A stretch of 33,756 nucleotides of DNA from an uncultured bacterium. GTDB taxonomy: Bacteria > Cyanobacteriota > Vampirovibrionia > Gastranaerophilales > Gastranaerophilaceae. The stretch lies in NCBI GenBank assembly GCA_902797575.1, contig CADBTL010000023.1, forward strand, positions 1 through 33,756. Reading direction: 5' to 3'. Shown here piece by piece: positions 1 to 33,756 of this stretch (position 1 is its first letter; every line of letters begins with the position of its first letter). The position numbers and the translations under genes were made by a program. Below the pieces are notes generated by a model. That model saw only the letters and a program-made list of their open reading frames with translations, did no database searches and had not been told where the DNA came from.

Positions 1-1
1 C

Positions 2-595
2 TTTGAAGCTTGCTGTGATTTGACTAAAGAAGGCCACCACATTCAACCTTGGATTATGATACCTCTAATTGGTCATATAAATGAACTTAAGACTGCTAAG
101 GCTACATTAGTTGCTGTTGCAGAACAAGTTATGACAGAAAAGGGTGTAAGAGTTGATTACAAATTTGGTACTATGATTGAAATTCCTCGTGCAGCATTGA
201 CTGCTAAAGAAGTTGCAACAGAAGCTGAATTCTTCTCTTATGGTACTAACGACCTAACTCAAATGACATTCGGTTATTCAAGAGATGATGCTGAAGGTAA
301 GTTCTTAAAGAACTATGTAGAACAAAAGATTTTACCTTCAAACCCATTCATCACTTTAGACCAAAAAGGTGTAGGAAGATTAATCGAAATGTCAATTAAT
401 GAAGGCAAAGAAGTTAATTCTTCTCTTGTTGGCGGCATATGCGGTGAACACGGTGGAGATCCTGACTCTGTTAAGTATGCTCACAAAATCGGACTTAACT
501 ACGTTTCTTGCTCACCATTCCGTATTCCGCAGGCAAAACTTGCAGCAGCTCAAGCTGCAATCGCTTGTCCAAGAAAACAACTTGCTAGTGTATAA
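2..595 (+). CDS. ppdK: Pyruvate phosphate dikinase, C-terminal part (5' end outside window)
   Basis: PPDK interconverts pyruvate + ATP + Pi and phosphoenolpyruvate + AMP + PPi in the cytosol. Only the last 198 or so codons lie here; the frame is open from base 2, so the gene continues upstream of the window. Visible family marks of the C-terminal PEP/pyruvate-binding TIM barrel are 'IMIPLIGH', 'GTMIEIPRAAL', 'FSYGTNDLTQMTFGYSRDD' and 'GGICGEHGGDP', whose Cys is the catalytic acid/base of the family. The stop TAA (593-595) is followed by a rho-independent terminator. In fermenting bacteria the enzyme runs either in PPi-linked glycolysis or toward PEP; the direction cannot be told from sequence. 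Identification is very secure. Confidence 0.96.
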   Translation, partial: FEACCDLTKEGHHIQPWIMIPLIGHINELKTAKATLVAVAEQVMTEKGVRVDYKFGTMIEIPRAALTAKEVATEAEFFSYGTNDLTQMTFGYSRDDAEGKFLKNYVEQKILPSNPFITLDQKGVGRLIEMSINEGKEVNSSLVGGICGEHGGDPDSVKYAHKIGLNYVSCSPFRIPQAKLAAAQAAIACPRKQLASV

Positions 596-615
596 TTGGT
601 AAGAGCATATCTTAT

Positions 616-660
616 AAAAAAGGAGGGATGACTAAAATGTCATCCTTCTTTTTTGTTTTT
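616..660 (+). terminator. Rho-independent terminator of ppdK
   Basis: A seven-base perfect stem GGATGAC (626-632) / GTCATCC (639-645) is extended outward by A-U and G-U pairs (AAAGGAG against TTCTTTT) and runs into a T-rich tract, TTCTTTTTTGTTTTT. It lies about 20 bases after the ppdK stop. Confidence 0.85.
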
Positions 661-967
661 AAATAAGCTGACAAAGGCATTTTATTAAAAAGCCCATTCA
701 CTCCTTGTAAAACAACAACCGGTTTGAGAAATTTATTCTGCATATACAGCTAACAAAAAGAAAAGGCAACTATAATACTTATTTTTAGACATTAAAAGCC
801 GATACACCAAAATCATGAAATGGAAAGCTTTTGCAAAGATTTGTTAATAATTTGGGAGCGAAAAACGAGTGAAAAACGAACCCGTTACTGTAACAATTTT
901 GTAATATTTTCCCAAAAAATATCAATTTTTTTAATCCTAAAATCTTTATAAAAGTAAGGGGATTCAT
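661..967. other. Intergenic region upstream of pgi, with small direct repeats and a palindrome
   Basis: No gene is supported here; the 60-codon minus-strand open frame at 785-967 has no recognisable content. Two copies of GAAAAACGA start 11 bases apart (860-868 and 871-879), about one helical turn, followed by the palindrome GTTAC-T-GTAAC (884-894). These could be regulator sites for pgi. I could not settle on a -35/-10 pair. The last bases hold the pgi ribosome binding site AAGGGG (956-961). Confidence 0.4.
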
Positions 968-2410
968 ATGATTAAGATTTTAACAGAAAAATTACCGGAA
1001 CAATTTTCCTGCCAATCAAATTCAATAGCTCTGTGTAATCAATTGAATATTTTTCCTATGAATGAGCATCAATATCCAACATATGATTATTTTCAACAAA
1101 GCAATAATAATTATGCAGAAAAAAATAGTTCTTCTTTAAATGTAAAATTTTATGGAACGGACTTCGATACTTATAAAGAAAATGTTCCCAGATACATAAA
1201 TCAATTAAGTAGTCGTGTTAATAAAGCAGGGCAGTTTTTAAATTGGGTTAACTTACCACAAGAACAAATGAGCAGAATTAATGAATTTTATAATCTTGCT
1301 GAACAATTTAAAAATAATACTGTAAATAAAAAGTTAGTAATATTAGGTATAGGTGGTTCTAAACACCCTATCGAACATATGCTGTCAATTAATGGTTTGA
1401 ATTTAGATAATAATATTAATTTTTATTCTGACATCGATTCTGCAAGTTTTAATAGACTATTAAAATCATTAAATAATGATATTACAGGTTCAAAATTTTT
1501 AATAGTTTCTAAATCTGGTTCTACTTTTGAAACAAAAGATGGATTTTTAAGAATTAAAAATATGTTAGTTGAAGAATATATGAAAAAAGGACATTCAAAA
1601 GAAGAAGCAGAAAGTTTATCAGAAAAACATTTTATAGCTGTAACAGATTCAGATAGTAATAAAAGCCAACTTAGGAAAACTGCACAAGAACATAATTGGT
1701 TAGGAAATTTAAAAATACATGATGATGTCGGTGGAAGATTTTCTGCATTTGATGACCATGTTCTCTTTACACTTGCATATGCAGGAATGAAAAAGGAAGA
1801 TATGCGAGACATGCTAAAATCAGCACAACAAGCGTCTAAAGAAGCTTTTTTATATGACTTAGAAAAAAATTTAGCTTTAAAAGAAGCTATTTTTTGGGTT
1901 AATGCAAAAAAAATTGGAATTAACAATTACGTGCATCAATATTTTGGTTCTACTTTTAATGATACAGTACAGTGGGAAACACAATTACATAATGAATCTA
2001 TAAAAGATACTAATAAACAAATTGCAAAAATACCTGATGCAATGCACCATTCTGCAGAAGCTCATTTTAACTCTGATAATAAATACGCTTTTGCGCTTAC
2101 TGTTTCTACAGACAAAGGAGAATGTGCTGAAAATAGTGAAAATTATATTAATGCATTAATAAAGTCCTATTCAGAACAAGGACCATTCTTTGTAGAAACT
2201 TTTGATTCAAACGAAACAAGCTTGACACCGGAAGCTGTAGGTAAGCTTGCACAAATGAGAGCTTTTTCAACAGTATATGAAGAAATTGTATCAAAAATAG
2301 AAAATGACCAAAAAATCCCAGATGTTTTAGAGAGTGTTTTACAACCGAACGTTGAAAAATATAAACGAAACTTAAACAATTTATCGGCAGGAAGAATTAC
2401 TACTAAGTAG
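968..2410 (+). CDS. pgi: Glucose-6-phosphate isomerase (divergent)
   Basis: Cytosolic isomerase of glucose-6-phosphate and fructose-6-phosphate, joining glycolysis, gluconeogenesis and glycogen turnover. The 480-residue product has two sugar-isomerase (SIS) lobes: 'VILGIGGSKHPIEHML' and 'FLIVSKSGSTFET' in the first, then 'DVGGRFSAFDDHVLF', a 'QLHNES' segment matching the family's QLxxES with the catalytic Glu, 'MHHSAEAHF', and 'GPFFVETFDSNETSLTPEAVGKL'. The usual follow-on of the first signature (GGRFS-x-x-S/T-P-x-G) is replaced by AFDDHV, and the FDQxGVExxK signature is not recognisable, so this is a divergent member. The first ~60 residues are low-complexity, Asn/Gln-rich. Start chosen because AAGGGG lies six bases upstream of the ATG. 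It may stand alone as a transcript. Confidence 0.85.
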   Translation: MIKILTEKLPEQFSCQSNSIALCNQLNIFPMNEHQYPTYDYFQQSNNNYAEKNSSSLNVKFYGTDFDTYKENVPRYINQLSSRVNKAGQFLNWVNLPQEQMSRINEFYNLAEQFKNNTVNKKLVILGIGGSKHPIEHMLSINGLNLDNNINFYSDIDSASFNRLLKSLNNDITGSKFLIVSKSGSTFETKDGFLRIKNMLVEEYMKKGHSKEEAESLSEKHFIAVTDSDSNKSQLRKTAQEHNWLGNLKIHDDVGGRFSAFDDHVLFTLAYAGMKKEDMRDMLKSAQQASKEAFLYDLEKNLALKEAIFWVNAKKIGINNYVHQYFGSTFNDTVQWETQLHNESIKDTNKQIAKIPDAMHHSAEAHFNSDNKYAFALTVSTDKGECAENSENYINALIKSYSEQGPFFVETFDSNETSLTPEAVGKLAQMRAFSTVYEEIVSKIENDQKIPDVLESVLQPNVEKYKRNLNNLSAGRITTK

Positions 2411-2751
2411 CTTGCAAAATAAGGAGCACTTTTGCAGGGATAAATGAATATTTCAAAACACTTGTGTAAAAGAACAGTCTGTTTAAGTATTTTAAACAGA
2501 AAGGCTGAGAATTCTGTTGCTCAGAAAACAGTATCAGGCTATTACATTTATGTTTTATTTAAGATATCTTCAAAATACCATATACCTTGACGAAGCCAAG
2601 TTTCTATTTGCTTGGAGCATCTTTTATTCAATTGTAATTGCTTTAATAATATGTGAATGAATTGAGAACAAGAGCAAGAAAAAGCATTAATAATGATAAT
2701 TTATGCTAACATGCTGAAAGTCTTGCTATTTTATTGAAAGTTAAACTGGAA
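2411..2751. other. Intergenic region between convergent genes, with hairpins
   Basis: No coding frame is supported. A nine-base perfect stem TCTGTTTAA (2478-2486) / TTAAACAGA (2492-2500) with a five-base loop lies 70 bases after pgi, but no T-run follows it on the plus strand. Shorter inverted pairs follow: CTGAG/CTCAG at about 2505-2523 and CCAAG/CTTGG at about 2606-2625. The far end holds a likely minus-strand terminator for the GH57 gene (2674-2707). The stretch could be 3' UTR structure or a small RNA; nothing decides this. Confidence 0.4.
2674..2707 (-). terminator. Probable terminator of the GH57 operon
   Basis: Read on the minus strand: AGCAT (2707-2703), one mismatch, AAT, a short loop, ATT, mismatch, ATGCT (2687-2683), then TTTTTCTT. 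The stem is interrupted, but the U-tract is good and it lies about 45 bases beyond the GH57 stop codon. Confidence 0.5.
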
Positions 2752-5256
2752 TTATGATTTTTTACTTACTAATGCTCTATCAAATGCATTTTTGTAATAA
2801 TCCATATTGATATTTAAGTTTTCACCTATATCAAAAAGCATAATCAACAAATCTTTATCTGCTTGACAGTTAATATTATGGATAAGTTCTTCTAAGTTTG
2901 TTACAATCTTTGAAAAGAAGTAACTCTGCGCCTCAGCTATATCAACTTCTATTTCCAGTTTAGAAATACAATCAAGTAATTCTAATGTTGCATCAACTTG
3001 CTGAATATCTAATGCATAAGATAATCTGTTGATATTTTGCGCAATTTTTTTACTAAACACTTTTGCTGTCGGATGTTTATCAATCTCAACGCCTATTCTT
3101 TTTGCTTCAAAATTAATATCAGATGCTTGTTGAATTATATCAGGATCTATAAAACCCTTTGTACTGGAGAATAATTCATTAAATTGTTTCGTTAAAACAT
3201 ATTGCGCTGAGATTTTGAATTCCTCAGGAATAGCTAAACCCAGCCCCTGCATTTGATAAATAGATCCTTTTCCTTCTGCATACATAGATTCGTACGTATT
3301 TGAGAATATTTGAAGTTTACCTTTTAACATTGTTTGAAGAATTTTTCTGCGCTCTTCTATAAATATATCTTTGAGTGTGAAATATTCTTTTCCGTAGCAA
3401 CTGTCAATCTTTCTGATAATCTCTGTCAATGGTGAAACAAGAAAAGTTCTTACTAATTCTTTTTTTATATCCACAAAATTATCTGAATATTCTTTTATTG
3501 CACAATGGAAATCTCCTCCGGAGAATTGCAATAAAGTAAACATCATATTTGATTTTTCTTGAGTTACCATTGATTCAACTTCAATATGACCAATAACTAA
3601 TTTAGAATCACCCTTTTTAATTTCTTTATAAGATTTTTTTCTTATTTTATAACAATATACGGATTCTTCTTCTTCAATATCTTGATATAAAGACGAAATT
3701 GCCCACAAACAGACAATTTGTTTCGGTGTAACAACTGACGGTTTTACGAATCTTTCATACACATCTTTACCGGTTCCAAATTCAGGAATATTACTCTTTG
3801 CTTCACTTAATATCTCAAGAAAAGGCGTTTCTAAATCTTTTTTGACAAATGATTTTGCTAGCTGCATTACACGAGCTGCATATTTCATTATTTGAACTGT
3901 TTCTATACCGGATATTTCAGAGAAAAACCACCCGCAGCTCGTATACATTAACATTGCTTCTCTTTGAATTTCCAGAAGTTCCATCGCTTTTACTTTTTGT
4001 TCATCATTTAAATCCTCTAAAAAGTATTCATCTTGAAAAGCTTTTACTGAAACAGAGCTTCTGTCTAAAATAACATTAATATAATTATTTCTTGCTTCTT
4101 CAGGATTATGAAAATATTTCTTTGCTTGTTTACTATATACAGCAACCATCTCATCTCTTAGAAAATCAAGAGCTTGTCTTAAAGGTTTTCTCCATTTTTG
4201 GTTCCATCCGGGGTGTCCTCCGGTAGAACATCCGCAATCATCGCTCCATCTTCCCACACCATGAAAACAGCTCCATGAAGAAACAGGCTTTATTTCAACT
4301 TCCCAATTACTCCTGTATTTTTCCAGATATTCCGCATAATTTGTTATAATAAATCCGGAATCCTGCACCTTTAATTTAATTGCATAAGATAACGCCATGT
4401 CTCCGAATTTTGTATGGTGTCCATAACTTTCTCCATCCGTTGCAATATTAATAAGCTGCGGATAATTTCTGTCCTTAGATACGCCGTCTTTTAGACGATT
4501 AACAAACTTATTCCCGTCTTTTAACAATTCATCAAATGCAACTGAACGAGAGATTGCACCATCATAAAAGAACAAATCAATATATTTACCGGGTGCAGAT
4601 TTTATATAATATCTATAAGACCTTGCTGGGTCAATATTTCCCCAACTTACATCTTGCCAATTATTTTCACCCTCTTTTCTTATACTCTGAGCTTGATAAG
4701 GAGAGAGTATAGTAAATTTAATATCATTTTCTACTAAAACTCTGAGAGTATCATCATCCACTGCTGTTTCTGCAAGCCACATACCTTCAGGCTTACGTCC
4801 AAAACGGTATTCAAAATCCTTTATACCCCATTTTACTTGGGTCTGTTTATCTCTTTCCGAAGCCAAAGGCATAATCATATGATTATAAACCTGAGCAATA
4901 GCATTCCCATGTCCGCCATGCATTTTTCTGGAATTTATATCAGCTTTAATTACTCTTTCATAAGCAAGCGGGGCAAATTCTTCCATCCACGAAAGCAGGG
5001 TAGGACCAAAATTATAACTTATATATTCGTAGTTATTAACTACGTTCAGTATTTTATTATCAGATGTAACAATTTTTGATACGGAATTCGGATTATAACA
5101 TTCGGCATTAATCCTTTCATTCCAATCATGAAAAGGATGAGCACTATCCTGCTCTTCAATAGCCTCAAGCCAAGGATTTTCTCTTGGTGGCTGATAAAAG
5201 TGTCCGTGAATCGTTAAAAATACTTTATCTTTGTCGTTATTCGTTAATTCCGTCAT
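2752..5256 (-). CDS. Glycoside hydrolase family 57 protein with DUF3536-type C-terminal region
   Basis: An 834-residue cytosolic protein with no signal peptide. GH57 enzymes are retaining alpha-glucan hydrolases or transferases (amylase, 4-alpha-glucanotransferase, branching enzyme). Conserved regions visible: 'HGHFYQPP' (from residue 17), 'GMWLAETA' with the expected nucleophile Glu163, and 'NIATDGESYGHH' with the expected acid/base Asp274. 'WSCFHGVGRWSDDCGC' follows the catalytic part. The long C-terminal half matches the overall plan of GH57/DUF3536 proteins known from cyanobacteria; its role is not established. The gene begins 15 bases after the stop of the secreted-protein gene at 5272-5781, so the two are probably one operon. 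Glycogen or another storage glucan is the likely substrate; this is inferred from the family. Confidence 0.87.
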   Translation of the reverse strand: MTELTNNDKDKVFLTIHGHFYQPPRENPWLEAIEEQDSAHPFHDWNERINAECYNPNSVSKIVTSDNKILNVVNNYEYISYNFGPTLLSWMEEFAPLAYERVIKADINSRKMHGGHGNAIAQVYNHMIMPLASERDKQTQVKWGIKDFEYRFGRKPEGMWLAETAVDDDTLRVLVENDIKFTILSPYQAQSIRKEGENNWQDVSWGNIDPARSYRYYIKSAPGKYIDLFFYDGAISRSVAFDELLKDGNKFVNRLKDGVSKDRNYPQLINIATDGESYGHHTKFGDMALSYAIKLKVQDSGFIITNYAEYLEKYRSNWEVEIKPVSSWSCFHGVGRWSDDCGCSTGGHPGWNQKWRKPLRQALDFLRDEMVAVYSKQAKKYFHNPEEARNNYINVILDRSSVSVKAFQDEYFLEDLNDEQKVKAMELLEIQREAMLMYTSCGWFFSEISGIETVQIMKYAARVMQLAKSFVKKDLETPFLEILSEAKSNIPEFGTGKDVYERFVKPSVVTPKQIVCLWAISSLYQDIEEEESVYCYKIRKKSYKEIKKGDSKLVIGHIEVESMVTQEKSNMMFTLLQFSGGDFHCAIKEYSDNFVDIKKELVRTFLVSPLTEIIRKIDSCYGKEYFTLKDIFIEERRKILQTMLKGKLQIFSNTYESMYAEGKGSIYQMQGLGLAIPEEFKISAQYVLTKQFNELFSSTKGFIDPDIIQQASDINFEAKRIGVEIDKHPTAKVFSKKIAQNINRLSYALDIQQVDATLELLDCISKLEIEVDIAEAQSYFFSKIVTNLEELIHNINCQADKDLLIMLFDIGENLNINMDYYKNAFDRALVSKKS

Positions 5257-5271
5257 ATAATCCTCACAGAT

Positions 5272-5781
5272 TTAATTTTTACTATTATTTTTCTCTTCAG
5301 GGGCTTTTTTAGTGATTTTTAATTCTTTTACATCCACCCATGCATCACCTAGTGCGTCAGAAAAAACAGTACCTTTAATCTCTATTTCATCATTTGTTTT
5401 TAAATCAATAAACTTTTCTGCGGTTGTTCTTTTTAAGAAAAGCTTCATCTCGGATAATGGAATATTAAAACTTGTGTCTTCTCTTTTTATAAGAAATGAT
5501 ATGTATTCTTCCGCAGATCTCATAGCCGGTTTATAATCCAACCCTAGGGTTGAAAATTTATCAAATTTTGCTTCCATGATAACAGATTTGTTTAAGTACG
5601 TACTTGGTGAATTAACAACTGTGAGCGGTTTCACATAAATTCCTTGTAATGCTTGAACTTGCTGGTTTACAGGAGTTTTTAAAGCTGTTTCAGCCTCAGC
5701 TTGATAAATACTGCTTGTAGTTAGCAACCCTGCAGTTAATGCTATTAATAAAAATGATTTTATATATTTTATATGCTTCAT
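5272..5781 (-). CDS. Secreted/periplasmic hypothetical protein, OB-fold-like
   Basis: A 169-residue protein with a clear signal peptide: Lys-rich start, hydrophobic core 'SFLLIALTAGLL', probable cleavage near 'YQAEAE' at about residue 30. The mature part has 'YLNKSVIMEAKFDKFSTLG', 'YISFLIKRED' and 'LKTNDEIEIKGTVFSDALGDAWVDVKEL', an alternation of strands with a late 'G-x-V-...-W-V-D-V' typical of small OB-fold proteins. I cannot assign a named family. The tail is Lys/Glu-rich. Start supported by AGAGGG eight bases upstream and by a good promoter. It is first gene of a probable two-gene operon with the GH57 enzyme, although one product is exported and the other is cytosolic. Confidence 0.7.
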   Translation of the reverse strand: MKHIKYIKSFLLIALTAGLLTTSSIYQAEAETALKTPVNQQVQALQGIYVKPLTVVNSPSTYLNKSVIMEAKFDKFSTLGLDYKPAMRSAEEYISFLIKREDTSFNIPLSEMKLFLKRTTAEKFIDLKTNDEIEIKGTVFSDALGDAWVDVKELKITKKAPEEKNNSKN

Positions 5782-5805
5782 AATACTAACCCTCTTCTTT
5801 CTAGT

Positions 5806-5834
5806 ATATTAACATGTATTTTACACAGTGACAA
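5806..5834 (-). promoter_or_regulatory. Sigma70-type promoter of the secreted-protein/GH57 operon
   Basis: On the minus strand, TTGTCA (5834-5829), a 17-base spacer, then TAATAT (5811-5806), with the ATG about 25 bases downstream. Spacing and hexamers are near consensus. Confidence 0.75.
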
Positions 5835-6005
5835 CTTTTATCAGGGGTAAATTGATTAAAAATATATCTATTCTTTTTGTTACAAAATTTTGAAAAGAAA
5901 TACATAAATTATGGGGGCATAAATATAAATGTTCAAGTGTTTAATTGTTATTTATTATTAATTATTTTACAAATTCATTATATGATTAGCAAAAGAGGTG
6001 TATTT

Positions 6006-6980
6006 ATGGAAAAAAATTGTTTAAATTGCAACAACGTAAGAAAAGTTGTGATAATTGGAGCAGGATTTGTAGGAGCTGCATCTGCATTTTGTATTATGCA
6101 ATCCGGCTTATTTTCTGAAATTGTCCTGATTGATTCCGATAAAGCCAAAGCAGAAGGTGAGGCACTTGATATCAGTCACGGAGTTACTTTTGCAAAACCG
6201 ACAAAAATATATGCAGGAGATTATGACGATATAGACAATGCAACGCTCATAATAATTACAGCAGGTGCGAACCAAAAAGAAGGTGAAACAAGACTTGATT
6301 TAGTAAAGAAAAATATATCAATATTTAAATCCATAATGCCTGAGATAAAAAACAGAAAATTTGATGGAATTTTGTTAATTGTATCTAATCCTGTAGATAT
6401 ACTTACTACTGTAGCATTAAAATTATCAGGGCTTAGCGAAAAGAAGGTAATAGGTTCAGGGACCGTTCTTGATACAGCAAGACTTAAGTATGAATTGGGA
6501 AACCTCTTAAACGTTGACTCAAGAAGTGTCCACGCTTTTATAATTGGTGAGCATGGTGATTCAGAAATTGCAGTATGGTCATCTGCAAATATTTCAGGCA
6601 TACCGCTAAAAACTTTCTATAAAATGCGTGAACATTGCAATTATGATGAAGATATGCAAAAAATTGCTGATGACGTTAAAAACAGTGCATACAAAATTAT
6701 TGATAAAAAACACGCAACGTATTACGGAATCGCAATGTCAGTAAAACGTATCTGTGAAGCAATCGTAAGAGACGAAAAATCTATAATGCCAATATCTTCC
6801 ATAATGCATGGAGAATACAATATAGAAGGAATCTCTCTTAGCATGCCTGCAATAGTAGGCAAAGACGGAGTCGAAACGCATGTCCCGATACAATTAAATA
6901 AGATTGAAACAGAAAGTCTTAAGCATTCAGCAAACACTCTTTGCGATATTTTAGTACAAAATGGAATAATAATTAGCTAA
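6006..6980 (+). CDS. ldh: L-lactate dehydrogenase
   Basis: NADH-dependent reduction of pyruvate to L-lactate in the cytosol, regenerating NAD+ in fermentation. 324 residues, the normal LDH length. Rossmann motif 'GAGFVG' (18-23), NAD-binding 'VLIDSD', mobile loop 'GANQKEGETR' with Gln90 at the substrate-specificity position (Gln marks lactate, Arg would mark malate dehydrogenase), 'SNPVD', 'DTARL' with the substrate-binding Arg159, and 'IGEHGDSE' with the catalytic His183. The open frame extends 43 codons upstream, but I chose ATG 6006 because AAAGAGGTG lies just before it and the canonical N-terminus begins there. It heads a run of same-strand genes; the 225-base gap to the divergent operon must carry its promoter, which I could not fix with confidence. 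Confidence 0.92.
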   Translation: MEKNCLNCNNVRKVVIIGAGFVGAASAFCIMQSGLFSEIVLIDSDKAKAEGEALDISHGVTFAKPTKIYAGDYDDIDNATLIIITAGANQKEGETRLDLVKKNISIFKSIMPEIKNRKFDGILLIVSNPVDILTTVALKLSGLSEKKVIGSGTVLDTARLKYELGNLLNVDSRSVHAFIIGEHGDSEIAVWSSANISGIPLKTFYKMREHCNYDEDMQKIADDVKNSAYKIIDKKHATYYGIAMSVKRICEAIVRDEKSIMPISSIMHGEYNIEGISLSMPAIVGKDGVETHVPIQLNKIETESLKHSANTLCDILVQNGIIIS

Positions 6981-7008
6981 TGAATTATATTTATTATAAA
7001 ATCAAATT

Positions 7009-7704
7009 ATGAAAGGTATAATATTTGATTTTAACGGAACTCTCTATTGGGATTCAAAACTACATTATGATGCATGGCGAGAATATTCGGCAATGCTCAG
7101 AGAAACCCCTTTTACAGATGATGAGATGCGTGAAAAAATGTTTGGACATACTAATGCTGACATTATAGAATATCTTATCGGCAAAAAACCTTCTCAAGAA
7201 ATTGTTGAAAAATATGGAAAAGAAAAAGAAGCTGTATACCGCAAGCGATGTCTTTTGAATCCTGATGAATTTAAGCTGGCCCCAGGAGCAGTTGAACTGC
7301 TTGAATATCTAAAAGAAAATAATATTCCAAGAACAATTGCAACAATGTCTGAATGGGACAATGTCGAATTTTATATAAAAGAATTCCATCTTGAAAAATG
7401 GTTTGACATAAAAAAAATAGTATATTCTGATGGAATAATTCCGGGCAAACCTGCTCCGGATATATTTCAAATTGCAGCAGACAAAATCGGCTTAAATACA
7501 AGAGATTGCATAGTTGTTGAAGATGCAATTGCGGGTATTAACTCAGCTAAAAACGCAGGAATTGGAAAAATTATTGCTATAGCGTCTTTAGAACCAATCG
7601 AATTTTACAAAAAAATTGATGGAATAAGCGGTATAATAAAAGATTTTTATGAGTTTGACAAGAATCTGTTTGAAAAAACAAATACCGTTAGTGTTGTTAA
7701 ATAG
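7009..7704 (+). CDS. HAD-superfamily hydrolase (beta-phosphoglucomutase-like subfamily)
   Basis: A 231-residue cytosolic HAD protein with an alpha-helical cap between motifs I and II. Motif I 'FDFNGTL' has the nucleophile Asp7 but Asn9 where most HAD phosphatases have a second Asp that acts as acid/base. Motif II is 'TIATMSE' (Thr112), motif III the Lys of 'PGKPAPDIF' (Lys147), motif IV 'VVEDAIAG' (Glu171, Asp172). 'GKPAPDIF' and 'EDAxAGI' are typical of the beta-PGM/phosphoglycolate phosphatase branch. The substrate cannot be told; a sugar phosphate is likely from the family. The ATG lies 28 bases after ldh without an obvious Shine-Dalgarno. Its stop overlaps the ribosome binding site of the next gene, so these two are co-transcribed. 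Confidence 0.85.
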   Translation: MKGIIFDFNGTLYWDSKLHYDAWREYSAMLRETPFTDDEMREKMFGHTNADIIEYLIGKKPSQEIVEKYGKEKEAVYRKRCLLNPDEFKLAPGAVELLEYLKENNIPRTIATMSEWDNVEFYIKEFHLEKWFDIKKIVYSDGIIPGKPAPDIFQIAADKIGLNTRDCIVVEDAIAGINSAKNAGIGKIIAIASLEPIEFYKKIDGISGIIKDFYEFDKNLFEKTNTVSVVK

Positions 7705-7715
7705 GAGAGATATTG

Positions 7716-8657
7716 ATGAAAACTGTTTTAGTAACAGGCGCAGGTGGATTTATTGGCTTAAATGTTGTAAAAAAATATTCCGAATATGGCTGGAAAGTGT
7801 TCGCTCTCGTTCATCATAATATTCCAAATGAGCTTTATAATATGGCTAATGTAGAAGTTGTTATTGGTGATGTAACAGATTCTGAATTTATGTCATCTTT
7901 TAATGGTAAAGTTGATATAATTGCGCATGTTGCAGGTTTAGCTAAAGATATCGGGGATGAGAAAAAGTTTATAATGCTAAATTATGAACCCATTAAATTT
8001 TTATCTAAACTGCCGAAAGAAAAACTTGTGTATGTTTCATCAAGCGATGTATATGGGATAAAAGACCATTTTAATGCAGATGAAAATACTCCAATGATTG
8101 AATTTCCAAAGAACCCATATCCGAGATATAAAATAAAATCCGAACATTGGCTTAGAGAAAATTGTAATAAAAAATATGTTATTATACGTCCGGCAGCAGT
8201 TTGGGGTACAGGAGATAAGACAATAGAAAATAGAGTTGTCGAATTTTTAAAAGCATCTCCATACATTGTTCACTTTGGAAAATGGCGAGGACAAAACAGA
8301 TGGCCGCTTGCCAACGTGGATAATGTTGCAAAAACAATTGTTGCTGTAAGTGAAACCAATAGATTCGATAACGAAGCAATTACGATTATTGACTCTGATA
8401 AGACCACCATAGATGATTATTACAGGAATATAGCTAAAAAATATTTACCAGATAAAACTTTTAAAAATATCTACTTGCCATTATGGTTTGGCAAACTTAT
8501 CGGACTTATATCAACTGTTTTATCAAATATACTCAAACTAAAAGAACCTATTTTTGATCCAACTTTCTATGCTGTTCATCACGTAAGCTCAAATTTAGAT
8601 TTTTCCTCTGATAAAATGATAGAAGCTATAAGTACACTGGAAAAAATTTGTTCATAA
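7716..8657 (+). CDS. NAD(P)-dependent epimerase/dehydratase (extended SDR)
   Basis: Cytosolic extended short-chain dehydrogenase/reductase, the family of nucleotide-sugar epimerases and dehydratases. It shows the N-terminal 'VTGAGGFIG' cofactor loop, 'GDVTD', 'AHVAG', 'YVSSSDVYG' with the catalytic Ser, 'YPRYK' fitting YxxxK, then 'IRPAAVWGTGD' and 'WPLANVDNVAKTI' as in NDP-sugar 4-epimerases. 313 residues is normal. I use ATG 7716 rather than TTG 7713 because AGGAGAG (7703-7709) is then six bases away. The stop of the HAD gene lies within this ribosome binding region, so translation is probably coupled. A lipid- or cell-wall-sugar role is possible, but the substrate is unknown. Its stop overlaps the likely bioB promoter. 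Confidence 0.85.
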   Translation: MKTVLVTGAGGFIGLNVVKKYSEYGWKVFALVHHNIPNELYNMANVEVVIGDVTDSEFMSSFNGKVDIIAHVAGLAKDIGDEKKFIMLNYEPIKFLSKLPKEKLVYVSSSDVYGIKDHFNADENTPMIEFPKNPYPRYKIKSEHWLRENCNKKYVIIRPAAVWGTGDKTIENRVVEFLKASPYIVHFGKWRGQNRWPLANVDNVAKTIVAVSETNRFDNEAITIIDSDKTTIDDYYRNIAKKYLPDKTFKNIYLPLWFGKLIGLISTVLSNILKLKEPIFDPTFYAVHHVSSNLDFSSDKMIEAISTLEKICS

Positions 8658-8678
8658 TCCATTTTTTTGTGCTAAAAT
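8651..8678 (+). promoter_or_regulatory. Possible bioB promoter with extended -10
   Basis: TTCATA (8651-8656), 16-base spacer, TAAAAT (8673-8678) preceded by TG-C, an extended -10. It overlaps the stop codon of the epimerase gene. Confidence 0.45.
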
Positions 8679-8722
8679 ACAAGTGTATGCCGAAAGTATA
8701 GATGGGGGGTAAATATATTATT

Positions 8723-9661
8723 ATGAAAGATTACACTAATTTAACAAAAGAAGATTATCTTAAATTATACGAAGAACCTTTAGAAGAATTAATTGATATT
8801 TCACATAAAATCACTATAGAAAATTTTGATAATACCGTTGAAGCTTGCAGTATCATTAGTGCCAAAACAGGAGAATGTTCAGAAAACTGTAAATATTGCG
8901 CACAATCAAAACATAATCACGCAGAAATAGAATGTCACCCGCTTCTTGATGTTGAAACTGTTAAAAAAGCAGCATTAAGCGCAAAAGAAAACGGTGCTAC
9001 AAGGTTTTGCATCGTGACATCAGGAAGAGTTCCTACAGGAAAAGATTTTGAAAAAATATTAGAAATGATACGAGAAGTTGCTTCTATAGACGGTATCCAC
9101 TGCTGTGCTTCACTTGGATTACTATCTGAAGAACAAGTGAAACAAATCAAAGAAGCAGGAGTAGAAAGATTTAACCATAATATTAATACATCAGAAAATT
9201 ATCACAGCAAAATTTGCACGACTCATAATTTTTCAGACAGAGTAAATACTGTAAAAATGATACAAAAATACGGCATGGAAGCTTGCTGCGGTGTAATCAT
9301 AGGTATGGGTGAAACAAGAGAAGACCGTGTTGATATGGCACTATCATTAAAAGAATTAAATCCAAAAACCGTTCCTATAAATTTTTTGAATCCTATTAAA
9401 GGAACTCCTTTGGAAGGATACGAAAACAAAATTGATGAAGAAGAAATTTTGAAAACAATTTGTATTTTTAGAATGATTTTACCAAAAGCACTTTTGAGAT
9501 ACGCAGGCGGACGAACTACAAGATTGAGCGAATATAATCAGAAAATTGGCATAATTGCAGGCATTAACTCATTACTTGTAGGTAACTATCTTACAACTTG
9601 CGGTTCTAAATCCGAACAAGACAAAAAAATGTTAAGTGAGTTAGATCTGGTAATGGCATAA
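8723..9661 (+). CDS. bioB: Biotin synthase
   Basis: Radical-SAM enzyme that inserts sulfur into dethiobiotin, the last step of biotin synthesis. The CxxxCxxC cluster motif is 'CSENCKYC' (Cys52, 56, 59). Further family marks are 'RFCIVTSGR', 'CCASLGLL', 'FNHNINTSE', 'CCGVIIGMGE' and 'LRYAGGRTTR', which supply the remaining [2Fe-2S] Cys and Arg ligands. 312 residues from ATG 8723; an in-frame ATG at 8702 would add seven residues. I prefer 8723 because the only Shine-Dalgarno-like run, GGGGGG (8704-8709), lies between the two, though its 13-base spacing is long. No other bio genes are near, so dethiobiotin is made elsewhere or imported. The stop TAA directly abuts the stop of the convergent gene. 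Confidence 0.95.
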   Translation: MKDYTNLTKEDYLKLYEEPLEELIDISHKITIENFDNTVEACSIISAKTGECSENCKYCAQSKHNHAEIECHPLLDVETVKKAALSAKENGATRFCIVTSGRVPTGKDFEKILEMIREVASIDGIHCCASLGLLSEEQVKQIKEAGVERFNHNINTSENYHSKICTTHNFSDRVNTVKMIQKYGMEACCGVIIGMGETREDRVDMALSLKELNPKTVPINFLNPIKGTPLEGYENKIDEEEILKTICIFRMILPKALLRYAGGRTTRLSEYNQKIGIIAGINSLLVGNYLTTCGSKSEQDKKMLSELDLVMA

Positions 9662-10522
9662 TTAAAATTCTTTTTCAAATTCATCTTGATTTGTGATGGT
9701 TCCGTTTGAAGCTTTAAAATAAGTTTTCTGAACAGAACCATCTTTATTATATAGAGTTATGCGCCGGCAATCATCATAATACGCAACAGAAATTCGGGGA
9801 ATTTTACTTTTACCAGAATATTTGAAACGTTCATTTTTTATATCATCATATATAAGTCTACCCAATTTATCATATTTATTATATTTTTTGTTTCTTGCAG
9901 AATCTGCTACGTTCGATACCCATGCAAGTAAAACTTCATGTTCATCATATATTTCAAAGCTTTGTTCTATACTTCTTTGGACACCAAAACTATCAAGCGG
10001 AATTTCATTGTAATACTTATTATCTTTTAACGTTCCGTCTTTTCTATAATTTTTTTCTACGTACAATATTTCACTTGGATTATCAAGCTTGTAATCAATA
10101 TGTACATTCCTGATACCGTCAGGATGTTCTGTAGTAGTTGTTTTATTTCCACATTCATCTATTGTAGTATGAACAACAGTTCTTTCACCCTTTGGACTAA
10201 TAGTAATGTTATATCCAAAACTATCTCTTAATATTTTTCCGTCAGGGAAAATTGTCTCTACCCAGCTATAATTAGTAGCATCTACACTGCCGTCCTCTGT
10301 AGGGAAATAATGATATGACTTTTGTATATTATTAGCTTCATTGTAAGTAGTATCCGCTACAAATTCATCTTTTGACGTATTATTATTTTTATTAATACAA
10401 GAAGATGTCAATAAAGTTGTTGCAGCAACTCCCAATGCTAAATTTTTAATTATTTTTCTCCCGAATTTGCTTTTAAATGAAATATTATTAACCATTGAAT
10501 ATGAACTTACTCTAAAATCCAT
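9662..10522 (-). CDS. Lipoprotein-like hypothetical protein with YD/toxin_RHS-like text-like repeats
   Basis: 286 residues. The N-terminus has a polar tag containing 'NNISFKSKFGRK', then a hydrophobic stretch (about 28-38) ending in 'LLTSSC' with Cys42, a near-lipobox; membrane anchoring through this Cys is likely but not certain. The rest is soluble and strand-rich, with loose repeats of the kind 'FPDGKILRDSFG', 'YRKDGTLKDNKYY', 'YDKLGRLIYDD' and 'YNKDGSVQKTYF', resembling MORN/YD-type beta-hairpin repeats. No family can be named. Start is secure: AAAGGAG lies five bases before the ATG. The gene is alone on its strand and its TAA sits immediately next to the bioB TAA with no bases between. 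Confidence 0.7.
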   Translation of the reverse strand: MDFRVSSYSMVNNISFKSKFGRKIIKNLALGVAATTLLTSSCINKNNNTSKDEFVADTTYNEANNIQKSYHYFPTEDGSVDATNYSWVETIFPDGKILRDSFGYNITISPKGERTVVHTTIDECGNKTTTTEHPDGIRNVHIDYKLDNPSEILYVEKNYRKDGTLKDNKYYNEIPLDSFGVQRSIEQSFEIYDEHEVLLAWVSNVADSARNKKYNKYDKLGRLIYDDIKNERFKYSGKSKIPRISVAYYDDCRRITLYNKDGSVQKTYFKASNGTITNQDEFEKEF

Positions 10523-10645
10523 AAAAACTCCTTTTTATTTTATATAATACATAATAAATAAAACTTAAAAAAAAATTTTTTGTTAGTAATATACAAAATT
10601 TTACATGAAAATATTAAAGTTATATTACACAAAACTTATAATTGC

Positions 10646-10674
10646 TTGCAAAAAAAACTCTTTTAAGTTAGACT
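10646..10674 (+). promoter_or_regulatory. Probable rpmB promoter
   Basis: TTGCAA (10646-10651), a 17-base spacer, then TAGACT (10669-10674), about 35 bases upstream of the rpmB ATG. Confidence 0.55.
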
Positions 10675-10709
10675 TTAGTTACACTAGATTAGAAAGAAGG
10701 AATAGAATT

Positions 10710-10904
10710 ATGGCAAAAACTTGTGAAATATGTGGAAAAGGTACTTTAAAAGCAGCAAAACGTACTTTCTCAAATAAAAAAATTGATAATGTTCAATCAC
10801 CTAATATTCAAGAAATCAGAGTTCTTGATAAAAATGGTCACGCAGTAAAAAAATGTGTTTGCACATCATGCTTAAGAGCAGGAAAAGTTCAAAAAGCAAT
10901 ATAA
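10710..10904 (+). CDS. rpmB: 50S ribosomal protein bL28, zinc-binding form
   Basis: Small basic protein of the large ribosomal subunit. The 64-residue product has the bL28 pattern: 'MAKTCEICGKG' at the start, 'FSNKKIDNVQSPNIQEIRV' in the middle and a basic end. It keeps the two CxxC pairs (Cys5/Cys8 and Cys51/Cys54) of the zinc-containing form. The open frame runs 35 codons further upstream, but those codons cover the promoter. ATG 10710 gives the canonical N-terminus and has AGAAGG nine bases upstream. Single-gene transcript, closed by a strong terminator. Confidence 0.9.
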   Translation: MAKTCEICGKGTLKAAKRTFSNKKIDNVQSPNIQEIRVLDKNGHAVKKCVCTSCLRAGKVQKAI

Positions 10905-10927
10905 TTAATTTTCAAACAATTTTAAAG

Positions 10928-10960
10928 ACTCAGCTCTGTTATTTATAGAGCTGGGTTTTT
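10928..10960 (+). terminator. rpmB terminator, overlapping the fliR stop codon
   Basis: Ten-base stem with one G-U pair, ACTCAGCTCT (10928-10937) / AGAGCTGGGT (10947-10956), nine-base loop, then TTTTT. The fliR stop (10959-10961, minus) lies in the T-run, so the same hairpin sits directly after fliR on the other strand, with a poorer U-tract (CTTTAAAATT). Confidence 0.85.
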
Positions 10961-11735
10961 AGTATATTTGTGAAAATGATAAAAAGAAATCAGATATAAC
11001 ATTAATCAACATTGGTAATATCCAAATCATTATCGCTGCACCAAATACCGGCTTAAACAGAAATGACAATTGAAATACGTTAACTTGCGGAGCCGTTTTG
11101 GATATAACGCCCAGAATAAGATCTTGTCCTAATGTTGCCAAAAGAACAGGAGAAGCAATTTGCAAGCCAATATATAAAACATTTGATGTTGTCGTTACTA
11201 AATAATCAAGATTTATAATTTTTTCTAACGGTATCGCAACCGCATAAATTGGAAAAAGCTCAAAACTTCTTAAAAAAGCATTTATAATCCAATAAAAACC
11301 ACCAATTTCCATAAAGATTATTAATCCCAACAAAGTTATTACACGACTCAAAATCGAAGTTTGACTGTTTGTAGAAGGATCCATAACCATCGCAGACGAT
11401 AAACCCATCTGAGTATTAATCATATCTCCACCGGATTCTATTGCAAGTATTATTATCTGCGCTATATACCCTATAATTGCACCTGCTGCAAAATTCAGTA
11501 ACAAAAGTAAGAGCATAGAATCTTGTGGCGGTGTTGTAGGCTTAAGCAAAGGAGTTAATATTATCGTCAATATAAAAGCAAATGCAAGTTTAACAATACC
11601 TGCAATTTCTTTTCTATTAAATATAGGTGCAAATCTTATAAAGCCCATTAGCCTTGCGAACACTATAAAACCTGCAGAAAACCAACGTGCAAATTCAGGA
11701 AACATTATAGATAATTGACTTATTACTTGATCCAT
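10959..11735 (-). CDS. fliR: Flagellar biosynthetic protein FliR
   Basis: Inner-membrane component of the flagellar type III export gate, which forms the FliP5-FliQ4-FliR1 helical pore. 258 residues, normal length, with about six hydrophobic segments. Family marks are 'ARLMGFIRFAPIF', 'ESGGDMINTQMGLSSAMVMDP' and 'TAPQVNVFQLSF'. It is the last gene of the operon, eight bases after the preceding unknown gene. Its stop overlaps the T-run of the rpmB terminator hairpin. No flhB or flhA follows, unlike many flagellar operons, so these must lie elsewhere. Confidence 0.95.
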   Translation of the reverse strand: MDQVISQLSIMFPEFARWFSAGFIVFARLMGFIRFAPIFNRKEIAGIVKLAFAFILTIILTPLLKPTTPPQDSMLLLLLLNFAAGAIIGYIAQIIILAIESGGDMINTQMGLSSAMVMDPSTNSQTSILSRVITLLGLIIFMEIGGFYWIINAFLRSFELFPIYAVAIPLEKIINLDYLVTTTSNVLYIGLQIASPVLLATLGQDLILGVISKTAPQVNVFQLSFLFKPVFGAAIMIWILPMLINVISDFFLSFSQIY

Positions 11736-11743
11736 ATTTTTAC

Positions 11744-12169
11744 CTATTTTTGATATACAGGAGGTTCGTCAAGATCAAAGCTGTTCTTATTCTCTTCCAT
11801 TTCTAAAATATATTGAGGAAGATCAAGCTCTGTATATTCTTCAACCGGAGGACAATCTACTGTTAGCACTTCGAATTCAGAATTGCACAAAATTTCAGTT
11901 TTATTCTTTGATACATTTACTCCTAAAACAAATTTTTCATTTTTATTTCTTAGCACTGAAAATTTTGTAAAACCTTCTTTTAGAGGATGAACTATAAGAG
12001 TATTTTTATCGTTCATTACGGTTATCAACGGAAAAACATCTATTACATCATTGCGCTGGATTTTGATATCTGTTAGCTTACCATTTGTTGAAATAATACA
12101 ATCCTCATATGCAAACACATTTGGTATTAATAATATAAAACTTAAGATTACTAAAATATATTTTTTCAT
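11744..12169 (-). CDS. Exported protein with a pilus/secretin-N-like (T2SS-T3SS_pil_N-like) domain, in the flagellar operon
   Basis: 141 residues with a clear signal peptide ('YILVILSFILLIPNVFA', cleavage near residue 20). The mature part reads 'NGKLTDIKIQRNDVIDVFPLI..', 'NTLIVHPLKEGFTKFSVLRN' and 'FVLGVNVSK'. This has the layout of the short beta domain at the N-terminus of CpaC/RcpA-type secretins: a polar strand, an 'I/V-D-V' strand, then 'L-x-V-x-P-x-x-x-G-x-T-x-x-x-V'. The match is by eye and moderate. The C-terminal 50 residues are acidic and end in 'DEPPVYQK'. It lies between fliQ (18-base gap) and fliR (eight-base gap), where known operons carry no gene. A periplasmic flagellar accessory role is inferred from position only. 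Confidence 0.6.
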   Translation of the reverse strand: MKKYILVILSFILLIPNVFAYEDCIISTNGKLTDIKIQRNDVIDVFPLITVMNDKNTLIVHPLKEGFTKFSVLRNKNEKFVLGVNVSKNKTEILCNSEFEVLTVDCPPVEEYTELDLPQYILEMEENKNSFDLDEPPVYQK

Positions 12170-12187
12170 TTAATTTCCTTTTCTTTA

Positions 12188-12679
12188 TTAACGCCCAAGT
12201 ATTTTTTTTGTTTCTACATAATTAGGTTTTGGCATAGGAGTTTTTGGAGCTGTTTGATATTTTATTTTTTGAGCATTGTTTATATATGGAACTTGCCCTG
12301 AACTTTTCATTGCATCTTTTACATAAGGTATATTTTTAAATTTATCTTGCATTTCATTTTCAAAAGGTTTTGTATATTTATAATAATCTGCAGGAAGCGC
12401 AAAATTTTCTGACTTAGGAACTGTATTAAAAGCAAGATTCATACCTTCTATAAACAAATTTGTAAGCAATTTAATAAATCCCAAACCTCCTATAACAATA
12501 ACCAAAAACACCATAAATATTTTAGGGGCAGCGGCAATTGTTTGTTCCTGAACTTGTGTAACAGCTTGTATAATACCTACAATAAGACCGATAGCAGCAG
12601 CAGTAAGAACACATGGCATTGATATAGATAACATTGTCATGAATCCTTTTGCTAAATATTCTGTTAATACTTCTATCAT
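12188..12679 (-). CDS. fliQ: Flagellar biosynthetic protein FliQ with C-terminal extension
   Basis: Subunit of the flagellar export gate in the inner membrane. Residues 1-88 are a typical two-helix FliQ: 'GFMTMLSISMPCVLTAAAIGLIVGIIQAVTQVQEQTIAAAPKI' (shown here in part as 'GLIVGIIQAVTQVQEQT') and 'FLVIVIGGLGFIKLL'. FliQ is normally about 89 residues, but this one runs to 163. The extra 75 residues are polar, rich in Lys, Tyr, Pro and Asn, with no membrane segment, and the frame is unbroken to a normal stop 18 bases before the next gene. The extension is therefore real sequence and not a missed stop. It lies 23 bases after fliP. Whether the tail faces the cytoplasm or periplasm is unknown. Confidence 0.92.
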   Translation of the reverse strand: MIEVLTEYLAKGFMTMLSISMPCVLTAAAIGLIVGIIQAVTQVQEQTIAAAPKIFMVFLVIVIGGLGFIKLLTNLFIEGMNLAFNTVPKSENFALPADYYKYTKPFENEMQDKFKNIPYVKDAMKSSGQVPYINNAQKIKYQTAPKTPMPKPNYVETKKILGR

Positions 12680-12702
12680 TTTTTAAAGTTCCTTTTGTTT
12701 AC

Positions 12703-13341
12703 CTAATTATAACTTTGAACCAGACCTTGAACAATTAGCGACCATCCGTCAACTGCTATAAAAATCAGCAATTTAAATGGTAAAGATATGATTGTCGGTG
12801 ATAACATAAACATACCTAATGCCAAAAGTATATTTGCAACAACAAGGTCTAAGACAATAAACGGTACAAAAACTATAAAACCTATTTCAAATGCTGTTTT
12901 AAGTTCACTCAAAATAAACGCCGGAGCAACTTCCCAAATTGTTAAAACATCAGGAGATTTAGGAGGAGTTTTATATTTTAACTCTATAAAAAATGCTAAA
13001 TCATTTTCTCTGGTTTGTTTCAGCATAAATTCCTTGAGAGGTTTCGAACCGGCATCTACAGCCATAACCAAATTCTGATTTTTTTGATAAGGGATCGAAC
13101 CTTGTTCGTAACACTGCTGAAAAACTCCGCCCATCGTATAAAAAGTTAAAATCATACATAACCCTATGGTTACAAGAGCCGGAGGCACTTGTACACCCAT
13201 TGCGGTTTTAAGAAGAGAAAATACAATTGTAAATCTTAAAAAAGATGTCATACAGCAAAATACAAACGGTAATAGTGAAAATAGTGTCATTACCGTTAGC
13301 ATTTGTAAAACAGGGTTCATATTTTGTAAAGCGCTTTCCAT
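12703..13341 (-). CDS. fliP: Flagellar biosynthetic protein FliP
   Basis: Core subunit of the flagellar type III export gate. 212 residues with 'LFSLLPFVFCCMTSFLRFTIVFSLL' spread over the first membrane region, 'AMGVQVPPALVTIGLCMILTF', 'FIVFVPFIVLDLVVANILLALGM' and the hallmark end 'ISLPFKLLIFIAVDGWSLIV'. Compared with enterobacterial FliP (about 245 residues) it lacks the cleavable N-terminal signal sequence, as is usual outside that group. It is 26 bases after fliO and 23 bases before fliQ, in the conserved O-P-Q order. Confidence 0.95.
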   Translation of the reverse strand: MESALQNMNPVLQMLTVMTLFSLLPFVFCCMTSFLRFTIVFSLLKTAMGVQVPPALVTIGLCMILTFYTMGGVFQQCYEQGSIPYQKNQNLVMAVDAGSKPLKEFMLKQTRENDLAFFIELKYKTPPKSPDVLTIWEVAPAFILSELKTAFEIGFIVFVPFIVLDLVVANILLALGMFMLSPTIISLPFKLLIFIAVDGWSLIVQGLVQSYN

Positions 13342-13367
13342 TATAAATCCTTTTGTTATTAATACAG

Positions 13368-13814
13368 CTAATGTTTCATAATCTCTGCTAAATTTCTTAT
13401 CACAGAATTATTTGATTTTTTATTATACATATCAGAAGTCAGGTTTAATCCGCTTCGTTTATCCATAAAGCTTTGTCTTGGGAGAGATTCTAAAGTTTCT
13501 TTAAAAGAATTTTCTGTGGGTTTTATACAATTCAGTGACTCTGATGAATTTGCACTTACTGAATTATTGAAAGAATCCAATTTTGAGATAAGACAAGTAT
13601 TATTAACATCACCTGCTATTAAAAACTGTTCTTTTCCAGTTGATACTATGTAAAGATTTTTTCTTTGTCCGAGTGAAATTGTATCTATAATTTTTAGATA
13701 TTTAGATGTTTTGCCCTGACAAACTGATGTTGCATTTTTAAATACAAGCAATGCAACAACTATAACACCAACCATTGCTAGCGTATATACGATAAAATTA
13801 CTAATATATCCCAT
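13368..13814 (-). CDS. fliO: Flagellar biosynthetic protein FliO
   Basis: FliO assists assembly of the FliP ring in the inner membrane. 148 residues: one N-terminal membrane segment ('FIVYTLAMVGVIVVALLVF', about 7-25), then the cytoplasmic family core 'YLKIIDTISLGQRKNLYIVSTGKEQFLIAGD', given here across its length as 'IDTISLGQRKNLYIV' and 'QFLIAGD', which is the FliO hallmark. The rest is low-complexity and Ser/Asn-rich. It stands immediately before fliP in the expected order. FliO is poorly conserved, so the call rests on the core motif and on gene order together. Confidence 0.85.
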   Translation of the reverse strand: MGYISNFIVYTLAMVGVIVVALLVFKNATSVCQGKTSKYLKIIDTISLGQRKNLYIVSTGKEQFLIAGDVNNTCLISKLDSFNNSVSANSSESLNCIKPTENSFKETLESLPRQSFMDKRSGLNLTSDMYNKKSNNSVIRNLAEIMKH

Positions 13815-13866
13815 TTTTCTTATCCTTTTTTGTTCTTATATGTATTTAATATTAATTTGACAAAAA

Positions 13867-14964
13867 TCAACCTTGATTTTCATCAGCTTCAAAATCACTG
13901 TAATCAAAATTATCTCCTGCCGGAGAATTCTCTTGATTATTCATTTCTGTGTTCTCTTCCTCTACCAAATCACTTTCATTTGTAGGGACATTCTCAATTC
14001 TTACACCGAACCTATCATTTATTATTACCAAACCTCCTGTTGCAACAGTTTTTTCTCCTACTTTTAAATAAACTTTGTTATCATATACAGAACATAAGTC
14101 TACAACCAGACCTTCTTCTATACTCTTAAGTTCGCCAAGCGGAACTTTAACCTTTTCAAATTCGGCCGACAAATCAACCTGTATACTATCCCATAAATTA
14201 GAATTTCCCATATTATCCTCCATGCTATTTTCTACAGTAGCTTCGTATGGTTCTACAATCCTTGAATTTGGTCTGATTTGAAATTTTTGATTTATACCTT
14301 CATTTGTAAGGGTCATAGAAGAAGAATCGCTATGTTCTAACACAACTACATCACCAGCTTCTAATCTTTTTACATCTGCCATTGAAAAAGAAGTTGAACC
14401 CACATAAAAACTTGCATCTACCATACAATCAAGAAAATCATCATCAGTATAATGCTGAACTTGCGCCTCTATAGATTTTGGTGACAATATTTCTTTAGGC
14501 ACTGAAATTATAAATTTTGCTGCTGCATCTGAACTTTCATTTTTCACATAATAAGTTAAGTGAAGAATTTCTGTATATCTTCTGTGAGGATCAACATTAA
14601 AATTTGGCGTTAATGTTTCAAAAAGATAATCACTAAACTCGGTAATAATTTTTGCTTCAAGCTCTGATACTTCTGTTAAATCAAACTTACGATTATTTTT
14701 TCCCAGAACTTTATCCAATATTACATTTATAGCTTCTTGTGATATACGAATAAACACATCATTTTTTGAATTTATTTTCACCTTTGTTACAAAAAATGTA
14801 TCATTCTGTGACAAAATATTCATATTAGTACTGGCTGAAATTAACTTAAATTCCAAACCGTCAAAAAAGAACTCTTTACTGCAATTTTTCACCAGTGGCG
14901 TAAACAGCGAGTCATACCAAGAAAATTGTTTATATAATTCATCCCAAAATATAGAATCAATCAT
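13867..14964 (-). CDS. Flagellar motor switch protein of FliM/FliN/FliY type with two SpoA-like domains
   Basis: Probable C-ring (switch) protein. 365 residues. The first ~180 contain 'LTEVSELEAKIITEFSDYLFETL', a CheC/FliM-middle-like helix, shown in short as 'EVSELEAKIITEFSDYL'. Two SpoA-like domains follow: about 190-240 ('FSMADVKRLEAGDVVVLEH', 'KFQIRPNSRI') and about 265-330 ('LSAEFEKVKVPLGELKSIEEG', 'NKVYLKVGEKTVATGGLVIIND'). The end is a strongly acidic tail. Two SpoA units in one chain recall type III secretion SctQ proteins or a FliM+FliN combination, and a FliY-like phosphatase role cannot be excluded. I see no N-terminal CheY-binding EIDALL-type motif. It heads the flagellar operon; AGGG lies seven bases before the ATG. 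Confidence 0.8.
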   Translation of the reverse strand: MIDSIFWDELYKQFSWYDSLFTPLVKNCSKEFFFDGLEFKLISASTNMNILSQNDTFFVTKVKINSKNDVFIRISQEAINVILDKVLGKNNRKFDLTEVSELEAKIITEFSDYLFETLTPNFNVDPHRRYTEILHLTYYVKNESSDAAAKFIISVPKEILSPKSIEAQVQHYTDDDFLDCMVDASFYVGSTSFSMADVKRLEAGDVVVLEHSDSSSMTLTNEGINQKFQIRPNSRIVEPYEATVENSMEDNMGNSNLWDSIQVDLSAEFEKVKVPLGELKSIEEGLVVDLCSVYDNKVYLKVGEKTVATGGLVIINDRFGVRIENVPTNESDLVEEENTEMNNQENSPAGDNFDYSDFEADENQG

Positions 14965-15136
14965 ACCTCATCCCTACTATATTCCATACGTATAATAGTT
15001 TATTTACAGAATTGATACATCAACCGTTTGTATGATTTAACTAAGGTATAATAAATCAGTGATACATAGATTATTGTTATACTTTACTACAATATTCATT
15101 TGTAATATAATGCCTATATAAAATAAAGGGGAAAGT
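14965..15136. promoter_or_regulatory. Divergent promoter region between the flagellar operon and the dehydrogenase gene
   Basis: The plus-strand promoter is clear (15083-15111). For the flagellar operon on the minus strand I found several AT-rich -10-like hexamers (for example TATTAT near 14990) but no pair at proper spacing, and nothing matching sigma-28 (TAAA...GCCGATAA) or sigma-54 (GG...GC) flagellar promoters. Confidence 0.4.
15083..15111 (+). promoter_or_regulatory. Sigma70-type promoter of the Gfo/Idh/MocA gene
   Basis: TTTACT (15083-15088), 17-base spacer, perfect TATAAT (15106-15111), about 25 bases before the ATG at 15137, with AAAGGGG between. Confidence 0.75.
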
Positions 15137-16135
15137 ATGAATAATCAGAAAATTGCAGTTATCGGAATGGGAATGTGGGGTAAAAACATTGTCCGTAATT
15201 TTTATAACTTAAATGTATTAGAATATGTATGTGATTTAGATGAAGAATCTTTAAAGACCGTTCGGGAACAATTCCCCGGTGTAAAAACTACAAAAGATTT
15301 TAATGAGATTATTAACAATCCTGAGATAACAGGTGTCGCTGTTGTTACACCCAGCCATACTCATTTCAAGATAGTTAAGACCATGTTAGAAGCAGGAAAG
15401 AATGTTTATGTAGAAAAACCTATTTCTACAGTCGCAGAAGAAGCAAGACAATTAATGGAGCTTGCTGAATCAAAGAATTTAGTTCTTATGGTTGACCACT
15501 TACTATTATATCATCCTGCTGTTAACAGATTAAAAATGTTAATAGAAGAAGGTGAACTTGGTGACATTGTTTATGCTCAAAGTGACAGATTAAATGTTAA
15601 TTATCACAAGAATGACAGAAGTGTTATGTGGGATTTGGCACCCCATGATGTTGCAATGGTAGCCTATGTTACAGGGAAAAAGCCGATTAAAGTTATTTCT
15701 GCAATAGGTGCATCCAGTGACAGAAATAATATCATGGATATTACTCATTTAGGTATAGAATTTGAAGACGGTATTATTGCTCATATATCAGACAGTTGGA
15801 TTACACCTCAAAAACACGTTAATTTGTTAATTAGAGGAACAAAAGCTACTGCAATTTTTGATGATTGTGCGCAAACCGATAAATTAAAAATCTATGACAA
15901 CTTTATACCTGCAAACACCCAAAATGTTGCACTTGATTACTTGGAAATTGAGCCGCTAAAACTCGCATGCCAGCATTTTGTAAATTGTATAGCAACAGGT
16001 CAAAAAGCACGTTCAGATGGTGCAAACGGATATGAGGTTGTAAGTATTTTAGAAGAAGCCGAACGTATTATGCTTGGTTCAAAAAAAGAAGAACTTGATA
16101 AAACAGACTTTGCACTTTCAAGAATGAAGGGGTAG
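15137..16135 (+). CDS. Gfo/Idh/MocA-family oxidoreductase
   Basis: NAD(P)-dependent dehydrogenase of a sugar, inositol or nucleotide-sugar, cytosolic. 332 residues. Rossmann motif 'IGMGMWGKN' (from 9), 'VVTPSHTHF', and the signature 'VYVEKPIS', whose Lys is catalytic in the family. 'MWDLAPHDVAMVAYVTG' holds the conserved Asp/His of the C-terminal domain. The overall look ('THFKIVKTMLEAGKNVYVEKP', here shortened to 'MLEAGKNVYVEKP') resembles WlbA-type UDP-N-acetyl-glucosaminuronate 3-dehydrogenases, but the substrate is not established. Good ribosome binding site and promoter. It is first of a plus-strand run; the next gene starts 16 bases after its stop. Confidence 0.87.
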   Translation: MNNQKIAVIGMGMWGKNIVRNFYNLNVLEYVCDLDEESLKTVREQFPGVKTTKDFNEIINNPEITGVAVVTPSHTHFKIVKTMLEAGKNVYVEKPISTVAEEARQLMELAESKNLVLMVDHLLLYHPAVNRLKMLIEEGELGDIVYAQSDRLNVNYHKNDRSVMWDLAPHDVAMVAYVTGKKPIKVISAIGASSDRNNIMDITHLGIEFEDGIIAHISDSWITPQKHVNLLIRGTKATAIFDDCAQTDKLKIYDNFIPANTQNVALDYLEIEPLKLACQHFVNCIATGQKARSDGANGYEVVSILEEAERIMLGSKKEELDKTDFALSRMKG

Positions 16136-16151
16136 GGGTAAATATTGTAAA

Positions 16152-16481
16152 ATGACTTTGTTATTGTTGGCTATTATTGTTTTTACAACTTTAATTTTAA
16201 TATACAGTATAAAATCTTTGAAAGAAAATATACAAAGGTATCAATATTCTGAATCAAATCAGAACAGGGTTAATGTTGTGTTATCAAATATTCCTGAGAA
16301 CAAAAAAACAGAAGTTTTAAAAATTATTAGGACTTGTATGAACTTAGGATTAAAAGAGGCAAAAGATTTAATAGAAAATTCTGAAAAAATAAACATAAAC
16401 AATGTTGATTATGATTTTGCAATAAATACAAAAAGTAAATTTGAAAGATATGGAGTGACTGTAGATATAGAAATAATTTAG
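16152..16481 (+). CDS. Membrane-anchored protein with a ribosomal L7/L12 C-terminal-like domain
   Basis: 109 residues. Residues 1-19 are one hydrophobic segment ('LLLLAIIVFTTLILIYSI'), which would leave the rest in the cytoplasm or outside. After a short polar linker comes 'VNVVLSNIPENKKTEVLKIIR', then 'LGLKEAKDLIENS' and 'FERYGVTVDIEI'. The middle piece matches the 'GLGLKEAKDLVE' helix of the L7/L12 C-terminal domain nearly residue for residue, and the flanking strand-helix order fits too. It is not L7/L12 itself: there is no N-terminal dimerisation domain. The GGGG before it is 13 bases from the ATG, so the start is less certain. It is 16 bases after the dehydrogenase and 51 before the phosphatidyltransferase. 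Confidence 0.75.
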   Translation: MTLLLLAIIVFTTLILIYSIKSLKENIQRYQYSESNQNRVNVVLSNIPENKKTEVLKIIRTCMNLGLKEAKDLIENSEKININNVDYDFAINTKSKFERYGVTVDIEII

Positions 16482-16532
16482 ATTATAATAAATTTTTATA
16501 TATTATATTTAAAAACAAAAGAGGTAGTTAAA

Positions 16533-17117
16533 ATGGCTAATTTTATTTCAATATTCAGAATATTTATAATGTTTGCAGCTGTATATTTAATATATGCAAT
16601 GCAAGGTAATGCTCAAGCTTATTTGTGGGCATTAATTTTAACAATACTGGCATTTTCTCTTGATGGCTTAGACGGTTACGTTGCAAGAAAGTTTAATGAA
16701 GTTTCAAAATTTGGTGCTCTTCTTGATATTATGGGAGACAGAATAGTTGAAAACACTTATTGGGTTTTATTTGCCGTTATGGGTTGGATAAATATATTAT
16801 TTCCTTTAATTGCGCTCACAAGAGGTTTTGTTACTGACACAATTAGAAGTGCAGCTATGGAAAAAGGATTAACTCCATTTGGCATGCAAAGAAATCCTAT
16901 ATGCAAATGGATAACAGGTTCTAAATTTATGAGAATCAGTTATGCTGTAGCTAAGGTTCTTGCTTTTATTCTTATAATTGCAGCTAAAATACCTAATATT
17001 CCTAATCAAGAAATCATTTGGAATATAGGTTATGGCGCCGCAATATTTGCAATTGTATTCTGCGTAGTTAGAGGTTTGCCTGTAGTTATAGAAGCAAAAA
17101 GAGTTATTGAGGAATAG
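16533..17117 (+). CDS. CDP-alcohol phosphatidyltransferase (PgsA-like)
   Basis: Integral membrane enzyme that moves a phosphatidyl group from CDP-diacylglycerol to an alcohol acceptor in phospholipid synthesis. 194 residues with several hydrophobic segments. The full CDP-alcohol signature D-x2-D-G-x2-A-R-x8-G-x3-D-x3-D is present ('DGLDGYVAR', then 'GALLDIMGD'), at about residues 44-71. Phosphatidylglycerophosphate synthase is the usual bacterial member, but the part after the signature ('GMQRNPICKWITGSKFMR') is not typical of it, so the acceptor alcohol is left open. AAGAGGT lies before the ATG. It lies between the L7/L12-like gene and trmL on the same strand. Confidence 0.87.
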   Translation: MANFISIFRIFIMFAAVYLIYAMQGNAQAYLWALILTILAFSLDGLDGYVARKFNEVSKFGALLDIMGDRIVENTYWVLFAVMGWINILFPLIALTRGFVTDTIRSAAMEKGLTPFGMQRNPICKWITGSKFMRISYAVAKVLAFILIIAAKIPNIPNQEIIWNIGYGAAIFAIVFCVVRGLPVVIEAKRVIEE

Positions 17118-17179
17118 TGTAAAGAAACTAAGTAAGATTACATATCATTATTAAATTAGAGATTTTAAAGGAGTAACTA

Positions 17180-17629
17180 TTGGCAAAAATTAACGTGGTT
17201 TTATATGAACCTGAAATACCAGCTAATACAGGTAATATTGCACGTCTATGCGTATGTACCGGAGCGTCTTTATATCTTGTCGGCAAACTTGGATTTGCTC
17301 TTACAGATAAATACGTTAAACGTGCCGGCATGGACTATTGGCAAAATGTTGATTTGCATAAAATAGATTCAATGGAAGAATTATTTAAAACATTTCCTCA
17401 CGGCAGATTTTTCTATTTAACAACTAAATCTAAGAAAAAATATACGGACATTAAATTTAAAGACGGAGACTTTCTTGTTTTTGGCCCCGAATCAAGAGGA
17501 CTTCCGCAGGAATATGTTACTCAAGAAAGTGCAATAACTTTACCAATGGTAGAAGGACAAAGAAGCCTTAATCTTTCGAATTCTGTTGCCATAACTGTAT
17601 ACGAAGTCATTAGACAAATTGGCTTATAA
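17180..17629 (+). CDS. trmL: tRNA (cytidine/uridine-34-2'-O)-methyltransferase TrmL
   Basis: SPOUT-class methyltransferase that 2'-O-methylates the wobble base of leucine tRNAs. 149 residues, normal for TrmL. Motifs: 'LYEPEIPANTGNIARLC' at the N-terminus (the Asn/Thr-Gly-Asn-Ile core), 'KRAGMDYWQNVDL', 'LVFGPESRGLP' and the knot end 'LPMVEGQRSLNLSNSVAI'. The start is TTG: AAAGGAG lies six bases upstream, and the first ATG inside would cut off the substrate-binding core. Followed directly by a very strong hairpin terminator. Confidence 0.93.
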   Translation: MAKINVVLYEPEIPANTGNIARLCVCTGASLYLVGKLGFALTDKYVKRAGMDYWQNVDLHKIDSMEELFKTFPHGRFFYLTTKSKKKYTDIKFKDGDFLVFGPESRGLPQEYVTQESAITLPMVEGQRSLNLSNSVAITVYEVIRQIGL

Positions 17630-17659
17630 AAAAACGTATCGAAATATCGATACGTTTTT
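17630..17659. terminator. Bidirectional rho-independent terminator (trmL / reverse rubrerythrin)
   Basis: Perfect 13-base stem AAAAACGTATCGA (17630-17642) / TCGATACGTTTTT (17647-17659) with loop AATA. The A-run and T-run at both ends make it work from either strand, and it lies between two convergent genes. Confidence 0.92.
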
Positions 17660-17677
17660 ATGTATTGCTATAATAGA

Positions 17678-18223
17678 TTATTCTCCAAAATATCTTGCTA
17701 ATAATCCATCAAAACCTCTTCCATGACGTGCTTCATCCTTTGCCATTTCATGAACTGTATCGTGAATAGCATCAAGTCCTAGTTCTTTTGCACGTTTTGC
17801 AAGTTTTAGTTTTCCGTCACAAGCACCAAATTCAGCTTCAGCTCTCATTTCTAAGTTTTTCTTAGTTGAATTAGTAAGAACCTCACCTAATAATTCAGCA
17901 AATCTAGAAGCATGATCAGCTTCTTCAAAAGCATATCTTTTGTATGCTTCAGCTATTTCAGGATAACCTTCTCTATCAGCTTGTCTTGACATTGCAAGAT
18001 ACATACCGACTTCTGCACATTCACCGTTAAAGTTTGCTCTTAACCCTTCCATAATTTGCGGATCTAAATCCTTTGCAATACCGACTCTGTGTTCATCTGC
18101 ATATTCTTTATTACCATCTTCTACTTTTGTAAAAACTTCTTTTACTGCACCACATACAGGACAAGTCTCAGGTGCTTCACCTTCTACCGTATAACCACAT
18201 ACTGAGCATACAAATTTTGCCAT
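17678..18223 (-). CDS. Reverse rubrerythrin (rubredoxin domain first)
   Basis: Cytosolic peroxide/oxygen-scavenging protein of anaerobes, using NAD(P)H through a reductase. 181 residues. The N-terminal rubredoxin site is Cys6/Cys9 and Cys21/Cys24 ('CSVCG', 'CPVCG'). The C-terminal four-helix diiron domain shows '[10 protein letters not shown]', '[10 protein letters not shown]', '[10 protein letters not shown]' and '[10 protein letters not shown]', giving the Glu/His ligands. Domain order is reversed relative to classical rubrerythrin, as in clostridial revRbr. It stands alone with a near-consensus promoter and a good ribosome binding site (AAAGGGAG). It points to an anaerobe that meets occasional oxygen. 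Confidence 0.93.
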
Positions 18224-18258
18224 AACATTATCTCCCTTTCTAATAAGTACACAAATGG

Positions 18259-18287
18259 ATTATAACACAGACAGCATACTTGGACAA
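18259..18287 (-). promoter_or_regulatory. Strong sigma70-type promoter of reverse rubrerythrin
   Basis: Minus strand: TTGTCC (18287-18282), 17-base spacer, perfect TATAAT (18264-18259). The start codon lies about 35 bases downstream. No clear PerR-type inverted repeat was seen. Confidence 0.8.
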
Positions 18288-18377
18288 TACATATTTTATA
18301 AATTTTGTAATAATTCTATTTTATCTGTTATTGTGGTATAAAAATATTGGAATCTGTTTAAAAAGAAAGAACAAATA

Positions 18378-19625
18378 ATGACAAATCCATTAAAATACAC
18401 ATGCTTATTTGGCGGAGGAGCGATAAGAGGGCTAGCTTACATAGGAACAATTCGTGCTTTGGAAGAATTAAATATTGAATACGATATCATAGGCGGTTCT
18501 TCTGTTGGAGCTATTATTGCAGCACTCCTTGCTTGCGGATACAAATCTTATGAATTGGAAAACTTTTTTATGAAAGTTAATTTCGATTTATTTAAAGATA
18601 TTCATTTAGGTTTCGGTAAATCTTTTGCTCTTTCTAAAGGCGAAATATTTCTGGATTGGTTGAATGAATTGCTAAAAAACAAAGTAACAAATGTAAAAGG
18701 CAGAAATATTACGTTTAAAGATATTGAAAAAGATCTTGTTATTATAACAACTGATATTAAACATTTTTGTTCACATGAATTTTCAAAAGAAAAAACTCCG
18801 GATTTTGAAGTAGCTCAGGCCATTAAAATTTCATCAAGCATGCCCGGACTAATGGCTCCATATGAATTAAACGGAGCTTCTCTTGTTGATGGAGATTTAC
18901 AAAAAGCTTCACCAATGTGGAGATTATCTGATTCTCTGAATAATTCTGAAAGCAGAATTTTAGAATTCAGATTGGAAGGCGATTACAATAAAAATGATAA
19001 CAATCCAATTTCTTTTATAAATACAATCTATAGCTGTGTAACAGATGTTGCAACGGAATTTGTGACAGACATGTTTGGTCAGAATGACAGATATGACTGC
19101 ATTACAATAAATGCAGGCGATATATTTTTTGCCGATTTTAACCTAAGCAAAGATGCCAGAAGAAAACTTATCAACAGCGGGTATGACCAAACTATGAAAT
19201 ACTTTAAAGAAATTTTACCTTCAAAAAAAGAAAAAATTACAAACGTTTACTCTAAAATATCTAAATTCCTAAAAAATAGTAAAAAGGGGTTAAAAGCAAA
19301 AAATGTAGAAGAAGCTGAATGGTGGATTGGCGATATATTTATACTTATGTGTGAAAACAAAGAAATAATTGACCCAAATATTTATGCTAAAATAGTAAAT
19401 TTAAAAAATGAATTAGTAGAAAACAAATCTACATTGCTGTTTTTCTACACAAGATTTAAAAATTCAAAAATATTAGAAGAACTTTATAATGATGTTATCA
19501 TAACGATAGATACAAGAATTGCCGAAAGCAAATTATATTTACGAGCAATAAAATCAGAAGAATGCTCCGATGAAAAAGAACAAAATGTCAATAATGACGA
19601 AGTTCATACTTCGTGTATAGATTAA
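18378..19625 (+). CDS. Patatin-like phospholipase
   Basis: Serine lipase/acyl hydrolase of the patatin family. Oxyanion loop 'GGGAIRG' (12-18), nucleophile elbow 'GSSVG' with Ser42, and catalytic Asp171 in 'LVDGDL'; the Ser-Asp dyad is complete. 'SSSMPGLMAPYEL' lies where the family has its conserved S-x-x-x-P-x-x-F/L-x-P. No signal peptide is seen, so it is cytosolic unless exported by another route. The catalytic domain ends near 285; the last 130 residues are helical, charged and of no family I recognise. Monocistronic in appearance: 95 bases separate it from the next gene. Confidence 0.87.
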   Translation: MTNPLKYTCLFGGGAIRGLAYIGTIRALEELNIEYDIIGGSSVGAIIAALLACGYKSYELENFFMKVNFDLFKDIHLGFGKSFALSKGEIFLDWLNELLKNKVTNVKGRNITFKDIEKDLVIITTDIKHFCSHEFSKEKTPDFEVAQAIKISSSMPGLMAPYELNGASLVDGDLQKASPMWRLSDSLNNSESRILEFRLEGDYNKNDNNPISFINTIYSCVTDVATEFVTDMFGQNDRYDCITINAGDIFFADFNLSKDARRKLINSGYDQTMKYFKEILPSKKEKITNVYSKISKFLKNSKKGLKAKNVEEAEWWIGDIFILMCENKEIIDPNIYAKIVNLKNELVENKSTLLFFYTRFKNSKILEELYNDVIITIDTRIAESKLYLRAIKSEECSDEKEQNVNNDEVHTSCID

Positions 19626-19719
19626 CAATTCTTTACATTATTTGTTAACAAATTTGCACGGGCTTTGTTTTTATGCTACTTCTATAATAAGATAGTGTAT
19701 TTTTAATTAGTGAGGAGTT

Positions 19720-20280
19720 ATGAAAAGTACAACGCTGAAGAGATCAAATATCACAAAAGAAAGAATTGCAATGATGGAAGCTCTGGAAAGATATAACAGA
19801 GAACATCAAGATGAAGATTTCTACAGAAAACAAACAAAAAGCCGTGAGTTAGATGCTTTATGGCAAACATTAGGTGTTGCTACTAAAAATCGAAAGAATG
19901 AAAAGGCTCCTCAAGTATATTTTGTAATAGGACTTATTGCAGGAGTTATTATCACATTGTTGATAACAACATTTGTAAGCCTTCTTATAAATATATCAAC
20001 TCCGAAGGAAGATGCCGTTCCAAAAATTAAACCGGCTCAAACAGAAAATGCTAAATTTAGATTTATTCCTGCTGATAACATCAAAGAAACTCCTGTATCT
20101 GCAATTATAAATGAAGAATATACCGTTAAAGAAGGTGATACTTTAGAAAGTATTGTCATCAGATTTTATGGTTCATTTAGCATGGATAAGGTTAATTTAA
20201 TTCAAGAAGCTAATAAAATGGCAAATCCTAATGCGTTATCAATTGGGCAGAAATTAATAATTCCTGTTAATAAAGGATAG
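19720..20280 (+). CDS. Single-pass membrane protein with C-terminal LysM domain
   Basis: 186 residues. Residues 1-65 are charged and probably cytoplasmic, then one membrane segment ('VIGLIAGVIITLLITTFVSLLI', about 68-89, given here as the core 'GLIAGVIITLLITTF'). After a linker comes a LysM domain at about 137-184 ('YTVKEGDTLESIVIRFYG', 'NPNALSIGQKLIIPV'), which binds the N-acetylglucosamine part of peptidoglycan. It would therefore tie membrane to cell wall, facing outward. GAGGAG stands just before the ATG and a perfect TATAAT (19683-19688) lies upstream without a clear -35. It precedes radA by 84 bases. Confidence 0.8.
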   Translation: MKSTTLKRSNITKERIAMMEALERYNREHQDEDFYRKQTKSRELDALWQTLGVATKNRKNEKAPQVYFVIGLIAGVIITLLITTFVSLLINISTPKEDAVPKIKPAQTENAKFRFIPADNIKETPVSAIINEEYTVKEGDTLESIVIRFYGSFSMDKVNLIQEANKMANPNALSIGQKLIIPVNKG

Positions 20281-20364
20281 TTAACAAAATAAAAAGAAAT
20301 TTAATATCAGTTCCAAGAATAGCATGTTATGTAGCTTGGATTTGGTGTTTTGTGGAAAAATTTT

Positions 20365-21744
20365 ATGGCAAAAGTTAAATCTAAATATGTATGTCAAAAT
20401 TGCGGATATGAAACAGCCGGATATCTTGGGAAATGTCCTGAATGTAGTTCTTGGGGATCGTTTGTAGAAGAACTTAGTGAAACTTTTCAAAAAAAAGAAT
20501 CGATTATAGAATTAAATGATACATTTCCTCCAATGAAACTATCTGAAATAGAAATGAATTCAGAAATCCGTTTTACCACCAATATTTCTGAATTTGACAG
20601 AGTTTTAGGGGGTGGTATAGTACAAGGTTCATTGGTTTTAATAGCTGGAGACCCGGGTATTGGCAAATCTACTATACTTTTGCAAACTTCAGGAGAATTG
20701 TGCAAACAAGGTAAAAGTGTTTTGTATATATCAGCAGAAGAATCCGCAAGCCAAGTAAAGCTTCGTGCAGAGCGTTTAGGAGTTAAATCAGATAATCTGT
20801 ACATATACCCGCAGACAAATTTAGAACTGATAAAAAAGCACATTGAGGCATTAAAACCTGATTTAGTGATTATTGATAGTATTCAAGCTATTTATACATC
20901 GCTCATTCAAAGCTCCGCCGGAAGTGTATCACAGATTAGAGAATGCTGTAACTCTTTAATGCAAATATCAAAAACACAAAATGTTTCTGTTATAGTAATC
21001 GGACATGTTACAAAAGAAGGTAACATAGCAGGACCAAAAGTATTAGAGCATATGGTAGATGCCGTAATTCAATTTGAAGGAGATAAATATAAAACATACC
21101 GCATTTTAAGATCTATAAAAAATAGATTTGGAAATACGTCTGAAGTTGGAATTTTTGAAATGAGATCAAACGGACTTGCAGAAGTTATCAATCCAAGCGA
21201 ATTATTTTTAAAAGAATACAATCAAACTCAAACTCCAGGAAGCACCATTATTGTTACAAGTGAAGGAACAAGACCTTTGCTGGTAGAAATACAAGCTTTG
21301 GTCGGAACAACTCCTTATCCGGCACCACGAAGAGTTGCAAATGGTGTTGATACCGGTAGAGTGCTGCAGATATTGGCAGTTTTGGAAAAAAGAATCGGGC
21401 TCAATTTGTCAAAACAAGACGTATACGTAAATGTAATCGGCGGAATTGATGTAAACGAACCTGCCGCAGATTTAGGTATAGCACTAGCTATAGTAACCTG
21501 CGTAAGAGATGTTGTTTTTGATATGCAAACCGCAATTGTTGGAGAGTTAGGTTTATCAGGAGAAATTAGAGCAGTTAATCATATAGAAAAACGTATTAAC
21601 GAAGCTCAAAAACTCGGTTTTAAAAGAATTATAATTCCGGCGGCTAACAATATAGAAGAAAATATTGAAGGAATTGAAATAGTTAAAGTACAAAGAATAT
21701 TAGAAGCAATAACTCGTGGTATAAGAAGTACACAGAAAGGATAA
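20365..21744 (+). CDS. radA: DNA repair protein RadA
   Basis: ATPase of the RecA superfamily that helps process recombination intermediates and drives branch migration. 459 residues, normal length. N-terminal zinc finger 'CQNCG...GKCPEC' (Cys10, 13, 24, 27), Walker A 'GDPGIGKST' (Lys101), Walker B region 'LVIIDSIQ', the RadA-specific 'KNRFG' motif, and a C-terminal Lon-protease-like domain ('VNVIGGIDVNEPAADLGIALAI' region, shown as 'GGIDVNEPAADLG', and 'GELGLSGEIRAV'). ATG 20365 gives the canonical start; a TTG five codons earlier is possible. A CCAAG/CTTGG inverted pair lies 20-50 bases upstream. The next gene starts five bases after the stop. Confidence 0.95.
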   Translation: MAKVKSKYVCQNCGYETAGYLGKCPECSSWGSFVEELSETFQKKESIIELNDTFPPMKLSEIEMNSEIRFTTNISEFDRVLGGGIVQGSLVLIAGDPGIGKSTILLQTSGELCKQGKSVLYISAEESASQVKLRAERLGVKSDNLYIYPQTNLELIKKHIEALKPDLVIIDSIQAIYTSLIQSSAGSVSQIRECCNSLMQISKTQNVSVIVIGHVTKEGNIAGPKVLEHMVDAVIQFEGDKYKTYRILRSIKNRFGNTSEVGIFEMRSNGLAEVINPSELFLKEYNQTQTPGSTIIVTSEGTRPLLVEIQALVGTTPYPAPRRVANGVDTGRVLQILAVLEKRIGLNLSKQDVYVNVIGGIDVNEPAADLGIALAIVTCVRDVVFDMQTAIVGELGLSGEIRAVNHIEKRINEAQKLGFKRIIIPAANNIEENIEGIEIVKVQRILEAITRGIRSTQKG

Positions 21745-21749
21745 CAAGC

Positions 21750-22583
21750 TTGATTATTGATTCTCATACGCACTATGGATATAACTCAGCTTGGGGAAAT
21801 TATTCTCCTGAATTTGTTACCGGCGTAATAGGAGATAATGTTGATTATGCAATATGCTCGAATTTGGAAGGAATTGACGCAGTTCAGGTGAAAAGCGAAC
21901 TTGATTGCAATCTGGATATGATAAAAGTCGCAAAAAAATACAAAAAATTATTACCACTGGCTGTTTGTCAACCGAATAAAGAGTTAGATAACCACGTAAT
22001 GAAGTATTTATTATCAGAGTACCCGCAATTCATAGGATTAAAATTTCATCCTGAATGTATGAAACTTCCGGCAGATTCTTCAAAGTATGATATGTATTTA
22101 AAACTTGCAAGAGAATTCAAAAAACCTTGTTTATTCCATTCCGGTCATATAAAGTCAAGGTTTTCTTCACCAAAACTTATCTATAAAAAAGCATGCGAAT
22201 TTCCTGATGTTCCAATCATTCTCGGTCATCTTTCAACAGGTCCCAAAGAATCTCATCAAGCTGCAACTGAGATTATGATTGATTCCATAGAGCATGAAAG
22301 AGCAACTTTATTTTGTGATATATCATGGATGGATTTTGGCACAGGAAATATGGATGATGTTATATATCTTATTGAAAAACTCAGAAATACTGCAAAGGGT
22401 GATTATACAAATCGTATCTTATGGGCATCAGACGTTCCGGTTGGAGACTTTAATCAAACAAACGAATTGTACCGAAAGAATCTTGATAATTTTAGAGTTA
22501 AAATTGCTTCTTATTTTAAAGACGACAAACTGCTGCAAAATCTGTTATATTTTAATGTTAGGGACTTGTATAAATTATACTAG
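21750..22583 (+). CDS. Metal-dependent hydrolase of the amidohydrolase superfamily
   Basis: 277 residues, TIM-barrel hydrolase. Metal ligand marks: 'DSHTH' (His6, His8), 'GLKFHPE', 'CLFHSGH' and 'ILGHLSTG', and a late Asp in 'ILWASDVP'. This layout fits the amidohydrolase-related (PF04909-like) branch; TatD-type DNases are a more distant alternative. The substrate is unknown. The start is TTG with AAAGGA eight bases upstream; it gives the HxH motif at the proper place. Five bases after radA, so co-transcribed with it. The plus-strand gap that follows contains the smc promoter. Confidence 0.8.
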   Translation: MIIDSHTHYGYNSAWGNYSPEFVTGVIGDNVDYAICSNLEGIDAVQVKSELDCNLDMIKVAKKYKKLLPLAVCQPNKELDNHVMKYLLSEYPQFIGLKFHPECMKLPADSSKYDMYLKLAREFKKPCLFHSGHIKSRFSSPKLIYKKACEFPDVPIILGHLSTGPKESHQAATEIMIDSIEHERATLFCDISWMDFGTGNMDDVIYLIEKLRNTAKGDYTNRILWASDVPVGDFNQTNELYRKNLDNFRVKIASYFKDDKLLQNLLYFNVRDLYKLY

Positions 22584-22683
22584 CAGTTTTTCAGATTGAG
22601 AGATAAATAAAAATTTGTCATTTTTCAATTTGTTACGCAGTTTCTTTTATCAAAACAAAACATACTTCATACTCTGTAACACA

Positions 22684-22712
22684 TTGACACTAGCTTATTC
22701 TTAGGCTTTAAT
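22684..22712 (+). promoter_or_regulatory. smc: smc promoter
   Basis: Perfect -35 TTGACA (22684-22689), 17-base spacer, TTTAAT (22707-22712), about 40 bases before the smc start at 22754. Confidence 0.75.
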
Positions 22713-22753
22713 ATATGTATATATACTTTGGGAAGAGAATCTTTAGGAATATT

Positions 22754-25700
22754 ATGTACATAAAGCAGTTAGAAATTGACAATTTCAAGTCATTTGCTAA
22801 TAAAGTCGAAATACCTATGTTAAAAGGGTTTACAACCATTTCCGGCCCGAATGGTTCAGGTAAAAGCACTATTATAGATAGTATACTGTTTGCTTTGGGA
22901 CTTTCTACAAGCAGGACTTTAAGAGCAGAAAAGTTATTTCATTTAATTTCCACTTATAATAAAAGAAATGAAGCTTTTGTAAAAGTTACTTTTGGAGATA
23001 CAGAAAAAGGAGATTTTTCAGTAGCAAGAAAAATTCGTAAAACTTCTCAAGGGCAGTTTAATAGTGTGTATTATATAGACAATAAAATTGTGACACTTTC
23101 TGATGTTCATGCACTGCTGGAAAAACACAACATAACCCCTAACAGCTACAACGTAGTAATGCAGGGAGATGTTACAACAATAACTTCGTGTACTCCTACC
23201 GAAAGAAGAAAAGTAATAGATGAAATCGCCGGAGTAGCGGATTTTGACCGTCGTATAGAACAGGCTACTTCAGAATTGGAAACAGTCGAAAAACGAGTTG
23301 TCAACTCTACTCTTATTCTCAATGAAGTCAATACTCGTTTAGAACAACTTAAAGAAGAAAAAGAAGTTGCTCTTAAATATCAAAAATTGAAAGACGAAAA
23401 AACAAGTTTAGAAAGTCAAATAAATACAGTAAAATTTTTTGAAATAAAAAGAAATTTAGAAAAAGCTCATGAAAATATTTTAGAATTTACTAAAAAGAAA
23501 AAAGAAGAAGAAATTAAGTCAAAAGACCTTGAAGAAAGATTAAAACTTATAAAAGAAAAGTATGAAGAATTATCCTCTACAATAAAAGAAAAGGGTGAAG
23601 GTCATCAGCTTGAGCTTAAACAAAAAGCCGAAGAAATAAAGGGTTCTATAGACAGAAAAAATGCTTCTATTGATTATGCGGATAAACAAATTCAGTCAAA
23701 TCTAAAGACAATAGAAAATACAAAAAACGGAATTGAAGTCCAAGAAGGAAAGATTAAAGATAGTGAACTAAAAATTCAGTTAAAACAAGAACAAATTGTC
23801 GGCATTGACAAAAACATTACAGAACAAAAAGCTATTTTGCATAAAATCTTAGAAGATATGTCAGGGCTTAATGAAACAGCAGAAAAACACCTTGAAAAAC
23901 GCAACACATTAAGAAAAGAACTGGAAGAATATCAGGATAAAGAAACAAAGATTATACAGAAACAAGCTCCATTAGAATCTGAACTTTCTTCGAAGAAAAA
24001 AGCAATTGAAGATGCAAAAGTGAAGCTAAAAGAACTTGAAGAATTTAAGACTAATTATGAAGATAATAAATCCTCAAAACAACTTTTAATAGAACAATTA
24101 GAAAAAGAAGTTGACGATTTTAAACTTATCCTTAAGAATACTTTGTATGAACTGGATAAGACTAAAAATGAAATCACAGATCTTGAATATGACATTCAGG
24201 CGGCAAGTAAAAAATTATACTTACTTGAGGCAACTAAGAATGCAAATGAAGAAGCCAATCTTGGACGTGCCGTTGATACTGTTATGAATGCAAAACTAAG
24301 AGGTGTTCATGCTCCGTTAATGAAACTCGGACAAGTAGATGAAGAATATTCTACAGCATTAGGAATCGCCGTTGGCGGTAGAATGGCACACATTGTTGTT
24401 GATGATGAACACGTAGCTGCAACTTGTATCGAATTATTAAAATCTGCAAGTGCAGGACGTGCAACATTTGTTCCTTTAAATAAAATTGTCAAATGCCCAA
24501 CAAGTTTAAATTTGCCAAAAGACAAGGGTGTTATAGATTTTGCTATAAATCTTATAGATTTTGATGACGAATATCTTAATGCTTTTTATTATGCTGTAGG
24601 TGATACTCTTGTCGTTGAAGACAGAGAAACAGCACATAAATTAATCGGTAAATACAGAATGGTTACATTATCAGGAGATTTATTCGAAAAATCAGGCTCA
24701 ATAACAGGCGGTGCTATTAAGAAGACAGAACTGAAATTTGCCCAAAATTCAGATACAGAAATAGATGCATACAAATTAAAAGTAAAAGAATTAGAACAAA
24801 AACGAACAGATTTAATAACCAAACGTAATAATCTGGAAAATAAAATGGAAGATGTTAGAAGTAAAAATACCGCTTCTACGACTGAACTAAGCAAGGCAAA
24901 ACTTGAACTCAACAACTTTGATACAATGTTTGCAAATGTAAAACAAAACTTTGATGAAAAAGTTGCATTTATAAAAAATACAGAACCTGAAATTACTGCA
25001 ATAGAAAAATCACTGGATAAATTGGAAGAAGAACATATTGAGCTTTCAGATAAAATGACAAACGTTCAAACAGCTATTCAAGAGATAGAAAAGCTTATGA
25101 ACGATACCGATTTAAAAGATTTAAAGGAAAAAACCGCCGGTGTTGAAGCGGAAATCAAACGTTATGAAAAAAATAAAGCAGATGCTAATAACGAAATTGA
25201 CGGTTTGCATCAAATGATAGAGTTCTTTAAAACTACAATAAAGACTCACAATGAAACAATATCACATTCATTGGAAAATAATAGAGAACTTTCTCTTGAT
25301 AAGTCAAAATTTACGGAAGAGATTAAAGGACTAAATGAGCAATTAGAAGTATTAGAAGTTCAAATAAAAGAGATAACCGATAAACTCGGAGAATTGCTAA
25401 AACAAAGAGATGATATTAATAAAGATATTATTGATTTAGAGACAAAAAAGAACCTTCAGGTTTCTGAGATAGACAGAATAGCTGAACAGATAGAATCTTT
25501 TAAATCGCGCAGAAGAGAGTTGGAACCACAACTTGAAGAGACAAGAAATGTATTAACAGATGCAGGTGTAAATATAAACGAACTTACTCCTGTTGAAATG
25601 TCTATTGACGAAATTACAAACCGTATTCAAAGATTACAAAAGCGTATGGATGAGCTTGGTGCCGTAAATATGAAAGCACTTGAAGACTACGAAGTTGTAT

Positions 25701-26248
25701 CAACTCGTCAAGCAGAATTACAGGTTCAAATAGAAACTCTGTCTACAGAAAGAAAACAAATTCTTGATAGAATGCAAGGGTATGAAGATTTAAAGAAAGA
25801 AACATTCTTGAAAACATACAATGCCTTAAATGAAAACTTTAAAGATATTTTCCACAAACTTTCAGAAGGCGAAGGTACTTTGATTTTAGAAAATGAAGAA
25901 AAACCTTTTGAAGGCGGATTAGACATTGAAGCACAGCCTCGTGACAAGAAAAAACAACGCTTAATGGGTATGTCGGGCGGAGAAAAAGCTCTTACGGCTC
26001 TTTCATTTGTATTTGCAATACAAAAATATATGCCGGCACCTTTTTACGCTTTTGACGAAGTTGATGCAAGTTTAGACGGTATTAACGTTGAAAAATTAGC
26101 AAGTATCGTTCAATCTCAATCAGAAACAACGCAATTTATTGTTGTCAGCCACAGAAAACCAATGATAGAATCTGCAAACAGAACCATTGGTGTAACCCAA
26201 AAAGAAAAAGGTATTTCTAAAGTTACCGGTGTAAAACTGAGAGATTAA
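22754..26248 (+). CDS. smc: Chromosome partition protein SMC
   Basis: Condensin ATPase that organises and segregates the chromosome, acting with ScpA/ScpB. 1164 residues, normal. Head: 'MYIKQLEIDNFKSFANK', Walker A 'GPNGSGKST' (31-39). Long coiled coil, then a hinge at about 500-660 ('GVHAPLMKLGQVDEEYSTALGIAVGG' region, in short 'EYSTALGIAVGGRM', and 'SGSITGG'), second coil, and the C-terminal head with the ABC signature 'MSGGEKALTALS' and Walker B 'FYAFDEVDASLD', D-loop and 'VVSHRKPM'. ATG 22754 chosen over one 13 codons upstream because AGGA lies five bases before it and the canonical N-terminus begins there. Convergent with the transporter gene; no good terminator in the 56-base gap. Confidence 0.96.
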   Translation: MYIKQLEIDNFKSFANKVEIPMLKGFTTISGPNGSGKSTIIDSILFALGLSTSRTLRAEKLFHLISTYNKRNEAFVKVTFGDTEKGDFSVARKIRKTSQGQFNSVYYIDNKIVTLSDVHALLEKHNITPNSYNVVMQGDVTTITSCTPTERRKVIDEIAGVADFDRRIEQATSELETVEKRVVNSTLILNEVNTRLEQLKEEKEVALKYQKLKDEKTSLESQINTVKFFEIKRNLEKAHENILEFTKKKKEEEIKSKDLEERLKLIKEKYEELSSTIKEKGEGHQLELKQKAEEIKGSIDRKNASIDYADKQIQSNLKTIENTKNGIEVQEGKIKDSELKIQLKQEQIVGIDKNITEQKAILHKILEDMSGLNETAEKHLEKRNTLRKELEEYQDKETKIIQKQAPLESELSSKKKAIEDAKVKLKELEEFKTNYEDNKSSKQLLIEQLEKEVDDFKLILKNTLYELDKTKNEITDLEYDIQAASKKLYLLEATKNANEEANLGRAVDTVMNAKLRGVHAPLMKLGQVDEEYSTALGIAVGGRMAHIVVDDEHVAATCIELLKSASAGRATFVPLNKIVKCPTSLNLPKDKGVIDFAINLIDFDDEYLNAFYYAVGDTLVVEDRETAHKLIGKYRMVTLSGDLFEKSGSITGGAIKKTELKFAQNSDTEIDAYKLKVKELEQKRTDLITKRNNLENKMEDVRSKNTASTTELSKAKLELNNFDTMFANVKQNFDEKVAFIKNTEPEITAIEKSLDKLEEEHIELSDKMTNVQTAIQEIEKLMNDTDLKDLKEKTAGVEAEIKRYEKNKADANNEIDGLHQMIEFFKTTIKTHNETISHSLENNRELSLDKSKFTEEIKGLNEQLEVLEVQIKEITDKLGELLKQRDDINKDIIDLETKKNLQVSEIDRIAEQIESFKSRRRELEPQLEETRNVLTDAGVNINELTPVEMSIDEITNRIQRLQKRMDELGAVNMKALEDYEVVSTRQAELQVQIETLSTERKQILDRMQGYEDLKKETFLKTYNALNENFKDIFHKLSEGEGTLILENEEKPFEGGLDIEAQPRDKKKQRLMGMSGGEKALTALSFVFAIQKYMPAPFYAFDEVDASLDGINVEKLASIVQSQSETTQFIVVSHRKPMIESANRTIGVTQKEKGISKVTGVKLRD

Positions 26249-26304
26249 AAATATTTTCCGGAAACAAAAGTGTAATTGAATAAAATAAACTACTATCAAT
26301 TATT

Positions 26305-27621
26305 TTAGCAAAATATAAAAATACCAATTAGTGCAAATAATATTAGTGCAATATTAAAATGTAAAAACGTTGGAATACAAGTATCAAAAATGTGATTATG
26401 TTGTCCATCTGCATTCAAACCGGAGGTTGGGCCTAAAGTTGTATCTGAAGCCGGTGAACCGGCATCACCAAGAGCTGCTGCAGCTGATATTAAAATTGCA
26501 ATTTGCGCAGGATTAAATCCCATTTTTACGCATATTGGAATAAACAAAACCGCAATAATCGGAATCGTACCAAATGAGGTTCCGATTCCAATTGTTATAA
26601 AAAGCCCTAATATTAGCAATATCAAAGATGTCAAAATAATATTTTGCGGTAAATAATTAATAACCATATTTACAAGAGTTTGTATTGAATCAGTTTCTTT
26701 AAGCACTGAGGCAAAACCTGCAGCTACAAGCATTACAAAAGCTACATATCCCATTAAATAAATACCTTCGTTCATCATTTTGTCCATTTTCTCTTGCGGA
26801 ATTACACGACAGGAAAAAATAATACCAAGTCCGACTAAAGCCCCCAGTGGAAGTGATTTTGTAATAAGTTGAACAACAAAAGTAGCTGCAGCCGCAAATA
26901 TTATAAACCAATGCGACAGTTTGAATTTTACATCTTGTATATTATTATTTATAATATTTTTTTCTTTGTATATTCTTGGCTTTCTGTAAGATATCAGTAT
27001 TGCAGTAAGCAACCCGACAAACATTCCGATTCCAAGAATGACATTAAATTTCCAAATATCAGCTCTTAATATACCGATACCGTTTTGAATCATATTATCA
27101 GCAATCAAATTTTGAAATATTAACCCAAAACCAATAGGAATAGCTATATATGGCATTTTTAAACCAAAAGCAAGTACACAAGCAACTGCGCGCCTGTCAA
27201 GTTTCATATCATTCATTACTTTTAAAAGCGGCGGTATTATTATCGGAATAAAAGCTATATGAATTGGAATTATATTCTGTGAAGCCATAGCGATAAAACA
27301 CAAAATAATAAGTAATAAAGATTTTTTACCAAACACGATTTTTGCAATTTTATTAGATATTACATCAGTAAAACCTGAATGTGCCATCGTTGCAGCAAAT
27401 GCTCCAAGTAAAATATAGCTTAGTGCCGTTTCCGAATTTCCTCCCATACCTGATATAAAAACATTCATAATATTATTAATATCCATGCCGGATAATAAGC
27501 CTGCAACTATCGTTGATATAATAATAGCAAGCAATACATTTACTTTTCGAACACATAATAAACATAACAAAACAACAGAAAAGAATGCAGGATTTAAAAT
27601 AAAATGCAGCACGGTTTTCAT
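26305..27621 (-). CDS. Na+/H+ antiporter-family transporter, YuiF type
   Basis: 438-residue polytopic inner-membrane transporter with about 11 hydrophobic segments. It follows the YuiF group closely: 'GMGGNSETALSYILLGAFAATMAHSG' early (in short 'NSETALSYILLGAFA'), 'IPIHIAFIPIIIPPLL', 'IGIGTSFGTIPIIA', and the end 'GDAGSPASDTTLGPTSGLN' with 'HIFDTCIPTFLHFN'. Bacillus YuiF is linked to histidine uptake, whereas automated annotation calls the family Na+/H+ antiporters; which substrate applies here is open. Its ATG overlaps the stop of the upstream small gene by one base (TAATG), so translation is coupled. Confidence 0.87.
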   Translation of the reverse strand: MKTVLHFILNPAFFSVVLLCLLCVRKVNVLLAIIISTIVAGLLSGMDINNIMNVFISGMGGNSETALSYILLGAFAATMAHSGFTDVISNKIAKIVFGKKSLLLIILCFIAMASQNIIPIHIAFIPIIIPPLLKVMNDMKLDRRAVACVLAFGLKMPYIAIPIGFGLIFQNLIADNMIQNGIGILRADIWKFNVILGIGMFVGLLTAILISYRKPRIYKEKNIINNNIQDVKFKLSHWFIIFAAAATFVVQLITKSLPLGALVGLGIIFSCRVIPQEKMDKMMNEGIYLMGYVAFVMLVAAGFASVLKETDSIQTLVNMVINYLPQNIILTSLILLILGLFITIGIGTSFGTIPIIAVLFIPICVKMGFNPAQIAILISAAAALGDAGSPASDTTLGPTSGLNADGQHNHIFDTCIPTFLHFNIALILFALIGIFIFC

Positions 27622-27926
27622 TATGAATTACTTTCTTCCTCTTGAAGTAAATTAATCAAACGCAATGCTACTTCTTTCTGCAAATCGCTTGGAAGTAATT
27701 TAAGGTATTCAAAAGATTCCGCTATTTTTTGGTCTGTATCATACCAACGTCGTAACACATATGTAAAAGCATCCGTTAGAATGTTTTCTGATAAATCAAT
27801 GCCATGTTCTTTTGATGTTTCCACTATTAAATCTGCACATTTATATTGCGAAACTATATTAGCATTTCGCATTAAGCTGACAGCTAAACTCACTGTAGGG
27901 TCTATATCATACCATCGTTTATACAT
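27621..27926 (-). CDS. Small protein with two RWYD repeats, unknown function
   Basis: 101 residues, soluble, helical. An internal repeat is visible: 'KRWYDIDPTVSLAVSLM' (3-19) and 'RRWYDTDQKIAESFEYL' (59-75). Each has R-W-Y-D-x-D followed by an amphipathic helix. The end is Glu-rich. I do not recognise the family. The TAA overlaps the ATG of the YuiF-type transporter by one base, which suggests fixed co-production. Start ATG 27926 has CAGGA six bases upstream and a promoter close by. The frame stays open upstream for about 30 codons, but contains no ATG, GTG or TTG before the promoter, so I do not extend it. Confidence 0.75.
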   Translation of the reverse strand: MYKRWYDIDPTVSLAVSLMRNANIVSQYKCADLIVETSKEHGIDLSENILTDAFTYVLRRWYDTDQKIAESFEYLKLLPSDLQKEVALRLINLLQEEESNS

Positions 27927-27955
27927 AATAAGTCCTGCACCTTCTTTACCTTCAA

Positions 27956-27985
27956 ATAATACTATATTATTCCGACTCTTGTCAA
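27956..27985 (-). promoter_or_regulatory. Promoter of the RWYD-protein/transporter operon
   Basis: Minus strand: perfect TTGACA (27985-27980), 18-base spacer, TATTAT (27961-27956), with the ATG about 30 bases on. Confidence 0.65.
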
Positions 27986-28039
27986 TTAATTCTTGATGTT
28001 TGTCAGTGTTTAATATAAGATGAACGATGGAGAAGTAAC

Positions 28040-29572
28040 ATGAATGTAATTTTATATCTATATATCACAATATTCACAATATATTTTATAATTTTATCTG
28101 TAATTAGCTTAAAGTCAGAAAAAAAAGTTAGAGATAAGTATACGTCAAGAGATTCTAATTTATGCGTAATTTTGTATGCTTCAGGCGATGCAGGAACTTT
28201 AGAATATCTTATACGTCAGCTAAAAAATCAGACATATAAAAAAGAGCATTATTCGATATACGTCATTCTCGATAAGGTGGAAAATCCTCCCGAATTTATA
28301 TTTCAAACAGATTTGGGAATAAATGTTGTAAACATAAATAATATGGAGCCAATAGGCAAAAGCCAAGCATATTCAATTATGGCTGAAAAGCTGAGTGAAG
28401 CACCAAACTTAGATGCATACGTATTTATTGATGCAAAAAATTATGTTGACTCTGATTTCCTTGAAAATATAAATTATTATTTAACTAAATATCCTGTATT
28501 TATGCCGACAGTTAACTACATTGGCGCAGATAAAGATTTAAGTTTTTGGGATAATGTAAAAATTACATACGCACAATATGTTTACAATTTCTTATATTCT
28601 TCAAGAACAAAATTAGGCTTAACAAATTTATTGAATACAGATACTTTTATTATCAAAAGAGATTTGTTTAATAAAATAGGCACTTTTGATTTTAGGGATA
28701 AAATATCAGAGGTAAATTATACTTTAAAGCTTGCAAAGGAAAATGTTGCAGTTGCTGCGGTAAGAGATGTTAAATTATACAGAGGCATTGAGAGTTTTGA
28801 TTTGAGAATTCCTTCTCTATCAAAAAGACTTGGTATATTCTGGGATAATTGGACTAAATCCGGAAGTGCGCTTGCAGGTGAGTATGTGTTTTCTCTGCTC
28901 GCACCAAATTGGTTAGTTTGCTTATTAATATATTCATACTTAATCTCTCACACATATCACTTTGGCAGTATCAATGTATTAGGATTATTCTCTGCCGGAT
29001 ATACATTTATTTTAATTACATCAATTGTACTTGTTTTAGCTTTTTGCGTTAGCTTGTTTAATGTTGGAATATATGCGAAAGATAATATCTATCTTTTTTC
29101 TTATCCTCTATATTCATTATCACATATTTTAATAAACTTTCCGCCAATAAGAGGAGTCCGAAATTTTATAACCAACAGAAAACGCAAACATAACATAGAA
29201 AAAATGATAACAGATGCAATTGTAACAGACGGAAAACATGATTATCCTTGCAAACTTGAATTAATATCAGATGATGGACTTGCTCGAGTAAGATTCATAA
29301 ACAGAGGAAAATCATATACTACAAAAAATAATCATCTGAGAATGGTTGATGCACTTAGAGAAATCTCACAAAAACTAAATGATTACGGTTTATCATTAAA
29401 AATATGTCAGTCTTGTAGATACTTTCAATCAATTGTAGACGGTTCAACAAATATGGTCAAAGGTAGCTGTAAGTGCAATTTTGAGGGCAGAGTCGATGGT
29501 GATATAATACCAACACTTATATGGAATACTTGCCCGAACTTTGAAAAAGAAAACGTTGTAAAATTATTTTAA
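28040..29572 (+). CDS. GT2-like membrane protein with altered catalytic motifs and a cysteine-rich C-terminus
   Basis: 510 residues. N-terminal membrane segment (4-23), a GT-A-like domain at 38-260, membrane segments at about 281-300 and 318-342 and a shorter one near 350-370, then a soluble tail. The plan is that of processive family-2 glycosyltransferases, such as hyaluronan or cellulose synthase types. The motifs deviate: the DxD position reads 'FIDAKN' (131-134), the TED position 'ISEVNYTLKLA' (222-232), and QxxRW is not found ('SKRLGIFWDNW'). The last 60 residues carry 'CQSCRYF' (Cys456/459), 'GSCKC' (477/479) and 'WNTCPNF' (498), a possible metal site. Start supported by GGAG before the ATG. 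It may be a divergent enzyme or a non-catalytic relative. Confidence 0.72.
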   Translation: MNVILYLYITIFTIYFIILSVISLKSEKKVRDKYTSRDSNLCVILYASGDAGTLEYLIRQLKNQTYKKEHYSIYVILDKVENPPEFIFQTDLGINVVNINNMEPIGKSQAYSIMAEKLSEAPNLDAYVFIDAKNYVDSDFLENINYYLTKYPVFMPTVNYIGADKDLSFWDNVKITYAQYVYNFLYSSRTKLGLTNLLNTDTFIIKRDLFNKIGTFDFRDKISEVNYTLKLAKENVAVAAVRDVKLYRGIESFDLRIPSLSKRLGIFWDNWTKSGSALAGEYVFSLLAPNWLVCLLIYSYLISHTYHFGSINVLGLFSAGYTFILITSIVLVLAFCVSLFNVGIYAKDNIYLFSYPLYSLSHILINFPPIRGVRNFITNRKRKHNIEKMITDAIVTDGKHDYPCKLELISDDGLARVRFINRGKSYTTKNNHLRMVDALREISQKLNDYGLSLKICQSCRYFQSIVDGSTNMVKGSCKCNFEGRVDGDIIPTLIWNTCPNFEKENVVKLF

Positions 29573-29594
29573 TAAGTAATATATAGGATTAATT

Positions 29595-30827
29595 ATGGAA
29601 GAATATGATTATGGGATTATAGGCGGTGGTCCGGCAGGTTACACAGCCGGTATTATGCTAGCTACTTCAGGCAAAAAAGTTGTTTTATTTGAAAAAGATA
29701 AACTTGGAGGAACTTGTCTTAACAAAGGATGTATACCAACAAAGGCTTTTTTACACATATCTGATTTGTATTCAAAGCTCCAAAATGCATCATCATACGG
29801 ATTTCAAACAGGAAATATAACATTTGATTATAAAAAAATAGTAGACAAAAAGAATCAGATTGTTGACAGATTAAGAAAATCTTTAGAACTAACTGTAAAA
29901 AATTCCGGAATAAAAACTGTTTATTCGAAAGCTTGTGTGAAAAATAAAAATACAATTATTGCAGAGGATAAAGAATATATTGTTAAAAATATAATTATTG
30001 CAACAGGATCAAAACCAAAAGAAATAAAAGGTTTAGAATTTGACGGAAAATTTATTTTAAACTCTAATGATATATTAAATTTAGAATCTCTACCAAAATC
30101 AATTTTAATTGTAGGTTCTGGCGCAATTGGAATAGAGTGGGCAAGAATTTTATCAGCATTTGGAGTTGAAGTTTCAATTGTAGAGATGGCTGAACATCTT
30201 ATACCGCAAGCTGATATCGAAGTATCAAAACGCATAGAAAGAATCTTTAAACAAAAAAGAATATCCTTTTTCTTAAATGACAAAATTAAAAAGGTTGATA
30301 ATAAAAAAGTAGTTTTAATGAGCGGCAAAGAACATACTCCTGAAAAAATTTTAGTAGCAGTCGGCAGGACTCCAATTTATCCGGAATGTGATTGTAAGTC
30401 AATATTAGGAGATGCATGCGGAGAAATTCAACTTGCTCATTACGCTATTCATCAGGCAAAAGCTGAAGTTCTTGGAATACCTTTTAATAAGAAATTAGTT
30501 CCATCTATTATATATGGTGAGCCGGAAATTGCATGGGTAGGTATTAAAGAACAAGATACAGATGATAGTTATCAAAAAAATATACTTCCAATATCTGCAC
30601 TTGGAAAATCTTGGTGTGATGATTGCACAGATGGATTTATAAAACTCATTACCAAAGAAAATAAAATCTTCGGAGCGCATATTGTATCTAAAGAAGCCTC
30701 TTCATTAATTCATATATTAATTACTGCAATGCAAAATAATATTGGGGTTAAAGATTTACAAAAAATTTGTTTTGCTCATCCAACGTATGCAGAAGGAATA
30801 TTTGATATATTAATGAAATGTAATTAA
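29595..30827 (+). CDS. Dihydrolipoyl dehydrogenase-like flavoprotein, shortened
   Basis: FAD/NAD disulfide oxidoreductase; the E3 family re-oxidises lipoyl groups of 2-oxoacid dehydrogenase and glycine cleavage complexes. FAD loop 'GGGPAG' (10-15), redox disulfide 'GGTCLNKGC' (Cys41, Cys46), 'IIIATGSKP', NAD loop 'VGSGAIG' (173-179), and the C-terminal 'AHPTYAEG' with catalytic His395 and Glu400. 410 residues against the usual 450-470. The loss lies between 'VAVGRTP' (ends 260) and 'LGDACG' (271-276): 10 residues where about 40 are usual, including the strand before 'AIGD'. The frame is intact, so this is a clean deletion, not a frameshift. It starts 22 bases after the GT2-like gene. No lipoamide partner gene is near. 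Confidence 0.82.
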   Translation: MEEYDYGIIGGGPAGYTAGIMLATSGKKVVLFEKDKLGGTCLNKGCIPTKAFLHISDLYSKLQNASSYGFQTGNITFDYKKIVDKKNQIVDRLRKSLELTVKNSGIKTVYSKACVKNKNTIIAEDKEYIVKNIIIATGSKPKEIKGLEFDGKFILNSNDILNLESLPKSILIVGSGAIGIEWARILSAFGVEVSIVEMAEHLIPQADIEVSKRIERIFKQKRISFFLNDKIKKVDNKKVVLMSGKEHTPEKILVAVGRTPIYPECDCKSILGDACGEIQLAHYAIHQAKAEVLGIPFNKKLVPSIIYGEPEIAWVGIKEQDTDDSYQKNILPISALGKSWCDDCTDGFIKLITKENKIFGAHIVSKEASSLIHILITAMQNNIGVKDLQKICFAHPTYAEGIFDILMKCN

Positions 30828-30849
30828 AAATATTAAAGTTTGCAAAAAG

Positions 30850-30878
30850 TTGTTATCTTTTATTTTATGTGTTAGAAT
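30850..30878 (+). promoter_or_regulatory. Promoter of the small-gene pair
   Basis: TTGTTA (30850-30855), 17-base spacer, TAGAAT (30873-30878). A small hairpin TCTCT-GTA-AGAGA follows in the leader. Confidence 0.65.
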
Positions 30879-30939
30879 ATTCTCTGTAAGAGAGTATATC
30901 CAAGCGACATTTATCACATTGCAGTCAGAAGGGACTTAA

Positions 30940-31197
30940 ATGAGACTTTTGAACAGACTAAAAGTTTTTGAAAGAAAATATGTATTTTTGAGATGGGCAA
31001 CTGGTGCCGAGTATGGAAAAATTACATATGTTGGCGAAGACTATGTTGAATTTAATATCATAGATATTGATACAATGGAATACAGAGAAACTACCATCAT
31101 CAATGCAGATTTGATATTGGAAGCTATTTTCGGCGGACCGGATATATCAAGAATTGTTGCTGAAATCTCATCAATGTTACCTGATACGCAATCATAG
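30940..31197 (+). CDS. Conserved-looking small protein, beta-rich, unknown function
   Basis: 85 residues, soluble. 'GKITYVGEDYVEFNIIDIDTMEYRETTIINADLILEAI' (about 26-63) reads as successive beta strands of a small barrel, in short 'ITYVGEDYVEFNIID', then 'GGPDISRIVAEI' as a helix. The layout recalls Sm/Hfq-like or other small SH3-like barrels, but I see no named family motif. Start supported by AGAAGGGA before the ATG and by a promoter about 65 bases upstream. It is first of two small genes ended by one strong terminator. Confidence 0.7.
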   Translation: MRLLNRLKVFERKYVFLRWATGAEYGKITYVGEDYVEFNIIDIDTMEYRETTIINADLILEAIFGGPDISRIVAEISSMLPDTQS

Positions 31198-31210
31198 ACA
31201 AGGAGGAGTT

Positions 31211-31408
31211 ATGTACCAAGTTTATATAGATAAACCATCATATTTTGAACCTGATATGGCTGGTGAATTTAAAGATCTTGAAACAGCAGAAAAATTTGCG
31301 GAATCTCAAAAAGCAGATGATTCAGAAATTAGTTACACAATTGAAGAAACTAACGGTTGTGTAAATAGCTACGGAGAACAAATTACAACAGTTGTAAAAC
31401 GAGGATAA
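31211..31408 (+). CDS. Small acidic protein, unknown function
   Basis: 65 residues, acidic, soluble. 'DLETAEKFAESQKADDSEISYTIEE' covers a helix then a strand (in short 'LETAEKFAESQKADD'); 'YTIEETNGCVNSYGEQITTVVKRG' ends the protein. The strand-helix-strand pattern with an early 'YQVYID' suggests a small alpha/beta fold, but no family can be named. A longer frame begins at 31154 inside the previous gene; I use ATG 31211 because a full AAGGAGG lies five bases before it. It starts 13 bases after the preceding gene and is followed by a terminator, so the two form one short transcript. Confidence 0.72.
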   Translation: MYQVYIDKPSYFEPDMAGEFKDLETAEKFAESQKADDSEISYTIEETNGCVNSYGEQITTVVKRG

Positions 31409-31427
31409 TTTTATTTAATTAAATGTG

Positions 31428-31465
31428 AAAACCACCGATACTATGATATATCGGTGGTTTTTATA
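31428..31465. terminator. Bidirectional terminator (small-gene pair / hpf)
   Basis: Perfect 13-base stem AAAACCACCGATA (31428-31440) / TATCGGTGGTTTT (31449-31461) with an eight-base loop and T-run on the plus side, A-run on the other. It serves the small plus-strand genes and lies 35 bases beyond hpf on the minus strand. Confidence 0.9.
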
Positions 31466-31496
31466 TTTTTATATTATTAAATTTTAAATTCAAAAT

Positions 31497-31847
31497 TTAA
31501 CTTTCAACTACTTCCGGAGTTTCGCTATTTCTAATCGTTGACTTATCAGAAGACAAAGACTTATCCTTAAACTTTTTAACTTGCCTGTCTAACTTGTCTG
31601 CAAGTAAATCAATGCTTGCATACATAGATTCTGCTGATTCTTCACAATGAACGACACCTGTATTCATTTTACAAGATACCTCAGCAACGTGCTTTCCTGT
31701 AGCGGACGGATTTTTGATGACAGAAAGAATTACATCAATTGCAGTAATTTGATCATAGTGATTAATTACTTTTCCAACTTTTTCTTTGACGTATGCCTTT
31801 ATGGCATCAGTAATCTCAATGTTTTTACCATTTACGTGTATATGCAT
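31497..31847 (-). CDS. hpf: Ribosome hibernation-promoting factor, short form
   Basis: HPF/YfiA-family protein that binds the 30S subunit at the mRNA/tRNA channel in stationary phase. 116 residues: 'MHIHVNGKNIEITDAIKAYVKEKV' opening (in short 'NIEITDAIKAYVKEKVGKV'), 'HVAEVSCKMNTGVVHCEESAESMYASIDLLADKLDRQVKKFKDK' core, of which 'ESMYASIDLLADKLDRQ' is the hallmark second helix. A short polar tail replaces the C-terminal dimerisation domain of long HPF, so this is the short type. Start is secure: AGGAGGT lies six bases upstream. Promoter and bidirectional terminator both lie close, so it is monocistronic. Confidence 0.92.
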   Translation of the reverse strand: MHIHVNGKNIEITDAIKAYVKEKVGKVINHYDQITAIDVILSVIKNPSATGKHVAEVSCKMNTGVVHCEESAESMYASIDLLADKLDRQVKKFKDKSLSSDKSTIRNSETPEVVES

Positions 31848-31875
31848 ATGTACACCTCCTAATAACTACTTCTTT

Positions 31876-31904
31876 ATTGTACTATATTTTTGCATGTTTT
31901 TAAA
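31876..31904 (-). promoter_or_regulatory. hpf: Probable hpf promoter
   Basis: Minus strand: TTTAAA (31904-31899), 17-base spacer, TACAAT (31881-31876), about 28 bases before the ATG. Confidence 0.5.
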
Positions 31905-31913
31905 GGGGGAACG

Positions 31914-31959
31914 CAAATTAAAAATACTTACCTTAACACAGTTTTTGTGTTTTAAGTAT
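31914..31959 (-). terminator. fliD terminator
   Basis: Minus strand: ATACTT (31959-31954), AACACA (31951-31946), loop, TGTGTT (31940-31935), AAGTAT (31929-31924), with a small internal loop between the two six-base stems, then TTTTTAATTT. It lies about 25 bases after the fliD stop. Confidence 0.8.
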
Positions 31960-31983
31960 ATATTTCATACCCTAATATTGAAG

Positions 31984-33723
31984 CTATGAGACTAAGAATG
32001 ACTGATAGTTTTGCTGCATTGAAGCTATCATATTTTCCATAGCTTGAAATTTCTTTTCTAATTGTGCTTTATACGTAGTAATACTTGAATTTTTCTTAGA
32101 GATTTTTTCTTCCGTCTTCTTAATATTACTATCTAATGTGCTCGTTTTTACATCAAAAAACCCGCTTACTGCTTTTAAACTTTGTTCAACAGTATCTTCC
32201 ATCATTGCAAATATACCATTATCACCTGATAATAATGATTTTACCGAATCAGGATTCTCTTGCAATGCCTGTAATAATTTATTCTTATCTAATGACAGAG
32301 AATTTGTATTTGTATTTAAATTACCTGCATCTGCAGATGCTGTAGAGATACCAATTTCTGATAATAATTTATATACACCGCCATTTGTTTCATTAGAACC
32401 GTTTGCGTAATTTCTGATTGTATTTTTAAGGCTTGTTAAAGAAGATTCCCCGTGAAGTTCAGCTCCGGATGCTGTAACTGTATCAATTTTGTCAATACAT
32501 GCATTATACGCATCAACAAAAGATTCCAATGCATCAACCAGTCCATCAGTATCTTGGGTAACTTTTAAGGTTGTTTTACCATCTTCTTCAGTATTTTCTC
32601 TTTTTAATGTAAGCGTAACACCATCTAATCTTGAAATATCAGATGTAACTGTATTAGATGTGGATACCATACTTGTTCCGTTTACTGTAAATATAGCATT
32701 TTGCCCAAGTTCTTGAGCTGAAGTAAACATTCTTGTTGCCAAAATATTTCCGTCTTCATCCCATTCCGATGTTGTTAATCCCATAACATCAGTAAAATTG
32801 CTTGTTCCTGCTTCGATATTAATGTATGAAGCACCCTCTTTTGTTGAAGTTATTGATAATTTTCCTGTTGCATCATCCCAGTATGCATATGCTTGAGCAG
32901 TATCACTGCTGTTAATATCTGCTATTAATGAAGATAATGTGGTATTTTCATCAATCGTAAAAGTAGCATCTCCTATAGTAAATGTTCCTGCTTTAATTTG
33001 TGAGCTAAAACCTGCATCTTCAGCAGTTAAAACAGAAGATATTGATGCTTTATATACGGAATTTGTTGATGTATAAGTTCCATCTTCTTGTCTTTCCAAG
33101 CCAAGAAGAGATACTAAGTTAGAAGTATCCGTTGTTGCACCTATATGTATAGAATCATTTTCATTGATTGCTGAAAATCTTAAAACACCGTCTTCATCAA
33201 TATCTAAATTTACACCAATATCTGCAAGACACGCTTTTAAATCTCCGACAGTATCTTCGGAGCCAACACTCACTGTATTTTTATGTCCGTTCACGTATGC
33301 CGTGAACGTACCATTCCCAATACCCAAACTATTTAGTGACGTTTCTTCATCAGCAATATGGCTTGCAGATTCTAATGATGTTGCCTTTGTAAATGTTGCA
33401 AGCTGTTGTACTGAGATATCATAACTTTGCTGCCTTGCACCTGCTTCAACAGTTGCAGTAAATATATCAGCATTTGAAGTTTCTGCAGTTGTACGAGCAA
33501 ATAGGTCAAATGTACCGCCAAATTTTGCATCTGTCAATTTTTCAATAGCAGTTCGTAAAGATGAAACAGCGCTGCGTGTATCATTTAGAACAGACTTTGT
33601 TGTTTGCTGAGATCTTAAAGATGTTTGCATCTTTGTAACATCCGCTTTTTTTACGGATATAAATGCATCGACCCATGAAGATGTATCTAAGCCTGAAACC
33701 AGACCGCTAAATGAAATTGACAT
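31984..33723 (-). CDS. fliD: Flagellar filament cap protein FliD
   Basis: FliD is exported by the flagellar apparatus and caps the growing filament, guiding flagellin folding. 579 residues. The N-terminus 'GLVSGLDTSSWVDAFISV' is the FliD_N hallmark, followed by 'LNDTRSAVSSLRTAIEKL' coiled coil. The middle is Thr/Ser-rich and strand-rich with repeated 'TFTI' / 'FTVNGT' segments of the D2/D3 domains. FliD_C follows: 'LVDALESFVDAYNACIDKID', 'GSNETNGGVYKLLSEIGIS', 'ALQENPDSVKSLLSG', then a C-terminal coiled coil 'KKTEEKISKKNSSITTY' and 'FQAMENMIASMQQNYQSF', shown as short pieces. No signal peptide, as expected. The start has AAAGGA ten bases upstream. Its promoter lies past the window end; flagellin and fliS are not seen here. 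Confidence 0.95.
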   Translation of the reverse strand: MSISFSGLVSGLDTSSWVDAFISVKKADVTKMQTSLRSQQTTKSVLNDTRSAVSSLRTAIEKLTDAKFGGTFDLFARTTAETSNADIFTATVEAGARQQSYDISVQQLATFTKATSLESASHIADEETSLNSLGIGNGTFTAYVNGHKNTVSVGSEDTVGDLKACLADIGVNLDIDEDGVLRFSAINENDSIHIGATTDTSNLVSLLGLERQEDGTYTSTNSVYKASISSVLTAEDAGFSSQIKAGTFTIGDATFTIDENTTLSSLIADINSSDTAQAYAYWDDATGKLSITSTKEGASYINIEAGTSNFTDVMGLTTSEWDEDGNILATRMFTSAQELGQNAIFTVNGTSMVSTSNTVTSDISRLDGVTLTLKRENTEEDGKTTLKVTQDTDGLVDALESFVDAYNACIDKIDTVTASGAELHGESSLTSLKNTIRNYANGSNETNGGVYKLLSEIGISTASADAGNLNTNTNSLSLDKNKLLQALQENPDSVKSLLSGDNGIFAMMEDTVEQSLKAVSGFFDVKTSTLDSNIKKTEEKISKKNSSITTYKAQLEKKFQAMENMIASMQQNYQSFLVS

Positions 33724-33756
33724 AATTCAAAATCCTTTTTGTTTTAAAAATATATA

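Follow-up and report, generated by a model that had tools for sequence, protein, structure and literature searches.

The genes that lie around a small open reading frame in the window, by which we mean the whole 33,756-nucleotide stretch analysed here (contig CADBTL010000023.1 of an uncultured member of the Gastranaerophilaceae), are those of a second, non-flagellar export apparatus. The reading frame, here called X, is confirmed as a genuine gene encoding a small secreted protein and very probably belongs to this second system, in which it probably acts as a periplasmic accessory subunit of type III export, possibly a collar or adaptor at the gate or its ring. The larger finding is the second system itself: earlier papers took non-flagellated members to carry flagellar gene sets that are incomplete, and these "incomplete flagella" genes of Gastranaerophilales are a distinct, near-universal export apparatus that coexists with the true flagellum. 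Gene X provides a marker and the first envelope component for it.

Gene X and its protein

The original prediction placed a 141-residue open reading frame between fliQ and fliR, and its coordinates and gaps were exact, X being separated from the FliQ-family and FliR-family genes of the second system by 18 and 8 bp (Table 1). The order fliQ-X-fliR is kept in all 30 of the best homologous loci, in-frame stops are absent from nearly all of them, and dN/dS values of 0.05-0.25 between close pairs indicate purifying selection, so that X is not a chance reading frame. Homologues usually start 0-4 bp from fliQ and in many genomes the stop codon of X touches or overlaps the fliR start, suggesting translational coupling. 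Pfam assigns the surrounding genes, all in the same direction, to FliP, FliQ, FliR, FliO and a FliM/N-type protein, the last upstream of fliO2 in a conserved arrangement.

As the X alignment was too divergent for a direct scan, FliP2 was used as the anchor for a survey of GTDB genomes, yielding 78 readable loci; where a taxon is named, it is in most cases Candidatus Gastranaerophilales, Melainabacteria or Scatousia. X separates fliQ2 from fliR2 at 42 of these, and in 35 the two genes are spaced by 0-30 bp without X; at one locus (L218, 4908-5309) an unrelated four-helix S23/IVP-like gene occupies the place of X. The gene is found at this spot across families f1, f2, f3 and f6, and homologues beyond the reach of a single-sequence search sit there in f2, f3 and f6 and in genera g14, g16, g20, g23 and g25. 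Thus the expectation that relatives would always carry the gene between fliQ and fliR holds as to its site, but many genera lack it, fliQ and fliR being directly adjacent in their second cluster. X is therefore optional in the second system and lost in many genera, and since many genomes without it keep the rest of the system, the gate can do without it. It is probably ancestral to the order, with many subsequent losses; no X was found between second-type fliQ and fliR in other orders of the class, and a search for plasmid-borne relatives returned none. In genus g15 (L011, L012, L018), a tandem pair of fliQ2 genes precedes X.

The signal peptide proposed for X is borne out by a family-wide sequence pattern, with an A-x-A-like cleavage site before YED/FED in the alignment, and by an N-terminal helix in the AlphaFold model. 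This model (mean pLDDT 89.6) contains a confident all-beta, Ig-like domain at about 95 and a less certain tail, in keeping with the beta structure expected of the protein. The domain had been called by eye as the pilus-N domain, and this call stands for the family, supported by HMM, profile-profile and fold results, but not for the window protein alone, which has no significant Pfam match, PF13629 included. PF13629 (T2SS-T3SS_pil_N) is matched by 19 of 30 close homologues (best E 1.9e-5) and is the top Pfam family among them; a homologue from a flagellated genus (G133) reaches 23.4 bits against a gathering cut-off of 23, over model positions 3-70 of 72. Alignment of the X family by hhalign with pilus-N domains taken from Tad secretins of the order itself gave a probability of 82-86% and a score of 32.0, compared with 22.4 for the best of 200 column shuffles and nothing for a reversed profile. 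A published table lists PF13629 among Pfam families of Ig-like fold (PMC8877628).

Structural searches with the model were less specific. Foldseek against the PDB returned nothing below E 0.001, and no significant sequence relatives were found in the PDB. The VIA-align matches listed are generic Ig-like domains only (Z < 8), among them N domains of VirB9/TraO-type T4SS core complexes, and a solved PF13629 domain is absent from the matches listed, an absence that says nothing against the domain call. We rejected X as a secretin, the protein being only 141 aa with no match to the PF00263 channel domain, and also as a FlgA/SAF or FliO protein, as neither family is among the matches listed for X or its homologues and FliO is encoded separately. 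The PF03958 N domain is not among the matches of X or of its 30 close homologues.

Table 1. Features of the X locus (positions in the window) and candidate substrate genes at other loci
Feature	Position	Strand	Basis
X, secreted periplasmic protein, 141 aa, ATG start	11744..12169	-	ORF; conserved position; purifying selection
X signal peptide, residues about 1-20	12110..12169	-	family-wide sequence pattern; AlphaFold helix 2-13
X Ig-like beta-sandwich, PF13629 (pilus-N)-related, residues about 21-105	11855..12109	-	AlphaFold pLDDT about 95; HMM/profile matches
X acidic proline-rich tail, repeated LDxPP-like motifs, residues 106-141	11747..11854	-	alignment; lower pLDDT, one short helix
fliR2, FliR/SctT-family gate protein	10959..11735	-	PF01311 E 3e-52; below TIGR01400 and TIGR01401 cut-offs
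fliQ2, FliQ/SctS-family, long C-terminal extension, 163 aa	12188..12679	-	PF01313 E 7e-17; 52.8 bits vs cut-off 88.9
fliP2, FliP/SctR-family, no flagellar FliP leader, 212 aa	12703..13341	-	PF00813; 215 bits vs cut-off 217.45
fliO2, FliO-family	13368..13814	-	PF04347 E 2e-8
fliM/N-like (SctQ-like) C-ring protein, 365 aa	13867..14964	-	PF01052 E 4e-19; TIGR02551 54.9 bits, below cut-off
MGLxxSQxRLL proteins	L100 13118-14941; L118 18857-19183; L119 132-458; L120 15589-15915, 17202-18464; L169 1513-3243		

A second export system beside the flagellum

The second apparatus comprises FliE, FliF, a FliG-like protein, FliH, FliI, FlhA, FlhB, FliO, FliP, FliQ, FliR and a FliM/N-like protein. At one locus (L117) its genes include those for FliE, FliF, FliH and FlhA and one at the place of FliG; this last gene, between fliF2 and fliH2, has no Pfam or NCBIfam match and is FliG-like by position alone. 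FliE of this system scores 61.1 against the TIGR00205 cut-off of 30. The gate proteins fall below the flagellar NCBIfam cut-offs (bits/cut-off: FliP 215/217.45, FliQ 52.8/88.9, FliR 149.7/168.6, FlhA 695.7/772.1), all four of which are exceeded by the true flagellar copies, and also below those for injectisomes (SctR 186.6/208.6, SctS 48.1/76.5, SctT 117.2/163.05, SctV 580.4/692.25), each protein being nearer by score to the flagellar family than to that of T3SS. The window FliP2 is also shorter than canonical FliP (252-276 aa) and FliQ2 much longer than canonical FliQ (about 90 aa); the C-terminal extension of second-type FliQ occurs in other orders of the class as well (L221-L234), for total lengths of 123-335 aa.

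FlhA2 forms its own clade (100/100) on a long stem, apart from both the order's flagellar FlhA and SctV. The tree places it as sister to flagella at 86/86, a placement that is insecure, and the data are also compatible with one clade for FlhA2 and the flagellar FlhA of the order (AU p 0.21), so that a duplication inside the lineage is a possible origin. Second-type FliP is also present in class families f9, f10, f12, f14 and f15, which dates the second gate to before the order.

X had been proposed as an accessory of the flagellum serving the gate, a ring or passage through the wall, a reading for which its neighbours, as members of the FliP/Q/R/O/M-N families, and a host genome that encodes flagellin, FliD and another complete flagellar gene set would speak. 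A FliD-like cap gene (31984-33723), 20 kb from X on the same contig, likewise indicates that the host has a true flagellum. However, the flagellar fliP-fliQ-fliR of the host genome lies elsewhere, on contig C101 (L097), with no insert, and is likewise separate and uninterrupted at L102 and L105, the latter being a canonical set among flgH, flgI, flgK and flgL-type genes and flhB-flhA. Of the 146 genomes sampled from the order, 145 have FliR and 55 have flagellin, and among the 36 that match X strongly (E < 1e-20) flagellin was not detectable in 24. Among 19 scored genomes, the nine without flagellin each have one full-length FliR, FlhA, FliF, FlhB and FliI, and those with flagellin mostly have two copies of each protein, the exceptions being in fragmented assemblies. 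The gene was expected to be missing from unflagellated genomes, and the outcome is the opposite, with at least 24 X-bearing genomes lacking detectable flagellin and the second system kept by non-flagellated relatives. The neighbours of X, moreover, score below flagellar equivalog cut-offs that the true flagellar copies exceed. A flagellar role is highly improbable, and we rejected it on the separate flagellar fliPQR and the distribution of flagellin. What survives of the original prediction is a secreted beta protein with a pilus-N-like domain that is produced together with an export gate and recurs at this position in relatives.

Several clusters of the second system adjoin genes for proteins (108, 420 and about 580 aa) with a common N-terminal motif resembling MGLxxSQxRLL and a C-terminal one resembling (D/S)KNIxxxFK. 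These proteins match no Pfam family and are candidate axial or secreted substrates. It is quite conceivable, if somewhat short of probable, that members of the Gastranaerophilales, flagellin-free gut lineages among them, have preserved a third type III export lineage that is neither flagellum nor injectisome. Such a machine would retain FliE, FliF, FliO and a C-ring-like protein, export axial-type substrates of its own and, in many species, use X at the gate. A further FHIPEP protein of about 490 aa, the third, consists of the FlhA cytoplasmic domain only (L133 2658-4124; L134 7305-8783); its gene adjoins BamA-like and Skp/OmpH-like genes and is present in most of 26 genomes searched.

Traces of both systems may already be present in the literature. 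In the gene list of Di Rienzi et al. 2013 (PMC3787301), fliP, fliQ and fliR of ACD20 have numbers 6, 7 and 9 on a single contig, so that one gene absent from the list falls between the latter two, by inference X; as these ACD20 genes were put into flagellar trees (PMC3787301), the trees may mix both systems. Soo et al. 2014 (PMC4040986) reported only a subset of flagellar genes in six of nine genomes. A search of the open-access literature on type III secretion in Melainabacteria and Gastranaerophilales found no paper on the second system. If this system secretes, it could offer common gut bacteria a route for interaction with hosts or other microbes, and it may represent a living intermediate for the origin of injectisomes from flagella.

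Possible roles of X

In the reading we favor, the signal peptide would export X to the periplasm, where it is predicted to fold as a single Ig-like domain of the pilus-N (PF13629) type, its proline-rich tail probably binding a partner. Because X shares an operon with the FliPQR gate, assembly on the periplasmic face of that gate or of the FliF-type ring is most likely. There, X might serve as a collar or adaptor, guiding or docking cargo that crosses the envelope, a mechanism we put forward only tentatively, and one that would be comparable by analogy to RhcC1, the stand-alone secretin N domain of a rhizobial T3SS. Several observations weigh against this reading: the absence of X from many genomes with an otherwise retained second system, the lack of a secretin gene close by, the generic nature of the fold matches and the missing Pfam hit for the window protein.

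A related but unlikely alternative has X acting on the outer-membrane side or at a pore, as a docking factor between the second system and a type IV pilus/type II-type secretin. X is indeed a secretin-N-type domain without a secretin, all 26 genomes tested carry a secretin, and T3SS have on three or more occasions acquired a secretin from another system (PMC3459982). No secretin gene was found near the second-system clusters examined, however, and in the two genomes read the only secretin lies in an operon with GspE/F-type genes, far from the second system; in addition, many genomes with both a secretin and the second system have no X. It is also rather improbable that X serves as a periplasmic chaperone, a plug or a cell-wall-binding spacer for the gate or an axial protein, with no function as a ring adaptor. 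A lone Ig-like domain of small size, followed by a tail that is acidic and rich in proline, would suit such a task, rapid sequence change and repeated loss would agree with an accessory role in general, and some divergent members weakly match AMIN, CagX or Big_2. X has no catalytic or peptidoglycan-binding signature, however, and the best match of its family is specifically to pilus-N.

Comparison with known systems

The pilus-N (PF13629) domain is found at the N terminus of Tad/CpaC secretins. Like X, the PF13629 domain of these Tad-type (CpaC/RcpA) secretins is an exported, predicted Ig-like beta domain, the profile match between the two is significant, and they share the motif register PV.SI.I.NP.IADV....G.T.......V.V. 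Unlike the secretins, X is a stand-alone protein of 110-160 aa with a proline-rich tail, no secretin domain and a place in an export-gate operon, and the window X itself scores below the Pfam cut-off for PF13629. The N domains of VirB9, TraO and CagX from T4SS outer-membrane core complexes share the Ig-like fold with X at Z of about 5-6, and two distant X homologues match CagX (E 4.6e-5 and 6e-4). This is a weak, generic likeness of fold, and no T4SS genes are present at the X locus.

The flagellar gate FliPQR-FlhAB and its associated proteins have homologs in the second system in FliO/P/Q/R, FlhA/B, FliE/F/H/I and the FliM/N-type protein. The second system differs from the flagellum in falling below the equivalog cut-offs, in its own FlhA clade, long FliQ and leaderless FliP, and in being kept in genomes without flagellin. 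The "Myxo" NF-T3SS of Myxococcales resembles it as a flagellum-derived system with no linked secretin (PMC3459982) and with FliO (PMC12248157). Compared by description only, the two differ in FliE and a gene at the place of FliG, which are present in the second system and reportedly lacking in the Myxo system; no X-type protein has been described for the latter.

A parallel to X itself is RhcC1, a separate secretin N-terminal part kept among the core genes of rhizobial T3SS and proposed to link the inner ring to a Tad-type secretin (PMC3459982). In both cases a secretin-N-type part has a gene of its own. RhcC1 contains the N domain PF03958 and functions alongside RhcC2, the product of a Tad-type secretin gene, whereas X is of the PF13629 type and has no accompanying secretin gene, so the likeness is by analogy only. 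On that analogy, X would exemplify the RhcC1 design independently.
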